Shown: positions 1 through 64,000 of the stretch, in pieces
How positions within the stretch are numbered: position 1 is the stretch's first letter
How the letters are laid out: the number at the start of each line of letters is the position of its first letter
NCBI GenBank assembly: GCA_026014815.1
Contig: JAOZHP010000076.1
Coordinates: 1-64,000 of the forward strand
Direction of reading: 5' to 3'
Length of the DNA: 64,000 nucleotides
DNA from: Candidatus Bathyarchaeota archaeon
Lineage (GTDB): Archaea > Thermoproteota > Bathyarchaeia > TCS64
Made by a program: the position numbers and the translations under genes
Notes under the pieces: model-generated
The model's input: the letters and a program-made list of their open reading frames with translations, nothing else
What the model was told of the DNA's origin: nothing
Databases searched by the model: none

Positions 1-556
1 GGAGGATTGTGTTCACGTTGATGCCGTACTGAGCCGTCTCCAACGCGAGGGCTTTAGTGAACCCGATTACGGCTGCCTTCGTTGCACCGTACGCAGTCTG
101 ACCGCCCACCGGGGCACCCACCATGGGACCCGTGACGCTGCTCATGTTGATTATCTTACCGTACCTGCGCTTTTTCATTCCGGGGAGTACCGCCTTGGCG
201 CACCTGAACATGCCGAAGACGTTGATCTCGAACATCATGTGGAGGTATTTCTCGTCCATCTCCACGAGTTTCCGCCTCGGGTAGATGCCTGCGTTGTTCA
301 CAAGAATGTCAACATGGTCATGCTCCTCTATTATCTCAGCTAACACTGTAGCCACTGCCTCTGGGCTGGTAACGTCCATGACCTTGCTGGATGCTCTCCA
401 ACCCTCGGCTTTGATTGCCTCGGCGGTGTCCTCTACCTTCTCTGAGACGTCTGTTAGTACAACATGAGCCCCGTTTTTTGCCAGAACCTTGCTGATGCCT
501 GCCCCGATGCCCTGCATGGCGCCCGTTACTATGGCGACCTTGTCTTCCAGTCTCAC
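1..556 (-). CDS. SDR-family oxidoreductase (3' end outside window)
   Basis: The translation is a classical short-chain dehydrogenase/reductase. The N-terminal Rossmann motif reads TGAMQGIG, an NNAG motif follows near residue 90, and the active-site Tyr/Lys pair is in YGATK. A serine in the preceding strand (NMSSVTG) completes the catalytic triad. The gene runs off the left edge, so the substrate-binding C-terminus is missing and the substrate cannot be predicted. The start is a GTG whose bases overlap the TGA stop of gcvPB (GTGA overlap), with a purine-rich GAGGGGAAAG stretch just upstream. It is therefore probably translated as the third gene of the gcvPA-gcvPB transcript. Whether it works on a glycine-derived metabolite or is a passenger is not visible. 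Confidence 0.9.
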   Translation of the reverse strand, partial: MRLEDKVAIVTGAMQGIGAGISKVLAKNGAHVVLTDVSEKVEDTAEAIKAEGWRASSKVMDVTSPEAVATVLAEIIEEHDHVDILVNNAGIYPRRKLVEMDEKYLHMMFEINVFGMFRCAKAVLPGMKKRRYGKIINMSSVTGPMVGAPVGGQTAYGATKAAVIGFTKALALETAQYGINVNTIL

Positions 557-2088
557 TTCTTTCCCCTCTTTCGCTTGTAAGCGCGCCAGCTCATGGCCCA
601 TCTCTCAGGGTCATTGAAAGGGTTGCCCTTGGTCTTGTGATTACTGCTTCTATGAGGCGCAGACTTCACAAGCTCAGGGTCACTGTACGCCTCCTCGCAT
701 ACCTTCTCAAGAACACTCACCCAGTAATCGATATCCGCCTTACTGTAGGTCTCACATGGCTCCGGCGTGAAAGGCTCAGGCACCAGCCACGGGTGATGAC
801 TCGTGAAGAACTTTTGTATACCGTAATCGATGACACGTCTGTTCACATCGTCTATACCGACGCCTGTGTCCAGCTTCATCTGCTCAAGGCTCCACCTAGC
901 TTGGTCAAGTCTTCGTCCACCGAAGGGAAGAGTTACGCCCTTGATCTTCTTGACTTTGTCCACGAGGTACTGGTTGTTTATCATGCTGATCTCGGCTGCC
1001 TCTCTTAGACCTCTGCCTCCCATGGCCATGCTCCAAGCGTAGCTACGTATCACGACTGGGAGGTTTCCCATAAAGTCCCTTACCCTGCCCACGCTGTATG
1101 GTCGATCAAAGTCGAGGCTGTAGAAGCCGTCCTTCTTCACGATGACAGGTACAGGCAGATACTCCTCCAGCTCCTTTGTGACGCCTACGGCGGCTGATCC
1201 GGGTCCACTGCTGCCGTGGGGGCTGCTGAAGGTCTTGTGAAGGTTGAAGAAACACATGTCGAATCCCGCCTCCTTTGCGCGTGTGACTCCCATTATGGCA
1301 TTGGCGTTAGCCTGATCATAGCTGCATAGCCCGCCAGCGTCATGGATGATTCCCGTCCACTCATCGATGTTCTTGTTGAAGATGCCAGTGTCCTCGGGGT
1401 TGGTGATGAAGCACCCCGCCGTCTTAGGGCCTACAGCTTCCTTGAGGGCTTCGGTGTCTGGGAGCCCTGTCTCAGGGTTAGGGTAAAGGGTTAAGACCTT
1501 GTATCCTGCCGTTGCTGGGCACGCAGCGTCACACGGGTGGCTAAAGATAGTAGTGATGACTTCATCACGTTCAGGCTCACCGTTGATCTGGTGGTACTTC
1601 CTCATGATCAGTGCGTTGTTGTAGGCTCCCGCTGAGCCTCCCGGTGGCTGGAAGCTGAAAGCGTCGAAACCGCTGATCTCCCTGAGGAACACATCACCGA
1701 ACTCGTAGACGAGTTCAAGCAGTCCCTGCATGGTCTCCTCGGGCTGTAATGGGTGCATGTTGGCTGTGAGGTTGACAAAATCTTCGTTGACTTTGGGGCT
1801 GTACTTCATGGTGCATGTGCCCACCCCGAGGTCGATATCCAGCTCCATGCCCATGGTCATCTGGCTAAGCCTCAAGTAGTGGCGCAGCACATGTGCTTGG
1901 CTTATCTCTGGTAGCTCGGGTTTCTTTTTGCGCTTCATTCTCTCTGGTACTAGGTTTCCTGCGTCGCCTACCCTTTTCTTGATCTTGTCCTCTGTCTTAG
2001 GTGGTATGAATCCGCGTTCACCTTTCCTGCCTAGCTCGTGGATGATGGGTTCCTTCCATCTGGCGGCGTGGTACTCCTTCACCTTCAT
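553..2088 (-). CDS. gcvPB: Glycine dehydrogenase (decarboxylating) subunit 2
   Basis: This is the PLP-binding half of the split P-protein of the glycine cleavage system. It decarboxylates glycine and transfers the aminomethyl group to lipoyl-H-protein. At 511 residues it has the normal length for the C-terminal-type subunit. The PLP lysine is in the motif NLHKTFSSPHG near residue 275, followed by a glycine-rich turn. The ATG start overlaps the end of gcvPA by four bases (ATGA), so the two subunits are translationally coupled, as expected for a 1:1 complex. The H-protein, T-protein and lipoate genes are not in the window. Assignment is by family motifs and the tandem arrangement with gcvPA. 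Confidence 0.95.
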   Translation of the reverse strand: MKVKEYHAARWKEPIIHELGRKGERGFIPPKTEDKIKKRVGDAGNLVPERMKRKKKPELPEISQAHVLRHYLRLSQMTMGMELDIDLGVGTCTMKYSPKVNEDFVNLTANMHPLQPEETMQGLLELVYEFGDVFLREISGFDAFSFQPPGGSAGAYNNALIMRKYHQINGEPERDEVITTIFSHPCDAACPATAGYKVLTLYPNPETGLPDTEALKEAVGPKTAGCFITNPEDTGIFNKNIDEWTGIIHDAGGLCSYDQANANAIMGVTRAKEAGFDMCFFNLHKTFSSPHGSSGPGSAAVGVTKELEEYLPVPVIVKKDGFYSLDFDRPYSVGRVRDFMGNLPVVIRSYAWSMAMGGRGLREAAEISMINNQYLVDKVKKIKGVTLPFGGRRLDQARWSLEQMKLDTGVGIDDVNRRVIDYGIQKFFTSHHPWLVPEPFTPEPCETYSKADIDYWVSVLEKVCEEAYSDPELVKSAPHRSSNHKTKGNPFNDPERWAMSWRAYKRKRGKK

Positions 2089-3482
2089 GCTAGCACCTCC
2101 TTCAGAGCATCGACGAGTGTCTCAATCTGTGTGAGGTTATGCATCTCAGTGACGCAGTAGAGGGCAGACTCATCTAACTCAGGGTACTCCGCTGTGAGGT
2201 CCTTACCCCCAAATATCTTGTAGCCTAGAAGGTCTTCGTTGATCTCTTTTACCGGTTTGTTGAACTTAACAGGGAACTCCTTGAAGAAGGAACCGAAAGG
2301 AACCTCAACACCCGGTATCTCTTCGATGACCTCAGCCGTGTAATGGCTCTTCTGGAGAATGGTTTCACCTACCTCACGCATTCCCTCAGGTCCCATAAGG
2401 CTCATGTAGACTCCCGCGGTGATGCCCCAGAGCGCCGTGGTGGTTCCCACCCAGTCCTTGGCGTTCTCACGCGCCATGTAGCTGGTACGGTCATGTCTGG
2501 TCAAACCGAACGCGTACTCGTCATCTTCCTTGTTCTCGGTGACACAGACCAGTCTCAACGGGTACTCCGCAACGTACCTCTCGTCGTCCCTGCTCGCTAT
2601 GAAGCCGCAGCTTCCACCGCCAGCATACATGTGGATGCCCAATGGCTGGGCCTCACCGCACGCGATGTCCACCCCGTAATCTGAGGGTGGAGCAAGTACA
2701 CCTAGGCTTATCGGGTCCACGCCGCAGACGCTCTCAGCTCCATGGTCATGAGCTATCTCGGAGATGGGTTTTCCATCAACCTCGATTACGCCGAGGTAGT
2801 TAGGGTTCTCAAAGTAGACTGCCGCTGTTTGCTCCGTGATCTTTGACTCAAGTTCACCGAGGTTCACCATGCCTGTCTCCCGGTCATAGTCAACTAACTT
2901 GATCTCGATTCGTCCTATTCCGCTGGCTGAGTCACAAAAGTTTCTGAGGATGCTGAGTCTTGCTGGGCTCATATTCCTCGGCATTATCACTTCGTTTCTC
3001 CCGGTGAGTCTGCTTGCCATCCTGATGCTGTTACCTGCCGCTGCCCCCCAGTCATAGGTAGGGATGCCGCTTACCTCCATGCCGAGGAGTTCACAGATAA
3101 GGCTTTGGAACTCGAAGTTGGCTTGATATCTGCCGAGGTCGCTGTGGGGACCACCTGCATAAGCAGTGAGGAATTCACTTCGATTCGCGATAACCTCACA
3201 GACCTTGGGCACATAGTGGTTCCAGCACCCTGCCCCGAGGAAGCTGATGTAATCATCGGTGGTCTTGTTTTTGGCCAGTATCTCCTCGACGTGACGCCGT
3301 AGGTCCAGTTCACTCGTGATAGCCTCAGGAAGGTCCATGGGCTTTTTTAGTAAGAGTCTTTCAGGGATCATTTCCCTGTACAATGCATCCGCGTCTGGAG
3401 CGCCTATCATCCGCAGCATCTCGGCCTTGATCTCTGGCACAGAGTTCGGTATATAGGGGTGGGTGAAGTCCTTGTCCTTCAT
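2085..3482 (-). CDS. gcvPA: Glycine dehydrogenase (decarboxylating) subunit 1
   Basis: This is the N-terminal-type subunit of the two-gene P-protein (465 residues). It opens with the typical N-terminal stretch (HPYIPNSVPEIKAEML) and contains the characteristic segment FLGAGCWNHYVPKV near residue 80. The PLP lysine lies only in the partner subunit, as is normal for this family. The ATG start is preceded by an AGTGAT Shine-Dalgarno-like stretch. The gene leads a minus-strand operon gcvPA-gcvPB-SDR and is divergent from the MFS gene at 3653, so its promoter lies in 3483-3650. The protein likely acts in glycine catabolism or C1-unit production in the cytoplasm. Confidence 0.95.
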   Translation of the reverse strand: MKDKDFTHPYIPNSVPEIKAEMLRMIGAPDADALYREMIPERLLLKKPMDLPEAITSELDLRRHVEEILAKNKTTDDYISFLGAGCWNHYVPKVCEVIANRSEFLTAYAGGPHSDLGRYQANFEFQSLICELLGMEVSGIPTYDWGAAAGNSIRMASRLTGRNEVIMPRNMSPARLSILRNFCDSASGIGRIEIKLVDYDRETGMVNLGELESKITEQTAAVYFENPNYLGVIEVDGKPISEIAHDHGAESVCGVDPISLGVLAPPSDYGVDIACGEAQPLGIHMYAGGGSCGFIASRDDERYVAEYPLRLVCVTENKEDDEYAFGLTRHDRTSYMARENAKDWVGTTTALWGITAGVYMSLMGPEGMREVGETILQKSHYTAEVIEEIPGVEVPFGSFFKEFPVKFNKPVKEINEDLLGYKIFGGKDLTAEYPELDESALYCVTEMHNLTQIETLVDALKEVLA

Positions 3483-3652
3483 GGTATCACTTAGCAGTAT
3501 GAGGCTGAGAATCTTTTTAGCACTTTTCTATGAATAAGAACCGGGTCCATCCACATGGTTACGGTGTTACATATCCTCATTTGTTAAGGCTCTAGATTTC
3601 AAGTACGCAACCCTTTAACTATCCTGAAACAGAGTCAATCTGACTGATAGGG

Positions 3653-4918
3653 TTGTCTGATTCTAAAGCCTCTATGATACCCCGGAATGTCCTAGTGCTG
3701 ACTCTCAGCCGGGTCATCTGGAGTATGAGCGACACCAATATAGACAACTTCATCACGGCGTTCATGGTGGCATTGGGCGCAAGTGTGCCCACCATCGGCC
3801 TCATCAACGCGATAGGCAGCTTCGGCGCCATGCTACTCTACCCCATCGGCGGGTATATAGCCGACAAATCGGGGCGTGTCCGCCTCGTCTCAGTATCCAC
3901 ACTCCTCTACGCCTCTAGCTTCATAGTCTACATCTTGGCTCCAAGCTGGCGGTGGGCCGCCGTGGCTATGATCTACCAGAGCATGGTGCTGTTTTACGTG
4001 CCTGCCATGAACGCAGTGATGGCCGACAGCATACCTGTAAAGAGACGGGGGAAACTGTATGCCTTCAACTTCGCGTTGCCTAACATAGTCAGAATTGTTG
4101 CTCCCTACATCGGCGGCCTCTTCATAGCTCGATTCGAGTTGATACCCGCCATGAAGATAGGGTTCGCCATCAGTCTTGGCGTCGGTGTCTTAGTTGCTGC
4201 CATGAGATTCATCTTCCTCCGGGAGACCCTGCTCAACATCGAGGAGATAAACTGGAACCCGTTCAGGCTGGTGGAGGAGAGTTACCGGGAGATCGATGAC
4301 AGCCTACGGTGGGTGTGGGATAATGTCCGCAGCTACACCGGGGTGAGCATGTTGTTGGCTTTCCTGAGCAGCATGATTCTTCCTTTCTGGATTATATACG
4401 CGATTGACATCATCGGTCTCACTCCCTACGAGTGGGGGATAATTCTCCTATGGAGTGGCGTCGCCAAGGCAATACTGAGCTTGTTCATCGGTGAGATCGT
4501 TGACAGATATGGGTCAAGGAACTGCTTCATCTTTGGCTTCATGCTCGCGATACCTTGTATGTATCTTTTCACTGTTGCTCAGGGCTTCTGGATGGTCCTG
4601 CCCATCTACTCTGCGCTTGTGGTTAGCGCTACTTTCTTCTGGATCGCCTCCCAGGTGTACCTCGCTGACAGCATCCCACGAGAGATACGTGGACGAGTAA
4701 TGGCGGGTCTGGGCAGCGGCATGAGCATGGGGGTCACCGGCGTAGGGTTCCCCACCGGTTTTCTCATCTTCCTCCCCAAAGTTCTCGGAAATATCGCAGG
4801 AGGCTTCATCTACTTCCTGTCACCAGCCGCCCCATGGCTACTGCAGTCACTACTCCTAGCCGGTGGACTTGCTTACACCATACTGATGGTCAGGGACCCA
4901 GTGAATCGGTACGAGTAA
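3653..4918 (+). CDS. Major facilitator superfamily transporter
   Basis: This is a 421-residue polytopic membrane protein with about twelve hydrophobic segments. The loop between helices 2 and 3 carries the MFS signature GGYIADKSGRVRLV, and a related half-signature, IVDRYGSRN, follows in the second half. It resembles the MFS protein encoded at 8635, including a shared loop (MNAVMADSIPVKRRGKL here, LNAIIADSLPREKRG there), so the two are probably paralogues. The substrate is unknown. The chosen start is TTG with GATAGGG upstream; an in-frame ATG at 3674 is the alternative. A TTTAACTA sequence near 3613 could be the TATA box. Confidence 0.88.
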   Translation: MSDSKASMIPRNVLVLTLSRVIWSMSDTNIDNFITAFMVALGASVPTIGLINAIGSFGAMLLYPIGGYIADKSGRVRLVSVSTLLYASSFIVYILAPSWRWAAVAMIYQSMVLFYVPAMNAVMADSIPVKRRGKLYAFNFALPNIVRIVAPYIGGLFIARFELIPAMKIGFAISLGVGVLVAAMRFIFLRETLLNIEEINWNPFRLVEESYREIDDSLRWVWDNVRSYTGVSMLLAFLSSMILPFWIIYAIDIIGLTPYEWGIILLWSGVAKAILSLFIGEIVDRYGSRNCFIFGFMLAIPCMYLFTVAQGFWMVLPIYSALVVSATFFWIASQVYLADSIPREIRGRVMAGLGSGMSMGVTGVGFPTGFLIFLPKVLGNIAGGFIYFLSPAAPWLLQSLLLAGGLAYTILMVRDPVNRYE

Positions 4919-4982
4919 GTAACCCATATTAGCTTGACTTGTTTAGCCGTATCCGGGTTTTCCCTCGACCAGAGGAAGAAAG

Positions 4983-5291
4983 ATGCTGGTAATAAACTAT
5001 TTCGACTGGTCGGGTACTCGAGACGGTTTGACCCGGTGGGTAGAGGCAGTGCGCTCAGAATGCGAGAAAGCAGGAGTCAAATTCATGGGGTTATATGGTC
5101 CCAGTCAACTCAAGTTCAACTGGAGCATGGTCCACGAGGTCCATGACCAAGCCCACTACCACAGGACATGGCAAGGACTCACTATACCCGCGGAAGTCAC
5201 TCACCAAGTGATACATTATTTCTGGCCTGACAAGTCCTTCACAAGGGAGCTACCCAGGTACCCGCCTACACACTTCTTCGAAGTGACATAG
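4983..5291 (+). CDS. Conserved-looking small protein of unknown function
   Basis: This encodes 102 residues with a globular composition rich in aromatic residues and histidine (several Trp, Tyr and His, for example in HDQAHYHRTW and HYFWPDKSF). There is no signal peptide or membrane segment. I do not recognise the family. Support for a real gene comes from an ATG preceded by GAGGAAG at good spacing and from a GC hairpin with a T-run that begins at its stop codon (5291-5312). It sits between an MFS gene and the convergent glycyl radical enzyme. The N-terminal stretch VINYFDWSG hints at a small alpha/beta fold, but this is only an impression. Confidence 0.6.
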   Translation: MLVINYFDWSGTRDGLTRWVEAVRSECEKAGVKFMGLYGPSQLKFNWSMVHEVHDQAHYHRTWQGLTIPAEVTHQVIHYFWPDKSFTRELPRYPPTHFFEVT

Positions 5292-5312
5292 GGGACGCAA
5301 GCCCCATTTTTT
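5291..5312 (+). terminator. Hairpin plus T-run terminator
   Basis: GGGG and CCCC flank the loop ACGCAAG and are followed by ATTTTTT. The structure starts at the stop codon of the upstream 102-residue gene and ends at the stop of the convergent glycyl radical enzyme gene, so it may serve the plus-strand transcript. Confidence 0.6.
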
Positions 5313-7713
5313 ACAAGTCCTTATGAACAGTGCGGGCGATGATCTCGTCCTGCAGCTCCCTGCCGATATCAACGAAGTAGTCACTGTACCCAGCGACGCG
5401 TACTATTAGGTCACTGTGCTTGTCAGGGTGAGCCTGAGCGTCCTTCAGGGTCTTGGAATCAACAACGTTGAATTGGATGTGGTGCCCATCGAGCCTGAAG
5501 TAACTGCGGACAAGGTGAGCCAGCTTATCGATGTTCTCCTCCGTCTCAAGCAGCGAGGGCATCAGCTTCTGGTTCAGCAGGGTGCCTCCGGTCTTCACGT
5601 GGTCAAGCTTGCTGGTTGACTTGATGACGGCTGTAGGTCCCTTCTTGTCGGCTCCATGGCTTGGGCTTATCCCGTCATTCAACGGGTCACAGGCCCTTCT
5701 GCCGTCAGGAGTTGCCCCGGTGACTCTGCCAAAGTAGATGTGCACCGTTGTGGGGAGGAGGTTGACTCTGTACTTCCCTGTCTTGGTGTTGGGGCGTCCG
5801 TCCAGTGCTTCAACGTACGCGTCGAAGGCAGCGACCGCTAAACTGTCAACGTAGTCATCATCGTTTCCATACTTTGGGGTTCTGTTTAGCAGAAGTTGTC
5901 GTGTCTTCTCGTCTCCCTCAAAGTTCGTCGAGATGGCTTCCATGAGTCTGTCCATGGTGAAGGTGCCGTTATCGTAGACATGGTGCTTGATGGAGCTGAG
6001 GCTGTCTGCTACGGTGGAGATACCGACACCCTGGATGTAAGTGACATTGTATCTTGGGCCGCCGTCATGGTAGTCCCGCGCTTTCTCGATACAGTCATCC
6101 ATGATGACACTCATGAAGGGACACGGCATATGCTCAGCGAAGAGCCGCTCGATGACGTTGTTGCCCCTGATCTTCACGTCAATAAAGTAGCGTAACTGCT
6201 TGCTGTAAGCGTCGAATAGCTCTTCATAACTAGTAAAGTCCCTTGGGTCTCCTGTCTCCAACCCTATCAGTTTACCTGTGTTGGGGTCAACGCCGTTGTA
6301 GAAGGTGAGCTCCAGTATCTTGGGCCAGTTCATATACCCGGTCAATGTACAGCTTTCCTTGCCGAAGCCGCTGATGGTAACACAGCCGCTTGGTCCACCG
6401 GCTCTCGCGTCCTCCAAGGACTTGCCTGCTCTGAGGAACTCCCTGATTATCACGTCGGTGTTGAATAGGCTGGGCTGACCGAAACCCTCCTTAACGACCC
6501 CGAGGGCGTGTATCAGGAACCTGTCGGGGTTTTTCTTGCTTAGCTGGATGCAGGCGCTGGGCTGGATAAGCCGCATCTCCTTAACCACGTCCAGTATTAG
6601 GTAGCTGAGCTCATTTACTGCATCAGAGCCGTCTGGGGTGACTCCCCCCACGTTGAGCAACGCGAAGTCTTGGTATGTTCCGCTCTGCTCCTCTGTTATG
6701 GCTACCTTGGGTGGCGCCGGCTGGTTGTTGAACTTGACCCAGAAGCACTCAAACAGTTCCTTCGCTGACTCCCTCGTGAGTTCACCTTTCTCCAAACCAT
6801 CCCTGTAAAAGCCTATCCAGTGCTGATCGATCCGTCCAGGGTTGAAGCTGTCCCACGTGTTCAGCTCAGTAACGACGCCAAGGTGACAGAACCAGTACAT
6901 CTGTAACGCCTCCCAGAAATCCCGTGGAGCTTCAGCTGGCACACGGCTGCATACCTCTGCGATTCTGAGGAGCTCTTGTTTTCTCTGCTCATCCTGTTCT
7001 TTCTCAGCCATCTCTGAGGCTAGCTTAGTGTACCGCTCAGCATATGCGATGAGGGCATCCGCGGCTATCCCCATGGCTTTAAGCTCTTCTTGCTTCGCGT
7101 AGGCATCCATATCGTTGTGGAAATCCAGCTGGGTGAGCCTCTCCGTGATACGTTTCTTAAAGTCCTTCATCCCATGGCGGTAAATCTTGTCGTCCAGCAC
7201 GGCGTGACCCGGTGCCCGTTGCTCCATGAACTCGGTGAAGACTCCCGCGTTGAACGCCTGATGCCACTCAGACGTCATGGCCTCAAAGACCTTGTCACGC
7301 ATGCTTCTGCCCTCCCAGAACGGGATGATAGTGTCTCTGTATACATCTCGGGCGTGATCATTCACCTTGAATGGGGTGCGCTCACGGTTGTTCATTATCT
7401 CAAAGTCTTCGAGTGTATGACAGCAAAGCTCAGGGAAGGTCGGCGTGGCTTTGGGGGCAGGCCCTCTTTCACCGACGATGAGTTCCCCATGCTCGATGTT
7501 TATGGTCTTGTTGAGCATGATGTGTCTGAACGCCATGGCCCTGAACACGGGTGTGCTGTACCTCTGATACCAGTTGTCTCTGTAGAACTCTGTGAGCAGC
7601 TCAGCCCTCTCAGTAGATATGTATGGCTTGATGCTCACGCTCTCCTCTCTCAGCTTCGTCACTCGTTCATTCAATGGTTTACCTCCTCGCTTGGCCTTTA
7701 ACCCCTGTATCAC
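5311..7713 (-). CDS. Glycyl radical enzyme (pyruvate formate-lyase superfamily)
   Basis: This 800-residue protein has the PFL-like N-terminal domain and the C-terminal glycine-radical domain. The radical glycine is Gly775 in RVAGYSDYF, near the C-terminus as expected. The thiyl cysteine is Cys444 in GPSGCVTISGFG. Most glycyl radical dehydratases and lyases have Cys-x-Glu there, whereas this protein has Thr where the Glu would be, so it is not a typical glycerol, choline or hydroxyproline lyase. The substrate is unassigned. Members need a radical-SAM activating enzyme, and none is in this window. The start is GTG. It is divergent from the bactofilin-like gene, with a 19-bp palindrome between them. 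The enzyme implies anaerobic metabolism, because the radical is oxygen-sensitive. Confidence 0.92.
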   Translation of the reverse strand: MIQGLKAKRGGKPLNERVTKLREESVSIKPYISTERAELLTEFYRDNWYQRYSTPVFRAMAFRHIMLNKTINIEHGELIVGERGPAPKATPTFPELCCHTLEDFEIMNNRERTPFKVNDHARDVYRDTIIPFWEGRSMRDKVFEAMTSEWHQAFNAGVFTEFMEQRAPGHAVLDDKIYRHGMKDFKKRITERLTQLDFHNDMDAYAKQEELKAMGIAADALIAYAERYTKLASEMAEKEQDEQRKQELLRIAEVCSRVPAEAPRDFWEALQMYWFCHLGVVTELNTWDSFNPGRIDQHWIGFYRDGLEKGELTRESAKELFECFWVKFNNQPAPPKVAITEEQSGTYQDFALLNVGGVTPDGSDAVNELSYLILDVVKEMRLIQPSACIQLSKKNPDRFLIHALGVVKEGFGQPSLFNTDVIIREFLRAGKSLEDARAGGPSGCVTISGFGKESCTLTGYMNWPKILELTFYNGVDPNTGKLIGLETGDPRDFTSYEELFDAYSKQLRYFIDVKIRGNNVIERLFAEHMPCPFMSVIMDDCIEKARDYHDGGPRYNVTYIQGVGISTVADSLSSIKHHVYDNGTFTMDRLMEAISTNFEGDEKTRQLLLNRTPKYGNDDDYVDSLAVAAFDAYVEALDGRPNTKTGKYRVNLLPTTVHIYFGRVTGATPDGRRACDPLNDGISPSHGADKKGPTAVIKSTSKLDHVKTGGTLLNQKLMPSLLETEENIDKLAHLVRSYFRLDGHHIQFNVVDSKTLKDAQAHPDKHSDLIVRVAGYSDYFVDIGRELQDEIIARTVHKDL

Positions 7714-7777
7714 GGTGCTGTATTGATCTCATTTTGAGTAGGATGTCATATATTACTTTAGAAAATGGGACCTGTTT

Positions 7778-7796
7778 TAGTCACAATTTGTGACTA
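7778..7796. promoter_or_regulatory. 19-bp perfect palindrome, probable operator
   Basis: TAGTCACAA and TTGTGACTA form a perfect 9-bp inverted repeat around one central T. It lies in the divergent region between the glycyl radical enzyme and the bactofilin-like gene, about 65 bases before the GTG of the former and 58 before the ATG of the latter. Its symmetry suits a dimeric winged-helix regulator. The regulator is not identified. Confidence 0.55.
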
Positions 7797-7825
7797 CAAC
7801 ACGCGACTTCAACAGGTGAGTCTCC

Positions 7826-7833
7826 TTTAAAAG
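7826..7833 (+). promoter_or_regulatory. TATA box of the bactofilin-like gene
   Basis: TTTAAAAG lies 21-28 bases before the ATG at 7854. At standard archaeal spacing, transcription would begin at or within a base or two of the start codon, giving a leaderless mRNA. No Shine-Dalgarno sequence precedes the ATG, which agrees. Confidence 0.5.
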
Positions 7834-7853
7834 TAAAATCCCGTTCCAAGTTC

Positions 7854-8627
7854 ATGATTGAGATGGAGTACAGTGAGATACCCGTAACGAAGATAAGTGG
7901 CTCAGGTAGGGTCACACTTCAAGGCTACGGGGACGTGAAGATTAGCGGGTCAGGCAGCATAAGCCCGGAAAGAATACGGACGAGCGGCAGTAGCAAGCTA
8001 CCGGGCGGCCTCAAGGTTGGGGACATCCATACAAGTGGCTCCACAACCGTGGGAGGAAGCATCAGCGCTGACACCATGAAGTTCAGTGGATCAGCCACCA
8101 TCGAGGGCGACGCAGAGTTCAAAGAACTAGATAAATCCGGTAGCATGAGGATCGAAGGAACCGCTACAGGTGACATCATGGAGGTCTCAGGGAGCACCAA
8201 GATTGGCGGAAAACTCACGATCAAGAAAGAGTTGAGGTCCAGCGGCTCGATACGAGTACATGGCGACATCGAGTCAGAAGGCCTCGTAAGATACAGCGGC
8301 ACAATGGATACTCAGGGCAAGATAACAGCTAAAAGATTCGAGGCTCATCTGGGCCGTAGCGTGAGCCGCATCGACGGAGGCATCGAGGCCGAGTACATCG
8401 ACGTCGAGTTATCACCGAGGGCATGGCGGGACGAGGGAGAACTCAAGACAACTGACATCATCGGCGTCAAAGAGGTAACACTCGAAAACGTTAACTGCCA
8501 TAACGTCCGAGGAGGCATCGTAGTCATCAAGGCGGGCTGCAAAGTCTCAGGCAAAGTCGAGTACACCGACAGTGTAGAGGTCAGCCCTAACGCATACCTA
8601 GAGAATCAGCCAGAAAAGATCGAGTAA
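7854..8627 (+). CDS. Bactofilin-like polymer-forming beta-helix protein
   Basis: The 257-residue protein consists almost entirely of short repeats of the type x-G-S-G-x-(I/V), with hydrophobic and glycine/serine positions spaced as in a right-handed beta-helix (for example KISGSGSIS, IHTSGSTTV, MKFSGSATI, MEVSGSTKI, LRSSGSIRV). This is the pattern of bactofilin/DUF583 proteins, which polymerise into filaments or scaffolds without nucleotide. It has no signal peptide or membrane helix and is probably cytoplasmic. The last 70 residues are less regular and may cap the helix. The ATG at 7854 fits a leaderless start; a second ATG two codons later is possible. The MFS gene follows after 7 bases, so they are probably cotranscribed. 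Confidence 0.75.
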   Translation: MIEMEYSEIPVTKISGSGRVTLQGYGDVKISGSGSISPERIRTSGSSKLPGGLKVGDIHTSGSTTVGGSISADTMKFSGSATIEGDAEFKELDKSGSMRIEGTATGDIMEVSGSTKIGGKLTIKKELRSSGSIRVHGDIESEGLVRYSGTMDTQGKITAKRFEAHLGRSVSRIDGGIEAEYIDVELSPRAWRDEGELKTTDIIGVKEVTLENVNCHNVRGGIVVIKAGCKVSGKVEYTDSVEVSPNAYLENQPEKIE

Positions 8628-8634
8628 ACCCGAG

Positions 8635-9906
8635 TTGACCAGCGAAGTAGCGTCTCAGGAGGCCTCACAAGGCCTGATACAGCGTTTACGCTCCGAGTTC
8701 GATTTCGTGCAGGGCAACTTCCTGATCATGGTACTGAGCTGGCTGGTACTCGATTTTTTCACTGAGCTGCCGAACACCTACCACACATTATACGTTGAGG
8801 CGCTGGGAGCCACAACCACTACTATCGGTATGATAGGTGCAGCGCAGAGCTTAGCGGGTGCATTTGTGCAGATACCTGGGGGTTATCTCGCTGACAAGTA
8901 TGGCCGGAAATGGCTCATCTCCTCCATGACTTTCGTCGCTGCTCTCTCACGAATATTCTTTGTCTACGCGCCGAGCTGGGAATGGATTCTCCTAGGGGGG
9001 GTGATATCAGGTCTAGCAGGCATCTATCAGCCTGCGTTAAACGCGATAATAGCGGACTCCCTGCCCAGGGAGAAAAGAGGAATGGGTTTCAGCATCATCA
9101 ACCTTATCACAAGCGTAAGCACAACACCCGCTCCGTTACTGGCGGGGTACCTGTTCACGCTCCAAGGACTGGTCCCCAGTATGAGATTCACATACAAGCT
9201 AGTCATGATAGGTTTCTTCATAGCTGCCTTGCTTCGGACCCGGCTCACTGAGACAGTTGAGGAGCCCACGAAGATTAACGTGGGGGAGATGCTTAGCGAG
9301 TACCCTACATCGCTGAGGGAGAGCATTAATGTCTGGAGTCTGGTTCCACGGTCAGCGTTCATCCTCTTTTTGGTCAACATAATCATGAACTTCACGTCAG
9401 GTCTCTTCGTGCCAGTGTTAGCGTTCTATATTATACGTGACTTGGGTATCGGTGAGATACCTTACAGCTACATCATGACAGCGCTTCCTGTATCCATGAT
9501 AGCCCTTGCGTTACCGGCAGGGAAACTCATCGACAAGGTGGGAAAGAAAAAACCACTTATGGCTGCTTTCGTGCTTTGGGCTGTAGCCATTATACTGCTG
9601 GTTTATGGTAACTTTTACCGGTTGATCTTGTCCATGGTGATGGTTGGGCTACTCATGGTTATGGCTAACAGCTCAATGTCAGCGTTATTCGCAGATCTGG
9701 TGCCAAGAGAGCATAGAGGAAAAGTGAATGGGTCTAGGGGTTTCTTCTCCATGATAGCCGGGAGTTTTGGAGCAATCATGGGAGGCTGGATGTACGAGGC
9801 TGTAAGCCACCAAGCACCTTTCCTAATAGAGGTGCTGCTCGTGATACCTCCCATCCTCATGGTTTACTTCTGGGTCGAGGAACCGGAAAAAGAGGAAACA
9901 AACTAA
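8635..9906 (+). CDS. Major facilitator superfamily transporter
   Basis: This 423-residue protein has a hydrophilic N-terminus of about 30 residues and then around twelve membrane segments. The MFS loop 2-3 signature is GGYLADKYGRKWLI, and the second half has GKLIDKVGKKKP at the equivalent place. It is related to the MFS protein at 3653. The substrate is unknown. The start is TTG, seven bases after the bactofilin-like stop, which indicates a shared transcript. Its end overlaps the convergent HAD phosphatase by four bases. Confidence 0.88.
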   Translation: MTSEVASQEASQGLIQRLRSEFDFVQGNFLIMVLSWLVLDFFTELPNTYHTLYVEALGATTTTIGMIGAAQSLAGAFVQIPGGYLADKYGRKWLISSMTFVAALSRIFFVYAPSWEWILLGGVISGLAGIYQPALNAIIADSLPREKRGMGFSIINLITSVSTTPAPLLAGYLFTLQGLVPSMRFTYKLVMIGFFIAALLRTRLTETVEEPTKINVGEMLSEYPTSLRESINVWSLVPRSAFILFLVNIIMNFTSGLFVPVLAFYIIRDLGIGEIPYSYIMTALPVSMIALALPAGKLIDKVGKKKPLMAAFVLWAVAIILLVYGNFYRLILSMVMVGLLMVMANSSMSALFADLVPREHRGKVNGSRGFFSMIAGSFGAIMGGWMYEAVSHQAPFLIEVLLVIPPILMVYFWVEEPEKEETN

Positions 9907-10577
9907 CTCTGGACATATCCATTCTCTAAGAGGTAATCAGGCAGGTTCCCTACGCCACGAAGAATAGTGTGAGGACCTGCCGCGTCAAGACGTTGGATGC
10001 TCTGGGTTCCAGAAAGCACCGCGACGGTAAGTACACCCGCGTTGAGCCCCTCCTCGACTCCTTTCGCTGTATCATCAACTTTGACAACCTCGTTTGGGTT
10101 CTCTATGCCATGTGTATTCATGGCGTGAAGAATCATTGCGGGGTCAGGGCGTGAAGCCCCCACCTGTTCACTGCATATCCATCCATCGATCAAGCCGTTT
10201 TCTTGCCATCCCAGCTCCTTTAAAATAGCGGATGAAACCTCTGTTGGGAAACCTGTCGAGCACACGACTTTGACTCCGTGTTCCTTGAGGAACCGGAAAG
10301 TATCGGAGGCTCCGTCCATCTCCTTGACTTTAGAGGTGTTTTGAAGCAGGGTCTCCACGAAGTCTCTGTAGATGAGTTTGGCTTTGTCTCCGCCCAGCTC
10401 CTTGATGACGGTCCACTTGTCTCTTCCCCGCTGCTCGTTAAGTATCTCCATGGGGATGTGGACGCCGTGAGACTCGAAGGCGTCACTGTAGCTCTTCAAA
10501 ACCAATGGGATGTTGTCGATTCTGTCGTCAACGGTGGTCCCCGCCATATCGAAGACAACGAGTCGTACACGTTGCAT
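9903..10577 (-). CDS. HAD-superfamily hydrolase, phosphonatase-like
   Basis: This 224-residue protein has HAD motif I VVFDMAGTTVDD (nucleophile Asp and general-acid Asp), motif II Ser/Thr in VVCSTGFP near residue 113, and motif IV in VKVDDTAKGVEEG near residue 170. The DMAGTT form of motif I and the alpha-helical cap after it resemble phosphonoacetaldehyde hydrolase-type HAD proteins. The Schiff-base lysine of true phosphonatases cannot be assigned here, so 'phosphonatase-like phosphatase' is the safe call. The nitroreductase gene lies directly upstream with a 6-base gap, so the two are probably cotranscribed. Confidence 0.85.
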   Translation of the reverse strand: MQRVRLVVFDMAGTTVDDRIDNIPLVLKSYSDAFESHGVHIPMEILNEQRGRDKWTVIKELGGDKAKLIYRDFVETLLQNTSKVKEMDGASDTFRFLKEHGVKVVCSTGFPTEVSSAILKELGWQENGLIDGWICSEQVGASRPDPAMILHAMNTHGIENPNEVVKVDDTAKGVEEGLNAGVLTVAVLSGTQSIQRLDAAGPHTILRGVGNLPDYLLENGYVQS

Positions 10578-10583
10578 GGTGGC

Positions 10584-11111
10584 TTACATCTCCTCAACGA
10601 TCTCTGCGAGAGGCTTACGGCTCGTGTTCTCATTGAACACTCCCTTATCTGGGTAGCCTAGAGGTGTCACTGCGACCACATTTTCGTCGTCGGGGAGTTC
10701 AAGCGCTTCCTTTACTTCTTTATTCTGGAAGTCGCCTATCCAGCAGGTGCCCAGTCCCTCTGCCCGTGCTGCAAGTATTAGCTGTGTGAACGCGATACTT
10801 ACGTCCATGATGAAGCTCATCTCCCCCATGTAGCCGCCTCTGCTGAAAGGCACCTTCCACCCAACAGCCACTACCACAATGGGTGCATCTGCTATCCATT
10901 TCTGGCCTCCGCATGCCTCAGCAACCTTGAGTTTTCTGTCTTCGTTTTTGACAATATAGAACTTCCAGAACTGCCTGTTGTGGCCACTTGGGGCAATTCG
11001 GGCGGCCTCCAAGATGCAAATCAACGCTTCCTCTGGCACTTTATCTTTTTTGTATAAACGGATGCTCCGCCTAGTGTTGATTACCTCGTAGAACTCCATC
11101 TGCATCGGCAT
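10584..11111 (-). CDS. Nitroreductase-family flavoprotein
   Basis: The 175 residues match the short nitroreductase fold. The FMN-binding N-terminus is NTRRSIRLYKKDKVP, followed by APSGHNRQFWKF. The C-terminal region GLGTCWIGDF and VAVTPLGYPDKG is also typical. These proteins are FMN-dependent homodimers that use NAD(P)H or reduced partners; the true substrate cannot be read from sequence. The first ATG at 11111 was taken; an ATG four codons later is equally possible. It forms a likely two-gene unit with the HAD hydrolase. Confidence 0.9.
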   Translation of the reverse strand: MPMQMEFYEVINTRRSIRLYKKDKVPEEALICILEAARIAPSGHNRQFWKFYIVKNEDRKLKVAEACGGQKWIADAPIVVVAVGWKVPFSRGGYMGEMSFIMDVSIAFTQLILAARAEGLGTCWIGDFQNKEVKEALELPDDENVVAVTPLGYPDKGVFNENTSRKPLAEIVEEM

Positions 11112-11156
11112 GAATAGCGTAGCTATAGGGAATAAATCTTCTCAGTACCTATTTGG

Positions 11157-12413
11157 TTACTTTGTCGTAAAGTACTCGGAGTAAGTGATGTTCCTCACCG
11201 TGCCGTCAGGGGCTTTTACACCCACCATGAGCCTCATCTTAACGTACCTCGGCCCGGTAACTATTAACGTATAATACCTTGTTTGCTGGAATTCTAGGTT
11301 GAATACCGTGCTCTCCTTGATACCGACTATGCTTTCATCGATGGCTTCCAGTCCTAGCCAGGCGCGGTACCCTTCAGCCGTTCTGGGACTCTCATTGGTC
11401 AGTGTCATGGTTACAGTGACCTTGTTGCTTCTTATCGAAGCCTCCCACTCATGGTTCAGGTAAGGCTCAGAGTCCACGATGTACAGGTTTACTTCCTCGT
11501 ACTTGTGCTCCGATGGGACTTCACCTAGCTCCCAGCCTGTGGCCGTGGTTTCTAGGTAATAATACGTGCGGTTGTTCAGCAACCAATATGTTCCAGTGGC
11601 GTTTGCCTCCACGGCTACCGCCATATGGTTAGGCATGTAGATGAGGGCTGTGCTTACGTTCATGGCCTTCAGGAAGCTTGAATAGAGGATGGATGTGTCC
11701 TCGCAGTCTCCTCCACTGTCCACAAGGGTTTCCACGGGGAACTTGGGGTACTCGTCAAAGCCGAGGGTGTCGTCTGTCTCGTAGTGGAGGTTTTGCACGA
11801 AACTTGTTACTAGGCCCAATCTCTCTTCTTCACCGTACTTGTTGAGGGCACAGATTATCTCGAACTCGTTGAGCAGAGCCTCAATATACGCGTCATCGTA
11901 TGGGTGCACCACGTAACCCGTGTAGTCAGATGTGCTGTACCGATCCTTTCCACTGTAATAATCAAGAAGTGGCTCCGGTACCGTGATGTTTACTGTATGC
12001 ACTTGTGCGCCGTATTCCCACGTGTACTCTCGATGCAGGACAGGTAACGACTCTGGGGATAAATCGAGTCCCCCGAAGGACGCCTCGTACTGGTCCAAGA
12101 GGGACTCGTACTGGCCCTGAAGCAACGCGTGCTGTTCAAGTAACGCCTCATGCTCATCAAACAGTGACTCATACTGGCCTGTAATGTCTAGGTGGCTCTG
12201 GTTCAGCTCTGTGAGCTGTGTCTCAAGCCTTGTTTTCTCGGTGCCCTGTACCTCGTGGTCGATGGTTAGCTGTTCATAGTCCATGGTAAGCTGGGATACA
12301 TTATCTTCCAGCTCGATTATCCTCGGAGTAATTAAGTAGTTGTTGCCGAAGTACCCGGCTGCACCGCCCAGTATGATCCCAATGACGAGTAAGGCGAATG
12401 TCTTGGCGCTCAA
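11157..12413 (-). CDS. Membrane-anchored coiled-coil protein with transglutaminase-like domain
   Basis: The 418-residue protein begins with a membrane segment (residues 5-25, FALLVIGIILGGAAGYFG). A coiled coil of about 95 residues follows, with repeated short units such as QYESLFDEHEALLEQ. A transglutaminase-like cysteine protease fold occupies roughly residues 190-310. The Cys is in SGGDCEDTSILY, the His in MPNHMAVAV, and the acidic residue probably lies in YYLETTATG, giving a possible Cys-His-Asp/Glu triad. A beta-rich domain at the C-terminus resembles an Ig-type fold. The catalytic part is probably outside the membrane. The substrate is unknown. The start is TTG, since no in-frame ATG exists nearby. 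Confidence 0.8.
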   Translation of the reverse strand: MSAKTFALLVIGIILGGAAGYFGNNYLITPRIIELEDNVSQLTMDYEQLTIDHEVQGTEKTRLETQLTELNQSHLDITGQYESLFDEHEALLEQHALLQGQYESLLDQYEASFGGLDLSPESLPVLHREYTWEYGAQVHTVNITVPEPLLDYYSGKDRYSTSDYTGYVVHPYDDAYIEALLNEFEIICALNKYGEEERLGLVTSFVQNLHYETDDTLGFDEYPKFPVETLVDSGGDCEDTSILYSSFLKAMNVSTALIYMPNHMAVAVEANATGTYWLLNNRTYYYLETTATGWELGEVPSEHKYEEVNLYIVDSEPYLNHEWEASIRSNKVTVTMTLTNESPRTAEGYRAWLGLEAIDESIVGIKESTVFNLEFQQTRYYTLIVTGPRYVKMRLMVGVKAPDGTVRNITYSEYFTTK

Positions 12414-12487
12414 GTCGATGGTTCCAAGCTTTGGAGGGTTATAAAGGATATGTGGGGTGCTTATAGTTCCCTGTTCCTTATTTTCTG

Positions 12488-13012
12488 TTACATACCGATG
12501 CCGGGGGTTCTATACCTTTTTTCCCACTCTTCCTTCATGACAATATTTCGTAGATCGGTGAGATGGTCGGTGCACATGACCCCGTGGAGGTGGTCGATCT
12601 CGTGCTGCAGGAGCTCACTCATGTCGTCGCTGAACTCCTCTATGTGCTTCCCGCCGTCCTCGTCCTTGTACTCGACCTTTATCGCTTTGTTTCGGCTAAT
12701 CTTGACGAAGAACGCGGCGTTCAAGCTGAAGCAGCTATCCCAGACCATGAAAGTCTCGGGGCTCCTCCAAATGATGGCTGGGTTAACAAGGTAAAAGCTT
12801 CTTTCAGGCATCTGTATGTAGACCACTTTCTTAGGGTACCCGATCTGGGGCGCCGCCATGCCTCTGCCCATACCTTGCTCCTTCTGGATATGTGTTAACG
12901 TGTCCTTGAGGTCTTCAAGGATAAGTGCAAGTTCATCACTAAAGTTCACTACTCCATGGGCTTCCTCCCTTAGCCGCGGGTCACCTAACAGAACAGTATC
13001 CCGTATAGTCAT
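12488..13012 (-). CDS. Peptide deformylase-family metalloprotease
   Basis: This 174-residue protein carries all three deformylase motifs: GMAAPQIG (motif 1, GxGxAAxQ-like, preceded by GMGR), SCFSLN (motif 2, with the metal-binding Cys) and LLQHEIDHLHG (motif 3, HExxH-type). Motif 2 differs from the bacterial EGCLS by reading DSCFS. Archaea start translation with unformylated Met, so the usual role does not apply; a different N-acyl or formyl substrate is likely. The gene lies about 100 bases downstream of the pup-like ORF, with a T-run between them, and probably has its own promoter. Confidence 0.88.
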   Translation of the reverse strand: MTIRDTVLLGDPRLREEAHGVVNFSDELALILEDLKDTLTHIQKEQGMGRGMAAPQIGYPKKVVYIQMPERSFYLVNPAIIWRSPETFMVWDSCFSLNAAFFVKISRNKAIKVEYKDEDGGKHIEEFSDDMSELLQHEIDHLHGVMCTDHLTDLRNIVMKEEWEKRYRTPGIGM

Positions 13013-13060
13013 GATTCAATCTGTGTGACATAGTAAGGTAAATGTTTGTATGTTCCTCCG

Positions 13061-13066
13061 AAAAAA
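13061..13066 (-). terminator. T-run after the pup-like ORF
   Basis: On the minus strand a run of six T follows the pup-like stop by about 50 bases. Archaeal transcripts commonly end in such oligo-T tracts. If used, it separates the Dop/PafA-like operon from the deformylase gene and places the small ORF inside the operon's transcript. Confidence 0.4.
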
Positions 13067-13115
13067 TGCGGTTCAATACCCTTTAGCGGTGAATTAAATC
13101 TGATTCCGGATATGG

Positions 13116-13235
13116 TTACTGCCCTGGTGGTGCTACGACTTCCTTATGCTCTTTCTTTATGATGATTTTTCCTCGCTTCAGCTTCCTTTTCTTAAAGCTG
13201 GGGAAGAGGTTCTCGTCTTTCTTCTCTGTCATCAT
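13116..13235 (-). CDS. Candidate Pup-like small protein modifier (39 aa, ends in GQ)
   Basis: This ORF begins two bases after the stop of the second Dop/PafA-like gene and encodes 39 residues. The first residues are MMTEKKDENLFPSFKKRK and the last are HKEVVAPPGQ, ending exactly at the Gln. Bacterial Pup is a small disordered protein ending in Gly-Gly-Gln or Gly-Gly-Glu, and in Actinobacteria pup directly follows dop, so both position and C-terminus fit. Differences are a shorter length, a Pro-Pro-Gly-Gln tail, and a strongly basic composition (ten Lys, two Arg, five acidic residues), whereas Pup is acidic. Tandem ATG codons are present (13235, 13232), with GAGTGA just upstream. A chance short ORF cannot be excluded. 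It should be considered a candidate substrate of the two upstream enzymes. Confidence 0.55.
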   Translation of the reverse strand: MMTEKKDENLFPSFKKRKLKRGKIIIKKEHKEVVAPPGQ

Positions 13236-13237
13236 TT

Positions 13238-14815
13238 TCACTCTGTGTCATGTTTCTCGTGGTCGTCGCTGGGGGCGTACATCATGTGATCCCCCCTCTG
13301 GTTAAGCTTGTCGAGGGCCTTGGTGAACTCTGTGAAGGTGCCTGTCGCCTTCTCGAGGACATCCCCGCACATCTGTTTGTTGAAGATGAAAGGCTCATCC
13401 AGACGGATCGATGCGTTGTGAAAGTTGATGCTCTCCCACTCGATGGACTTGAGCAAGCCCGGGAACTCTCGTGCAGCGAGGCAACGGATGTACTCCCGTG
13501 TCCCCTCTGGGCCGTTATGTAACGCATGCTTCACCTTCCCCGTCAGAGCGTCCCAGTTCTCGAAGGGAATCGCGTCTCTCGCGAACTCCATGGAGTCATC
13601 GAGGCTGAACGTGGTTTCGTCCACTTCAACTGTTTCACCTATGTACCTGAGAACGGTCTCATCCAACAAGGTGTACTGGTTGCAGATGCCTAACCCTTCC
13701 TCGATGTCACCCTCAGCGTACTCGTCTATGAGCGTCTTCTTAGTGACCCAGTCCAGTCCGTCGATGAAGTACTCAAGGCTGCGCTCCTGAAGTCTCTGCA
13801 CCGTGGCCTTGATGAGGTTGAAAGACCGTCTGTCCGCCTCGGTTGATTCTTCTCTGCTTAACATCTCCTCGACGCCTGCTAGGTAAAAGCCTTCGAGGAT
13901 GTCTGCAACTGCGTCTACTCTTGTCCCATCCGCAAGGGTTAGCTTCCAGTTGAGAGCCTCAGTGTCGGTGGTCATCTCCTTCATGGAGGCAACAGGGTCA
14001 TCCAGCTTGGGTGCGTCTTGATAGTAACCTTTCTCGTAAGCAGTCATAACGAGGGTTTCAAGGTTATCCCTCAGGTAGATCTGGAAAGGGCTTCTGAGTC
14101 CTTCCCAGTTGATGTCGTGGAATCTCCAGTACTTCTCGGGGTCTGCGTGGGGGTCGTTCCTCTGGTTGAGGATGCCCCTAGCGTCCACGGTGTCGTTGCT
14201 TGAGACTCTTTTGATGAAGGCTGCACGTGGGCTGATTACGAAGCGAAGTGTTTCACCGTTCATTATCTTTCCGGGTCGGGGCAGCGAGCCGTCCCTCTTG
14301 CAGGGCACATAGTCGCCGCCACCGATTACGGGTATCCGTGCCACCATGAATGGGACTAAGGCGTCCTCCATCTTGTCCCAGACATCTGGACCACACACAC
14401 GTCGATCCATAAGGATGCTGCTGTGAGTGCTGTAGCTGTTTGCCCTCCAACCATCGCCTTCCTTGATGTTGGAGACGTTGTTCTTGTACCCGTTTATACC
14501 CTTGAAGTAGCTCCTGAGGCCCTTCACGGCGTAGTAGCCGAACAGCTCGGCGACCCTGTCGTAGATGACGGCCTCCATGCTACTGTTGTAGCTGGGGCTT
14601 GAGAGTTCTAGGTGGCTCATGTCGTCGTAGACCCTGAATCCGTTGTAGGCCATATAGTCCAGTCGGGGCTCCTCGACCTTGATCCCAGTGACAAGCTCTG
14701 CCTTCCTAAGCTCCTCGATAGCCATTCCTACTAGGTGTATCAGTGACCTATGGGGTAGCTGGGGCTGTGTGTTCATGGCTAGCTCGTGCTCGACTCCACG
14801 TATCTTGTGTTCCAT
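13238..14815 (-). CDS. Dop/PafA-family protein with intact catalytic Asp
   Basis: This protein of about 525 residues aligns along its length with actinobacterial Dop (Pup deamidase/depupylase) and PafA (Pup ligase), carboxylate-amine ligase-like enzymes. From the ATG chosen, the ATP/Mg motif is IRGVEHELAM (residues 5-14, G-x-E-x-E). The segment NGFRVYDDMSHLE (58-70) aligns without gaps to NGARLYVDHAHPE of Dop, keeping the catalytic Asp as Asp65. KNNV (111-114), the weakened STHSSILM (Dop GSHENYLM) and RNDPHAD (219-225, Dop RDEPHAD) follow. The C-terminal LDWVTKKTLIDEY and GTREYIR segments match the family's C-terminal domain. The ATG at 14815 is favoured because it puts the G-x-E-x-E motif at the family's usual place; TTG at 14851 is the alternative. 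It is followed directly by the pup-like ORF. Confidence 0.9.
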   Translation of the reverse strand: MEHKIRGVEHELAMNTQPQLPHRSLIHLVGMAIEELRKAELVTGIKVEEPRLDYMAYNGFRVYDDMSHLELSSPSYNSSMEAVIYDRVAELFGYYAVKGLRSYFKGINGYKNNVSNIKEGDGWRANSYSTHSSILMDRRVCGPDVWDKMEDALVPFMVARIPVIGGGDYVPCKRDGSLPRPGKIMNGETLRFVISPRAAFIKRVSSNDTVDARGILNQRNDPHADPEKYWRFHDINWEGLRSPFQIYLRDNLETLVMTAYEKGYYQDAPKLDDPVASMKEMTTDTEALNWKLTLADGTRVDAVADILEGFYLAGVEEMLSREESTEADRRSFNLIKATVQRLQERSLEYFIDGLDWVTKKTLIDEYAEGDIEEGLGICNQYTLLDETVLRYIGETVEVDETTFSLDDSMEFARDAIPFENWDALTGKVKHALHNGPEGTREYIRCLAAREFPGLLKSIEWESINFHNASIRLDEPFIFNKQMCGDVLEKATGTFTEFTKALDKLNQRGDHMMYAPSDDHEKHDTE

Positions 14816-14888
14816 CAAACCATGTGCCTCGAAAACAAGTCGCAATGCCAACTCTTGGGCAGGATACTCTATAATATTTGCTACAAGT

Positions 14889-16232
14889 TCAGCGGCTTGA
14901 GTCTATTAAGGATTGAATCTCAGCCGTTTTCGCCTTGATCTTTTTATTTGTCCATCCACCAAGCTCGTTGAACTCGAAAGGGTAGTAGTTTATCTCGGGT
15001 TTCAGCTTGATGTAGCTCCAGCTCATGGTCTTCAACTCGTCCTTGAACCGTTTGGCGAGAGCGACTCTTAGTGTTCCCCTGCTCTCACAGGGTGGGTCCA
15101 TGAACGCCTTCTTGACGTTCTCTTCCGAGATTATGGTTCTCAGTCCGTGGCTCTCCACAAGTTCATCGTACAGCGGGTCAGTGACCGCTGTATACTGGTA
15201 CATCGCTGCCTCTTTCGCTGCATCCATGCTTAGACCCTCCTCCACGATGTACTCGTCCAGCACTTTCTCTGTGAGCCTCATCTTGATGACCCACTCGATG
15301 GATGTGTCCAAGGATTCAATCAATCCCTCATCGAGCTTCCCGAGAACCCACTTGAACTCACGAAGAGCCATCAGGTCGTGATCCGCAGGGCTTCCATCAG
15401 CGAAGACACGTTCAATCGCCTCAAGATAATGGGAGTTGAGGTAATCAATGACCCTTATCTCAGCGCCCTCCTTCAAAGGGACAGTCCAGTCTCCGTCGAG
15501 GCTCAGTGAGATCGCTTTGTTGGACTCGATTGGAGCCTCTATCTCGGGCACCGATGTGAGGTGTCCTTGCTCGATTGCCCTGAGGATATAGCTGGTGATG
15601 CTGTGCTTCAGGAACGTTGTTACCTCAGAACGGGCTCCCTCCCCATTCACGATGTGGGCGCGACTGAAAACGTCGTCTGTGTGGGACTCGTCACGTGTGC
15701 TGATAATCGGGTAATCGGTGCTGGTCTCCGAGTACAGGGTCTTGGGGAAAATTGTTCGAGGAGAGACGAGGTATCTCCCGTTCACGTATCCACCTGCACC
15801 GCAGAAGACCTGCCTCAAAACGAGGTAAGGTATGAGAAGATGAATGTTCTCAACGTACTTTTCCCGTTTGACGAGGTAGTTCTCGTGGCTCCCAACGGTC
15901 GTGTAGGGTACCTCTCCTTTGGGGTCAGTGGCTATGTTGGTCTTGTAGAGGTGGACTTGTTCACCTGTGTCTTCTTGGTAGGTCCATGAGGCTAGTCGGG
16001 CGTACGCCTCACACGCTTTTTCATAAGCCAACATCTCCAAGGGGTTCCTACACTCGGGGGTGCAGACCTCGAAGAGGTTGCCGTGGATGTAGCAGAGGCC
16101 ACCGTTTCTGAGAAAAGCCCGTGGGATGCCGTCGTCTGGCTTGAAGACGTAGACCCCTCGTTTGCCGAGGGCCTCAAAGAGCCCCATGGGCCATGAACCT
16201 GCGGCGAACTCTTGTTCTGCTCCCTGCCACAT
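14889..16232 (-). CDS. Dop/PafA-family protein with His at the catalytic Asp position
   Basis: This is a second member of the Pup deamidase/ligase family (447 residues from the ATG). Motifs from the ATG: QGAEQEF (G-x-E-x-E, 3-9), RNGGLCYIHGNLFEVCTPEC (42-61), VGSHENYLV (113-121, nearly identical to Dop/PafA), STRDESHTD (178-186), RAHIVNGEGARSEVTTFLK (191-209) and IEWVIKMRL in the C-terminal half. The ungapped alignment with Dop NGARLYVDHAHPEYSAPEC puts His50 where the catalytic Asp should be, although the nearby Glu and TPEC are kept. It may use altered chemistry, be a pseudoenzyme, or work as a heterodimer with the downstream paralogue. TTG at 16244 is an alternative start. It leads the operon; AAAAATTATTTA near 16280 could be its TATA box. 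Confidence 0.9.
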   Translation of the reverse strand: MWQGAEQEFAAGSWPMGLFEALGKRGVYVFKPDDGIPRAFLRNGGLCYIHGNLFEVCTPECRNPLEMLAYEKACEAYARLASWTYQEDTGEQVHLYKTNIATDPKGEVPYTTVGSHENYLVKREKYVENIHLLIPYLVLRQVFCGAGGYVNGRYLVSPRTIFPKTLYSETSTDYPIISTRDESHTDDVFSRAHIVNGEGARSEVTTFLKHSITSYILRAIEQGHLTSVPEIEAPIESNKAISLSLDGDWTVPLKEGAEIRVIDYLNSHYLEAIERVFADGSPADHDLMALREFKWVLGKLDEGLIESLDTSIEWVIKMRLTEKVLDEYIVEEGLSMDAAKEAAMYQYTAVTDPLYDELVESHGLRTIISEENVKKAFMDPPCESRGTLRVALAKRFKDELKTMSWSYIKLKPEINYYPFEFNELGGWTNKKIKAKTAEIQSLIDSSR

Positions 16233-16305
16233 ATTTAGAGACAAGTAATCCCGTGAATGGGTGTCTGAGGCTGTAAATAATTTTTGATCAAGCCCTTGGA
16301 AGCCG

Positions 16306-16316
16306 TTATATAATTA
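16306..16316 (+). promoter_or_regulatory. TATA box of the amidohydrolase gene
   Basis: GTTATATAATT lies about 26-36 bases before the ATG at 16342. At normal archaeal spacing transcription would start within a few bases of that ATG, supporting it over the upstream TTG at 16333. The same 110-base region must also hold the promoter of the divergent Dop/PafA-like operon. Confidence 0.45.
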
Positions 16317-16341
16317 TTGTATATATTACGCATTGATTTTT

Positions 16342-18042
16342 ATGGCGATTCCAGATGAACTGTACGCCGACCTCGCCCTCATCAACGGAAAGATTGCGAC
16401 TATTGACAAGGATGACACAGTCGCTGAGGCCGTCGCGTGCAAAGGAGAAAAGATAATCAAAGTAGGCACCACCGAGGAGGTCAAAGCCTACATAGGAAAA
16501 CATACACAGGTCATCGACCTCAAAGGTAAACTGGTAACCCCCGGCTTCGTGGACACCCACGCCCACTTCAGCAGCGGAGGCAGACGAGTCAGGACCGTTG
16601 ACCTTCGTTACGTCAGGTCTATGGATGCTCTCATCGAGGAGCTGCGGAAGAAAGCTGAGACATTCCCCAAAGGCCGCTGGATACAGGGATGGGGATACAA
16701 CGAGTCCAAGCTCAAGGAGAAACGGTTCCCCAACAGGTATGATCTCGACAAGGCATCCACTGATCACCCAATATCAATTACAAGACAGGGAGGCCACGAC
16801 GGGATACGAGTCAACAGTCTAGCATTAGAGCTAGCAGGCATCAGCAAAGACACACCTGATCCTGAGCCACCTTCATTCATCCATCGTGACCCCGAGACCG
16901 GTGAACCCCTCGGCAACCTCCGTGAGGAGGGAGCGAAGCCTGTGCTTGAGCTAATAGCACTGGAACCCGTTCTAACGAAGGAGGAGATGAAGGAGGGGCT
17001 CAAGAACGCCATCAAGATGTTCCTTTCATTGGGCATCACGAGCCTTCAGGAGCCGGGCGCTCCAATGGACTTTTTACCCATGTATCAGGAGCTGCTTAAT
17101 GAGGGTGAGTTCCACATAAGGAACAGCTTCCTCATAGCCGCGCCAATATTGGGTCGTTCTTATCACAGGAACGAGCGGTACCAGTTGGCCACTGATCTCA
17201 GCGTCGAGGCAGGGTACATGACCCACTTCGGGGACAATCACCTCAAATTCGCGGGCATCAAGCTGGGACACGACGGCAGCATGAGTGCGGGTAACTGCGC
17301 TGTCTACGAGCCGTACCTCAACTACCCGACTCCAGATAACTATGGCGTTGTCCACGGGTACACCAACGAGGAGCTCAACGATGGACGCGCCCTCGCAGAG
17401 TTCGCCCCAATCGTCGTCAAGCTCCACAAGGCCGGTATGCGTAGCGGTTTAGGTGCTATTGGAGACAGAGGAATCGATTTCTTCCTAGACTCCGTCGAGG
17501 CCGCGTACAACGAGGACCCTAGGCCCGACAGCAGGCACAGCATAGAGCACTGCAGCCTCCCAACACAGGCAGCGCTTGAACGGATGAAGAGGCTGGACGT
17601 GACCAGCTCAACCTCCGTAGGCTTCGGGTGGGAGCTAGGAGACCAGCACAGAGGATTCATGGGTATGGAACGGATGAAGCGATACATGCCTATGAAAAGC
17701 TTCAAGGAGATGGGCATCGTGGCAAGCGGAAACGCTGACTGGCCTGTGTGTTCAGCGAACATCATGGAGGGTATACATGTCTGCGTCAACAGGACCAGCG
17801 AGACAGGGCAGGACCTGGGGCAGAGCCAAGCCATCAGCGTCATGGACGCGATAAGAGTCTACACATGGAACGGCGCCTACATCACCTTCGAGGAGGACAT
17901 CAAGGGCAGCATCGAGCATGGTAAACTCGCAGACTTTGCTGTGCTAGACACCGATATACTGACCTGTGACCCCGCTGACATTGTCAAGACCAAGGTACTC
18001 ACAACCATCGTTGACGGAAAAGTCGTCTACCAGATGGAGTGA
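16342..18042 (+). CDS. Amidohydrolase, YtcJ-like (amidohydrolase-3 family)
   Basis: This protein of about 566 residues has the amidohydrolase TIM-barrel signature GFVDTHAHFSSGG (HxH metal ligands), a later SRHSIEHC segment and the metal-ligand Asp region ASGNADWPV near residue 465. A beta-sandwich domain is formed by both ends (LINGKIATIDKDD at the start, DFAVLDTDILTCDP and TIVDGKVVY at the end). This layout is that of YtcJ/LAF3-type amidohydrolases, which hydrolyse N-acyl or amide bonds. The substrate is unknown. It is divergent from the Dop/PafA-like operon. Because some Dop/PafA substrates are amides, a link is conceivable, but nothing in the sequence supports it beyond adjacency. Confidence 0.9.
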   Translation: MAIPDELYADLALINGKIATIDKDDTVAEAVACKGEKIIKVGTTEEVKAYIGKHTQVIDLKGKLVTPGFVDTHAHFSSGGRRVRTVDLRYVRSMDALIEELRKKAETFPKGRWIQGWGYNESKLKEKRFPNRYDLDKASTDHPISITRQGGHDGIRVNSLALELAGISKDTPDPEPPSFIHRDPETGEPLGNLREEGAKPVLELIALEPVLTKEEMKEGLKNAIKMFLSLGITSLQEPGAPMDFLPMYQELLNEGEFHIRNSFLIAAPILGRSYHRNERYQLATDLSVEAGYMTHFGDNHLKFAGIKLGHDGSMSAGNCAVYEPYLNYPTPDNYGVVHGYTNEELNDGRALAEFAPIVVKLHKAGMRSGLGAIGDRGIDFFLDSVEAAYNEDPRPDSRHSIEHCSLPTQAALERMKRLDVTSSTSVGFGWELGDQHRGFMGMERMKRYMPMKSFKEMGIVASGNADWPVCSANIMEGIHVCVNRTSETGQDLGQSQAISVMDAIRVYTWNGAYITFEEDIKGSIEHGKLADFAVLDTDILTCDPADIVKTKVLTTIVDGKVVYQME

Positions 18043-18165
18043 CCCTGCTCATTTTTTCATTCATCTTAATTATTTTACTGAAGTCTCCAATCCAATTAGG
18101 AAAAACCCTGAAATCGTATATGATGTTAAGTGACGCTTCAAATTAGCTGTCTAATCGTACCCTTT

Positions 18166-18804
18166 TTACTCTTTGAGAAGCCTCAATCCTGTCCTCAGAG
18201 TGGAGAATAGAAAGCATAACCCGAAAGCCACCATTGTGAAGTTACTGAAGAGCTTCAGTGTACCCGCCATGGGTAGACCTGTACCGATAGCTGTCCTGTA
18301 CTCGGTGAAAACATAGTCAAGCAAGGCGTAGAGGCCGTTAAAGAACCCCGCAAAGGTTAAGGTAAGCAGACTGATACCCCAAAGTTTCCTCTCAGACGAC
18401 AGATCCACGCCGGCTAAGGCAGCTGCCACCATCCCTACGTTTGGTTGTTGAGGGTTTTCCATGATGCTGTCTTGCTCGTATGAATCTGGCACATCCTCTG
18501 GGGGCATGTCAAAGTCGTTAGGTGTTGCTCCAGGCAGCTTGTTTCGCAGGCGTTTTAGCGGATTCATGTTGAGGTTGCCGAGGATGCTTAGCTTGGATAT
18601 GAGTCCTTTAGGTTTCTCCGTGTATTCGTCAGATGAGTCGGTATAATCAGAGTAGTCAGAGTACTCGTCATCCACATCAGGGATGGACTTGGTCCGGCGT
18701 GTTGGCCTGTTGGAGCTAACACGTCTGTTCATGAGGATGATGGAGATGGCTGTCCAGAAGGGGATCAAACCACCGATTATGAGTACCCAGTTCACCTGAA
18801 TCAA
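18166..18804 (-). CDS. Membrane protein with acidic Tyr/Ser-rich linker, unknown function
   Basis: The 212 residues contain three hydrophobic segments: residues 5-25, roughly 140-162 and roughly 185-205. Between the first and second is a polar linker rich in Asp, Tyr and Ser (DDEYSDYSDYTDSSDEYTEK), then Lys/Arg- and Pro-rich sequence. I do not recognise the family. It is encoded upstream of the stand-alone receiver protein on the other side of a short gap, with the same orientation. A TM-cytoplasmic linker-TM-TM arrangement is likely, and the linker is probably disordered. Confidence 0.7.
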   Translation of the reverse strand: MIQVNWVLIIGGLIPFWTAISIILMNRRVSSNRPTRRTKSIPDVDDEYSDYSDYTDSSDEYTEKPKGLISKLSILGNLNMNPLKRLRNKLPGATPNDFDMPPEDVPDSYEQDSIMENPQQPNVGMVAAALAGVDLSSERKLWGISLLTLTFAGFFNGLYALLDYVFTEYRTAIGTGLPMAGTLKLFSNFTMVAFGLCFLFSTLRTGLRLLKE

Positions 18805-18867
18805 GTTAAATCCACTCTAAAGATGTTTAAACCGTCTATGGAACAGTAATCAGGAAAGACGATAGCC

Positions 18868-19272
18868 TCACGAATCCGTCACGGTGATAACGTCTACTTC
18901 CATGTACGGCGCTGGGAGCACGGTTTTCACGGCGAGTAGAAGCTCTTCATCCGTGATGGGCTTCAATAACACATCCCTGATGGCGAGTTCCCTCGGGAAT
19001 AATTTGTCCTTTATCTGAGAGTACCCAGTGATGAAGATTATTTTTGTCGTTTTATCTATTTGACTAAGCTGTACGGCGACTTGTTCTCCGATGATGTCAT
19101 GCATTATATAGTCAAGTAATGCTAGGTTGAACTTCTTGGCTTTCGCCTTCTCGATCGCCTCGTATCCTGTTGAGGCTGTTTCCACGTAGTATCCTTCATC
19201 CTCGAGAATCAGCTTGAAGAAGTAAAGTATGTCTTCGTCGTCATCGACTATTAGTATGGAGTCACCGCTCAA
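18868..19272 (-). CDS. Stand-alone response regulator receiver (CheY-like)
   Basis: A single receiver domain of 134 residues. The acidic pocket is DDDED near residue 10, the phosphoacceptor Asp lies in LALLDYIM near residue 56, a Thr in FITGYS near residue 86, and the conserved Lys in LLKPI near residue 108. There is no DNA-binding output domain, so it probably acts by protein interaction or as a phosphate relay. It closely resembles the receiver at 37120 (both contain SILIVDDDEDI and a following YxVETAxTG). No kinase lies beside it, so its partner may be the kinase at 35251. Confidence 0.92.
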   Translation of the reverse strand: MSGDSILIVDDDEDILYFFKLILEDEGYYVETASTGYEAIEKAKAKKFNLALLDYIMHDIIGEQVAVQLSQIDKTTKIIFITGYSQIKDKLFPRELAIRDVLLKPITDEELLLAVKTVLPAPYMEVDVITVTDS

Positions 19273-19505
19273 CTAAATCATCCATACGTGAAAATTGGTT
19301 TATATATTGACTATGGATGCTAAAACTATACTTCGAGACTTGAAAATATTTCCAGTTACATGGTTTGACAGGCATGAATACTATTTGACTGGATGAAGTT
19401 GATGTTTTGTAGTGGGGAAAATGGAAGGGTTTCTTTATTGTTGAGTTCACAGTGTCCAGTTGCTTCTATGGGAAAACATTAATAAAATGGGTATTAATGT
19501 GAATA

Positions 19506-19766
19506 ATGGGAACGATGGGAAAAGCTGAAGAGTCCACAGTAGACGACAGGGGACGCATTTTGATCCCAAAAGAGATCCGGGATAAACTAGGGCTACAGTC
19601 AGGCAGAAACGTTCAGCTTACAATAGAGGACGACCGGCTGATCGTGACTCCCCCTGTGTCCCCTGAGAAGTTCATCGAGGAACTGGAGGGTGTCATCGTT
19701 GATGGGGAGCCAGAGATGGACCCTCTTCGCTTAAAGGACATCTGGGGGAAACTTGGTGAAGAGTGA
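19506..19766 (+). CDS. vapB: AbrB-family antitoxin (VapB-like)
   Basis: This 86-residue protein carries an AbrB/MazE-type swapped-hairpin DNA-binding domain at residues 8-55 (VDDRGRILIPKEIRDKLG, then RNVQLTIEDDRLIVTP). A C-terminal tail of about 30 residues would bind the toxin. Its stop lies inside the start of the PIN gene, which is the usual antitoxin-toxin layout. Antitoxins of this kind repress their own promoter, probably through the AT-rich ATTAATAAAATGGGTATTAAT stretch just upstream, although no clear operator was demonstrated. Confidence 0.88.
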   Translation: MGTMGKAEESTVDDRGRILIPKEIRDKLGLQSGRNVQLTIEDDRLIVTPPVSPEKFIEELEGVIVDGEPEMDPLRLKDIWGKLGEE

Positions 19767-20196
19767 AGACACAGTCTTCATCGACTCAAATATCTGGTGT
19801 TATTATTTTGACTCTCGGCTCCAAGAGCACAGCCAAATCGCTGGTGTCCTTCGTGACGCCCTCACGTCGATGAACGTGATTGTCAACACCGTCATAGTTA
19901 TGGAGGTAGCTCACTACCTCTCAAGGAACCTTGAGCCAAGTCAAGCCCAGAGAGTAAGTGAGTTATTCATCAACCTTGAGAACCTGACCATCCTAGACTT
20001 TGATCAACCAATGATGAGGTCATCGATCAGCTACCTGAACAGGTTCTCCAAGACGCATGGCCTTGGAGGCAGGGACTCCACGATAATCACGTCCATCATG
20101 GAACACAAGGTAGCGTCCGTCATGAGTCACGATAGAAGTCTTTTGCGTTTGATGGATGAACTGGGGATCAAAACAATTGATCCAATGTCAAAATAG
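19756..20196 (+). CDS. vapC: PIN-domain ribonuclease toxin (VapC)
   Basis: A PIN-domain nuclease of about 146 residues. The acidic residues expected for Mg binding are visible: Asp in VFIDSNIWCYYF, Glu in VMEVAHYL, Asp in GGRDSTIITSIM and Asp in SHDRSLL. VapC toxins cut tRNA or rRNA and are neutralised by their VapB partner. GTG at 19756 is the preferred start and TTG at 19753 the alternative; both overlap the antitoxin's 3' end, so translation is coupled. The gene ends just before the convergent tRNA-Trp. Confidence 0.9.
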   Translation: MKSEDTVFIDSNIWCYYFDSRLQEHSQIAGVLRDALTSMNVIVNTVIVMEVAHYLSRNLEPSQAQRVSELFINLENLTILDFDQPMMRSSISYLNRFSKTHGLGGRDSTIITSIMEHKVASVMSHDRSLLRLMDELGIKTIDPMSK

Positions 20197-20204
20197 AAAG
20201 ATGG

Positions 20205-20335
20205 TGGGGCCGGAAGGATTTGAACCCTCGATATTTGAGTTTCTCCGCTCCAGAAACTCGTCATTCCCCGTAGGGTCAGTTTCAGTGATTGTACTTTCTG
20301 GAGCCCAACGTCGTACCAGGCTGGACCACGGCCCC
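20205..20335 (-). tRNA. tRNA-Trp (CCA) with an intron after position 37
   Basis: The minus strand folds as a tRNA. The acceptor stem is GGGGCCG/CGGCCCC with discriminator A, the D arm is short, and the T arm is GAGGG-TTCAAAT-CCTTC. The anticodon stem is TTGGG with CTCAA, and the loop is C-T-CCA-G-intron-A. Removing about 57 bases after position 37 leaves a 74-base tRNA with anticodon CCA. The exon/intron boundary can form a long helix (CTCCAGAAA with TTTCTGGAG), as expected of a bulge-helix-bulge splice site. Introns in tRNA-Trp are common in archaea. The CCA end is not encoded. Confidence 0.88.
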
Positions 20336-20425
20336 GCACCAAGCAAATTGCATGTAGATTCACCTAATAAATGATTCCCCAGCCACACAACCAATAAACG
20401 GGTACACACCCTAGAAAAAACCTGT

Positions 20426-20773
20426 TTGAGCCTCTTATTCAAAAGTCAATACGTCACCATGATCACGGAGGGCCGCAAGACCCAGACGCGAAGACCCCGA
20501 AACCCAAACCTACAGATCGGGCAAACCATCCGCCTCAAACGTGGATACGCATTGTTCCTCCCTGACAGCATACAGGTAACCGACATCTACAAGCAGCACC
20601 TGGGAGACATGACAGCACACGACATAATATGCGAGGGCTTCCACAGCCACGAGGAGTTCCAGGAGGCGTGGATGAACATCTACGGTGACTGGAACCCAGA
20701 ACAACTGGTCTGGGTCATCGAGTTCAAGCATATAAAGCACAACGAAACCTTTAAAGAAAAGAGACGTGGATGA
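20426..20773 (+). CDS. ASCH-domain protein
   Basis: This protein of about 115 residues has an ASCH-like N-terminus (FKSQYVTMITEGRKTQTRR), a central ITDIY-like strand (IQVTDIYKQHL) and a C-terminal WVIEFKHI strand. ASCH domains resemble the PUA fold and are thought to bind RNA or modified nucleotides; some hydrolyse acetylated cytidine. The start is TTG, with no ATG nearby. It lies between tRNA-Trp (other strand) and the 5S rRNA gene on the same strand, with a gap of only a few bases, so it may share a promoter region with 5S. Confidence 0.8.
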   Translation: MSLLFKSQYVTMITEGRKTQTRRPRNPNLQIGQTIRLKRGYALFLPDSIQVTDIYKQHLGDMTAHDIICEGFHSHEEFQEAWMNIYGDWNPEQLVWVIEFKHIKHNETFKEKRRG

Positions 20774-20777
20774 TAGC

Positions 20778-20902
20778 TGGGTAACCGGCCAAAGGGCGTG
20801 GGACCCACCCGAACCCATCCGAACTCGGAAGTTAAACCACGCTCCGTTTGCGGCTTTAGTGATGTCTTAGGCTTCGCGAAACCGCGAAAGCTGGTGGCCC
20901 AC
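20778..20902 (+). rRNA. 5S ribosomal RNA
   Basis: The conserved loop A/helix III region is recognisable (CCCACCCGAACCCATCC, then GAACTCGGAAGTTAAACC). The 5' end pairs with the 3' end (TGGGTAACC with GGTGGCCCA, one mismatch). The predicted length of about 125 bases is normal. No 16S or 23S gene is in the window, so 5S is unlinked here, as in several archaeal groups. The exact ends are estimated from the terminal helix. Confidence 0.9.
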
Positions 20903-21111
20903 CTTCTAAACCAATAAACACTCATTCTAACGTACCTATCCACAACTCAAAAGAAAGGAAGGGGGGGGTAACACGAAAAACCCTGAAACAAACCCCTAAA
21001 CCATAAACAAGCCCCAGAACAGCCCAGAACACATCACGGTACACGTAAAAAAGTGGTAGAGTAACCGGTTTTAAACACATAAAAACCCGGATTATCCAGT
21101 AACCGGAATAA

Positions 21112-21119
21112 TTTTTTTT
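21112..21119 (+). terminator. T8 tract downstream of 5S rRNA
   Basis: Eight consecutive T on the plus strand, following a GC-containing stretch with the repeated word GTAACCGG (21061 and 21099, also present at 20781 inside 5S). It could end the 5S transcript or the ASCH-5S transcript. The region 20903-21154 otherwise shows no gene; it holds a run of eight G at about 20960. Confidence 0.3.
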
Positions 21120-21154
21120 CGTGATATACCAAGCTACTTGAAGCGAAAAGAGGG

Positions 21155-22045
21155 TTAATTGACGATGCCCAAGCGGTGAAGCTCCTCTCGCAGAACCTCC
21201 ATGGTTTTCGTCAGGCTCATCTGCTGATCCACGTACTCGTCACCCGTCAATGTACCGGCCTTGAACTGACTCTCCAGTCCAGCCAAAGTAACATCTAACT
21301 CATCAACCCTGCCCCTGAGCAAGTCACCATAATCAGCCTGCTGCCCCTCACTGGTAGGAGCAACATCCGCCTGCACCACCCCGTCATGTATACGCAGAAT
21401 CCTGTCAGATACACGCGCGATTCTTGGGTCATGGGTGACCATCACCACCGTTTTTCCCAGCTCCTGGTTAATCTTTCGCAGGTACTCCACCACGATCCGG
21501 GCGTTCTCAGTGTCAAGCTCACCGGTAGGCTCATCCGCGAGGATCAAAGGAGGATCATTAGCCAACGCTGCAGCCAAGGCGATGCGCTGCTGCTCGCCAC
21601 CGCTAAGCTCACCGGGCTTGTGATCCCTCCTGTCCTTCATCCCGACGACAGTGATGAGTTCCTCGACGCGCCTCGTACGTTCATCCTCCTTGATGCCGAG
21701 GGCAGCCATAGGTAACTCAATGTTCTCAGCAGCCGTCAACGTGGCGATAAGATTCATGTTCTGGAAAACGTGACCAACTGTGCCCCGTCTGAAGTTCACT
21801 AACTCAGCTGGACTCATTTTGCTCAAGTCAGTGTCGAAAACCCTAATAGATCCCGCAGTGACCTTATCGAGACCCCCGATCACGTTCAGAAGAGTTGATT
21901 TGCCTGACCCAGATGGGCCGATGAGGGCAATCATCTCGCCCTTCCTAACGTTCATGTTAAGGCCACGGAGGGCCTGGACCTCTATCTCACCAAGCTTGTA
22001 GATCTTGATGAGGTCTCGCACGATCACAGCGTTTCTCTTACTCAT
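21155..22045 (-). CDS. ABC transporter ATP-binding protein, LolD/MacB type
   Basis: A 296-residue ATPase. The Walker A motif is GPSGSGKST (42-50), the Q-loop lies in HVFQNMNL, the signature is LSGGEQQRIALAAAL, Walker B is PLILADEPT, the D-loop GELD follows, and the switch His is in MVTHDPRIA. After the ATPase domain (about 225 residues) a C-terminal extension resembles a SHOCT-type short helical domain (FKAGTLTGDEYVDQQ). It works with the FtsX-type permease encoded 4 bases upstream, probably exporting lipids, lipoproteins or peptides or driving an extracytoplasmic process. Both genes share a transcript. Confidence 0.93.
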   Translation of the reverse strand: MSKRNAVIVRDLIKIYKLGEIEVQALRGLNMNVRKGEMIALIGPSGSGKSTLLNVIGGLDKVTAGSIRVFDTDLSKMSPAELVNFRRGTVGHVFQNMNLIATLTAAENIELPMAALGIKEDERTRRVEELITVVGMKDRRDHKPGELSGGEQQRIALAAALANDPPLILADEPTGELDTENARIVVEYLRKINQELGKTVVMVTHDPRIARVSDRILRIHDGVVQADVAPTSEGQQADYGDLLRGRVDELDVTLAGLESQFKAGTLTGDEYVDQQMSLTKTMEVLREELHRLGIVN

Positions 22046-22049
22046 TTCA

Positions 22050-24794
22050 TTACTCCTCCAATCGTAGGTCCGGCGCCACTGAGATCTGTCTCACCGCCAC
22101 CAGAGTAGGTATGATGGTTGATACTAATAATAGAACGATGATTCCACCCAGTTGAATCAAAGTGCTTGTGGGGAACACCACTCTATGACTGAAAGTGAAT
22201 GGCAGGCTACTGTTCAACAGGTTAATCACGCCGATAAGGTTACCTAAACCAATGAAGAGACCCAGAATAATGGCGAAAATATCCATCCCGATGCTCTCTA
22301 GGAGCAGGCTCGCAGCCATCTGGCTCTGACTGTAACCCCTTATAGCCATGATGGTGAGTTCCTTCATCCTGCTACGGATCACCGTAGAGGTGATGAGCAT
22401 AACCCCGATGCTTGCCACGATGCCAGCGAAGTAAGCTCCCAGAGTCTGTATCTGCTTAGGACCAGACAGCAACACATTGCTTAGAGCCACCTCCATGTTA
22501 TGCTCAGTAACATCTACTCTCTGAATATCAGGATCTATCTCCTCGATGCTCGATTTCAGCTCATCCAAGTCAACACCTGGCTCGACTTTGAGAATAATTC
22601 GCCTCTGGTCGATGTACCGCTCCTTGATTTTCTCCATCAAGTCGTCGTTAACGTATAGCACAGGGTTACTGATTCCAACTATGTCGCCTGTATCTCTACC
22701 AAAAAACCCAACGATCTTTATCGAGTACGTCCTAGCCTTGACCTGAATCAGGAAAGTGTTGTTCACAGAGTACCCCAACGCGTTCGCAGCGCCCCTCTCC
22801 AGCAACCCACCGTACTCCGTCCTATTCATAACCTCGAAGACCTTCAGATCCTCGACGAACTCGGGACCTATATACGCGGTGTCTCTCCACTCGATGGGAT
22901 CAATACCCCGTATTGGAACATTTCCGAGGCTCGTTTTAGGCTGTAAAATCGTCTCAATAGTAGCTGAGGCCACCCCTGGGAGCGCCTTAATTTCTTCGGA
23001 TATCTCGTTCGCCGTCTTGCCCTCGAAGAGCCATACACCGATATCTGCTCCCACACCCGTCTTCACCGCGCTGACGAGAAAGTCCTCGCTTGTAGCAATG
23101 TTGCCGATGATGGAGACGCTATATCCAACGATGAGCGCTGTCATAAACATGCTCGCTGCTACTCGCTTCAAGTTCCTCCTTGAGCTAAGCGTCAAGAACT
23201 TCGCAGCGTCACCTGCAACCAGCTGAGCAATCTTGGTCAAAAAGGTCTGGTACCATGGAACGTACTGCACGAAGAGCTTGATGAAGCCCCAGAAGAACAG
23301 TATTGGGGCAATGAAGCTCAACAGGTAATCCGTACCCCACCAAGTCGAGTAAAGCAATGTCACAATGAGATTAGAGGATTCGGGTCTAAACTGGTCGACA
23401 GATACACCCATGAAAAGCATCCCCATCCTGTAAGCTCCCAGAACAAAGGCAGTCATTGGCTCAAGCCAACTGAACTCTCCCTCCTCCTCAGAGGTCTGGT
23501 GCTCCCTAATCGCATCAACTATGTTGATGTTAATAGCCTTCTGGGCTGGCCGGTACACAGATAACACAGCAAGGAAGGTGCTGAATACGAATGTAACGAT
23601 GAGAGTAGTTGGCGTGATAGATAACATCAGGTCGATGGGAGTAACCCCTGGGATCACGATAGGCAATATCAGTGTGCTGGCAATTATTCCGACAACGCTG
23701 GCTAGGACACTCACCATTGCTCCCTCGAAGAGCAGTATATAGAGAACCTGTTTATGGTTCATACCCCTCGTGAAGAGCAGCCCAATCTCTCTTCTCCTTA
23801 ACCCGAAAACAACCTCACTCACTGTTACACCCAGGTACCATGCAGTGAAGAACACTGGAATACTGATCACCATCGTACTGGTCTTCATCTCGTCGGAGTT
23901 TCCCCGAATAGCGTCCAGAAGCTCCCCAAGGAAGTTCCTCGGCAGGTACATGTACCTCGCGCCGTTAGCGTTGACCTCCTCCAAGATCTCATTGACTGCT
24001 GCCTTGGAGCTAGGGATATCCCAAGGATTCACCAAGGTTTCCCTGTCAAGTGTGATTAATGCAACCGCTTCTTGATCATCCACAGGTCTCCTATTCTCAG
24101 CGAAAATCGGGTTGAGGATATCCATGAACGTCTCCTCGCTTACAAGCACCATGTTGTAGATTGGACGACGCATAGTTACCTCGTTCCGGCTCATGAGGTT
24201 CTGAAGATAGATGTTATACCTGTTAACGAAGAGAGCCCAAGTCTTGTCTTTGAGCCCAACCGAGCCCTCTACTGGATAGGTTATGTTCTTGGTCTCGAAG
24301 CCTGGGGGGTTCTTCCAGAGATAAGTGTTCGCGGTGATAACCACCGAGCCTTCCTCGACGAGCGTGTCAGCCTCTCCACTGTTCACGTCTATGTAGAGAA
24401 CACCTCTCTCAAGTCTATCTAACGTCAAGCCCTCGTAGAACACCGAGTCGTCAGGGATAGCGATAAGATAGACTCCTTCAAGTGTCTCGTTCAAGGCATC
24501 TGAGTTTAGGTTAATCGGCCACCTAACGAAGTGGTCCACTCCTATTACGCCGTCTATGTCACCTATTATCTCAGCGATATCGAAGACCCTTGTCTTGGAG
24601 ATATTCTTGTCAGGTGCAGTCGAGATGATATCGTAGGGCGCCGAGTTGAATATCTGATCGATGGACCGTGCCCCAATCGCGTCTGCTCCCTGAAGAATAC
24701 CCGAGAATAGCGTAGCAGCCAAGGCTACACTCAGAAACAGTGACAGGAAGAGTCCTCTTCCACGAATAAGTCGTTTAACGGCGTAGCGGAACAT
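22050..24794 (-). CDS. ABC transporter permease, FtsX/MacB type
   Basis: A 914-residue permease with duplicated organisation. An N-terminal membrane helix near residue 10-30 is followed by a large extracellular domain (about 35-300), then FtsX-type membrane bundles around residues 310-425, a connecting region, and a second extracellular domain (about 580-780). A last three-helix bundle spans about 790-905. The conserved FtsX-like segment EIGLLFTRGMNHKQVL (near 340) and its counterpart ELTIMAIRGYSQSQM (near 800) mark the two coupling helices. This architecture suits mechanotransmission rather than classical transport. The ATPase gene follows directly. Confidence 0.88.
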   Translation of the reverse strand: MFRYAVKRLIRGRGLFLSLFLSVALAATLFSGILQGADAIGARSIDQIFNSAPYDIISTAPDKNISKTRVFDIAEIIGDIDGVIGVDHFVRWPINLNSDALNETLEGVYLIAIPDDSVFYEGLTLDRLERGVLYIDVNSGEADTLVEEGSVVITANTYLWKNPPGFETKNITYPVEGSVGLKDKTWALFVNRYNIYLQNLMSRNEVTMRRPIYNMVLVSEETFMDILNPIFAENRRPVDDQEAVALITLDRETLVNPWDIPSSKAAVNEILEEVNANGARYMYLPRNFLGELLDAIRGNSDEMKTSTMVISIPVFFTAWYLGVTVSEVVFGLRRREIGLLFTRGMNHKQVLYILLFEGAMVSVLASVVGIIASTLILPIVIPGVTPIDLMLSITPTTLIVTFVFSTFLAVLSVYRPAQKAININIVDAIREHQTSEEEGEFSWLEPMTAFVLGAYRMGMLFMGVSVDQFRPESSNLIVTLLYSTWWGTDYLLSFIAPILFFWGFIKLFVQYVPWYQTFLTKIAQLVAGDAAKFLTLSSRRNLKRVAASMFMTALIVGYSVSIIGNIATSEDFLVSAVKTGVGADIGVWLFEGKTANEISEEIKALPGVASATIETILQPKTSLGNVPIRGIDPIEWRDTAYIGPEFVEDLKVFEVMNRTEYGGLLERGAANALGYSVNNTFLIQVKARTYSIKIVGFFGRDTGDIVGISNPVLYVNDDLMEKIKERYIDQRRIILKVEPGVDLDELKSSIEEIDPDIQRVDVTEHNMEVALSNVLLSGPKQIQTLGAYFAGIVASIGVMLITSTVIRSRMKELTIMAIRGYSQSQMAASLLLESIGMDIFAIILGLFIGLGNLIGVINLLNSSLPFTFSHRVVFPTSTLIQLGGIIVLLLVSTIIPTLVAVRQISVAPDLRLEE

Positions 24795-24932
24795 CTCTAC
24801 AACTCACGGTCCCAAGCTTAAAAAAATATGCTAATAAACACGTCGCATCCCCGGATTCAATGTTCTAGAGTATTGTTTTGCTTTTATACTAACATTTATA
24901 TCGACTGCTCGGTTACCAACAGCAGTGATTCA

Positions 24933-26036
24933 ATGTCTTTGCTTCAACCTGATAACGAGATAGGCATGATATTGCAGACGCTGTTCAGCTTCGCGTTTGT
25001 CATCTATCTCTTCTACGCTCAGCGCATCCAAGCCATGACCATGCTCCGACAAATAGAGACAACACTCCGAAAGATCAAGGGTCTCAAAGAGAAAGGCAAG
25101 AACACTGCCATCGAGACCATCAAGGAGATCGGTAAACCCGAAAGAGACCCGACACCCCAGGTAGAGCGTTTCATGGAGCACTTCCTGATCCCACCGGTAG
25201 ACATGGACCCAGCGGGAGTAGTGGGAAAGCTCGGCAAAGTACTGAACGTAAGAGAGTTCACATTTGAGAAAGAGGTAGCCATACTGGCACCTAACGCCAC
25301 ACCCTCAGAGAGGAACAACATAGAGAATCTCCTCGAGGCATCACTGGCACTGAACATGTTCTACAAGATCATCAGGCACTTTTACCTCATGGGCAAGAAG
25401 ACCATGAACATCTACATCATCATGCAGATCCACATGATTCTCCCCCAGATACTCCAACAGATCGAGGCATACAGCGCAGCCCTCCAAGCATTCAAGGAAG
25501 GCATCCCCATCGGGGACAGCGTCGGAGCAATAGTCGCAGCCAAACTCATGAACGGCAGCGAGATCAGGGAGATCGCCAAGGACATGGTGGCAGCCGAGAT
25601 CGAATTCGAGGGAAGACGAGTCCTAGTAACCAAGGCCATGGGTCCAGGTGGCAACGTGGGAAAGCCGGGTGACGCAATCACCAAACTGCTCGATGAAAAC
25701 AAGGGCAAAGTAACAATGCTCATCACAGTTGACGCAGCAGGGAAACTAGAAGGAGAGGAAGTCGGTGAGATCGCTGAAGGCGTCGGAGCGGCCATAGGAG
25801 GTCCAGGCGTCGAGAAGTACAAGATCGAGAAAGCCGCGACAGAACACGACGTACCCATGTACGCCGTTGCCATCAAGCAGGGCATGGAGCACGTGGTAGC
25901 GCCTCTGGTGGAGCCGCTGTTCGACGCCACAGACAAAGCGGTGGCAAGTGTGAAGGGACTTATCCTTGACTATAGCAAGGAAGGCGACACAGTTGTGGTA
26001 GCCGGGATCGGCAACACCGTGGGGGTAGCCCAATGA
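24933..26036 (+). CDS. DUF1512-family archaeal protein
   Basis: From the ATG chosen this is a 367-residue protein with one N-terminal membrane helix (about residues 9-26, IGMILQTLFSFAFVIYLFYA) and a long cytoplasmic part. I recognise it as the archaeal DUF1512 family from its N-terminal topology and the segments MDPAGVVGKLGKVLNVRE and VTMLITVDAAGKLEGEEVG. Function is unknown. The longest reading frame begins 105 bases earlier at 24828, but that extension is Cys/Asn-rich and not conserved-looking, so the internal ATG is preferred. The next gene overlaps by four bases (ATGA), so the two are probably translationally coupled. Confidence 0.8.
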   Translation: MSLLQPDNEIGMILQTLFSFAFVIYLFYAQRIQAMTMLRQIETTLRKIKGLKEKGKNTAIETIKEIGKPERDPTPQVERFMEHFLIPPVDMDPAGVVGKLGKVLNVREFTFEKEVAILAPNATPSERNNIENLLEASLALNMFYKIIRHFYLMGKKTMNIYIIMQIHMILPQILQQIEAYSAALQAFKEGIPIGDSVGAIVAAKLMNGSEIREIAKDMVAAEIEFEGRRVLVTKAMGPGGNVGKPGDAITKLLDENKGKVTMLITVDAAGKLEGEEVGEIAEGVGAAIGGPGVEKYKIEKAATEHDVPMYAVAIKQGMEHVVAPLVEPLFDATDKAVASVKGLILDYSKEGDTVVVAGIGNTVGVAQ

Positions 26037-26446
26037 AGCAGATGAGCGACACTGCGCCACTCGCAAGCGGAGCCACCCAGAACTGGGTCTCCTTGGCAGC
26101 CATGGTCGTCGTCGGCGCACTCGCCCTTATGAGCCTCTACATGGGTTTCCAGGCATACGGAAATGAGGACATCGAGACCGCGTTCATGTACATGATCATA
26201 GGGACAAGCGGATTCATAGCCATCGGGTACAGTTTCTTCAGGGCAAAGCCACCCACGAAGCGGAGCTTGGAGGTAAAGGAGTCTGAGGTGATCACCACAC
26301 TGGAGTGCCCCCAATGCAACTTAAAACGCGTAAGGGCGTTCCAGCGAGGAGACTACTTATTCAAGAGCGATGAGCCTTGCACGCGGTGCGAGGGCAACAT
26401 GCTCATGACGCGGATCCACACACGTAAAGACGAGAAAAAAAAGTAA
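26033..26446 (+). CDS. Membrane protein with C-terminal zinc ribbon
   Basis: This 137-residue protein has two hydrophobic helices (about residues 20-41 and 52-70), then a basic segment. A zinc-ribbon-like domain follows, with one CxxC (LECPQCNLK) and a second CxxC (EPCTRCEGN), and the C-terminal tail is lysine-rich. I do not recognise the family. It is coupled to the DUF1512 gene by an ATGA overlap, which suggests a joint membrane complex. The zinc domain probably faces the cytoplasm, given the positive residues that follow helix 2. Confidence 0.8.
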   Translation: MKQMSDTAPLASGATQNWVSLAAMVVVGALALMSLYMGFQAYGNEDIETAFMYMIIGTSGFIAIGYSFFRAKPPTKRSLEVKESEVITTLECPQCNLKRVRAFQRGDYLFKSDEPCTRCEGNMLMTRIHTRKDEKKK

Positions 26447-27337
26447 CTAGGCTGTGGTAACCTCACAGCCATCACCGGTCACTATGACCGAGTGCTCAGC
26501 TTGAGCGACCTTCGCCCTGGTTCTCTCAATCAACTGAGGATAGCTCATTATACACTTCGTTTTCAGGAGTTCCTGGAACGCTGCCTGCCCCTCCGGTCCC
26601 TTGAACCTCCTAATAACCCATCTGGAAGCAAAAGGAAGAGTTCTGTACTCTCCCTGAATTTGCTTCAGCATCCTCTTCGAAACACCCTTCAGGCTACGCT
26701 TCTTAATGAACCTGTAGATGTTGCTCGGCGGCCCATCCATGACGAGACCGTCAGCGCTCAGAGGCACAGCGAAGGGCTCTATCGCGTAAACGTCGCCCTC
26801 CATTATGAGGTGGTTGTCACGCCCAGAAACATTAGGGATACTTGGACCTGCATGAACCACGTATCTAGCGAGCTTGTGACCAGTAAGATTCCGTATGGGC
26901 TTGGCGCCGTGAGATTTTATTGCCTGTTCAATGGCTGCACCCACCTCTCCTGCCCGTATCCCCGATCTGATAGTGTTAATAGCAGCATCTAGACCCGCAG
27001 TCGCAGCGTCTACGAGATACCGTAAATCAGGGTCAAAACACGCCGTAATCGCTGTGTCAGCGATCCACCCGTCCACATGTACACCGATATCCAGCTTAAC
27101 GAGTGACTTGTCCGGAATCACCGTAATATCACCGTATGGAGAGCAGTAGTGAGCCGCCACGTGGTCTATGTCCACGTTTGTGGGGAAAGCCATGGCTCCC
27201 CCCAACTCGGCCACCATCTCGTTAACTCTGTCACAGAGATCAACAGCTTTCACCCCTGGCTTGACCTCCTTGACAACGGTGTCCCTGACCTTGCCTGCGA
27301 TGCGACCTGCCTCCCTGAGGGCGTCAATGGGTTCCAT
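26447..27337 (-). CDS. map: Methionine aminopeptidase, type II
   Basis: The archaeal-type MetAP removes the initiator Met. All five metal ligands can be seen: Asp in VKLDIGVHVDGWIADTA (two Asp), His in HAGPSIPN, Glu in YAIEPFAV and Glu in AEHSVIV at the end. The substrate His is in DHVAAHYCSP. The roughly 60-residue helical insertion typical of type II lies around residues 190-250. From the ATG at 27337 the length is 296, which is normal; the longer frame from 27397 would overlap the universal stress protein and add an unusual leader. The gene follows the USP gene. Confidence 0.93.
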   Translation of the reverse strand: MEPIDALREAGRIAGKVRDTVVKEVKPGVKAVDLCDRVNEMVAELGGAMAFPTNVDIDHVAAHYCSPYGDITVIPDKSLVKLDIGVHVDGWIADTAITACFDPDLRYLVDAATAGLDAAINTIRSGIRAGEVGAAIEQAIKSHGAKPIRNLTGHKLARYVVHAGPSIPNVSGRDNHLIMEGDVYAIEPFAVPLSADGLVMDGPPSNIYRFIKKRSLKGVSKRMLKQIQGEYRTLPFASRWVIRRFKGPEGQAAFQELLKTKCIMSYPQLIERTRAKVAQAEHSVIVTGDGCEVTTA

Positions 27338-27377
27338 AGTATCCACTACTTTGGAGCATGATGGAAAAAGGGTTGCC

Positions 27378-27848
27378 CTAGGATGTGCTCTTGACAACCA
27401 GGACAGGTTTGGTACAGCTCTCTACGATCCGGCGACTGGTGCTGCCTAGTATCCATCCCGTAATGCCTCCAAGTCCCCTACTACCGATAACTATGAGGTC
27501 AACATTTGTGGTCTCCGCTTCATCAACGATGGTCGAGGAAGGTTTTCCCTCCAAGAGTTTGGTTGAAACCTTCAGGTTTGGAAAGGTCTCCCTGACATCG
27601 TTCTCGGCCTCCTTGAGGCTGGTGGCGTAGATTTCCTTCATTTTGTCCTGGTAGTCACTCATGTCCTGGGCAGCGGATATAGGAGCCGCGCCGAAGCCCT
27701 CGTCGGGGAAGACAGGCATCATCACCCTAGGTACAACTGACAGGATCTCTAGTTCACTGTTCCATCTGACAGCTACGCTGACACCGTGGTCCAGTGCGTG
27801 TTTGGATGGCTCGGAGCCATCGAAAGCTACAAGAATTTTCTTGTACAT
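27378..27848 (-). CDS. Universal stress protein (UspA family)
   Basis: About 156 residues with the UspA fold. The N-terminal strand and loop read ILVAFDGSEPSKHA, and the ATP-binding motif is G-x2-G-x9-G-S/T in GSRGLGGITGWILGSTSRRI. It is therefore of the ATP-binding class. The ATG at 27848 was chosen because it starts three residues before the first strand, as in the family; an ATG at 27857 is equally possible. It is probably cotranscribed with the downstream MetAP gene. Confidence 0.93.
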   Translation of the reverse strand: MYKKILVAFDGSEPSKHALDHGVSVAVRWNSELEILSVVPRVMMPVFPDEGFGAAPISAAQDMSDYQDKMKEIYATSLKEAENDVRETFPNLKVSTKLLEGKPSSTIVDEAETTNVDLIVIGSRGLGGITGWILGSTSRRIVESCTKPVLVVKSTS

Positions 27849-27948
27849 CGCTCTCATGGATTACTCGGTTCGGGCAATATAAACGTCTTAGGACTCAAAA
27901 ATGGGAGAAACCTTGTTTTATGTGAATTTATAAAAAATAATCCGGCAT

Positions 27949-28884
27949 TTAACCGGTTTTTCCAAGTGTTTGAAGAAGGTTCAGTTCTCCATACCTCTTC
28001 TTGATGATACTCCATTCTTCCTCGTCGTAGAAGCTGCACATGCCTTTCCCATAGGCTTTGGCAACCTCTAAGGTGAATCGGGCAGCCATCTCAATATCTG
28101 TGGGGTGACTGGCGCCGGTCCCACAGCCTGGCACAGGGACCTCAGTGGTTATCGCGACACCCACAACCGGTTTATCGGTGGCTATGGTGGGCTGCATTAT
28201 GCTGTTGATGTGGTCAAGGTCATTACCGTATGGTGTGATGTCCTGCGTCGTTATGGGGCATACTCTAGGTGGCTGTCCTGTTGTCCACTCCATTATGTCC
28301 AGGAGGCTGTCGCTCACCTTGAGGATCCACCCTTCTTTAGCGGTAGGGGTGATGGCGAAGCCTCTCCAGTTGGCTACCCTGTTGCCTTTTGTGGTGTCGA
28401 TGCTGAGCACCGCGTCCATCTCTGGGTCCATCTCCTCCTTGTTCATGGTGGCTGTGTCAATTGGGCTTCCCATGAAGGGAACTGGCTTGTGAGGCTTGAT
28501 TGGGGCGTTTGGACAGATATGAGTAGCAACGACGACATCACCGGGAAGCTGGTCCCCTTTTCCTTTCATGTCCGCGAGCTTCAGGGCAACGCTGAGAGCC
28601 GTGACTGCGCCGTCGCCGTCCGAGACAAGACCGATCTGCTCAGGTCGGGCTCCTATACCTCCTAACCGACCGATTATCCCCAATGTGGGAGCGTCTCCTC
28701 CAACCGTCTTACCCCTAGTGCCGGGGATTTTTACTTTGATGAAGTCGGTGCTGCCTTTCTCTCCCTGTATCGTCCAGACCTTGACTGTTTCGTGGCCTCT
28801 CATTCTCAGGAATTCCGCGACCTCTTGCCCGGTCACGATAGCGGAGTCGAGAAGCTCCATTATCTCCATTACCTGTTTAAGCAT
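27949..28884 (-). CDS. DUF1177-family protein
   Basis: A 311-residue soluble protein. I place it in the DUF1177 family from the conserved stretches VKIPGTRGKTVGGDAPTLGI, GDVVVATHICPNAPIKPHKP and TEVPVPGCGTGASHPTD. The family is found in archaea and some bacteria and often sits near peptide or amino-acid utilisation genes; its activity is not known to me. A conserved Asp/His/Cys composition suggests a metal-dependent hydrolase, but I cannot name the ligands. It stands alone, with the USP gene downstream after 100 bases. Confidence 0.78.
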   Translation of the reverse strand: MLKQVMEIMELLDSAIVTGQEVAEFLRMRGHETVKVWTIQGEKGSTDFIKVKIPGTRGKTVGGDAPTLGIIGRLGGIGARPEQIGLVSDGDGAVTALSVALKLADMKGKGDQLPGDVVVATHICPNAPIKPHKPVPFMGSPIDTATMNKEEMDPEMDAVLSIDTTKGNRVANWRGFAITPTAKEGWILKVSDSLLDIMEWTTGQPPRVCPITTQDITPYGNDLDHINSIMQPTIATDKPVVGVAITTEVPVPGCGTGASHPTDIEMAARFTLEVAKAYGKGMCSFYDEEEWSIIKKRYGELNLLQTLGKTG

Positions 28885-28975
28885 GGTATAGACTCATGTC
28901 TCTGCTTATCTAAAGGTTCTATGTTTCACTTCATGGTGACAGTATTCTTTTATTGGCTCCCGAGCCGGCTCATCT

Positions 28976-29170
28976 GTGGAACAGAAACACTCTGCCTTGG
29001 ATGAACAGGAGCTAAAAGAACGCATCAAGATGCTTATCGCTGAGGAGAAAATTATTCGTGGGGAGCGTCACAGACTGGAGGCTCGCCTTAGGCGAATTAT
29101 CATGGAAAGGTACACGGACTTGTATCGTCGTTACAGTGGAAAAGAGAAGGACCTTAAGGTCCCCTCATAA
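28976..29170 (+). CDS. Small coiled-coil protein, unknown function
   Basis: This encodes 64 residues, almost wholly helical and charged, with heptad-like spacing (LKERIKMLIAEEKIIRGE and HRLEARLRRII). The start is GTG. A hairpin with a T-run follows the stop (29199-29217). It resembles small archaeal coiled-coil proteins such as prefoldin-like or chromatin-associated peptides, but no family match is clear. The composition and the terminator support a real gene; function is unknown. Confidence 0.55.
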   Translation: MEQKHSALDEQELKERIKMLIAEEKIIRGERHRLEARLRRIIMERYTDLYRRYSGKEKDLKVPS

Positions 29171-29198
29171 GGATTCTAGCGCGATAAACGCGCAAGTC

Positions 29199-29217
29199 AC
29201 TTGGGACAAGTTTTTTT
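29199..29217 (+). terminator. Hairpin plus T-run terminator
   Basis: ACTTG-GGA-CAAGT forms a perfect 5-bp stem directly followed by six T. A second perfect stem (GCGCG-ATAAA-CGCGC, 29179-29193) lies just upstream. The pair sits between the small coiled-coil gene and the convergent MBL hydrolase stop, so it probably ends the plus-strand transcript. Confidence 0.6.
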
Positions 29218-29223
29218 GGGGTG

Positions 29224-30141
29224 TTAGGCTCGTTCAGCCCTTACGATTAAGCTGAACCTTTCGTAGTCGTAACGGTGTACCTTGATGCCCGCTGCCTCTC
29301 CCTCGGTGTATTCACCTGCGGTTCCATTCTTGATGTTGACCGCTGCCTCGTAACACTCCTTGATGAGATGTCTCTCCATCCGTGGCTCGTTATGGCTTGG
29401 CATCACCCACTCATAGCTGGGAATCATATCCGTCATCTTCTTGAAGCTCGCAATGAACTGATCCAGATTCGTGGTAGGGGCGTAGACGTAGATGGGAGCA
29501 GGATAGAAGCTGTCACCAGTCCAGAGTATCTTGTTTTTCTTATCCAACAAGCATATGCTGTCAGGGCTGTGACCCGGCGTATGAACAACGTCAAGCGTCC
29601 TGTCTCCGAGCTCTACCTTGTCGCCGTCCTTGAGCCACCTCGTCACCTTGAAGGGGTGTATCCTCCAACTCTCAACATCGAGATAAGGTGGGAGAGGCTT
29701 CCAAACCATGTCTCCGTCAATGTAGTGACCCATCTGTTCCCTTGTCTGACCGTTGTCAGCCTTGTTGTGGCTGAAGTCTGACTCAAGCACGGCTACATCG
29801 GTGAACTGATGGTTTCCTCCTATGTGGTCGCCGTGGGTATGAGTGTTGACGACGATTACCGGTAGATCTGTGAGCCCGTCTACCACTGCCTTTATGTTTC
29901 CGATGCCATTCCCCGTGTCTATGAGGGCCGCCTTCTCCTCTCCGAGGACCAAGTAGCTGATTACTTCCTCGAACTGCCCGTCCTCATAGATGGCATACAC
30001 TGACTCGGTGAGCTTGTAAATCTCGAACCATGGGTCTGTTTGATCTACTTTCGGGTAATGGCTCCACACCTCACGTGGGAGCTTCTCGTACCACTTCTTA
30101 GGCACAATAATGTCGCTTTCAGTATCATTTGAATAAGCCAT
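29224..30141 (-). CDS. Metallo-beta-lactamase-fold hydrolase
   Basis: A 305-residue MBL-fold protein with the zinc motif THTHGDHIGG near residue 100, His in VVHTPGHSPDSI near residue 212, Asp in LWTGDSFY and a final His in MPSHNEP. It is a paralogue of the protein at 37705 (both have 'WY/FDVY-LYALYE' stretches) and of the broken copy at 31454. Substrates of this subgroup are varied (lactones, glyoxalase-type thioesters, phosphodiesters). The N-terminal extension (residues 1-45) is shared with the paralogues. It is convergent with the coiled-coil gene. Confidence 0.9.
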   Translation of the reverse strand: MAYSNDTESDIIVPKKWYEKLPREVWSHYPKVDQTDPWFEIYKLTESVYAIYEDGQFEEVISYLVLGEEKAALIDTGNGIGNIKAVVDGLTDLPVIVVNTHTHGDHIGGNHQFTDVAVLESDFSHNKADNGQTREQMGHYIDGDMVWKPLPPYLDVESWRIHPFKVTRWLKDGDKVELGDRTLDVVHTPGHSPDSICLLDKKNKILWTGDSFYPAPIYVYAPTTNLDQFIASFKKMTDMIPSYEWVMPSHNEPRMERHLIKECYEAAVNIKNGTAGEYTEGEAAGIKVHRYDYERFSLIVRAERA

Positions 30142-30254
30142 AACAAATCAAGACTCAGCTTCCCTGATATAGTGTTATTGCTCCAGATGAGACAACACGC
30201 GACTATTCTCGGTTACATAGATCATAAGCATCCGCTGCTTTCACGTATGCCCGG

Positions 30255-31457
30255 ATGCGGACGGTTGCACTGATTCACCCCAGCCTCAACAGGTACGGTG
30301 GAGCCGAGAAGATGTGCCTTGAGATGCTGACGACGCTGAAGAACGCAGGTTATACTGTGCATCTATATACGCTGGATAAGCCGAGGTGGGAAGACATCGA
30401 AAAAAACTGGGGAATTAAAAACCGTCCAGACCACGAGGAACACCAAGTCGAAGGGATATTGGATCCAAGCTCTTCCTACATGTGGCTTTTGACAGCGATT
30501 AGGTATATATGGATGTTATTCAAGGCACAGATGGAAGACTATCTCACCATCAATAACTATGGTGAGGCGTTCCCCCTCGTCAGCGACGTATCAGTGATGC
30601 ACTCCAAACCCCTCATCACCATCGAACATGGTAACCCCTACAAAGTGCCCTTTTGGGAGTTTGTTCAACCAGCATACGTATGGCTTCATCGATTCATGGC
30701 AAGTCGTTATCCAACCAAGATCATCGTCGCCAACTCCAATTATAACGCGGGGATCATCAGGAAGAAGTTAGGAAGAATACCTATTACCTTACACCCCTTC
30801 ATCGAGCCTATTAATTACGGAAGGGAGGCCAAGACTGGACAGATTCTTGTTGTCTCAAGACTTACCTCTGCGAAGAACCTGGAGATCATCCCCGAGGTAC
30901 TTAGATACTCAAGGGGAACAAGATGCAGCCTCGCAGGGAGGACCAACAGAGGTACTCCTAGTCTCCTCAAAGCGATCAGGAACGACCTACGCATGGACGT
31001 CTACCCAAACCCCAGACGAAGCGAGATCATGAATCTCATGCGAAGTAGCTCAATATACCTGAGCACACAGCCCAACGAGGCCTTTGGCATGGCTGTTCTT
31101 GAGGCAATGAGCGCAGGGTGTGTCCCGGTAGTATACCGGGACGGTGGGCCATGGATCGACGTGCTGGAGGAGACTGATGGCGAGGTTGGTTACAGCTACA
31201 CCACCGGGATGGAGGCAGCAGACAAGATCGATCTCATTCTCTCAGACGAGTTCCTGCGAGAACGTCTCCGAGTCAACGCCGTGAAGCGCGTCAACTACTT
31301 CTCCCGGGAACGTTTCGAGGAAAAGTTCATGGAGATCGTGAAAAGTGTGCCAAAGAGGGAAAGAAGGAAAGATAGGTTGGCGAGGGCTTACCGATGGATC
31401 GTAAGGATCAGGACGAGGATCAACTCAGAGATCGATAGACTCCTCGGGGATTTCTAG
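30255..31457 (+). CDS. GT4-type (glycosyltransferase family 1 domain) glycosyltransferase
   Basis: A 400-residue GT-B glycosyltransferase. The N-terminal domain has the acceptor-side loop LNRYGGAEKMCLEML. The C-terminal domain has VVSRLTSAKNLEIIPEVL and the donor-binding E-x7-E region in PNEAFGMAVLEAMSAGCVPV. These belong to GT4, which uses nucleotide-sugar donors. The long loop between residues 90 and 140 is hydrophobic in part and may attach to the membrane. The likely role is in surface polysaccharide, N-glycan or glycolipid synthesis. The ATG at 30255 follows GCCCGG and no strong Shine-Dalgarno. Confidence 0.9.
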   Translation: MRTVALIHPSLNRYGGAEKMCLEMLTTLKNAGYTVHLYTLDKPRWEDIEKNWGIKNRPDHEEHQVEGILDPSSSYMWLLTAIRYIWMLFKAQMEDYLTINNYGEAFPLVSDVSVMHSKPLITIEHGNPYKVPFWEFVQPAYVWLHRFMASRYPTKIIVANSNYNAGIIRKKLGRIPITLHPFIEPINYGREAKTGQILVVSRLTSAKNLEIIPEVLRYSRGTRCSLAGRTNRGTPSLLKAIRNDLRMDVYPNPRRSEIMNLMRSSSIYLSTQPNEAFGMAVLEAMSAGCVPVVYRDGGPWIDVLEETDGEVGYSYTTGMEAADKIDLILSDEFLRERLRVNAVKRVNYFSRERFEEKFMEIVKSVPKRERRKDRLARAYRWIVRIRTRINSEIDRLLGDF

Positions 31458-31743
31458 TCGCGTCTGGTTAGCACGCTGAACCTGCCGTAGTCGTATTTTC
31501 TGATAGAAGTTTCTCTGTCTGTTCCTTCAAGGTATTCCCCTCGGCGATGTCAACGACTGCCTTGTACACTTCTTTGAGGAGGCTCTTCTCGACACATAGC
31601 TCGTTGTGGCTCGGCGTAAGGTGATCGTACTCGTCGTAGTAGTTGAGCAACTTCTCGTAGCTATCTATGAAGGTGGGTATATCCCCACCGTTGAGGTACG
31701 TATACGTAGATCTTGTTGTCTGATTTCCAGAATTTTCCTTCAA
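31454..31743 (-). pseudogene. Frameshifted C-terminal remnant of an MBL hydrolase
   Basis: The protein fragment matches the C-terminal third of the MBL hydrolases at 29224 and 37705. It contains TFIDSYEKLLNYYDEY and LTPSHNELCVEKSLL, comparable with IASFKKMTDMIPSYEW and MPSHNEPRMERHLI. The final expected segment (ETSIRKYDYGRFSVLTRRD, parallel to GIKVHRYDYERFSLIVRA) lies in another frame from about 31500 to 31454. A second shift near 31690 separates an IYVYVPQ stretch from the rest. The N-terminal two-thirds, including the zinc motif, are absent. It is a decaying paralogue. Confidence 0.75.
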
Positions 31744-32253
31744 GCATCGCGGGTACCTAACTGTATATTGTTATCGAAAACTTTGAATGTATATCACCGA
31801 GACAGACTTTTAGACTTGCATAAGTATTTCGCGGAGAGTTTCTATATGAATGAAATTAACAATATAGAGAACCAAGATATTACACCGCTCTAAGAGATCA
31901 ATTGAACCAACTCAGAAAACAAGACCTAATGGACATTGCTCTCTGTAACTAGGACCAGAGGGACCTCAAGACTTTACAAGAGATAATGCTGGCCGAGAAA
32001 AACCAATTCTACTAGTTAGACGAGGTCTTGGCTTGAGTATTGAGCTTCTACCAAAAATTCGTACCTTTGGAGAGACTCCCACAGAAAACATGTTTAATGA
32101 CGCGAAAGGAGGTGAGTCATACCTTTTATGATGAACTCCATCTGATAAGTGAGGCTTTCTTTTTTTATCATCTGACTAGCCTAAAAGCATCAGCCAAAAT
32201 GTACGGATTATTCAATTCCAGGAGTTTTTTAATTAATTTATTATATTGGGATT
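31744..32253. other. Intergenic region, no functional gene seen
   Basis: This 510-base stretch holds no convincing gene. It contains an open stretch with several internal stops that looks like a decayed coiled coil (see next entry), short chance ORFs, and AT-rich sequence near 32220. It follows a degenerate MBL copy, so the whole interval 31.5-32.25 kb looks eroded. Confidence 0.6.
31866..32036 (+). pseudogene. Possible decayed coiled-coil gene
   Basis: In one frame the plus strand reads 56 codons to a TGA, including two in-frame TAG stops. The residues have coiled-coil composition (TALRDQLNQLRKQDLMDI, DQRDLKTLQEIMLAEKNQF). No start is found upstream because the preceding codon is a stop. 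It may be a remnant of a helical regulatory or sensor protein. The evidence is composition only. Confidence 0.2.
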
Positions 32254-33231
32254 CTAGTTGGGCTTTTTCCCGTTGTTTGTCTTTTCCTCATCGTTGTCGT
32301 TGTTTGTTGATGCTCCGTTGCTGTTGTTTTCTGTTTTATCCTTGTCCTTCTTTTCCTTGAAGTTGATCTTGTTGTCCTTGATATCTCCGTTCAACTGATC
32401 AAGTTCGTCATCTTCGTCAGAGGTATCCTGGCCCTTCTTCTCTTTCTCCTCCTTCTCCTTGAGAGTCTTCTGGACCTTGGCCTCAAGATGATCCACGTTC
32501 TTCAGCAACTTAGATACATCATTGTCACCTAGGTAATCGAAACCGGCGTTCAACTGCAAAGTTAGCGAGGAGAGATCATCGATCGCGTCGCTGTACTCTC
32601 CATCATTTATCTTTCCGAGTACCTGTCTGATCTTTTTGTCGCTGTTCCCGAGAATAGTCTCCAGCTTCCTTGCGTCATCATCTGTAATGCTATCAACAAT
32701 ATCCTCTACGTGCTGATACATCGATGTAATTCTTTCAAGGAGTCCGTCTTGGTACTGGACTATAAGCTGGTGTTTTCCTTTTTTGATCTCGTCATCCAAG
32801 TCCTCAGGGTCATCACCCTTGGGTTTGTCTGAGTCTTCTGTGTCATCTGGGGCACCATATACCGCGTCTGGGTTATAGTCCAGATATTGCTGCCAAGTGC
32901 TTCTAAAGAGTTTCAGGGCGTCCAAGTAATATTGTGCCGAGGCTTTCAAGTCAGCACCTTCGGTCTCCTCGGCCTTCTTCATGGCGGTCAAAGCCTGTTG
33001 AAGAGAGTTGAGAATCTCGGGACTTAGATCTTTTTCTAGGAGGTAAAGAAGCTCGTCTCGCCTGGCCTCGGCTGCGGCCTTTATGGCGTCGTACACTTTC
33101 TGGCTGATTTTACGGTTATTTCCGAGGTCATTGGTGATATCGTCGCCATCGATATCCGCGTAGACCAAATTAACAAACAGAGATGACAGTAGTAGTACCA
33201 TCAGAGGTATTACTTTCATCTTTCTTATCAT
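32254..33231 (-). CDS. Secreted hydrophilic coiled-coil protein
   Basis: This 325-residue protein has a signal peptide (residues 1-26: MKVIPLMVLLLSSLFVNLVYA, core). A largely helical, charged mature part follows (AIKAAAEARRDELLYLLEKD), and the C-terminal third is disordered and rich in Lys, Asp, Glu and Asn. No enzyme motif is seen. The membrane-anchored HTH gene lies 85 bases upstream in the same orientation and also encodes a helical extracellular domain, so the two may form a surface-linked regulatory unit. I do not recognise the family. Confidence 0.75.
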   Translation of the reverse strand: MIRKMKVIPLMVLLLSSLFVNLVYADIDGDDITNDLGNNRKISQKVYDAIKAAAEARRDELLYLLEKDLSPEILNSLQQALTAMKKAEETEGADLKASAQYYLDALKLFRSTWQQYLDYNPDAVYGAPDDTEDSDKPKGDDPEDLDDEIKKGKHQLIVQYQDGLLERITSMYQHVEDIVDSITDDDARKLETILGNSDKKIRQVLGKINDGEYSDAIDDLSSLTLQLNAGFDYLGDNDVSKLLKNVDHLEAKVQKTLKEKEEKEKKGQDTSDEDDELDQLNGDIKDNKINFKEKKDKDKTENNSNGASTNNDNDEEKTNNGKKPN

Positions 33232-33316
33232 TGGTCTTCGCCTGACCCACCTCTGTACATGATCTATATTAAGAACACACTGAAACGATTTGAAACGATT
33301 TTCACCGGCATTTATT

Positions 33317-34585
33317 CTACCGGATTATACGAACGATATTCTTGTTCCCTACCTTCATCTCTTCCACAACGTTGATGCTAGCAAGCCGTTTTATGAGCCT
33401 CCAAGCTGTAGCCTTAGGAATCTCACAGTTATTCCGTATCTCTGAGCTCGATGCCGTGCCCCCTGACTCGACGATGAACCGTAACACCTTTTTCTCCGTC
33501 ATCCTCAGGTCCTGGTGCTCCAAAAATATGGCTTCAAGGTCTATCTTTGCTTCTTTGGAGGGAATAATCTTCGGCAACTCAAGTGTATAGCCGAGTTTTT
33601 TTCTCTGAGTGTAGAGTAAACCGCCAAGCGATACGGTTCCAAGGATGATAATGCCCGGAATCAACGGTGAAGCCCCTTCTGGTTGAGTCGCCCGTATGGA
33701 CTGAGTATAGGCCTGAAGCGCTGTTGTCTCTGCTTTCCGGTAACTACCTTGACTATACCGCTCCTTGGCTGAGTCAAGGAATGATTCCGCTTCCTCTAAT
33801 CCCTCAAGTCTACCCTCTGATCTGGCTAGAGTCACGGCTTCTTCGGCTTTATTCAACTCTTTATCGGCTGAGATGGCGTAATTCACGGAACCTATAGCTA
33901 TTTCGTACGCATCATCGGCCTTGTTTTTAGCATCCAGAAATTGCTCTGTCTCGAATAAAACATGAGCTTGTGCTAGTAGGTCCTTTGCCCCTGTTAAAAT
34001 GTAGCCCTCGGATTCTTTTCTTAATATATAATCATCAGCTTTCGAGATAGAAGTAACGGCCTCCTCCTTGATAATCGGCAACCCGATGAGGTAATAGACC
34101 GTGATCTCACCTGCCTCAAAATCGATGTACTGTTTACCGTCAACGGTTCCCAGATCTAAGGGAAAGTCGCTTAGATCAAAGAAGGCTGCGCCGTTGGGAA
34201 GAATTATCTTGGTTTCAACCGGTGAAGTTACGTTGATACACCAGACCTCGTTCTCTTTATCTGTCAGGCTGTTAGTCATATAACTGAAGAAAAGCTCTGA
34301 AGACCCGATACTGTCCACAGTGATATTGTTCCCGGAGGTGGTTGATCCCAGTGGAATTCCCTCCTCATTGCGGATGATCATGTTCCTGAAAGGTGCACCG
34401 AATAGCTCCACATCCACACGAACCTGAAGAATATTCGAGTAAACATGATAGTTTACACTCGTTGTTCCGTCCATGAAGCAGGTAATGGTCAGTGACTGGG
34501 GTGTATACTGAGGTTCTGCATAGGTTTGTGATAAAACTGGCATTGTTAATATTAAGAACATTAACACTAGCTTTGCTCTATGCAT
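33317..34585 (-). CDS. Membrane-anchored winged-helix transcription regulator
   Basis: A 422-residue protein. The N-terminal signal peptide or anchor is residues 1-22 (KLVLMFLILTMPVLSQTYA). An extracellular beta-rich region runs to about 165, and a helical region (175-300) has repeated EAE/LAxA patterns. A membrane helix spans about 305-322 (LIPGIIILGTVSLGGLLY). The cytoplasmic C-terminus (355-420) is a winged helix: EKKVLRFIVESGGTASSSE, then PKATAWRLIKRLASINVVEE. This architecture is used by archaeal one-component sensors that read an external signal and bind DNA from the membrane. The secreted protein gene lies downstream. Confidence 0.82.
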   Translation of the reverse strand: MHRAKLVLMFLILTMPVLSQTYAEPQYTPQSLTITCFMDGTTSVNYHVYSNILQVRVDVELFGAPFRNMIIRNEEGIPLGSTTSGNNITVDSIGSSELFFSYMTNSLTDKENEVWCINVTSPVETKIILPNGAAFFDLSDFPLDLGTVDGKQYIDFEAGEITVYYLIGLPIIKEEAVTSISKADDYILRKESEGYILTGAKDLLAQAHVLFETEQFLDAKNKADDAYEIAIGSVNYAISADKELNKAEEAVTLARSEGRLEGLEEAESFLDSAKERYSQGSYRKAETTALQAYTQSIRATQPEGASPLIPGIIILGTVSLGGLLYTQRKKLGYTLELPKIIPSKEAKIDLEAIFLEHQDLRMTEKKVLRFIVESGGTASSSEIRNNCEIPKATAWRLIKRLASINVVEEMKVGNKNIVRIIR

Positions 34586-34630
34586 TAAACTTCATTTGTT
34601 GGGACAGTTTATTCGCTATATAAATTTAGT

Positions 34631-34783
34631 TTAGCTATGTTCAATATTTTGATTCATGAATATTTCGTGATATTTTAGTAAGTATTGATGTTCTTCAATT
34701 AATAATTCATCTAAAAAACGTGTGATTCTTATCGTTCCAAAATGTTCCTCCTTGTTCTTATTATAATATGAACTCTTTTCCAT
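34631..34783 (-). CDS. Possible small protein, unknown
   Basis: A 50-codon frame from the ATG at 34783 on the minus strand. The product is charged and rich in Glu, Tyr, Lys and His (EEHFGTIRITRFLDELLIEE) with helix-like spacing. A gene is plausible, but the AT-rich region would produce frames of this length by chance. It is divergent from the receiver protein at 34791, so the overlap of the two 5' regions argues against both having normal promoters. Low confidence. Confidence 0.25.
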   Translation of the reverse strand: MEKSSYYNKNKEEHFGTIRITRFLDELLIEEHQYLLKYHEIFMNQNIEHS

Positions 34784-34790
34784 AGCTACA

Positions 34791-35231
34791 ATGCTCAATC
34801 TGGGCGAAGATAATACTTGCACATCATGTGTTTATACCGAGGCTGAAACCAGTCCAATCACACGTAACCGAGTTTTGATAGTGGATGACGACTTGGATAT
34901 TCTTGAAGGATATCAGATCATTTTTGAAAATGAAGGATTTAACATCGAGTACAGTAGCGATCCCATCGATGCCTTACAAAAAGCTACGGAGAATCAATTT
35001 GATGTAGCTATCATGGACTATATGTTGCCTCACATGAGTGGCGACGAGTTAGCTGAAGGCCTACGTCGTATAAACAAAGATATGACACTAATCTTCGTCA
35101 CCGGTTATGCTTATGCTGACGACGCCTGCAAGCCCAGGAACATTGAAGGAGTCAGCTTTTTAATGAAGCCGATAGAGCCTCTTCATTTGGTGACGACAAT
35201 TAGATCGATTATTTCACGTTCATGTGGATAA
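34791..35231 (+). CDS. Stand-alone response regulator receiver
   Basis: A receiver domain of about 120 residues following a 23-residue N-terminal extension (MLNLGEDNTCTSCVYTE). The pocket residues are VDDDLDI, the phosphoacceptor Asp is in AIMDYMLPHMSG, and the Thr and Lys are in FVTGYAYA and LMKPIEP. There is no output domain. It ends 20 bases before the convergent end of the histidine kinase gene and may be a phosphate sink or partner for that kinase. It is less similar to the other two receivers in the window. Confidence 0.9.
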   Translation: MLNLGEDNTCTSCVYTEAETSPITRNRVLIVDDDLDILEGYQIIFENEGFNIEYSSDPIDALQKATENQFDVAIMDYMLPHMSGDELAEGLRRINKDMTLIFVTGYAYADDACKPRNIEGVSFLMKPIEPLHLVTTIRSIISRSCG

Positions 35232-35250
35232 CTCAAGAAACTTAATAGAA

Positions 35251-37098
35251 TCATTGGACACCTGAATCCACCTGAATAGGTGGATCGGTTAGCATCGAAA
35301 TTTCATGCAAGAGCTGAGCATCTTGTTCTTCTGTATGAACCTTACCTTCTTCCTCAGATAATACTAAGGGTATACTAACTGTGAAAGAGGTCCCTACGCC
35401 TTCCTCTGACTCAATGCTGATCTCTCCGCCATGGGCTTCCACAATTCTTTTACATACAGCCAAACCCAAACCGGTGCCCTTTGCCTTGGTAGTAAAGAGC
35501 GGCTGAAACATCTTAGACATGTTTTCCTCGGAGATTCCTGTCCCTGTATCCGAGACCACGATAACAGCCTGATTTTCGACCACTGAACCTTCAACTGTTA
35601 AATTTCCCCCCTCGGGCATGGCTTGTACTGCGTTGGTTAGCAGGTTCTGAAACACCCTCCGTAGAATGTTTCCATCCACGAGAACCCTTCGAAGGGTTTC
35701 CTCAAAACTCACGGAAACAATGGTGTCCATGGATAGGTTCAGTGTTTCAAGGACATCGTGGACTATTTGCTCTAGGTCTGTTTCTTCTATTACCAATTTT
35801 ATTGTTCTGGAAAAGTCTTGTAGGTCTGAAACAATCTTATCCATGTAGCTAGTTTGTTCTCTGAACCTTGAATCGAGGTACTCAAGCTCTTTTATGTCCT
35901 TGCTGGTCATTCCACTGTCTTTCATTTTATCGATTCTTTTCTTAAGCCTCGAGTTGAGCATAAAGATTACTTGAAGAGGGTTTCGGAGGTCATGGCCTAC
36001 CATTGCCGATGTCTGCCCGATTGTAGCCATCCTCTCGCTTTCTTTTAAACGATACTGGTACTCGTTCAACGCCTCAAGCATTTCATCGATGTTCTCCGAT
36101 AACGTTGAAATCTCGTCTTCTCCGGGGATCGTGAGTTTTCGTGTATCTATACTATGGGGGTCAATCTGACTTACTTCGCTGCTGAGCTTTACGATTTTTG
36201 ATAGAATGAACTTATTCATGCTGATTATGGCAATCAATGCCACTGTAGCGCCGACAAGGACGCTTGATCCGAGGAAATAACTCAAACTCAGTAATCCTTG
36301 CTTATAGAACTCTCTTGGCGCATCTACCTGCATGAAAAGAATTGATTCCCCGTAAATATCGTAGAGCCCTACGAATCCTGCGACTCTATCTTCGCTTGAC
36401 CTTTCGATGACAATGTTATCCGGGTTCGTGTGCAGGAAAAGAGTGTTGTACTCTACTTCTTCTGGAAGATACATGACATCATGAATGTTTAACGATAAGA
36501 ATGTGGCTTCCCGTAACTTATCTATCTCTATTTCATCGAGATATCTCCCGCATATCAAGGAACCCATCACAGGACCCGACTGATCGCTTGTCAATATACG
36601 TCTTGAAGAAATAATGACGGGGCCTTCATCAGTCATGATCATACCTGATACTCCTCTCTGAAGGTCTGAACCCTGAGTAGCTGTCTCTTTTTGTATGTAG
36701 TTTATCATTGAGGGTAAGACCGGGACACTCTTCAACTCCATGAGATCAAACGCCTTTGTATGAACAATCAAGCCGTTGTTATCAATGAATACCATGAAGC
36801 TGATCTCAGAGCCTATGAAAGTCGAGCTTGACATCAAGTCGTTTATGAAGTGTTTGAATGAGCTCTGCATGAAGTAATATGTGTCATCATTCGCGGCGAA
36901 CCCTTGTGTGGTCTGATCCAACTCCTTTATTCGAAGGTCAAGTGTGTGAAGCCCCAACTCAGTCTGTGTCTGGATGTCTTTCATCTCGATATTCAGGAAC
37001 CCACGCATAAGAAACTGGTTAGTGGTGACAAATACGCCCATGAATATTAGGACGTAACTTACACCGAAGATTATAACCAGTTTCTTAGTTAGCTTCAA
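35251..37098 (-). CDS. Membrane histidine kinase with CHASE-like sensor domain
   Basis: A 615-residue sensor kinase. TM1 spans residues 7-28. The extracellular region (about 30-270) resembles CHASE4, and TM2 lies at about 271-295. HAMP spans about 296-350 (PGEDEISTLSENIDEML). The HisKA domain has the phosphoacceptor His in MVGHDLRNPLQV. HATPase_c at the C-terminus has its N-box in NLLTNAVQAMP, G1 in SDTGTGI and G2 in TGLGLAV. It lies 21 bases downstream of the receiver gene at 37120 in the same orientation, so the receiver and kinase form a pair. The signal is unknown. The last 40 residues after the ATPase domain are hydrophilic and unassigned. Confidence 0.93.
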   Translation of the reverse strand: MKLTKKLVIIFGVSYVLIFMGVFVTTNQFLMRGFLNIEMKDIQTQTELGLHTLDLRIKELDQTTQGFAANDDTYYFMQSSFKHFINDLMSSSTFIGSEISFMVFIDNNGLIVHTKAFDLMELKSVPVLPSMINYIQKETATQGSDLQRGVSGMIMTDEGPVIISSRRILTSDQSGPVMGSLICGRYLDEIEIDKLREATFLSLNIHDVMYLPEEVEYNTLFLHTNPDNIVIERSSEDRVAGFVGLYDIYGESILFMQVDAPREFYKQGLLSLSYFLGSSVLVGATVALIAIISMNKFILSKIVKLSSEVSQIDPHSIDTRKLTIPGEDEISTLSENIDEMLEALNEYQYRLKESERMATIGQTSAMVGHDLRNPLQVIFMLNSRLKKRIDKMKDSGMTSKDIKELEYLDSRFREQTSYMDKIVSDLQDFSRTIKLVIEETDLEQIVHDVLETLNLSMDTIVSVSFEETLRRVLVDGNILRRVFQNLLTNAVQAMPEGGNLTVEGSVVENQAVIVVSDTGTGISEENMSKMFQPLFTTKAKGTGLGLAVCKRIVEAHGGEISIESEEGVGTSFTVSIPLVLSEEEGKVHTEEQDAQLLHEISMLTDPPIQVDSGVQ

Positions 37099-37119
37099 TT
37101 TTTACACCATGGAACCTGT

Positions 37120-37491
37120 TTATACTGAGGGTGAATCGAAGAAATCTTGCACAACATCAACGAGCATGGATTCAGAAATCGGCTTTAGAATCACATCCAG
37201 AATCACATCATCTGTCTTGATCCGGTCCTTTAACTCGTTTACACCAGTGATGAAAATTATCTTGATTTCCTTGTCCATTCGGATGAGTTCATCCGCGACC
37301 TGTATTCCATCAATATCCGCTAATTTATGATCAAGCAACACTAAACTGAATCTCTGTTTACTCGCCTTTTCGATGGCTTCTCCTCCGGTTACGGCAGTCT
37401 CAACCCAGTATCCATGCTCCTCCAAGGCTACCTTGAAGAGGTAGATGATATCTTCATCATCATCTACAATTAGGATAGAGTCATCTCTCAA
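37120..37491 (-). CDS. Stand-alone response regulator receiver
   Basis: A single receiver domain of 123 residues. It has SILIVDDDEDI at the start, phosphoacceptor Asp in LVLLDHKLADIDG, Thr in FITGVNEL and Lys in VILKPISE. It is nearly parallel to the receiver at 18868, and both lack an output domain. The kinase gene follows at once, so this is the most likely cognate partner. It is probably a single-domain relay that passes a phosphate to another protein or interacts directly with a target. Confidence 0.92.
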   Translation of the reverse strand: MRDDSILIVDDDEDIIYLFKVALEEHGYWVETAVTGGEAIEKASKQRFSLVLLDHKLADIDGIQVADELIRMDKEIKIIFITGVNELKDRIKTDDVILDVILKPISESMLVDVVQDFFDSPSV

Positions 37492-37704
37492 TTGAATCGG
37501 TTTTCCCTATATGTTTCAGTATATAATGAATATGGAAAATATTTCTTCTATTGATAACATTTATTTTGACGCATTTTTCACGAACTACAATTAAACAATC
37601 ATGAAAAACTTTCATACTGTTTCATCGGATAATGCACATAGAAAATAGTAACGAGAAATTAAGGTCCTTGACTCAATTTATTGGAACTACAGGCTGGAAA
37701 AATG

Positions 37705-38667
37705 TTAAAGATCCGCTCTGGTTGTTAACACGAATCGGTCGAACTGATATCGTCGTACTTTGATGTCATAGTTCACGGCTATTGACCTGCTTTCTTTGTA
37801 GTTTTTCAATTTACCGGCTTTGATATCCTTTGCTACTTTCAGCATCTCTTTCATTAACTCTTTCTCGACCAGTGGCTCATTATGGGCGGGCATTAGCAGG
37901 TCATAGTGTGGCATCAGGTCTACGAGTTTTCTGCAGCTGGTGATGAAGTCGTCATGGTCTCTCCCTGGGAGATAAGAAGTCACTCCTCCGGTGTAGAAGA
38001 TGTCACCAGTATAGAGGTATCTACCTTCGCGGTCAAGCAGGCTTATGTGATTGCTGCTGTGACCCGGCGTATAGACAATCTCCAGTGTTCTGCCTCCAAG
38101 GTCTACCCTATCACCATCCTGTAGCCACTGAGTGACGAGGTAAGGCGGCGCATAATAGTTGTCAGGATCAAAATCCTCTGGATAGTCCCTGATGACGTAT
38201 CCTTCCTCGATGATCTCACCCATCTTGTCTTTGCCGAGGCCCTTGGCTGCGCTTTCCCAGCTCATCACGTCGTCGTAGAGGGCTATCTCAGTGAAGTCCT
38301 TGCAGCCTCCGATATGGTCGTTATGTGTGTGAGTCAGCAACAGGAAGTATGGCTTGTCAGTGAGCTCCTCGACTAGCTTGTCCAGATGTCCTATGCCTGT
38401 GCCGCCGTCGATGACTACCGCGCGTTCATATCCGATCACCAAGTACATGAGTGCCTCGTCGTATTGGCCTCCCTCGTAAAGCGCGTACAGCCAGTCATGT
38501 ATCCTGTAGACATCGTACCATGGCTGACTGGTCTCTACTTTCTCAAGTGAAGCATAGATTTTCCGTGGTAGTACGTCAAACCAGTTTCCAGTTGACCCTG
38601 CGTCTTCCTCGGACATACAGGAAGAGCCACCGATAGCAGTTATTACATTATCGCGGTTCCTGTTCAA
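37705..38667 (-). CDS. Metallo-beta-lactamase-fold hydrolase
   Basis: A 320-residue MBL-fold protein with THTHNDHIGG near residue 110, His in VYTPGHSSNHI near residue 205, Asp in LYTGDIFYTGG and a last His in MPAHNEP. It shares with the protein at 29224 the start region (LPRKIYASLEKVETSQPWYD) and overall length. The N-terminal 20 residues contain a Ser/Gly-rich piece. The substrate is unknown. It is the third member of this subfamily in the window (one broken). It is divergent from the FAD-dependent oxidoreductase. Confidence 0.9.
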   Translation of the reverse strand: MNRNRDNVITAIGGSSCMSEEDAGSTGNWFDVLPRKIYASLEKVETSQPWYDVYRIHDWLYALYEGGQYDEALMYLVIGYERAVVIDGGTGIGHLDKLVEELTDKPYFLLLTHTHNDHIGGCKDFTEIALYDDVMSWESAAKGLGKDKMGEIIEEGYVIRDYPEDFDPDNYYAPPYLVTQWLQDGDRVDLGGRTLEIVYTPGHSSNHISLLDREGRYLYTGDIFYTGGVTSYLPGRDHDDFITSCRKLVDLMPHYDLLMPAHNEPLVEKELMKEMLKVAKDIKAGKLKNYKESRSIAVNYDIKVRRYQFDRFVLTTRADL

Positions 38668-38706
38668 TAATTAACGTTAAAAGCCGGCTAGTTACCTTAG
38701 CGAAGT

Positions 38707-39987
38707 ATGGTATATGATATCCTCATCATCGGGGCAGGGGTCATGGGCCTCACCTCAGCTTACTACATGAAGAAACGTGACCCCTCTAAGAAGATCGTGG
38801 TCATAGACAAGTATAGTGGACCCGCCCAGGGAAACAGCGCCAAGAGTGAGGGAGGGTTCAGGAACACCTTCGCCAGCGAGACCAACTACTTGATGGCCGA
38901 CACCAGCATCGACTACTTCAAGCACATGCAGGAAGAGATGGGGTACGACATGAAGCTGGAGTTCATTGGGTACCTCTGGCTGTTCAACGAGGAACAATAC
39001 GAGGGCATTAAGCCAAGCCTCGACATCATGAGGGGCAGGGGCGTCGAGCTAGATGTCTATACTCGGGACCAGCTTGAATCAATGATACCAAGCCTCATGA
39101 CCGATTTCGACGATGACGAGGAAGCAGAGCTACTGGGCCTCAGAAACGTGGACTACGGCGTCTATGGTAGGAAATGCGGTAGCCTCGACGCGGACGCCCT
39201 TGTCAGGGCGTATGAAGCCGAGTTCCTCAAGCTTGGGGGTGAGGTCATGTACAACACCGAGGTAACGAGTCTCATACTCAAGCCCGAGGAGGAGCTAGGC
39301 ATTCCTGGTGAGCCATTCGTCTGGCAGAAATCAAACATAGTCGGGGTGGAGACAAGCAAGGGCGAGATACTCGCCGAGACAACAGTGGTAGCATGCGGAG
39401 TCTGGAGCCACATCCTTCTAGACGGTATCGGTCTCGACAGCTTCCAGCGGCCCAAGAAGCGGCAGCTGTTCGCCTTCAAGGACACCAAGCTTGACCCGGT
39501 GATGAAGACCGAGGGACTTAACCCCGAGAACGCGCTACCGTTGGTGATTCTACCAACCGCAGGTATCTTCCTAAAGGTGGAACTCACCGAGGGAAGCATC
39601 TGGTTGGGCTGCGCTGATATGATGGGTCGCAAGTTTGAGCTTGAGGAAGACCCTCAGCCTGAGGACGACTACTACACCAACAATATCTACCACGCCCTCG
39701 TTATGTACTTCCCTGACTTCGAGGACGTACGTCCCATGAATAGCTGGGCAGGCCAATACTCCATCAACAGCTTCGACGAGACCCCTGTCATCTATAAAGA
39801 GCCCGGCCTCATCTACGTTGGATCGGGGAGCGGTAGCGGTATCATGAAGGGCGACGCCATCGGCAGGATAGTGGACGCTCTACATGCAGGTGAAGAAAAC
39901 GCTGAGCTTTACGGTGGTACAAAGTTCAAGGTAAGTGACCTCGGCGTGAAAAATCGGTGCGTCGAACGCGAGGAGTTCGTTATCTAG
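38707..39987 (+). CDS. FAD-dependent oxidoreductase (DAO family, glycine/sarcosine oxidase-like)
   Basis: A 426-residue flavoprotein. The N-terminal dinucleotide-binding motif is IIGAGVMGLTSAYYM with the acidic strand end VVIDK. A central substrate-binding sheet and a C-terminal FAD segment (YVGSGSGSGIMKGDAIGRI) complete the DAO fold. Members oxidise amino acids, sarcosine or glycine derivatives, often with covalent FAD or an electron-transfer partner. The substrate cannot be named. An aminotransferase, an ureohydrolase and glycine cleavage genes elsewhere in the window suggest amino-acid catabolism. Confidence 0.9.
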   Translation: MVYDILIIGAGVMGLTSAYYMKKRDPSKKIVVIDKYSGPAQGNSAKSEGGFRNTFASETNYLMADTSIDYFKHMQEEMGYDMKLEFIGYLWLFNEEQYEGIKPSLDIMRGRGVELDVYTRDQLESMIPSLMTDFDDDEEAELLGLRNVDYGVYGRKCGSLDADALVRAYEAEFLKLGGEVMYNTEVTSLILKPEEELGIPGEPFVWQKSNIVGVETSKGEILAETTVVACGVWSHILLDGIGLDSFQRPKKRQLFAFKDTKLDPVMKTEGLNPENALPLVILPTAGIFLKVELTEGSIWLGCADMMGRKFELEEDPQPEDDYYTNNIYHALVMYFPDFEDVRPMNSWAGQYSINSFDETPVIYKEPGLIYVGSGSGSGIMKGDAIGRIVDALHAGEENAELYGGTKFKVSDLGVKNRCVEREEFVI

Positions 39988-40000
39988 AGAGCCTAAGCTC

Positions 40001-40918
40001 TCACTCCCTATTCTTTACGCCTTTTATGACTCCTTCAACTAGTCTGTACACGGATTTCAAGCCTCTTCTCTCGGTGTCTCGTCGCCATGGATAGGACGCC
40101 ATACCGAAGCCCTTTGCCTTCGGGGTTCTGAACATGATCTCCAGCGCTTCCCCAAGTTCATCCGCGGTGGGGCCGTTCTCCACCGGCAGCCCTGCTCCAG
40201 GGATGTCATCGGGATCGAGAATGTCAAGGTCCACGTGGATGTAGATGATGTCCGTGACCGATGCGAGGCGCTCCATCTCTTCACTAATCTTCGGGGTCAG
40301 GTTCTTCAGGTCCGGTACTGTTACCTGAGGAATATTATGAGTGTCGATGAGGTGCTGCTCCCATGGATCAGTGTCCCTGACACCCACCATCGTGACATAC
40401 TTCATGGGTAGCGGTGGATCTAAGCCGCAAGCTCTTCTGACGTGATGGAGGCATAGACCTGTGCTGATGGCTACGGGCATTCCGCCCATCATGCCGCTTA
40501 GGCTTGTCTCAGGCGTATTGAAGTCACCGTGAGCATCGATCCATACGAGGCCTACCCTGAGGGGTTTCCAGCTTGGTCCCGCTCTCTGGTGTCCCGCCAA
40601 CATCCCCATGAGGCCGTTACAGTTCGCCAAAAGCCCGATGGGTAAGACCTCCGTTTTGATCTGGTTTGCCACGATGTCTGCGAGGTGATTGCTGGCGAGT
40701 CCAAGCCTGTATCTTGCTCCGTATACCTTTTCCTCCTCTGCTGTGAGTTTCGCTGCTTTACTCTCCACTACCTCACAGTCCCACTTTTTAAGAAGGTTCA
40801 GGAGGCCACCTTCCTCCATTGTCTTGGGGCCCTCGTCCTGCTCGGTCCTACCAAGGTGCCCGCTGTAAGTCAGTTTGGGTATCCCTACCTTGATCTTGCT
40901 CAATGAATAACGCCACAA
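40001..40918 (-). CDS. Ureohydrolase (arginase/agmatinase family)
   Basis: A 305-residue metalloenzyme with the Mn-binding motifs VWIDAHGDFNTPET (Asp-Ala-His-Gly-Asp), IYIHVDLDILDPDDIPG and a conserved glycine-rich loop (SLSGMMGGMPVA). Family members split arginine, agmatine, guanidinobutyrate or formiminoglutamate into urea or formamide and an amine. Agmatinase is common in archaea for polyamine synthesis, but the active-site specificity residues are not clear here. An alternative start is at a methionine near residue 31. It is divergent from the FAD gene's end and convergent with nothing. Confidence 0.9.
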   Translation of the reverse strand: MWRYSLSKIKVGIPKLTYSGHLGRTEQDEGPKTMEEGGLLNLLKKWDCEVVESKAAKLTAEEEKVYGARYRLGLASNHLADIVANQIKTEVLPIGLLANCNGLMGMLAGHQRAGPSWKPLRVGLVWIDAHGDFNTPETSLSGMMGGMPVAISTGLCLHHVRRACGLDPPLPMKYVTMVGVRDTDPWEQHLIDTHNIPQVTVPDLKNLTPKISEEMERLASVTDIIYIHVDLDILDPDDIPGAGLPVENGPTADELGEALEIMFRTPKAKGFGMASYPWRRDTERRGLKSVYRLVEGVIKGVKNRE

Positions 40919-40972
40919 AGTACACGGTGTGTTATAGCTAAAAGCCTGTTGAAAAGAAAAAAGAGAAGAAGA

Positions 40973-41407
40973 TTAGTATCTTCTGCCCCGTCCGCGGTCC
41001 CTGTCACCGCGTCCGTAGCTTCGGCGTGTGTATTCTACCTGCTTGTCAGAGATATTGTTATCGAGGTTCACATCCTCGAAGGGGTCCTCGTCTTGCTCCT
41101 CATAGCTGCCGTAGCGACCCAGGTTGAGACGCATGCTTCCCTTGAAGACGTTCACGTAAGCGTTGTTGAGCTTGAGAATGCTATCCTCTGTGATCGCGTC
41201 AATAGCGTCATCCCAGAGTGTGAGAAGGATGCTGCCTGTGTCGTCCGCCACAAGAGCCTCGCTGACTCGGTGTGAAGAGTTATCGGTTCTTGAGGTCACC
41301 TCACGGACCTCGTTCTTGCTAATAACCTTAGCGACTGTGTATACGCGCCTAGAAAAGCTGTTCAGGTCACCGATCTTAACCATCGGTTCTTCTTCATGAT
41401 CTGCCAT
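40973..41407 (-). CDS. OB-fold single-stranded nucleic acid-binding protein
   Basis: A 144-residue protein with one OB-fold domain (residues about 10-105; VKIGDLNSFSRRVYTVAKVI, then ALVADDTGSILLTLWDD and LNNAYVNVFKGSMRLNLG). The basic C-terminal tail is rich in Arg-Gly (YGRGDRDRGRGRRY). This arrangement matches short archaeal RPA/SSB-like proteins. Arg-Gly tails often bind nucleic acid or proteins. It is probably involved in DNA repair, replication or RNA binding. It lies just upstream (minus strand) of the ureohydrolase gene with a 54-base gap. Confidence 0.85.
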   Translation of the reverse strand: MADHEEEPMVKIGDLNSFSRRVYTVAKVISKNEVREVTSRTDNSSHRVSEALVADDTGSILLTLWDDAIDAITEDSILKLNNAYVNVFKGSMRLNLGRYGSYEEQDEDPFEDVNLDNNISDKQVEYTRRSYGRGDRDRGRGRRY

Positions 41408-41509
41408 GTATTGTACTCTCGAAATAGTGCAACAGTGTCTAGTTCTACCAGCGTTTAAGGGTTCCCTGAGCCCTCAGATTCTTAACTCTCCTCTGTCTCA
41501 TTCATCTCT

Positions 41510-42607
41510 ATGAAGATGTTCAGGGAGCCATTCCCCATTACAGATGAAGTGGTCTACATGAACGTGGCAAACCACGGTCCACCGTCAACGCCAGTTAAGA
41601 AAGCCATAGAAACATTTCTTGAAGACTGGGATAGGCTCAGTCGTCACGGCGACGTTAAGGTGAAGGAAGCCAACGCTAGCTTCGCCAAGCTAATCAACGC
41701 CGACAAAGAAGAGGTAGCGTGCCAACCAAACACCTCGAGGGGCCTCGCCCCCGTCGCTGCGAGTCTAGGGCTCGGGAAAGGCGACAATGTGGTTACCAAT
41801 GACCTAGAGAACTGGGCAAACGTGTACCCATGGACCAATCTCAAAGCAAAAGGCGTCGAGGTCAGAAGAGTCTACGGCAGAGACGGCGCTATTCAACTTG
41901 AGGACATCGAAAAACAAGTCGATGACCGCACGCGCGTCGTCAGCATAAGCCAAGTTCAGTGGCTCACAGGCGCCCGTCATCACCTGAAACCACTCGCGGA
42001 TCTGGTCCATGACCACGGAGGGTACCTCGTAGTGGATGGGATCCAAGCCGCGGGCGCCTTAAAGGTGGATGTAAAACGAGAGGACGTGGACTTTTACGCG
42101 TGTGGAAGCTACAAGTGGCTCCTAGGCCCATCTGGTGCAGGATTCCTTTACGCTCGAAGAGAACTCCTCGACCGAATTCACCCGGTTGAGTATGGTTATA
42201 GAGCCATCAAGAAACATAGCCTTGACGGACCCACACTGAAGGAAACCGCTGAGAAACTGGAGTTCGGGGAACCCAGCTATCTGAGCTTCGTGGGAACCAA
42301 GGCAAGCATCGACCTAATGAACCGCCTTGGACTGGAAGAAATCGAGAACCAGATACTGAAGTTGAGTCAGCACCTCTACGACGGTTTAACCGAGCTCTGC
42401 GTCAAATTAGTCTCCCCTGAAGACAAGTCTCTTCGTTCAGGCGTTGTAAGCTTCACTACCAAGGACACGGAGAACCACTTCAAAGCCCTCAAAGACGAGG
42501 GTTTTGTGATAAGCCTTCGACCAGCGGGAATTAGAGTCAGCACAGGTTTCTATAATACCATGGAGGAGGTTGACAAGCTTCTCGAAAGACTCAAAACCCT
42601 CCAATAA
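41510..42607 (+). CDS. Class V aminotransferase / cysteine desulfurase-like
   Basis: A 365-residue PLP enzyme. The Schiff-base Lys is in YACGSYKWLLGPSGAGFLY near residue 205, with Asp in VVDGIQAAGAL and the N-terminal MNVANHGPPS. The overall pattern resembles isopenicillin-N-epimerase or selenocysteine-lyase-like members of class V. The conserved Cys loop of true cysteine desulfurases is not evident. The reaction is not assigned. The Cgi121 gene follows after 6 bases, so they are cotranscribed, probably without a functional link. Confidence 0.88.
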   Translation: MKMFREPFPITDEVVYMNVANHGPPSTPVKKAIETFLEDWDRLSRHGDVKVKEANASFAKLINADKEEVACQPNTSRGLAPVAASLGLGKGDNVVTNDLENWANVYPWTNLKAKGVEVRRVYGRDGAIQLEDIEKQVDDRTRVVSISQVQWLTGARHHLKPLADLVHDHGGYLVVDGIQAAGALKVDVKREDVDFYACGSYKWLLGPSGAGFLYARRELLDRIHPVEYGYRAIKKHSLDGPTLKETAEKLEFGEPSYLSFVGTKASIDLMNRLGLEEIENQILKLSQHLYDGLTELCVKLVSPEDKSLRSGVVSFTTKDTENHFKALKDEGFVISLRPAGIRVSTGFYNTMEEVDKLLERLKTLQ

Positions 42608-42613
42608 GGGAAT

Positions 42614-43183
42614 GTGGCAGAGATGGTTACAGCCCAGAGGATCACGGACACTGACTGGTACATAGCCGTGGCAGGTGTGAGAGACGCGAGTATAATCAGT
42701 GTTGACAGGACCCTTGAAGAGATCAGAGACATCGCAGGTGACGCTATCTTCCAGCTGTTTGACGCTGAGAAGGTAGCTGGCTCAAGGCATCTTATACATG
42801 CGGCAATCAACGCCGTTAAGGCTTTAGAGACCGGCGCCGCTGTCTCCAAGAGCCTCGACGTGGAGACTCTTCTTTACGCCTCATGTCACGACCAGATCTC
42901 CAAAGCCTTTCAGGTAATGGGATTAAAGGATGGAGTCATGAGCGTGGCAGTAATTGTACTGGCTAAGAAAATGGGTGAGGTCATTGAGAAGGCTGAGCAG
43001 ATCGCCGAAAAGCTCGGTGATATGGATGACTCCGTGCTTGAACTTTTCCCATTAAAATACGAGGCACTTAAGAAAGCATATGAGGTAACCGAAGAAGCCA
43101 TCACGATCATGGGGACTGAGCCCTATGATTCCTTGACTAGCCTCATTATCGAGAAAGGCTCGTTACTTCCCCTTAGAAAGTAG
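42614..43183 (+). CDS. cgi121: KEOPS complex subunit Cgi121
   Basis: A 189-residue protein of the Cgi121/TPRKB family. The recognisable core is SRHLIHAAINAVKALETG followed by LLYASCHDQISKAFQVMG near residue 85-105. In archaea Cgi121 binds tRNA and activates Bud32 within the KEOPS complex, which makes the t6A37 modification together with TsaC/Sua5. A TsaC gene lies about 1.5 kb away in this window. GTG at 42614 was used with AAGGGA upstream; ATG at 42623 is also possible. Its end overlaps the convergent THUMP gene by 21 bases. Confidence 0.82.
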   Translation: MAEMVTAQRITDTDWYIAVAGVRDASIISVDRTLEEIRDIAGDAIFQLFDAEKVAGSRHLIHAAINAVKALETGAAVSKSLDVETLLYASCHDQISKAFQVMGLKDGVMSVAVIVLAKKMGEVIEKAEQIAEKLGDMDDSVLELFPLKYEALKKAYEVTEEAITIMGTEPYDSLTSLIIEKGSLLPLRK

Positions 43184-43705
43184 GGCGTATCGTTCTTTCT
43201 GTATATTCAGAATATCCTCTGGCTTTACGACGGATACGCCTGTCTCGTTTCCTAAAACCTGAACAAGCACTACCCAATCAGGGTTCTCCAAGTTGACGGG
43301 GTTATCGATGACTGCAGCCACTGGGTCGATGAACTCTTGGCTCCTTAGCTGTGTTCGGCGCTTTTCAAGGGTGATCCGGAAGCTCTCACCGTCACTCATC
43401 CTCGACGCCTGCTCCTTGACTTCCGCTACTATTCTCTCGATATCCGTGGGTATCCACTTGGTGATGGGCATCACACGGTAGACAGCCTTGTACCTATCTG
43501 GCTCCCGCGTCATGTGCTCCCTGAGCCCATGCACTGCCTCCACTGGGTCCATGTTGGTGTATGCAAGTATAAGGCCCCTTACCCGTGCTCTGTTCACTTT
43601 GGGCTCCTCGTCTCCTGCGGCACGTAGGTTCATCCATAACTCGCTGCATGCCTGACTGACGCTAATCTGGTCGGTGGTCGCCAGTATGTTATACTTCATC
43701 AGCAT
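43163..43705 (-). CDS. THUMP-domain RNA-binding protein
   Basis: About 180 residues, mostly a THUMP domain (residues 40-160; LILAYTNMDPVEAVHGLREH and SFRITLEKRRTQLRS). Such proteins bind tRNA, and a stand-alone THUMP protein (Tan1) helps tRNA acetylation in eukaryotes. No catalytic domain is present, so it probably recruits another enzyme. The final segment KPEDILNIQKERYAL also fits. It is convergent with Cgi121, which also works on tRNA. Confidence 0.82.
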   Translation of the reverse strand: MLMKYNILATTDQISVSQACSELWMNLRAAGDEEPKVNRARVRGLILAYTNMDPVEAVHGLREHMTREPDRYKAVYRVMPITKWIPTDIERIVAEVKEQASRMSDGESFRITLEKRRTQLRSQEFIDPVAAVIDNPVNLENPDWVVLVQVLGNETGVSVVKPEDILNIQKERYALLSKGK

Positions 43706-43757
43706 AGCGTTGCATTGATCTGTTTTTTATATTGCGTTCACTGACCCCTTGTGAGCC

Positions 43758-44642
43758 ATGAAAGTAGGGTCTAGGTGCGGCTACTGCCTCCTCCACAGGG
43801 GCTACAAGATGATCAACCTCAGCACACAGGACGAGGAGGTACGCAGAGAAGCAATGACAGAGCTACTGCATCTCATGGGAGAACAGTACAACCCGGAGGC
43901 CGTGCCGAGCGTCATAGGCGCCGACAGGGGCAGAGTAATAGCACGCGTCACAGGATGCAAGGACCCCTACAAGCAACTCAAGAAAGAGGCTAACCAGCAG
44001 GCACTCGCGTTACTCCCTGGTCTCAAGAAACTTGTCGTGGATATTCCCCCTGAGGACAGGCTGAGGTTAGCCTGTCTTATTAGCTGTCTGGGAAACGTCG
44101 TGGATTATGACGTGCCTGGGAACAACAGCGACATCGAGGACGCCATGAAGTTCCTCGACCAGAGACTCTATGTAGACGACACAGACAAACTCAAGGCCCT
44201 CATCAAACCAGGTACGAGGCTCCTCTTCTTCACAGACAACGCTGGGGAGATAGCGTTCGACACCTTGGTGGTTGAGGAACTGAAGGCGCTGGGGTGCCAT
44301 GTAACCGTCGCCGTCAAGGGTGGACCGGGCTTAAATGACGCGTTGATGGAGGACGCCGAGACCGTGGGCATGACAGAGGTAGCAGACGAGGTAATAACCA
44401 CGGGCACCGACGCTATAGGCGTCAGGCTGGACGAGTCTCCTGATTGGTTCCTTGAGCGCTACTACTCAGCGGACATCATCGTGGCTAAAGGTATGGCGAA
44501 CTGGGAGACACTGACCGAGACCCCGGCGCCATGCCCATTGATGTATCTGTTCAGGACAAAATGTGAGCCCGTGGCACGAGCCGTAGGTGCTCCAGAGCAC
44601 GAAAACATCGGGTACTTGGTCGAGAAGGGCTGGAAACTCTAA
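43758..44642 (+). CDS. DUF89 metal-dependent phosphatase (ARMT1-like)
   Basis: This 294-residue protein begins with a Cys-rich segment (SRCGYCLLHRG), as in archaeal AF1104-type DUF89 proteins. The phosphatase core has the metal-binding motif LLFFTDNAGEIAFDTLVVEE near residue 155 and IIVAKGMANWETL near residue 238. The family removes phosphate from damaged or misplaced sugar phosphates or phosphorylated metabolites. The stop overlaps the convergent TsaC gene by four bases. The start is ATG with GTGA upstream. Confidence 0.85.
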   Translation: MKVGSRCGYCLLHRGYKMINLSTQDEEVRREAMTELLHLMGEQYNPEAVPSVIGADRGRVIARVTGCKDPYKQLKKEANQQALALLPGLKKLVVDIPPEDRLRLACLISCLGNVVDYDVPGNNSDIEDAMKFLDQRLYVDDTDKLKALIKPGTRLLFFTDNAGEIAFDTLVVEELKALGCHVTVAVKGGPGLNDALMEDAETVGMTEVADEVITTGTDAIGVRLDESPDWFLERYYSADIIVAKGMANWETLTETPAPCPLMYLFRTKCEPVARAVGAPEHENIGYLVEKGWKL

Positions 44643-45250
44643 CCTTTCAAAGTTTTAACTATCTGGTCTCCTGTGATGGGGCCGCTTCTCAGTATCCAGA
44701 GTTCCTCCCCGGTTAAGTCCAGGACTGTGGAGGGCAACTCACCGGATGTGGTGCCTCCGTCTATCACGAGGTTCACCTCGTCCCCCAGATGCCTGATGAC
44801 ATCTTTGGCGTTATCGTACGGTCCTTTCCCTGTCTTGTTGGCGCTTGTGCTGACGATGACACCCCCTGAGAGTTTGGCTAGCCTCCGAGCGGTTTCAAGA
44901 CCCGATACACGCACCCCGAGGGTCTTTCCTCCACGGTTCACCCAGATTGGGTAGTCCACCTTCTTGGGCAGTACCAAAGTCAATGGACCGGGCCAGAACT
45001 TTTCCGCGAGTTTCCTTGCTGCGGCGTTGAACTCCACCACTCTCTCCGCCGTCTCCGTGTCAGCGCAGATGATGGGAAGCGGATTGTCGGCTCTTCCCTT
45101 GATCTCGCAGACACGCCGCGTCGCGTCGGCGTTGCTGGGTTCACACCCCAGACCGTACACGGTCTCAGTGGGATAGATGACAACGCCGCCTGTCCTGATG
45201 ACGGTCGCAGCCTCCCGTAGGCCATGTTCATCGGGTTTAACTACCTTCAT
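44639..45250 (-). CDS. tsaC: L-threonylcarbamoyladenylate synthase (TsaC/Sua5 family)
   Basis: A 203-residue YrdC-fold protein that makes threonylcarbamoyl-AMP from threonine, bicarbonate and ATP, the first step of t6A tRNA modification. Recognisable motifs are YPTETVYGLGCEPSN near the start, KGRADNPLPIICAD, and a SANKTG segment near the end of the domain. Its length fits the short TsaC form rather than Sua5 with an extra domain. It lies near Cgi121 (KEOPS), which acts later in the same pathway. Confidence 0.9.
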   Translation of the reverse strand: MKVVKPDEHGLREAATVIRTGGVVIYPTETVYGLGCEPSNADATRRVCEIKGRADNPLPIICADTETAERVVEFNAAARKLAEKFWPGPLTLVLPKKVDYPIWVNRGGKTLGVRVSGLETARRLAKLSGGVIVSTSANKTGKGPYDNAKDVIRHLGDEVNLVIDGGTTSGELPSTVLDLTGEELWILRSGPITGDQIVKTLKG

Positions 45251-45293
45251 GATCGGTATCAGGAATACATGAATGGATTTAAGGACTGTGCAG

Positions 45294-46064
45294 CTACTCG
45301 GGGAAGATGTACCCGAGAGAGTAGATGGTGAACATACCCAGCAACAGGATGAACATCTGGATCACTGCCCTCCGTCTGTCGTTCTTTTCATGCATCTCCG
45401 GGATGAGTTCGCTTGCTGAGAGGAATATGAAGGCACCCGCGCTGAAGGCGATCATCCAGCCGCTCAGTGACTCCACCATGCCTATGAACATTGAGCCGAA
45501 GACGCCGCCTGCGACAACAGACAAGGCCGCAGCGAAGTTTAGTATCAACGCCCTTCTTCTTTCTATACCAGCGAAGACGAGTATCCCGTAGTCCCCCATC
45601 TCCTGAGGAAGCTCGTGGAAAGCAACCGCTATAGCGGTTGTCATGCCTATGCTGAACCCGTTGATGAACCCCGCGGCGATTATCATGCCGTCGATAAAGT
45701 TGTGAATAAAGTCACCTATGAGGTTCAGGTACGCGAAACTCTCGGGAGGCCTATCTTCATCATGCTCGAACTCGTGTGTGTGACCGTGACCATGGTACCA
45801 GTATAGGATGCGTTCTAGGAACATGAAGAAAACGAATCCTCCTGCGACAATTGGGAATACGAGGTTCTCATCCACAAGCTCTATTGCTTCTGGTAAGAGG
45901 TCAAACAAGGCTGCGCCCAGTATTGTTCCTGCTGAGTAGGCTACAAGCACAGTGAGTATTCGGTGAAGGGTTTTATCGTTCAGGCTTATTGTGAAGATGC
46001 CTATGAATGATAGTAGGCTGATTATTGAGGTTGCGACTATGGTTTGGAGCGTACTAGAAAGCAT
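45294..46064 (-). CDS. ZIP-family metal transporter
   Basis: A 256-residue membrane protein with about eight hydrophobic helices. The ZIP signature lies in VAFHELPQEMGDYGI (helix V, HELPxE) and in NLIGDFIHNFIDGMIIAAG (helix IV, His and Asp). A His-rich loop (YHGHGHTHEFEHDED) lies between helices III and IV and may bind metal. It probably imports zinc, iron or another divalent metal. It stands alone on the minus strand upstream of the DEAD helicase region. Confidence 0.92.
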   Translation of the reverse strand: MLSSTLQTIVATSIISLLSFIGIFTISLNDKTLHRILTVLVAYSAGTILGAALFDLLPEAIELVDENLVFPIVAGGFVFFMFLERILYWYHGHGHTHEFEHDEDRPPESFAYLNLIGDFIHNFIDGMIIAAGFINGFSIGMTTAIAVAFHELPQEMGDYGILVFAGIERRRALILNFAAALSVVAGGVFGSMFIGMVESLSGWMIAFSAGAFIFLSASELIPEMHEKNDRRRAVIQMFILLLGMFTIYSLGYIFPE

Positions 46065-46332
46065 CTTTTCATTCTTTTACATACTTGATAGTAAACCTTA
46101 CTGCATTCATAGAGGCATCTTGGATCACGTGTGGATAATAATCAAGTTAGATGTGAAAACATGCATGAAAACCAAGCGTAACCACCGAACTTGAAGTGAC
46201 TAGTACAGCCTGGAGGCAGTTACTCGAAGAATAAAAACCGGCATTTTAAGCCATAAAAAACCTAAGCGAGGCTTTATTAGAACCCCTGCGTTCTTGGATG
46301 AGAATTATATTCCAACAACACTGCTGATTAAA

Positions 46333-47454
46333 ATGGACTTTAACGAACTAGACTTCAAACAAGAGATCAAGAAAGCACTCAAAGAGCTAGGGTTCACTGA
46401 GATGTTTCCTATACAGGAAAACGCTATACCCCCGATGCTGGAAGGCAGAAACGTCATAGGGCAGGCAAAAACCGGTACAGGCAAGACAGCCGCCTTCGGG
46501 GTACCCCTCATCAATAACCTGGACCCGGATTCAGGGCACGTTGAGGGCCTAGTTATCGCGCCGACCCGTGAGCTAGCGTTACAGATCAACGATGACATTA
46601 ACACCTACGCCAAGCACAGCAAGGTCTGGGCTACACCCGTTTACGGCGGGGTCAGAATAGACGGTCAGTTCAGACAGCTAAGGAAGAACCCCACCATCGT
46701 GGTAGGAACCCCTGGAAGACTCATCGACCACATGAAGCGAGGCACATTGGAGCTACGCCACATAAAGATGATTGTAATGGACGAGGCGGACCGCATGTTC
46801 GACATGGGGTTCTACGAGGATATCGACTATATCCTTAACAGGACGCCGAAAACCAGGCAGGTGAGCCTCTGGAGCGCCACGTTCGACGACCGCACAAGGA
46901 AGTTGTCAGCCAAGTTCATGCCAAACAGCGTCACGATCAATATGAGCCGCGACGAGATAGGCTTGACAACCATCAAGCAGTACTACATGGTCCTGACGGC
47001 CTATGAGCGAGAGGAGACCCTTCTCAAGCTCCTGGATCACTTCATCATCGACCGAGGGATCATCTTCTGCAGGACCAAGTTTACGGTAGACCGTCTTAGC
47101 TCGGCTTTACAGCGAGCGAGGATACCCGCAGAGGCAATACACGGTAACTTTACACAGGCGAGACGACAGCAGGTACTGGACGGATTCAGGAACGGTGACT
47201 TTGAGCTCATGATAGCCACTGAAGTTGCGGCGAGAGGCTTGGATATCGAGGATGTTCCTTTCATTATCAACTATGATATCCCGGATGACCCTCACATGTA
47301 CTTTCACCGCATCGGCAGGACTGCCCGAGCAGGGAAACAAGGCACTGCTATCACTTTTGTGTTCCCGGATCAGGAGATGGAGCTGGAGCGCATCAAGGCG
47401 ATTACCAAGATGCCTCTCGAAAAGTTCTCGCTACCCCCTGATTTCCTCTTCTAG
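46333..47454 (+). CDS. DEAD-box RNA helicase
   Basis: About 373 residues from the ATG. It has the Q motif region (FTEMFPIQENAIPPML), Walker A AKTGTGKT, motif Ia PTRELA, motif II DEAD in VMDEADRMFDMGF, motif III SAT and motif VI HRIGRTARAG. It has only the two core domains, with no accessory domain. The likely role is RNA remodelling, for example in ribosome assembly or mRNA turnover. A frame from TTG at 46294 is longer, but the added residues look unlike the family. The alanine racemase gene follows after 36 bases. Confidence 0.93.
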   Translation: MDFNELDFKQEIKKALKELGFTEMFPIQENAIPPMLEGRNVIGQAKTGTGKTAAFGVPLINNLDPDSGHVEGLVIAPTRELALQINDDINTYAKHSKVWATPVYGGVRIDGQFRQLRKNPTIVVGTPGRLIDHMKRGTLELRHIKMIVMDEADRMFDMGFYEDIDYILNRTPKTRQVSLWSATFDDRTRKLSAKFMPNSVTINMSRDEIGLTTIKQYYMVLTAYEREETLLKLLDHFIIDRGIIFCRTKFTVDRLSSALQRARIPAEAIHGNFTQARRQQVLDGFRNGDFELMIATEVAARGLDIEDVPFIINYDIPDDPHMYFHRIGRTARAGKQGTAITFVFPDQEMELERIKAITKMPLEKFSLPPDFLF

Positions 47455-47489
47455 CCCCTCGATTTCTTAAATATCCATCAGCATGTATC

Positions 47490-48695
47490 ATGGTGAAAAC
47501 CATGAATGCTTACTTTAATGGTCAACCATCCCCTGAGGAGATTCTTGAAAGAGTGAAAGGTTTCCAGAGCTGGTTGGAGATAGACTTGGACGCCATAGGA
47601 CACAATTTAGATCAGGTCACCGCGAAGACAGGGAACGAGGTCATCCCATGCGTCAAGTCTAACGCCTACGGTCATGGAGTCGTCCCTGTGGTCAGCTACA
47701 TGATGACTAGAGGTGTTAATCGCGTCTTAGTTGCGAAGCTCCACGAGGCCCTGCAGCTAAGGGAAGCAGGGCTGGACTTGGGCATCGTGTCCATCGATCC
47801 CCTCTTCACCCCGGAGCAATTTGAGACAGTGGTGAAGAAGAATATCACTCACACTGTCTACCAGAGGAAAGCAGCAGAGGCCCTCAGCGATGCAGCTGTC
47901 AAACTGGGAAAGACGGCGAGCGTCTGGGTGAAACTAGACACAGGCCTCGGCAGGGTAGGAGTCAGGTGGACCGAGGCAGTAGGGCTCATCGAGTACATCC
48001 ATGGGCTCCCCAACCTGAGAATCGATGGCGTATTCAGTACTATGTCTGAGGAAGAGGCGCTGGACCAGCTACAAGTTAAACGAATATTAGCGATCGAGGA
48101 GATGTGCGCCGAGAAAGGCATCAGCGTGGGCACCAAGAGCATAGCCAGCAGCAACGCCATCTTCCACAAGCCCTACACATACTTGGACGCGGTACGGCCA
48201 GGACTCATGCTCCTCGGATTCTATCCTGAGGAAGAGGACAAAGACCACGGCATCGAACTCAAACAGAGCCTCGCTTGGAAGGCTCGGATCGAGCACGTGA
48301 AAACAGTCGAGGAAGGGGAGAGCCTCACCTATAGCCGGAGGTTCGTGGCTCCTAAGCGGATGAAGGTGGGCACCGTCCACATAGGCTACTATGACGGATA
48401 CCCGAGGGGACTCACCAAGAAGGGTAAGGTCAAGGTAGGTAATGAGGTCAGGGATGTCTTGGGCACAGTGTCGGTGAACCATTTTCTCGTGGACCTCACG
48501 GACACGGAGCTTGATGTCGGTGACACCATCGAGGCCATCAGCAGGGAAGGGGTAAACGACGCCCTCGGCGTGGCCACGGAGGCAGGGATAATGACATACA
48601 GCTTGGCGAACGGTCTCCACATGTTGACACCGAGGATCTACATCATGGATGGCAAGCCTGTTGCAATGAGCAAACTCAAAGTGCAGGAAGAATAA
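47490..48695 (+). CDS. Alanine racemase-family PLP enzyme
   Basis: A 401-residue fold type III PLP enzyme. The Lys binding PLP is in IPCVKSNAYGHGVVPVV near residue 53, and the C-terminal domain has a conserved tyrosine motif in HIGYYDGYPRG near residue 297. Family members racemise alanine or other amino acids. Archaea lack peptidoglycan, so D-alanine would serve another purpose, or the substrate differs. The ATG at 47490 was taken; an ATG at 47502 lies 26-35 bases after a TTAAATAT box (47467) and would be leaderless. Confidence 0.85.
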   Translation: MVKTMNAYFNGQPSPEEILERVKGFQSWLEIDLDAIGHNLDQVTAKTGNEVIPCVKSNAYGHGVVPVVSYMMTRGVNRVLVAKLHEALQLREAGLDLGIVSIDPLFTPEQFETVVKKNITHTVYQRKAAEALSDAAVKLGKTASVWVKLDTGLGRVGVRWTEAVGLIEYIHGLPNLRIDGVFSTMSEEEALDQLQVKRILAIEEMCAEKGISVGTKSIASSNAIFHKPYTYLDAVRPGLMLLGFYPEEEDKDHGIELKQSLAWKARIEHVKTVEEGESLTYSRRFVAPKRMKVGTVHIGYYDGYPRGLTKKGKVKVGNEVRDVLGTVSVNHFLVDLTDTELDVGDTIEAISREGVNDALGVATEAGIMTYSLANGLHMLTPRIYIMDGKPVAMSKLKVQEE

Positions 48696-48752
48696 GATTA
48701 TTCACGTGAAGCATCATCCTTTAAATCCTAGTTCCTGAATTATCAGGGAAGA

Positions 48753-48859
48753 GCCGGGGTAGCATAGATTGGCTAATGCGCTGGACTCATGATCCAGAGG
48801 TTACAGGCACCAGAGCCTTAGCCGGATAAAGAGCGTGGGTTCAAATCCCATCCCCGGCA
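48753..48859 (+). tRNA. tRNA-Met (CAT) with about 32 bases inserted in the variable region
   Basis: The acceptor stem GCCGGGG/CCCCGGC, discriminator A, the D arm (GCA...TGC), and the anticodon arm CTGGA-CTCATGA-TCCAG are normal. The T arm is GTGGG-TTCAAAT-CCCAT. Between the anticodon arm and T arm are 37 bases instead of about 5. They include a stem of GGTTACAGGC with GCCTTAGCC (one bulged base). An intron in the variable loop or an unusually long variable arm would both fit. The anticodon CAT marks Met (elongator-type) or tRNA-Ile2. The CCA end is not encoded beyond ACC. Confidence 0.75.
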
Positions 48860-48919
48860 CCTCATCAAATCTATTTGACTAAAAAAACTGAATTGAAGAT
48901 AAAAAAGAAAATTAGTGTT

Positions 48920-49207
48920 TTACTTGCCTTTGGCCATGCTTATGGATATGTTGCTGATGTTCCTCATTCCGCCGTCCTCTGACTCCAGCTGCTCCGTGTC
49001 TATGCTGATGTCCTTGACCACCAGGTCCGAGATGAACTGATTCCGTACGACCTCCGCCACATCCACCGCCTTGCTGATAGCACGCCCACGCGCCATCAAA
49101 ATGACCTCACTATCCTCATGTTTGAGGGCAGTCATCACCGCGAGGCAGTAAGCCATGACTGGTTTTCTGCCAATGTATACTATGTTACCTTGATCCATTA
49201 TGTACAC
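48920..49207 (-). CDS. Alba-family nucleic acid-binding protein
   Basis: A 95-residue protein with the Alba fold. The recognised segments are NIVYIGRKPVMAYCLAVMTA and GRAISKAVDVAEVVRNQF. Alba is an abundant archaeal chromatin and RNA-binding protein that dimerises and binds DNA in a sequence-independent way. The ATG at 49207 was kept; the ATG at 49198 is equally likely because the family often begins two or three residues before NIVYIG. A perfect inverted repeat (49212-49230) lies right before the start, and a TATA-like TTAATACT lies at about 49253. Confidence 0.93.
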   Translation of the reverse strand: MYIMDQGNIVYIGRKPVMAYCLAVMTALKHEDSEVILMARGRAISKAVDVAEVVRNQFISDLVVKDISIDTEQLESEDGGMRNISNISISMAKGK

Positions 49208-49211
49208 CTGT

Positions 49212-49230
49212 GTTTACCGGTTCGGTAAAC
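49212..49230. promoter_or_regulatory. 8-bp inverted repeat at the Alba promoter
   Basis: GTTTACCG and CGGTAAAC form a perfect inverted repeat with a 3-base spacer. It lies 5-23 bases upstream of the Alba ATG, and about 25 bases after a TATA-like box, so it overlaps the expected transcription start. A repressor bound here would block initiation. Autoregulation or control by another regulator is possible. Confidence 0.5.
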
Positions 49231-49320
49231 CATCCATAGTCCAACCAAGTATTAATCTTTTAGGAACCAGTCGAAGTGTTCCTGATCAGGTCTCCATCAA
49301 CACTATAAGATTTCCATAAT

Positions 49321-52311
49321 TTGTTTCGACTGAATCGCGATTTGAGCAAAGGTAGCAGTCAGGAAGCCACCTACGGCTTTAATCCAGCTACAGCAAAGAC
49401 ACTGTTAATTGTAGTTATGTTAATGCTGAGTAATCCAGTTCCAGCAAGGGGTTTACTCAGCGAACCAAACCTGTCATCTGATTCTGGTGACGTCGGTGAC
49501 CTTGTGCATGTTTATGGAAACGAGGGAGACGTAGGAGGAGGCCTGACTGCTTTGCTCTACTGGGACTCGGTGAAACAGTGGGACGGAACCAAAGGTATCC
49601 TGAATGCCTCTGTCTCGGAGCCCAGTGGATACTATACAATGAGTTTCACGGTCCCCGAGTCAACAGGAGGAAAACATTACCTATGGGTAACCGACGACTT
49701 CACAGGCTCAAAGACCAGTACAGAGTTCACCGTGACACCCTCACTAATAATGGACACCCTTTACCTGACTCCGAGTAACACTGAGACCTTCCTAGGGAAA
49801 GGATTTGGGGGGGATACTCAGGTCACCTTCATGCTTCGCAGACATGTAAGCGAACAGTTCAATGATTGGCCTTCCACCTCCACCTTACAATTAATAGGAA
49901 CAGGGGATGATGTAACCACCCGGTTTACAGGCACGTTGAGTAACCTGCCATTAAAACCAGGCACAGCTCAGGTCACCTGCGATCTTATCACTCTCGCTGA
50001 CACTGGAAACGGGACCATCATTGGGTCTGGTGGCTACGGTGAAATCGATTATGTGACCGGAGATTTCTCCGTCTCGTTTTCCGATCCTCCTTCCTTAGGT
50101 TCAGATATCGACCTCGCGTACGAGTTTTTCGAGGAAGTGGCTAACGAGGTGTATCCACTTGACCGATACACCACAAGCAGCTCGAGGGGAAATTTCATGA
50201 AGGATCTTACCATACCCCAGGTACCATATGGAAGTTACTGGTTCTGCGCCATGGACTCTGTGAACAACACGGAGGTAGTAGCCGTAGAGGTCTCTCCCAT
50301 CGTCAAACTTAGCAAGACTTCGGTTGATACGGGCGACGTTATTCAGGTTCGTGGCGAAGACTTTACCCCAGGCTCATATATCCGTAGTCAGGACATCAAG
50401 CTCTACTCAGAGGAATGGAACGGGAGCTATTGCGCCATCTATAATTACCCTGGCGGGGCAGGGGTCCCCATTGACCCGGATGGGGAGTTCACGATAAATG
50501 TGATCATGCCTAACCCGCCGAAGACAGGTGATTACACGTTACTAGTGAGCGATAGCACTGGAGTAAAAAACGAGAAAACAATAACTGTAAACACACGTGC
50601 GAGCGTCCAACTGTCTGTATCCACCGTTGATGACGAGCACACCATTACAGTGACTGGAAAACACTTTACCAACATCAAGGGTCGACAAGTATCTTTTGAG
50701 CTATGGAACATATCGGGAGATCCCTCGGATGGAATAATCCCCATTGGCGCTGCCACAACAGATGCGTTTGGGTCCTTCACCCAAACCATCTCGATAAGCA
50801 AAGTACAACACCTTCAATACTTGTTCGTGGCCGTTATCGACGAGGACTCGATACAGGCAAGTGAGCCTTTACAGATCACCTCACTAAGCGTGACATTGTA
50901 TACGGAGCAAGGTAAACCTGGAGACGAAGTAAAGTTATCCGGGAACGGCTTCACTAAAAACAGTAACTGGAGCGCCAAACTAAACACCACAACCGTGATC
51001 GAGGCCGATGAGGGAACCACCAACAGCAAGGGACAACTAAGGATAGGATACAAGTCACCATCGTTCACTGTCCCGGAGCTTGAGCTAGGAATCTACAGGT
51101 TAATCGTTACAGATGAGACACTCAAAAGATCCATACAGATACCGTTTACCATTCTTGAGGAAGAACTATCAATAAACACAGAGTACCCTGTCCCAAGGTT
51201 CACGACAGATACGACTTACAAAGAGGGAGAAGCGGTACTATTCAATGCGTCAGAGTCTTCGGACTCAGATGGAATCATAATCTCATATAAATGGGATTTC
51301 GGTGACGGCGATTCATCAACAAAGCCAGTAGCTTATCATACCTTCAATCAAGACGGTATATTCACTGTCTCCCTCACGGTAAAAGACAACAAGAACGCAA
51401 AATCTACTAAAAGTAAAACACTGGTTATAGTGGACTTAGACCCCGCACCAAACTTTGATGCAAGCAAAGAAGAAGGATACAATCCCTTAACAGTAAAGTT
51501 CACGGACACCTCGAGTCTCCACGACCTCGTAACCTACAGGCAATGGGACTTTGGAGATGGCTCCACAAGCCAGCAAGAGAACCCGGAGCACACCTACACA
51601 ATGTTCGGCGTTTACACCGTCAGCCTTACATTAAGAGAGATCGACGGCGATGAGGTTGTCATGGAAAAGACTCAGTTAATAGTTGTTATGGGGGATGACA
51701 ATGCCCCCCCACGAGTTCATACCGTCGAGTCATCCGTCACAGGTAAACAATGCACACTCTACGCAGTTGTCACTGACAACTCTGACATCAAGTCAGTATA
51801 CATCCGGGCTTATGATGGAAACGAGTACGAACTCATAGAAGATTACAATCTACCGGGACTTTACATGGTAACCATCCCATATGTGTCTTCAGAGACGGTT
51901 GATCCTGTCCTGTACGCTATGGATTATAACGGCAACTATGCACAGCAATCAGTAATTCTTCCACCGAGCAGCGACAATGAAACAGTGTCAATTACTCTCA
52001 GCACAGGCTGGAACAGCGTAACACTTGCTCCAGATATCACCTTTGGGTCTATCGAGAGCCTCATAGAGTCTGTTGAATGTTTCGGGTCAATAATCGATGT
52101 TTACGGTTCCGTCGTATATGGCACATCACCACAAGTCAAATCACCATACGTAAAGTCCATCTGGACCATCGACGAGTACCGGGGATACCTGATGTACGAC
52201 CCAGCAACAGGCATAAGCGACTTCGACAGCCTCATAGGCGGAAGAGAGTACTGGGTTTACGTTGACGGCAGCCTCCCTGTGGCCATGGATATACGCCTCG
52301 TTACTAGTTAG
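49321..52311 (+). CDS. Large secreted PKD-repeat surface protein
   Basis: A 996-residue protein. A signal peptide lies around residues 25-45 (KTLLIVVMLMLSNPVPARG). Several Ig-like or IPT-like modules follow (40-610), for example VDTGDVIQVRGEDFTPGS. Two PKD domains are at about 623-705 and 706-790, with the typical YKWDFGDGDSS and RQWDFGDGSTS. The C-terminal domain (890-990) starts with STGWNSVTLAPDI, as in some surface adhesins. No C-terminal membrane helix is visible. The start is TTG. It is the first of five secreted or anchored proteins in a row on the plus strand. Confidence 0.82.
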   Translation: MFRLNRDLSKGSSQEATYGFNPATAKTLLIVVMLMLSNPVPARGLLSEPNLSSDSGDVGDLVHVYGNEGDVGGGLTALLYWDSVKQWDGTKGILNASVSEPSGYYTMSFTVPESTGGKHYLWVTDDFTGSKTSTEFTVTPSLIMDTLYLTPSNTETFLGKGFGGDTQVTFMLRRHVSEQFNDWPSTSTLQLIGTGDDVTTRFTGTLSNLPLKPGTAQVTCDLITLADTGNGTIIGSGGYGEIDYVTGDFSVSFSDPPSLGSDIDLAYEFFEEVANEVYPLDRYTTSSSRGNFMKDLTIPQVPYGSYWFCAMDSVNNTEVVAVEVSPIVKLSKTSVDTGDVIQVRGEDFTPGSYIRSQDIKLYSEEWNGSYCAIYNYPGGAGVPIDPDGEFTINVIMPNPPKTGDYTLLVSDSTGVKNEKTITVNTRASVQLSVSTVDDEHTITVTGKHFTNIKGRQVSFELWNISGDPSDGIIPIGAATTDAFGSFTQTISISKVQHLQYLFVAVIDEDSIQASEPLQITSLSVTLYTEQGKPGDEVKLSGNGFTKNSNWSAKLNTTTVIEADEGTTNSKGQLRIGYKSPSFTVPELELGIYRLIVTDETLKRSIQIPFTILEEELSINTEYPVPRFTTDTTYKEGEAVLFNASESSDSDGIIISYKWDFGDGDSSTKPVAYHTFNQDGIFTVSLTVKDNKNAKSTKSKTLVIVDLDPAPNFDASKEEGYNPLTVKFTDTSSLHDLVTYRQWDFGDGSTSQQENPEHTYTMFGVYTVSLTLREIDGDEVVMEKTQLIVVMGDDNAPPRVHTVESSVTGKQCTLYAVVTDNSDIKSVYIRAYDGNEYELIEDYNLPGLYMVTIPYVSSETVDPVLYAMDYNGNYAQQSVILPPSSDNETVSITLSTGWNSVTLAPDITFGSIESLIESVECFGSIIDVYGSVVYGTSPQVKSPYVKSIWTIDEYRGYLMYDPATGISDFDSLIGGREYWVYVDGSLPVAMDIRLVTS

Positions 52312-52368
52312 TGGCTTCACACACAACATTATACACAGTTTTCAGTCAATACCTGTTGAGTATTCGAC

Positions 52369-53778
52369 TTGAAGACGCATCTAGCTCGTGCCATCACAAT
52401 GCTAGCCATAGTTCTAGGTATGTTTCTCACGTTGACGAGCGTCCATGCGGTGCCTGATCTTCCTCACGCAGTGAGTGGGATTGTCACCATCAACGGTAAA
52501 CCAGTACAGGAAATACTGTTATTGGAGGCCAAGATCAATGGCTCAAGCTACTCAGCGACGTATCTGAAGGAAGGCGAGTTTGGAGTAACGCCCACCTTCA
52601 AAGTGCCCATGGATGACCCTGATACGAGCCTAATAGAAGGAGCACATAACGGTGACCTCATAGAGATCTATCTCGACGGCATCAAGGTCACCGAGCTGCT
52701 GTTCGAGTCAGGGCTCGTATCACGGCTAGTTCTTGATGTCTCTCATATCGCTGAGCTTGGAAACGAGCCCCCTCAAGCGGTTATTGGCCCATTCTCTGAG
52801 GCAGTAAATGGTTACAGCTTTGTTTTGAAGGGAAGCGATTCCTCCGATCCTGATGAAAACTCATTGACTTATAACTGGGACTTTGATAACGGGGGCTCCT
52901 CAAATGAACCTAACCCGGTTCACATCTACCAGTTCCCTGGCACATATAACGTGTCATTAACCGTGACAGACACATATGGAGACAGTGACACCCAGCATAT
53001 CCAGGTAAATGTTCAACGTAAACCAGACCCTGTGTACTGGAAGCTTTATGATGTCTCACTACTGGGTGAGATGAACCATGTACTCGACAGTGACTCAGGG
53101 ATACGGATGGAACTCCTATGCGTGGACAACAACGGTCTTACTCTGTACGAGTATGACAGGGTTTTCCTGACCAACAATCTACCCTACTCATATGAACATG
53201 AATTGTATGGAGTTTCCTTCAGCAATCCAGATGCCACAAGCTGGCCCATATACATGGAGATAGAGATCCCTCAACATTACTCCACGGAGCCGCCTGCCCT
53301 TTACTCATGGATTGATGGAAGATGGACGAAATGTGGGTCATCGGGGTCCATCATCGGTGAGCAGAAGCTCTGGGCTTACTTATATCAAGGCGACATGGGA
53401 GAAGGGATATTCCTAGTTGGCTCAGACCCAGGAGAATATGTCGAGGTCAAAGAGGTCACCGCCACCGTAACCGAGATGAATGATTACCTGATTACTGCAA
53501 AGTTACAGAGCATTGGATACACGGGCGACTACGATGTTTATCTGCGCGTAGATGACGCGCTCATCAGCAAACAGTCAACATATCTTCACTCAGGCCAGCA
53601 AGCAGAAGTAGCGTTTACGGCGAACCTTGGAGGCGGTAGCCACGAAGTTTCTGTCAACGGTCTATCGAAAAACGTAAAGTCCGCGTCCGTCCTTAATTCT
53701 TCATTTATCATTGGGTTAGGATTGGTGCCAATAGTTGCGTTCGGGTTGTTCTCTTCTAGGATAAAAAGAATAATCTAG
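52369..53778 (+). CDS. Membrane-anchored PKD-domain surface protein
   Basis: A 469-residue protein. Its signal peptide is residues 1-28 (MLAIVLGMFLTLTSVHA, core). A region to about 130 is followed by a PKD domain at about 134-214 (LTYNWDFDNGGSSNEP). An unnamed domain then contains YSWIDGRWTKCGSSG, with a region similar to one in the protein at 56764. A CARDB-like domain (about 365-440) precedes the C-terminal membrane helix (IIGLGLVPIVAFGLFSS, about 445-462). It is held on the outer face by this anchor. The start is TTG. Confidence 0.78.
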   Translation: MKTHLARAITMLAIVLGMFLTLTSVHAVPDLPHAVSGIVTINGKPVQEILLLEAKINGSSYSATYLKEGEFGVTPTFKVPMDDPDTSLIEGAHNGDLIEIYLDGIKVTELLFESGLVSRLVLDVSHIAELGNEPPQAVIGPFSEAVNGYSFVLKGSDSSDPDENSLTYNWDFDNGGSSNEPNPVHIYQFPGTYNVSLTVTDTYGDSDTQHIQVNVQRKPDPVYWKLYDVSLLGEMNHVLDSDSGIRMELLCVDNNGLTLYEYDRVFLTNNLPYSYEHELYGVSFSNPDATSWPIYMEIEIPQHYSTEPPALYSWIDGRWTKCGSSGSIIGEQKLWAYLYQGDMGEGIFLVGSDPGEYVEVKEVTATVTEMNDYLITAKLQSIGYTGDYDVYLRVDDALISKQSTYLHSGQQAEVAFTANLGGGSHEVSVNGLSKNVKSASVLNSSFIIGLGLVPIVAFGLFSSRIKRII

Positions 53779-53947
53779 CCCAGTAACATAGTTAATTTCA
53801 GCTATAAACAACGATAATCAGAATAATTAATTTATTTGATTACCAATGTATCAGATATTTTCACACCTTTTATGCACATTTATTTTCTTTCATTTACAGA
53901 AAAGTAAATAACGATGAATCTGAGATACTGTTCAGGAAGGAATCACT

Positions 53948-56674
53948 ATGCAAAATAAACTCAAATTATCACTATACAAATTCATTATGCTGATCACAGC
54001 GTGTTTACTGTGTTCGATCGTTATGGTCGGAGCAGCGACATCCACTGATTTCCCAGTAGAGGTTGACATTAACTCAGGAGCGGATGTCTTCCAGTTTGCA
54101 CGTCACACTGGAAGTGCTACAGAGGGAAACTGGATACTTCTATCCGGGGGTACATCAGTAACAATGCCAACTGTAACACTCATTTATTCCGGTATCTCCA
54201 GTACAAATTATGATAAAGGAGGTAATAACGTCGATATTCAAGCTCTATCAGAGGTAATTGGTGACTCGGTGATTTATCCTTATGCAACTCATCAGATATT
54301 CTCGACAAGTCAGACAATCGATTATACTTTCTACGGTAGAACTAGTCTAGCGACGGATAGTGTTGACGTCAAACTCATCAAAGTCACAGATCCGACTGAC
54401 TACGAGACCGCTGCGTCAGATATCTTCAACGGTGATCCAGCGGCTCTTCAAACTATACTTGATAACCCAGACTATGATACATCAACGACCCTCGATGGTA
54501 ATGGTGACATACTTGGAGGAAGCATCCCGGCACAATCCGCTGGGGACTATATCATGGTAATAATGTGGGATGACGGCACATTGTACAAGATCTACTCTGC
54601 TACTATAGTTGAGGTAGTCGATTATGGATGCACTGTTACAGTACCTACCTCAGTAAGAGAAGGCTATGACTTGGAACTGGATATTACCTTAACAGGCGCC
54701 CCCGCCGGGTCGTACATCTATGGAGCAGCGATAATTAAGGAAACCGAGTATTCTCTCGATCTCGCGGTTACCACCGGTGGCTCGATCGATAGCACAGATG
54801 TCACTGTTAATGGTGCAGCCTTGTTAGAGGGATCTGGTTCATCTTTTGCTCTCTTTGGAGGAGGATTCTCAGATTTGCATCTCGATGACGCCCAGACACT
54901 GTTATCTCAGATGTTTCCATCATCCAGCTACGCGTTAGCGTTCTCAACTACAACCTCAACTAACACATACACGCTCAAACTTACAACTGAAGGACTTGAT
55001 GAAGCTAATTATAAGGTACTAGTAGGTGTCTGGGATACATCAGGCGATCTATTTACAGGAGACCGAATACTTGGATTCGCCGAGGGAACTGTCTACGTTG
55101 ATAAAGTCAGCCTTGGTACCCCTGGCCCACTTGTTCCCCCATTACCTGAACCAGAAGATGTAGAAGAAATGCCTTTAGATGAGGCTGTCGAGACGATTCT
55201 GGGATTATCCACTGAAGATGCCGCGGATATAATCGATGAACTCAGCGACGAAAAAGCCGCAGAGATCATAGAGGAACTCGACACTGAAACAGCAGTCGAT
55301 ATCATAGAGGAAGTCTCCGAGGAGACAGCGAAAGCTATCATTGAAAACATTGATGAAGAGACTGCAGCAGAGATTCTTGAGCAACTCGACGAGGAAACTG
55401 CAGTAGATCTCATCGTTGCACAGGAGACTGAGAAAGCCGCAGATATAGTTGAACAGATGAATGCTACTGATGCCGCTGAGATCATCGAAGCTGGAGCCGA
55501 TGAACCTGAATCTTTCGATGCCTTTACTGACATCCTAAATGAAATGGACGAGGAGGCGACAGCTGATATTCTATTGGAGCTCACTATCGAGACCGGTGCT
55601 CAAATTGTCGAGGAAATGGCTACTAAAGACTTGACGGCAGCTGCGGAACGTGTTGAAGCCGCGGTTAAGAAACGGCTTGCCGAGACTGATCCAGAGTTAG
55701 CTGCTGAGGTAATGGCGAAAGTCATTGATACCTTGGAAAATGTCTCAGTCGAGTCATTGGTTGACTTGTTCGTCACAATCGCTAATCTACCTGCAACGCC
55801 TTCAACTGTGGCAGATGTCTTTGAGGCGATGTCTATATCCAAGACCCTTGAGGTCATCTCGTCTTGGGTGGATGTTGGGTTCGAGGAAGAACTGGCCCTA
55901 GTATTCAGTTACCTGACACCTGATACACTTGAAGGAATCTACCTAGGGATGGCAGAAGCTGAAAGAACTGTTCTCTATCCATACCTAGATACAGCCACGG
56001 TTGCAGCTCTACCCGCATTAGGCGAATTGCAAGTTGAGTTATCCGTTAACCCAGAGTCAGTAGAGCCGGGAGACGATGTCACGATAACCGCTGAACTCAC
56101 CAACATAGGAGACGAAACCGGAGACTATACGATAACACTGAATGTGGATGGTGAGGAAACTGATGCGGAGATCATAACTCTGGCACCGGACGAATCCACG
56201 ACACTAACATGGACAATATCAAGAGACACGCCTGGAAGCTACACAGTTGATGTAGCTGGTGAGGCAACCGAGTTCACAGTTGAGGTACCTCTATCGCCCG
56301 CCGAGTTCCAGATCTCGGGATTGACAGTGAACCCCTCAACAGTCGAGTCCGGAGAGGACGTGACTGTTACAGTTACTGTCGAGAACGTCGGTGAACTATT
56401 GGGTACATATGAAGTCGAGGTAATGCTAGACGGCGTAAAAGTTGACGAGACATCTGGCCCACTCTCCGGAGAAAGCGAGACTTCTGTTACCTTTACAGTT
56501 TCTTCTGACGAGACAGGCACTCACACGGTAGCTGTCGATGGGCTATCGGCTCAGTTCAGCGTGGAAGAACCACCAGAGCCACCGGCACCATCATTCCCGT
56601 GGATACCCGTAGCTGTTGGTTTAATAGTTGTAGCCGCAATAGCGTTCTACTTCTATAACCAGCGGACTCAGTAA
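53948..56674 (+). CDS. Surface protein with MgtE-N-like helical repeats and CARDB domains
   Basis: This 908-residue protein has a signal peptide at about residues 12-30. A beta-rich region runs to about 400. A helical repeat region of about 15-residue units follows (about 405-545), for example DEKAAEIIEELDTETAVDII and EETAAEILEQLDEETA. The repeat has the consensus E-x-A-A-x-I-I-E-x-L-D and looks like the MgtE N-terminal superhelix. Two CARDB-like domains follow at about 695-785 and 786-875 (VNPESVEPGDDVTITAEL and VNPSTVESGEDVTVTVTV). The protein ends in a membrane helix. The region may act as an extracellular helical scaffold. Confidence 0.82.
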   Translation: MQNKLKLSLYKFIMLITACLLCSIVMVGAATSTDFPVEVDINSGADVFQFARHTGSATEGNWILLSGGTSVTMPTVTLIYSGISSTNYDKGGNNVDIQALSEVIGDSVIYPYATHQIFSTSQTIDYTFYGRTSLATDSVDVKLIKVTDPTDYETAASDIFNGDPAALQTILDNPDYDTSTTLDGNGDILGGSIPAQSAGDYIMVIMWDDGTLYKIYSATIVEVVDYGCTVTVPTSVREGYDLELDITLTGAPAGSYIYGAAIIKETEYSLDLAVTTGGSIDSTDVTVNGAALLEGSGSSFALFGGGFSDLHLDDAQTLLSQMFPSSSYALAFSTTTSTNTYTLKLTTEGLDEANYKVLVGVWDTSGDLFTGDRILGFAEGTVYVDKVSLGTPGPLVPPLPEPEDVEEMPLDEAVETILGLSTEDAADIIDELSDEKAAEIIEELDTETAVDIIEEVSEETAKAIIENIDEETAAEILEQLDEETAVDLIVAQETEKAADIVEQMNATDAAEIIEAGADEPESFDAFTDILNEMDEEATADILLELTIETGAQIVEEMATKDLTAAAERVEAAVKKRLAETDPELAAEVMAKVIDTLENVSVESLVDLFVTIANLPATPSTVADVFEAMSISKTLEVISSWVDVGFEEELALVFSYLTPDTLEGIYLGMAEAERTVLYPYLDTATVAALPALGELQVELSVNPESVEPGDDVTITAELTNIGDETGDYTITLNVDGEETDAEIITLAPDESTTLTWTISRDTPGSYTVDVAGEATEFTVEVPLSPAEFQISGLTVNPSTVESGEDVTVTVTVENVGELLGTYEVEVMLDGVKVDETSGPLSGESETSVTFTVSSDETGTHTVAVDGLSAQFSVEEPPEPPAPSFPWIPVAVGLIVVAAIAFYFYNQRTQ

Positions 56675-56763
56675 ACATCATTTCCATTTTTTCTTACTTT
56701 ATACCATAAACAGTATTACGTTGTTGTGAAATCCTCTAATTTTTTAACTACACACTCGTTCAT

Positions 56764-59031
56764 ATGTTCAGAGATTCGGTCGAAATGAAAAAAATCATAA
56801 TTTTGATTTTAATCTGGCATTTTATAATACCTGGTGTATTTGGGGTTGTTTCATCAGTCGATTACTCTCCAAGCTCTCCAACACAAGGAGACACTCTGAA
56901 CATCAATATACTGGCATCAGCAAACGAAGAGGTAGATATCACAATCGTGTTCGAAAAAGAAGTACCCGTCGAGAATGGTGGATACAAATACGAATTATTT
57001 GATGTACTCATCCCACAACGCCCTAACAAGTTCTCCGTCAAAGCTACAGGTGTCGATAACTTGGTTGTAGCCGTTAGGATGATGGGGATCTGGGTCAGTC
57101 TGAATAAGGACGCCTCTGGTGGTGTAGCCACGATATCTCAGAGTAATATCCCCTCTGATCACTACGATACACAGATCAAAGGAGACGCTGCAGTGGGCCA
57201 ATCAACTGTCCACCTAAAAATAACGGCTCAAACCACAGTGACAACTGAATCAGATGGTCATTACACTTTTTATTACGATACTAGTAGCCTGCCTCCAGGA
57301 ACTTTCACCGCAAATGTCGGAGGCGTCACGAAGACATTGACCTTAAAGTCTGCTAGTTCCTCATCATCAGGAGGAACTCCGACAATTCTTCCCCCAGTAG
57401 CGAGGTTTCAACACAATGGATCGCTCTACGTTAATGACTCGATAATTTTTGACGCCTCAGACTCATCTAGAGGAACTGGGAGTATCGTTTCGTATTCATG
57501 GGACTTTGGGGATGGAACGACAGGATCAGGCGAAACAATTTCTCACGTGTTCAATACCATCAAAACATACGCAGTCACACTTACCGTGAAGGACTCCCTA
57601 AACCAAGTAAGCACTATAACTAGTTCACTTGATATCGGGTTGAGACCGAATGAATTTCCCATTGCTGTTGCAGGGTCTTCACGTACAGCTTTCACGGGGC
57701 AGAACTTGACTTTTAACGGACATAGGTCCGTTGATCCCGATGGAGATATAATTTCCTATCTCTGGGAATTCGATGACGGAACCATATCCACCAATGGTCT
57801 CGCAGAACATGTCTTTCTGATCCCTGGGAGATACAACGTAACTTTAACAGTTACAGATGATCGTCATGACTCCTCAACAAACCAAATAGAGATCACGGTT
57901 GTTGAGCCGCCGTCCCCAATCTCTAATGAAGTACAGACTAGATTGAGCATGAATAATAACTTGGTAGAGGCTCTGGGAGTGAAACTTGTCTTGAACACAA
58001 CGAGCGAGGTGAATGTTCTCCTTTACGAGTACACATCTAACCCTCACCCTCAAGTGGAGTTACCTAGTTACACCATCGGTCCAGTGATTGATGTAAGTGT
58101 AAGTGACCCAGACGCGGTACAATGGCCAGTATACTTCGAGTTGAGTTATAGTGGCATGAACGTCACTGAGGCATTGGAGATGGTTCTTGGACTATATTAT
58201 TACGAGGATGAAACATGGCATCGATGTGACAGCACTGGGGCATACCCAGAGAGAGATGTCGTTTGGGCTTTCATGACCCGAGAAGAGATGTCAGGTAGCC
58301 CTGTTCTTATCGGTGAGGTTGACCTACTTCCAGTCTTCAATGTATCTGATTTGGTGTATACTCCAGAGTCACCCGAAGTCGGTGACTTGATTCTGATAAA
58401 TGTGAAGGTTACGAACACAGGTGATAAACCTGAAGATGCTATTGTGTTGCTTGAGATAAATGATGAACCTGTCAATTCATCTATGATTTATCTTCATCCA
58501 TCTGAGACCGTGGAACTTGAGTTCCATCACACACCAGCAGATATCGGTGAAATGACTCTACGAGTAGATGATCTTACCCAAACTTTAGTGATTAATCCGA
58601 GAACATATCCTGATCTAGTCGTTAAACAATCATCCATCCCTGACGAGGTACTACCTTCCGAGGCATTTTCTATGGTTTTTTGGGTAACTAATCAAGGAGA
58701 TAAACCATCTGACTCTTTTGTCGTTAAATTAACGGTCAATGACTTGATTCTGGGTTCAAAGAGAATTCAGAGTTTAGATGTAGGTGAGGAAATTGAGGTT
58801 TCTTTTAATTGGGTCTCTACGATAACAGGTGAATTTTCGGGGAGCCTTGACTTGGACATAAATGGAGACGTGGAGGAAACAATCGAGGATAATAATGCGT
58901 TCAAGTTTTCTATCGCAGTCACTCAACCTTCAAATGGAAATTTTCAATATCTCTATGGTGTCGTTTTGATTATGCTTCTTGTTCTCGCCTGGAAGATATA
59001 TCCTTACCTTAAGGAAATAATTATAAGGTAA
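56764..59031 (+). CDS. Membrane-anchored surface protein with PKD and CARDB-like domains
   Basis: A 755-residue protein with a signal peptide near residues 8-28 (KKIIILILIWHFIIPGVFG). Two PKD domains lie at about 212-296 and 297-380 (YSWDFGDGTTGSG and YLWEFDDGTISTN). A domain shared with the protein at 52369 (VSVSDPDAVQWPVYFELSYS and YYYEDETWHRCDSTGAY) spans about 385-520. Two CARDB-like domains follow (525-710). A membrane helix ends the protein (YGVVLIMLLVLAWKIYPYL). Starting at ATG 56785 (residue 8) is equally likely. It is probably one of a group of cell-surface proteins. Confidence 0.8.
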   Translation: MFRDSVEMKKIIILILIWHFIIPGVFGVVSSVDYSPSSPTQGDTLNINILASANEEVDITIVFEKEVPVENGGYKYELFDVLIPQRPNKFSVKATGVDNLVVAVRMMGIWVSLNKDASGGVATISQSNIPSDHYDTQIKGDAAVGQSTVHLKITAQTTVTTESDGHYTFYYDTSSLPPGTFTANVGGVTKTLTLKSASSSSSGGTPTILPPVARFQHNGSLYVNDSIIFDASDSSRGTGSIVSYSWDFGDGTTGSGETISHVFNTIKTYAVTLTVKDSLNQVSTITSSLDIGLRPNEFPIAVAGSSRTAFTGQNLTFNGHRSVDPDGDIISYLWEFDDGTISTNGLAEHVFLIPGRYNVTLTVTDDRHDSSTNQIEITVVEPPSPISNEVQTRLSMNNNLVEALGVKLVLNTTSEVNVLLYEYTSNPHPQVELPSYTIGPVIDVSVSDPDAVQWPVYFELSYSGMNVTEALEMVLGLYYYEDETWHRCDSTGAYPERDVVWAFMTREEMSGSPVLIGEVDLLPVFNVSDLVYTPESPEVGDLILINVKVTNTGDKPEDAIVLLEINDEPVNSSMIYLHPSETVELEFHHTPADIGEMTLRVDDLTQTLVINPRTYPDLVVKQSSIPDEVLPSEAFSMVFWVTNQGDKPSDSFVVKLTVNDLILGSKRIQSLDVGEEIEVSFNWVSTITGEFSGSLDLDINGDVEETIEDNNAFKFSIAVTQPSNGNFQYLYGVVLIMLLVLAWKIYPYLKEIIIR

Positions 59032-59053
59032 TTTTTCTCACCGGATTTTCTGA

Positions 59054-59284
59054 TCATGCGTCGTCTTGCTTCTGCTCGATGAGGTTTTTCATTATCTTTA
59101 TGTTCTTATTCAGGAGGTTTTTCTGTTCCTCAAGTTCCTTCAGCTTCTTCTCGATGTCTGCCTTGGAGGCTTCTTTTCTCATGAACTCGAATATCTCGCT
59201 GTGCCCGTATTTGAGGTGAAAGTCCATCTGCTTCTTTTGGTCTCTTTCGAGTCCACAGAAAGGGCATACGTACATCTTGTCCAA
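59054..59284 (-). CDS. Small zinc-finger and coiled-coil protein
   Basis: A 76-residue protein with a C2H2-type finger at the N-terminus (YVCPFCGLERDQKKQMDFHL plus a following His) and a helix-rich C-terminal half (EKKLKELEEQKNLLNKNIK) that should form a coiled coil. A stand-alone zinc finger of this kind suggests DNA or protein binding. The ATG at 59284 was used. It sits between two surface-protein genes on the opposite strand. Confidence 0.7.
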   Translation of the reverse strand: MDKMYVCPFCGLERDQKKQMDFHLKYGHSEIFEFMRKEASKADIEKKLKELEEQKNLLNKNIKIMKNLIEQKQDDA

Positions 59285-59427
59285 TTATGTCCCCATGTTA
59301 ACTCGATAACTGGCGTTAATAACGGTTCCCCATGAAAATTAAGTAGTTCTGAGATTGGAAAAATGAATTATTAATTGATGTATCCTTATACCATAAACAA
59401 ATTATATAGTTTTATTTCAATCGATGA

Positions 59428-61584
59428 ATGTATATCATGTGTAGATTAAAAAAACTATCAGTTCTACTTATTTTAATTCTATTAATCTACACTCCGAGTT
59501 CTTCATTAAATGTTACAGCAGACTCCGAAGGTACAAAGGTAGGGGGAAGAATACGACGTGATACAATCTGGACAAAGGAAAACAGCCCCTATATCCTTGA
59601 AGACGATATTACCATTTCTTCTGACGCTAGATTAACGATAAAGGAAGGAGTCGTTGTCGAGTTTTCACTGTGGTCTTTGATCATCGATGGCGAACTGAGG
59701 GCTCAAGGAAGCCAGGAAGAAGAAATTATTTTTCGTTTCACCGTGATGCCTTTATCCAGTTACGAACAAGGAAGAATCTATTTTACCTCGAAGAGTCCAC
59801 CATGGAAGGATAATGATTACCGTGGCAGTATTCTGGAGTACGTCGAGATCTATTGTTATGAAAACACCGTCAACTATGGCCTGATCCAAGGGGGCACATT
59901 GAAGATTGATCACGTCTCCATTTACAATGCAGAACCACGCACCCACCTTTACACGATAACAGCCGACGGGCTGATATCTAACAGTCTTTTCGAGGGAGTT
60001 ACTAGAGCAATAAATATGGAGGAAGGAGAGATAATTAATAACGTATTTTTGAATGGTAGTAGTACAGTGATTTCAATAAACAATGGAAAAGTAAAGGATA
60101 ATATTATAGATGGAGGCAAACGAGGAATAAACGTTAAGAATGCACTCATAAGAGATAATCTAATAAACAATATGCTAGATAGAGGCATAAATATAGTAAA
60201 TGAATTTACGCCATACAATTATGAAGAAATCACTCCAATTATCCATAACAACTCAATTATGAATTGTGAAGAACACGCATTATATGTAGCGGGATATTCG
60301 GGCCCAACAATAAGTCAAAACTTAATTATAGAAAACTCGAATGGAATATACTTCAAAGAAGACGCATTCTATAATGGAACTCGACCTAAAGTATATAATA
60401 ATATATTTTATAATAATGATAACAATGTGTATTTTAATCGTGAAGACCCGAGAATTGAGATAAAAATAAAGAATAACTGGTGGATGACAAACGATACGAA
60501 GCTTATTGAGGATAAAATATATTACGAAAATGACGACCCCAGACTAACCGCAGCGCTATACCAGCCTATACTACTAGAGTTACCACTTTATCACCCAAAA
60601 ATATGGTACGAATTCACGCTATTCCCTCCTCCACAAGAAACCCCAGTAAATTCTGTAGTACCTATATCAGGTAAATTGGTCCCCTCACTCGAGACTTTCA
60701 ACATACAAGTATCCTATTCAGGTCCAGAAGGACAAAAAATCTTTAAAGTACTAAACGCCGACCCCTATGGTTACTTCACAGACGACTTCATCCCAAGTTC
60801 AGTAGGTATATGGAATTTTACCGTGACTCCAGACGAAAACGTACTATTCAAGTCAAATGAGAAAAACATGCAGGTCAACGTGACCAAACAGAGCAGCGAT
60901 ATAGACCCGTACATATCCCGCGAAACATACTATGAGGGAGATGAAGTCTTAATTAAAGGAATCATAAACCCAGGTGTACAAGATGCATATATTGCGATCA
61001 ACATCCTAAGACCCGATGGGTCAGAAGAACACGCACAAGCAACAACGGATAACAATGGCGTATACGAAACGAAGTTTACCGGAGACGTCCCCGGTGATTA
61101 CACTGCTACAATCTCATGGCCCGGAACAGACGAAGTGGAGGGTTCTATCACGGAACACGCCATAAACATTCATCCTCTCGGTAAACTAGAAATAGTAATT
61201 CAAGATCCAACAGGGTCCCCAGTTAACGATGTTCTAATTAAATCCATTGAACATCCCATGGATCAAAGCAGCTTATCCGGTACCACTGATGAGAATGGTA
61301 CCCTGCTGTTTAATGGGGTTGTGTTTGGAGATTACATTTTCACCGCTGAAAAACCGGATTACGAAAAAACTTTGTTCAATTCCAGTATCAGTGAAGCCGA
61401 GGTATTAACGATTGAGTATGTCTCCCCAAACAATGATACCAATGTAGACACGCCTTCTATTTCCGATGGAGAAATAGAGCAGGTAAAGGACATACCGTGG
61501 ATCATAGGATGGGTGCCCAGCATAGTCATTGTCTTGTTTATGACTGTTCTATATCTTTTCGTACGCAGAGCAAACAACACCTAA
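59428..61584 (+). CDS. Membrane-anchored right-handed beta-helix protein
   Basis: A 718-residue protein. The signal peptide is residues 5-31 (LKKLSVLLILILLIYTPSSS). A right-handed beta-helix spans about 55-345, with repeat-like turns of the type NNVFLNGSSTVISINNG and INNMLDRGINIVN (NosD/pectate-lyase-like). Ig-like and carboxypeptidase-regulatory-like domains follow (LEIVIQDPTGSPVNDVLIKS near residue 588). The C-terminal membrane helix (about 688-708) anchors it. The base composition of the beta-helix part is notably AT-rich compared with its neighbours. ATG at 59437 is an alternative start. Confidence 0.78.
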   Translation: MYIMCRLKKLSVLLILILLIYTPSSSLNVTADSEGTKVGGRIRRDTIWTKENSPYILEDDITISSDARLTIKEGVVVEFSLWSLIIDGELRAQGSQEEEIIFRFTVMPLSSYEQGRIYFTSKSPPWKDNDYRGSILEYVEIYCYENTVNYGLIQGGTLKIDHVSIYNAEPRTHLYTITADGLISNSLFEGVTRAINMEEGEIINNVFLNGSSTVISINNGKVKDNIIDGGKRGINVKNALIRDNLINNMLDRGINIVNEFTPYNYEEITPIIHNNSIMNCEEHALYVAGYSGPTISQNLIIENSNGIYFKEDAFYNGTRPKVYNNIFYNNDNNVYFNREDPRIEIKIKNNWWMTNDTKLIEDKIYYENDDPRLTAALYQPILLELPLYHPKIWYEFTLFPPPQETPVNSVVPISGKLVPSLETFNIQVSYSGPEGQKIFKVLNADPYGYFTDDFIPSSVGIWNFTVTPDENVLFKSNEKNMQVNVTKQSSDIDPYISRETYYEGDEVLIKGIINPGVQDAYIAINILRPDGSEEHAQATTDNNGVYETKFTGDVPGDYTATISWPGTDEVEGSITEHAINIHPLGKLEIVIQDPTGSPVNDVLIKSIEHPMDQSSLSGTTDENGTLLFNGVVFGDYIFTAEKPDYEKTLFNSSISEAEVLTIEYVSPNNDTNVDTPSISDGEIEQVKDIPWIIGWVPSIVIVLFMTVLYLFVRRANNT

Positions 61585-61724
61585 TAAACACAAAAATAGC
61601 GCACCAACTATTAATTTCATGATAAATTAAGTTTACATAAAGATTAGTGGAGTATTCAGGTCTAAATAACATATGGCCTACGGAATTAAGCACATAGTAT
61701 CCCATCTCACGATAATTTCTGAGG

Positions 61725-62173
61725 CTAATAGTCCTTGTTAACGAGCATGGTACGTACTTTTCGGACGAAATCGTTAACATCCGGGTCTTTTACCTTTGTT
61801 AGACGCCAGATCGCGGCCTCATCCTTATTTTGGAGGAGGTGGGATCCCTTGAACTCGAACCAGTTCCGCCTGTACAAGACACCATATATGAGGGTCAGCG
61901 CTCCTACGCCTGCGCTGTAGATCCAGTCTTCAAGGTAATTGTAGTACGAGGTTACGATTATTATGAGGCCTATTACTGCGGCTCCGATCCTGCCTCTCTT
62001 ATCGATGAGGGATAACCCACTGATCTCGCGGTAGCTCAAGTCGTGGAGGATCTGCTGTCGAACTTCCTGTCAGGCTTAAACTTCAGGACCCGCTTATCTG
62101 TGCTGTAGAAAGTGTACTTGCCTTCCTTACATGAGGCTAAGATGCGTTCACCGGACAGAAGATGGTTGTACAT
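61725..62173 (-). pseudogene. PH-like membrane protein gene with a frameshift
   Basis: Two frames join into one plausible protein. The first begins at the ATG at 62173: HLLSGERILASCKEGKYTFY and STDKRVLKFKPDRK, resembling the start of a bacterial PH-domain (bPH_2-type) protein. The second continues as EVRQQILHDLSYREISGLSL in the +1 frame, with two membrane helices (GAAVIGLIIIVTSYYNYLED and SAGVGALTLIYGVLY). The shift is near 62070. It could be a true mutation or a sequencing error. Confidence 0.6.
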
Positions 62174-62277
62174 CGGTATAAATTACCAGATTCATAGCTA
62201 GCATGATGTATAATTCATTCTAAATTCTACAATAATTATTTTAGATGGGGCATTAGTGGATGACTCTATGATATTCA

Positions 62278-62502
62278 TTAATACGCGTACGCGGTTTCGA
62301 TCATTCCACTGCTTTCTTCGTCGAATGGCCCGGTGAAGGGTTCCTCTGTCTCATTGTTCTTACAGACAAGCTGCTCAAACCGTGAACAAACCTGGTTCGG
62401 ACAATAATATAGGGCAAAGTTTTTCTCGTCTAACTCTATTACGACGCCTAGCCATTTCTTCATGTCTCGTTTCATCTCTGTTTGGCACTCTGGACACTGC
62501 AT
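62278..62502 (-). CDS. Small zinc-ribbon protein, unknown function
   Basis: A 74-residue protein with CxxC at the start (QCPECQTEM) and a second Cys pair in YYCPNQVCSRFEQLVC. These suggest one zinc site. The rest is acidic and unstructured-looking (ETEEPFTGPFDEESSG). I do not recognise a family. It lies alone in an AT-rich region downstream of the frameshifted gene on the same strand. Confidence 0.65.
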   Translation of the reverse strand: MQCPECQTEMKRDMKKWLGVVIELDEKNFALYYCPNQVCSRFEQLVCKNNETEEPFTGPFDEESSGMIETAYAY

Positions 62503-62880
62503 GGACTTGAAAAACCATATTTATTTATTAAAAATGATGGGGCGGTCATACGTGTTATCTGTACATATCGGTCACCAATAGCAGGAAGATGAGAGTTTCG
62601 TGGGGATTATTGTTATTTTCTTTCAATTATATTACTTGTACTGAGCTTGGGATCATTTTTTTGGTGGTTTCTATTGATGTCTCTGGTGCTATAGGTTCAT
62701 CACGTAGTCTGTTATGTCTTCCTTGTAGTTGTTGTAACCGGTGACCATGATGATGTCTGTCACAGTTTGCACAGTCTTGGATGTTTTTTCGTATTTAGAG
62801 GGGAGATGGGAAGGAACAATTCCGGCGAGATAGCTGGCGTATTTGAAAGCTTATCTAATGAGTGCAGCAGATTAAGACTC
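62503..62880. other. Intergenic region with a possible gene remnant
   Basis: No complete gene is seen in this 378-base gap. On the minus strand, 62689 to about 62850, an open frame without a proper start reads AGIVPSHLPSKYEKTSKTVQ and continues IIMVTGYNNYKEDITDYVMN before a stop. Its composition is protein-like, so it may be the tail of a decayed gene. The plus-strand promoter of the aminotransferase at 62881 must lie here too, but no clear TATA box was picked out. Confidence 0.4.
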
Positions 62881-64000
62881 ATGAGGATTATTGATGAGTA
62901 TCTGTCAAGGAATCAGGCATCCTTGGAGGCTTACGAGAATGCGAGGCGTCTTATGCCCTCGGGGAACACCCGGTCTGCTCTTTACTGGCAGCCTTTCCCG
63001 CTTTGTATGAGGCGGGGCGAGGGTAGCCACATCTGGGATGTGGATGGCAACAAGCGAGTCGACTTCAACTACAATAACACCACGCTTATTCTGGGGCATA
63101 ACCACCCTAAGGTTATCGAGGCAGTCACGGAGCAGTTGACGAGGGGCACGGTTCTCGGTGCCTCTACGGAGACTGAGCCGAGGCTAGCTGAGGAGATTCT
63201 GGGGAGACTAGGGAGCGCGGACAGGATACGGTTTACACCCACGGGCACTGAAGCGAACATGCAGGCGTTAAGGGTGGCCCGGGCGTACACGGGTAAGCCT
63301 CTCATAGCCAAATGCCTCGGGGGGTATCATGGTTCATGGGACGCTGTGCCCACTACCCCAGATGCAGTGGACATCCCGCAACCGGTAAAGGATAACACAG
63401 TATATTTTCCCTACAACGATCCTGAGGAAGCGGAGGCGCTAGTCAAGAAACACAAAGACGAGCTGGCGGCGATGGTGGTTGAGCCCACCATGAGGGACAT
63501 GACGCCGAGACCCGAGTTCCTTGAGACGCTGAGAGAGGTCACGGCAGATAACGATGTGCTGCTGGTCTTCGATGAGGTCATATCCTTCAGGCTTGGATAC
63601 CGTGGAGCTCAGGGCTATTATGGTGTCTCACCTGACATGACGGCTATAGGGAAGATCATCGGGGGCGGGTTCCCGGTGGGAGCTTATGCATCAACAGATG
63701 AATGCATGGGTCCCTTGCAGATACCGGACGCGACTCTTCCGGAGGTTGCTTCCCCACGCCTCGGGTTCTCGGGTACCTTCAACGCTCACCCCCTTGCGAT
63801 GACGGCTGGTCTCACGGTGATGAGGGAGATGAAACCGGAGCGGTACGACGATTTGGCGGTGATGGGTGAGATGATGAGGATGGGCTTGAGGAAGGCGTTC
63901 ATCGAGGAAGGTGTGAGGCCTTTCGTGGGGGGCGCAGGCTCCCTTTTCTTTGTCTCTTGGACGGATAAGGAAGTTATTGATCACGAGTCTTCGTTGACGG
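62881..64000 (+). CDS. Class III aminotransferase, glutamate-1-semialdehyde aminomutase-like (3' end outside window)
   Basis: The N-terminal 373 or so residues are seen before the window ends. It has the family's N-terminal LMPSGNTRSALYWQPFPLC, the region SHIWDVDGNKRVDFNYN, Asp in LLVFDEVISFRLGYRG and the PLP Lys in AIGKIIGGGFPVGA near residue 262. These are typical of class III (GSA aminomutase-like) enzymes. GSA aminomutase proper acts in heme and corrinoid synthesis, but related enzymes of other specificity share these motifs. The ATG at 62881 has no clear Shine-Dalgarno. Confidence 0.9.
   Translation, partial: MRIIDEYLSRNQASLEAYENARRLMPSGNTRSALYWQPFPLCMRRGEGSHIWDVDGNKRVDFNYNNTTLILGHNHPKVIEAVTEQLTRGTVLGASTETEPRLAEEILGRLGSADRIRFTPTGTEANMQALRVARAYTGKPLIAKCLGGYHGSWDAVPTTPDAVDIPQPVKDNTVYFPYNDPEEAEALVKKHKDELAAMVVEPTMRDMTPRPEFLETLREVTADNDVLLVFDEVISFRLGYRGAQGYYGVSPDMTAIGKIIGGGFPVGAYASTDECMGPLQIPDATLPEVASPRLGFSGTFNAHPLAMTAGLTVMREMKPERYDDLAVMGEMMRMGLRKAFIEEGVRPFVGGAGSLFFVSWTDKEVIDHESSLT

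Follow-up and report, generated by a model that had tools for sequence, protein, structure and literature searches.

A short basic gene beside two Pup ligase family genes in Bathyarchaeia probably encodes the tag of an archaeal pupylation-like system

Proteasomes are present in all archaea, and the choice of their substrates is, in many of these organisms, a question on which a protein tag system bears. UBact, a bacterial system, combines a small modifier ending in G[EQ] with PafA-type enzymes. Pupylation itself is treated in the literature that we found as a bacterial and largely actinobacterial system; the published C-terminal signature of Pup is G[EQ] (PMC2588565), and Pup ends in GGQ or GGE according to the species (PMC3511204). 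Sporadic Pup systems outside the actinobacteria, in Nitrospirae, Planctomycetes, and Verrucomicrobia, likewise have G[EQ]-ended modifiers and PafA-type enzymes (PMC2588565, PMC7947786). A search of the open full-text literature, with subscription papers and preprints outside its scope, yielded no paper that describes Pup or pupylation from an archaeon, and the ANME comparative-genomics paper that was checked makes no mention of pupylation.

We analyzed a stretch of 64,000 nt of bathyarchaeal DNA (the window) in which two genes of the Pup ligase family, here called LigA and LigB, are followed by a very short open reading frame, the candidate tag gene. The features are as follows.

14889 to 16244, minus strand: LigA, 451 aa, Pup_ligase PF03136 (3.2e-69).
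16083 to 16085, minus strand: His54 of LigA, occupying the position of the catalytic Asp.
13238 to 14851, minus strand: LigB, 537 aa, Pup_ligase PF03136 (4.6e-48).
14621 to 14623, minus strand: Asp77 of LigB, equivalent of the catalytic Asp94 of Dop and Asp64 of PafA, invariant in LigB.
13238 to 13241, minus strand: GTGA, in which the LigB stop overlaps the possible GTG start of the tag by 4 nt.
13116 to 13241, minus strand: putative Pup-like modifier gene, 41 aa from GTG 13241, net charge +7.
13191 to 13202, minus strand: PSFK motif of the tag, invariant in the alignment.
13146 to 13157, minus strand: KKEH motif of the tag, invariant in the alignment.
13119 to 13130, minus strand: C-terminal Pro-Pro-Gly-Gln of the tag, ending in Gln in the source genus; the sister genus and Methanomethylicia have Glu instead.

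Read from ATG 13235, the tag frame (13116 to 13235, minus strand) translates to MMTEKKDENLFPSFKKRKLKRGKIIIKKEHKEVVAPPGQ. A recount reproduced the composition given in a preliminary description of this DNA: 10 Lys, 2 Arg, and five acidic residues (1 Asp and 4 Glu) in 39 codons, with a Pro-Pro-Gly-Gln tail. Three starts are available, GTG 13241 (41 aa), ATG 13235 (39 aa), and ATG 13232 (38 aa), and the sequences suggest that the true one is either ATG 13232, which the homologues favor, or GTG 13241. If the GTG is used, the GTGA overlap could couple translation of the tag to that of LigB; overlaps of 4 nt between LigB and the tag are also present at four other loci (L005, L009, L034, and L035). 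In the window, the tag is followed after about 100 nt by a peptide deformylase gene (PF01327, 3.1e-35; 12488 to 13012, minus strand), which does not adjoin the tag in the other loci looked at.

A frame this short could be a chance ORF that happens to follow LigB: it has no family match, and the window is rich in short ORFs of similar charge (48 of 361). Its conservation leaves this explanation almost no credibility. Homologues lie directly 3' of LigB in 13 genomes, 5 of Bathyarchaeia and 8 of Methanomethylicia, and the order LigA-LigB-tag recurs in two genera of Bathyarchaeia and in Methanomethylicia. These homologues are 31 to 41 aa long and follow the pattern PSFK...KKEH...APPG[E/Q]; 13 columns of their alignment are invariant, namely, the start Met, PSFK, KKEH, and APPG. 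The preliminary description had named an absence of purifying selection as what would refute a gene here, and selection on the frame proved strong. Six independent pairs gave 25 nonsynonymous and 57 synonymous differences (omega of 0.077), and when the same base changes were placed at random, the nonsynonymous count was at least 47 in all 2,000 draws (0/2000 as low as observed). When 257 genomes of the class were searched with a profile of the tag, it was found at the expected place in the five genomes that have both the ligases and an intact locus end, together with one further weak match that contains a stop. The tag thus co-occurs with the ligases, being present in 5 of 6 ligase-bearing genomes and in 0 of 251 others (Fisher p of ~7e-10); the sixth (G010, CP070784) has a gap of N residues inside LigB, where the tag would come next. 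Selection, the same position in 13 genomes of two classes, and the specificity of the profile together rule out a chance ORF. No sequence match between the tag and Pup was found in Pfam, NCBIfam, or PDB.

LigA and LigB are the sole PF03136 members in the source genome (3.09 Mb). Both match the family profile, and the GS-type fold is seen in the AlphaFold model of LigA (pLDDT of 85.8), for which Foldseek gave TM scores of 0.84 to the Dop-Pup complex and 0.80 to PafA-Pup; the predicted LigB structure, from a shallow alignment, reached a pLDDT of 42. Residues were compared with those of Acidothermus Dop, for which roles have been assigned (PMC8599861, PMC2588565). The GhExE motif and the Mg/ATP residues are kept in both window paralogues. 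In LigB of all lineages, GhExE, R90, Y92, the catalytic Asp94, E99, H155, R227, and H241 (Dop numbering) are all kept, and LigB mixes the Dop spacing after the Asp with a PafA-like Ser-Ser in the alpha-loop. In LigA, the catalytic Asp is His in Bathyarchaeia, Cys in ANME-1, and Asp in Methanomethylicia, where LigA has a 7-residue insert after this Asp and Gln at H241, a residue tolerated at that position in the Pup ligase/Dop family. To judge from the alignment, active-site residues of LigA are lost or rewired, and its catalytic role is uncertain where the catalytic Asp is gone.

Neither enzyme could be assigned to PafA or Dop. NCBIfam equivalog cutoffs for PafA and Dop were reached by neither LigA nor LigB; the closest NCBIfam model for LigB is Dop, with a score below its cutoff, and the family models place LigB nearer to Dop and ANME-1 LigA nearer to PafA. 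In a maximum-likelihood tree whose bacterial sample was actinobacterial plus one Tectomicrobia locus, and in which long branches are a caveat, the actinobacterial PafA and Dop sequences grouped in one clade (100/100), with LigA and LigB of archaea in two others. Equating LigA with PafA and LigB with Dop, or the reverse, was rejected by AU tests (p of 3.6e-6 for LigA plus PafA and 1.3e-5 for LigA plus Dop). At this actinobacterial sampling, LigA and LigB are orthologues of neither PafA nor Dop (AU p of about 1e-5).

G[EQ] closes each of the 13 tags from Bathyarchaeia and Methanomethylicia and each of the 17 distinct ANME-1 tails; the latter read YAT[SA]GE except for one YATSGQ. The alternation of Gln and Glu after an invariant Gly occurs in Bathyarchaeia and, independently, in ANME-1. 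The preliminary description had remarked on the lack of Gly-Gly before the Gln; this is correct as an observation, yet it is not unusual, since the Pup signature is G[EQ] (PMC2588565), and it is no objection to a conjugated tag, since a constant Gly before either Glu or Gln is what would be required by an enzyme that activates the side-chain carboxylate of the last residue and works alongside a deamidase. The same invariant end bears on another explanation, that the peptide is a small regulatory protein, a pseudo-substrate or inhibitor that controls the ligase pair and is never conjugated. Its possible translational coupling to LigB, its short and basic character, and the partly degenerate active site of LigA would all suit such a regulator; a Gly-Glu/Gln end with Q/E alternation is needed by a conjugated tag and not by a regulator, and we regard this explanation as quite improbable.

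The basic character that the preliminary description had singled out recurs in the relatives. Tags from Bathyarchaeia carry a net +5 to +7 and those from Methanomethylicia a net +2; ANME-1 tags, taken whole, are acidic, with +4 to +6 over their last 31 residues. All 13 copies from Bathyarchaeia and Methanomethylicia are thus basic, as is the C-terminal half of every ANME-1 copy. Over the last 31 residues, archaeal tags range from +2 to +8, against -10 and -5 for two actinobacterial Pups, whose whole-protein charges are -13 (Nonomuraea) and -10. A basic part in the region predicted to bind the enzymes is a trait common to the archaeal tags examined. It had also been proposed that this charge complements a differently charged groove. 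The Bathyarchaeia enzymes are indeed very acidic (LigB, -28 to -36), but so are most proteins of the window (median of -3.3 per 100 residues), which makes this a weak argument.

Relatives in the genome collection came from "Candidatus Bathyarchaeota," six Methanomethylicota (Verstraetearchaeota), four Methanophagales (ANME-1), and one Tectomicrobia bacterium. The ligase system is patchy in Bathyarchaeia, where 6 of the 257 genomes in the class have it; a sample of the phylum revealed a second family, one of small genomes, with the system, in 8 genomes that all belong to that family, and in the ANME-1 order the PF03136 ligase family is present in 52 of 53 genomes. Contamination is unlikely, since one Bathyarchaeota copy sits in a single-contig 2.3-Mb chromosome (CP070784). 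In one Methanomethylicia genome (G380; L026/L037), LigA and LigB-tag are on separate contigs and a different gene follows LigA, either because the operon is split or because the assembly breaks there. The Tectomicrobia contig (JACPSX010000109; L040/L073) encodes two enzymes that group within the LigA and LigB clades of archaea; its tag gene was not found, and the contig ends just upstream of LigA. A viral origin was also considered and set aside, as no relative was found in viral contigs and the single "phage" match, MT835496, was discounted. That GenBank "Bacteriophage sp." scaffold (MT835496.1; L113) carries Mpa-like, Dop, and PupQ (GGQ) genes and is probably a mislabeled actinobacterial contig.

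The near-universal presence of the ligase family in the ANME-1 order, with an operon conserved among the loci read, outweighs the locus of the window as a finding. A gene for an AAA-ATPase of ~543 aa lies directly upstream of LigA-LigB in all four ANME-1 operons read (L065, L066, L067, and L068), and the tag follows LigB on the same contig in three of them; in L068, no tag is listed between LigB and the contig end. The AAA domain of this ATPase matches PAN, Cdc48, and Mpa/ARC models, below every cutoff. ANME-1 tags are 81 to 111 aa long and have an acidic N-terminal half, a probable coiled-coil helix, and a basic C-terminal half that ends in ...YAT[SA]G[E/Q]; the acidic half fits what would be expected of an unfolding handle. 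Some ANME-1 genomes (L041, L042, L043, and L044) have, away from the operon, a third, solitary LigA-like paralogue with Cys for the Asp, and no tag gene was seen beside it. Bathyarchaeia and Methanomethylicia have tags without the acidic half and loci without the ATPase gene; no ATPase or protease gene was found beside these loci, and the source genome carries 20S proteasome genes.

The lack of an adjacent ATPase or protease gene in Bathyarchaeia and Methanomethylicia would also fit a peptide of the RiPP type, that is, a substrate or scaffold whose C-terminal Glu is extended or modified by the GS-fold enzymes to yield a small molecule. The peptide is very short, its PSFK and KKEH motifs are highly conserved, and the carboxylate-amine ligase fold makes small molecules too (GCS/YbdK relatives). 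Against this, no conserved transporter, peptidase, or tailoring gene lies beside the tag, LigB keeps the Dop/PafA residues, and the fold of LigA is closest to the Pup enzymes; furthermore, the homologous ANME-1 operon has an AAA-ATPase and a Pup-sized tag, and a pair of enzymes fits conjugation and removal. We consider a RiPP-like role unlikely.

Our preferred reading, which we hold to be quite likely, is that the product of the ORF is conjugated to proteins as the tag of a pupylation-like system of archaea, made up of LigA, LigB, and the tag. This system is best read as a pupylation branch of its own, with a tag that is miniature and basic. The preliminary description had left a choice between a new branch of Pup-like modifiers and a spurious ORF; selection, the conserved charge, and the separate enzyme clades favor the branch. 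The C-terminal Gln of the tag (Glu in relatives) would be bound in the GS-fold active site and, where it is Gln, deamidated; the terminal side-chain carboxylate would then be phosphorylated and the tag joined to lysines of target proteins. LigB most likely performs the hydrolytic steps, deamidation of Gln-ended tags and tag removal, since it is the one paralogue in which the catalytic set, the Asp included, is complete, has Dop as its best family model, and adjoins the tag gene. LigA would be the likely ligase, forming the isopeptide bond with a substituted base; alternatively, LigA could be a diverged partner, with LigB doing both reactions. Of Pup, the tag would retain hardly more than the C-terminal part that binds the enzymes, and its basic charge would be a property of the archaeal branch. 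As to the fate of the targets, tagged proteins in ANME-1 are probably unfolded by the ATPase of the operon and then degraded, which would couple tagging to the proteasome. It is conceivable, as speculation, that the short tag of Bathyarchaeia and Methanomethylicia is a reversible mark or acts with Cdc48-type ATPases.

More tentatively, and with considerable doubt, we suggest an ancient archaeal pupylation branch, with ANME-1 at its core and a patchy presence elsewhere, in which the enzyme pair arose by a duplication independent of that of PafA/Dop. The tag of Bathyarchaeia and Methanomethylicia would have shrunk to a basic peptide of 31 to 41 residues, too short to act any longer as an unfolding handle of the Pup type and serving as a reversible, nondegradative mark, attached by a ligase with a substituted catalytic base. 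A Pup-like operon across nearly the whole ANME-1 order bears on the origin of the pairing of Pup with the proteasome, and a minimal tag of 31 residues bears on the lower size limit of conjugated protein tags. What separates ligase from hydrolase activity in this fold can be tested directly on LigA, in which the Asp is naturally replaced by His or Cys.

Among known systems, the closest is actinobacterial Pup-PafA-Dop (Mycobacterium, Corynebacterium), which shares with the window a small G[EQ]-ended tag gene adjoining a Dop-type gene, two PF03136 paralogues, the ATP/Mg residues, and a proteasome in the cell. Actinobacterial control loci show the same adjacency, Dop then Pup, as in LigB-tag, and the ANME-1 order ATPase-LigA-LigB-tag recalls the ATPase, Dop, and Pup of one such locus. 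Actinobacterial Pup is 60 to 70 aa long, acidic (-13 in Nonomuraea), and ends in GG[EQ], whereas the Bathyarchaeia and Methanomethylicia tag is 31 to 41 aa long, basic (+2 to +7), and ends in PPG[EQ]; the archaeal enzymes fall in clades separate from PafA/Dop, LigA of Bathyarchaeia lacks the catalytic Asp, and the host is archaeal. Like Pup, the archaeal tags end in G[EQ] and are encoded next to a PafA/Dop-family gene. Their length here, 31 to 41 aa, departs from the published 50 to 90 aa (ANME-1 tags have 81 to 111 aa), their C-terminal binding region is not acidic, and sequence homology to Pup is not detectable; on account of length, charge, and homology, we place the tag as a variant of pupylation and not as Pup itself. 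The sporadic bacterial Pup systems differ in their hosts and in tags of 50 to 90 aa, with a single Tectomicrobia locus in the tree. The ANME-1 operon differs from the window in its tag of 81 to 111 aa with an acidic N-terminal half, its upstream AAA-ATPase, and the Cys in place of the Asp in LigA, and it shares orthologous LigA and LigB in the same order, a basic C-terminal part of the tag, and a G[EQ] end with one Q form.

Follow-up and report, generated by a model that had tools for sequence, protein, structure and literature searches.

A predicted MgtE/FliG-type superhelix as a module of putative surface proteins in Bathyarchaeia

MgtE_N is named and annotated as the intracellular domain of a Mg2+ transporter, and the locus studied here raises the question of what a helical domain of this kind might do in an archaeal protein that appears to be built for the cell surface. 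The gene lies within the window, i.e. the whole 64,000-nucleotide stretch of Candidatus Bathyarchaeota DNA that was analysed, at 53948-56674 on the + strand; it starts with ATG at 53948, ends with a stop codon at 56672-56674 and encodes a product of 908 amino acids, exactly as the first-pass annotation had delimited it. In order, and all on the + strand, the protein comprises a signal peptide (53948-54037; Kyte-Doolittle value 2.64 with the peak at residues 12-28, and probable cleavage near residue 30), a TIGR04279 domain (54131-55042, residues 62-365), MgtE_N-like helical repeats (55169-55612, residues 408-555), a conserved helical cap with the motif LPxTPSTVA (55613-56017, residues 556-690), two CARDB domains and a C-terminal membrane anchor with a short basic tail (56600-56656, about residues 885-903). 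The first CARDB domain (56027-56257, residues 694-770) forms a beta sandwich in the structural model described below, while the limits of the second, CARDB-like domain (56306-56566, residues 787-873) were taken from the model strands. Signal peptide and anchor are hydropathy calls. The signal peptide, repeats, CARDB domains and anchor had all been recognized at first pass; the TIGR04279 domain and the conserved cap had been overlooked.

Three of these assignments pass the profile cut-offs: MgtE_N (PF03448; E 5.4e-23, 81.9 bits against a cut-off of 25.9, in three stretches with the best at residues 407-476), CARDB (E 6.3e-15, 55.7 bits against 22.7, in two stretches) and the NCBIfam family TIGR04279 (E 2.1e-59, 201.4 bits against 35), the last also being recovered in the genome search. 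FliG_M (23.4 bits, E 7.1e-5, against a cut-off of 25) and FliG_C (13.7 against 23.3) fell below theirs. The 22 families that Pfam listed for it at E values of up to 1 included neither CBS nor MgtE (PF01769), and for TIGR04279 no paper was found in the literature searched.

The repeats had originally been described as about nine copies of a roughly 15-residue unit containing ExAAxIIExL. The motif is indeed found, but the period is 12 residues: self-identity within the repeats reaches 50 of 143 positions for a lag of 12 and 44 of 131 for a lag of 24 but 11 of 140 for a lag of 15, and in 2000 shuffles no count across lags 5-39 exceeded 32. These counts, together with the register, rule out a 15-residue period. 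Tandem Repeats Finder reported a 36-nt tandem array in the DNA. Because eight units in strict register (residues 420-515) are preceded by one degenerate unit, the copy number of about nine holds. In one relative (L023) the repeats are 55% self-identical at lag 24, and by this sequence pattern they are apparently still expanding, while in two others (P0002 and L024) self-identity did not surpass that of all shuffles.

To the repeats and cap together, hereafter the module, AlphaFold2 (residues 392-694, seven aligned sequences) assigned 22 helices with a mean pLDDT of 93.5 and a pTM of 0.85. In the model a single solenoid spans repeats and cap, and the helices in the repeats are mostly ~10 residues long with a 12-residue step. 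When the top Foldseek chains were superposed with VIA-align, the highest ranks went to FliG 4fhr_B (Z 9.8, 2.5 Å over 96 residues), MgtE 8gpv (Z 9.5, 2.5 Å over 120) and MgtE 5x9g_C (Z 9.5, 2.5 Å over 123), with MgtE 5x9h_B (Z 9.0, 1.9 Å over 103) and FliG 3ajc (1.6 Å over 93) also superposing closely. Of note, Z values of this size, here obtained with a predicted model, are common among helical repeats and on their own are weak evidence; therefore, we also placed weight on the sequence profile matches, in which a PDB profile search with the module retrieved FliG 3usw (9.3e-6) and MgtE 2oux (1.6e-4). The predicted structure thus supports an MgtE/FliG-type superhelix of short helices, the fold proposed at first pass on the basis of a likeness to MgtE_N. 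A coiled coil, which had been named as the outcome that would speak against this fold, is excluded on the model because there is no long coiled-coil helix in it. Importin-alpha and designed armadillo proteins covered most of the module, the former at a similar Z, but at an rmsd of at least 6 Å (6 to 10 Å for importin-alpha), and on the model we take this likeness as one of shared general shape. The resemblance to MgtE and FliG may reflect common descent or a convergence among repeats of short helices. The full-length model was weak (pLDDT 72.3, pTM 0.41), with the TIGR04279 part largely at low confidence; a fold search with it mainly matched CARDB sandwiches, and complement and macroglobulin entries were discounted at TM-scores near 0.1.

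The cap is the better conserved part of the module. Among the 21 pairs compared in the module alignment, which are not independent, 20 show a higher identity in the cap than in the repeats (e.g. 55% for the cap and 30% for the repeats with L025), and LPxTP is kept in all 15 cap proteins found. Beyond its first part, which holds the third MgtE_N stretch, no Pfam family covers residues 556-690. In one relative (G162), an MgtE_N match at 1.7e-6 lies inside the cap. From alignment and model, we read the cap as a probable divergent, specialized continuation of the MgtE_N-like fold.

Using the cap profile, we found the module in 12 of the 256 genomes of the class, in 15 proteins, two of which belong to the window's own genome. 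The second of these, P0002 (2171 amino acids, contig C61), combines Amidase_6, LGFP and PKD domains with MgtE_N repeats, the cap, two CARDB domains and an anchor. It is encoded at L006:4006-10521, its Amidase_6 and LGFP domains are not expected in an archaeon, and a few kb away (L006:13572-17298) lie genes that, as we presume, resemble those for phage portal and head proteins. With regard to a viral origin or carriage, two scans of viral contigs gave no relative. Other architectures join the module and TIGR04279 to a different C-terminal part with a coiled-coil-like stretch (judged by eye) and an anchor (L026, L027), place CARDB on either side of the module (L071), or provide it with an N-terminal region rich in tyrosine and glycine (L071-L073, L075, L076). 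A YGYGYG run in this N-terminal region of L071, L072, L073, L075 and L076 is common to several families of the class. TIGR04279 itself is present in five of the 256 genomes; four of these encode it together with the module in a single frame, and the fifth (G254) has a frame that meets the contig end directly after a proline linker, where repeats would start. Upstream of the latter gene, at L116:1001-3450, are genes that we take to be like those for a MoxR ATPase and a DUF58-type protein. All four named relatives are Candidatus Bathyarchaeota, one of them (L024/G020) in the window's own genus, in support of the archaeal origin assigned at first pass. In the phylum as a whole, the cap profile matched 6 of 398 genomes, one being the window's own; the match in G438 (5.7e-8) is to a 103-residue frame at a contig end and the other four have values of 4.5e-4 to 6.1e-4, leaving an occurrence outside the class unproven. 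A locus titled as bacterial (L028; 28% over 89 residues) was discarded as repeat similarity. Several contigs (L020/L024, L023, L070, L116, L074) end within or right at the module repeats. Therefore, assembly probably breaks off at tandem repeats, and the number of genomes counted with the module is probably too low. The start of contig L020/L024 and the end of L116 translate to RQRQMCIRD and VSYTHLTLPTN, which we take to be read-through of sequencing adapters. Being this rare, the module is not a general envelope part.

The 908-residue protein had been suggested to be extracellular, and this location is well supported by the signal peptide, the CARDB and PKD company and the membrane anchor. 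Among the cap proteins, a hydrophobic N-terminal segment is present in all 12 for which the N-terminus is available and a hydrophobic C-terminal segment in 11 of 14, L072, L074 and L075 being without one. We considered that the hydrophobic ends might not be a signal peptide and an anchor and that the MgtE_N-like part might be cytoplasmic: the topology rests on hydropathy and domain company, and elsewhere in the phylum MgtE_N mostly belongs to transporters, with 8 of 10 control MgtE_N frames from other genomes, a hand-picked part of those found, carrying both CBS and MgtE. The recurrence of CARDB, PKD and LGFP domains beside the module across many architectures and the uniformly hydrophobic N-termini argue against such a mis-assignment, which we consider highly improbable. 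Of the two remaining control frames, one has 353 residues and a match below the threshold, and the other encodes a PRC/MgtE_N/CBS protein. We note that among the scanned MgtE_N proteins some archaeal MgtE transporters carry an ACT domain at the N-terminus, and that the protein combining a PRC barrel with MgtE_N and CBS has no channel part (L089, L091, L092, L077).

An outside location had also been proposed to be a new use of the fold. As such it is not new because MotE, FlgY and FlbB carry an MgtE_N domain in the bacterial periplasm: MotE is described as periplasmic, the ARM-like domain at the C-terminus of FlgY and FlbB is MgtE_N by Pfam definition (PMC13023049), and a FlgY-type superhelix resembling MgtE and FliG is reported (PMC11870540). 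What appears to be new is the archaeal surface setting; in the literature searched, which covered few subscription journals, there was no prior report of an MgtE_N-type module in archaeal surface proteins, nor any paper naming an MgtE_N domain together with archaea. Therefore, we regard the module as a variant of a known fold family.

The first-pass annotation had further suggested that the repeats might act in a cation-dependent manner given their many acidic residues. D91, D95 and E59 of MgtE are located in its N domain, which contributes ligands to Mg2+ sites. According to the structural report, the Mg2+ sites of the cytoplasmic part of MgtE include these three residues, and each Mg2+ bridges two domains, CBS and plug included (PMC5882242). 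Because these partner domains are absent here, Mg2+ sensing by homology is ruled out. Sensing or storing Mg2+ or Ca2+ outside the cell by means of the acidic repeats themselves would be consistent with their composition in the 908-residue protein (34% D+E, 2% K+R, net charge -32 per 100 residues). However, this acidity is not conserved, ranging from -9 to -32 per 100 residues over nine repeat stretches of relatives, and it is general to the protein because the CARDB part is also very acidic (-21 per 100); on balance we consider a role in cation binding improbable and the suggested cation dependence unsupported. In the window's genome, CorA gave no match and MgtE_N matched the two surface proteins only. 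This assembly is 93% complete and the search covered CorA and MgtE_N only, and we did not build on a loss of transporters in favour of the module protein.

The gene is the third of five surface-type genes in a row on the + strand (49321-61584), which encode in order a PKD protein, a PKD protein, the module protein, a PKD plus CARDB protein and a NosD/CarboxypepD_reg protein; the scanned genes upstream are housekeeping genes, e.g. for alanine racemase and a DEAD helicase. The neighbour directly downstream (56764-59031, +; two PKD and two CARDB domains by Pfam) recurs in this position. In G020 a homologue with 37% identity over 676 residues directly follows the module gene, and in G006, G008 and G254 a homologue of its N-terminal domain does so (40-47% over about 149 residues); that neighbour itself carries the cap module in G006 and G008 and repeats in G254. 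The short contig of G025 holds no homologue of 56764-59031. The surface genes at 52369-53778 and 56764-59031 share a common 300-residue region with 31% identity; therefore, the sequences suggest that the cluster may have grown by duplication.

We propose a working model that builds on the observed order of the domains, the period of the repeats, the predicted fold, the pattern of conservation, the presence of the module in several architectures and the conserved gene pair. In it the module is a length-variable rigid stalk with the cap as a docking face for partner surface proteins, and we infer the stalk, the docking and the partner with about even confidence. In this model, the C-terminal membrane helix would anchor the protein at the cell surface, with the two CARDB domains adjoining the membrane and, above them, about 22 short helices forming a single uninterrupted ARM-like superhelix. 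The cap would adjoin the CARDB domains, the fast-evolving 12-residue units would lie further out as a rigid stalk of adjustable length, and the TIGR04279 domain would form the tip. The LPxTPSTVA-containing cap would serve as docking face for an envelope partner, for which the co-encoded neighbour (56764-59031) would be the likeliest candidate. We suggest a spacer role for the repeats because they vary in sequence and number and appear to be still expanding, and a binding face in the cap because it is constrained; moreover, FlgY and FliG use ARM-like stacks in protein-protein assembly (PMC11870540). Against this model, cap conservation could reflect folding rather than docking, the module is rare, the short contig of G025 shows no neighbour homologue, and three cap proteins are without the C-terminal hydrophobic segment.

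Two other arrangements were considered. The superhelices of adjacent molecules might stack, either by their ends or along their sides, and thereby build a lattice or ring as a surface array. Such an array would be in line with the FliG/MgtE-type fold of the module, with the ring formed by FlgY ARM-like domains and the C-ring formation driven by those of FliG, as reported, with the paired adjacent surface genes in G006, G008 and G254 that each carry a cap or repeat module, and with the presence of a second module protein in the window's own genome. Yet the module is found in few genomes of the class, and a variable number and sequence of repeats fits a stalk better than a lattice contact, making this arrangement unlikely in our view. 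Alternatively, the repeats might merely lift TIGR04279 off the membrane, with the cap as the end of the fold and devoid of a partner. The variable and expanding repeats would suit such a simple spacer, as would the different N-terminal domains that the same module bears, but it would leave both the conservation of the cap, with its invariant LPxTP, and the maintenance of the neighbouring gene pair unaccounted for, and we regard it as rather doubtful.

Comparison with known systems helps to place the module. With MgtE_N (PF03448) of the MgtE Mg2+ channel it shares the 12-residue short-helix pattern, a Pfam score above the cut-off and the superposition at 1.9-2.5 Å over 103-123 residues; in contrast to MgtE, it is extracellular, is without CBS, plug and MgtE channel part, and shows several tandem matches instead of one full domain, the MgtE N domain having about half as many helices as the 22 of the module. 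The middle and C-terminal ARM-like domains of FliG are alike in fold (3ajc) and profile (3usw), whereas FliG is a cytoplasmic rotor protein and the FliG_M match of the module is under the Pfam cut-off. Archaeal CARDB/PKD cell-surface proteins have the same signal peptide, beta-sandwich domains and C-terminal anchor, to which the module protein adds an all-helical superhelix among the beta domains. The periplasmic E-ring proteins MotE, FlgY and FlbB use an MgtE_N/ARM-like domain outside the cytoplasm for assembly (PMC13023049, PMC11870540), but they are bacterial and flagellar and have a long helix plus a four-membered superhelix, while the module is archaeal, CARDB-anchored and composed of 22 helices. 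In the model, no long helix precedes the superhelix, and the neighbouring genes are surface and housekeeping genes rather than flagellar ones.

In the module family the MgtE/FliG fold is seen as a mobile module of archaeal surface proteins, and the family's conserved helical cap is a segment without a Pfam name in widespread, mostly uncultured archaea with a little-studied envelope. Together with MotE, FlgY and FlbB, the module argues that the fold is a general assembly scaffold and that the annotation of such proteins as MgtE misleads. As a more speculative extension, which we hold to be improbable as it stands, some Bathyarchaeia may have taken a FliG/MgtE-type ARM-like unit outside the cell, where adjacent surface proteins would interlock via their superhelices and LPxTP caps as the joint of an array. 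If true, this would be the cell-envelope counterpart, in an archaeon, of the principle of the flagellar C-ring and E-ring.
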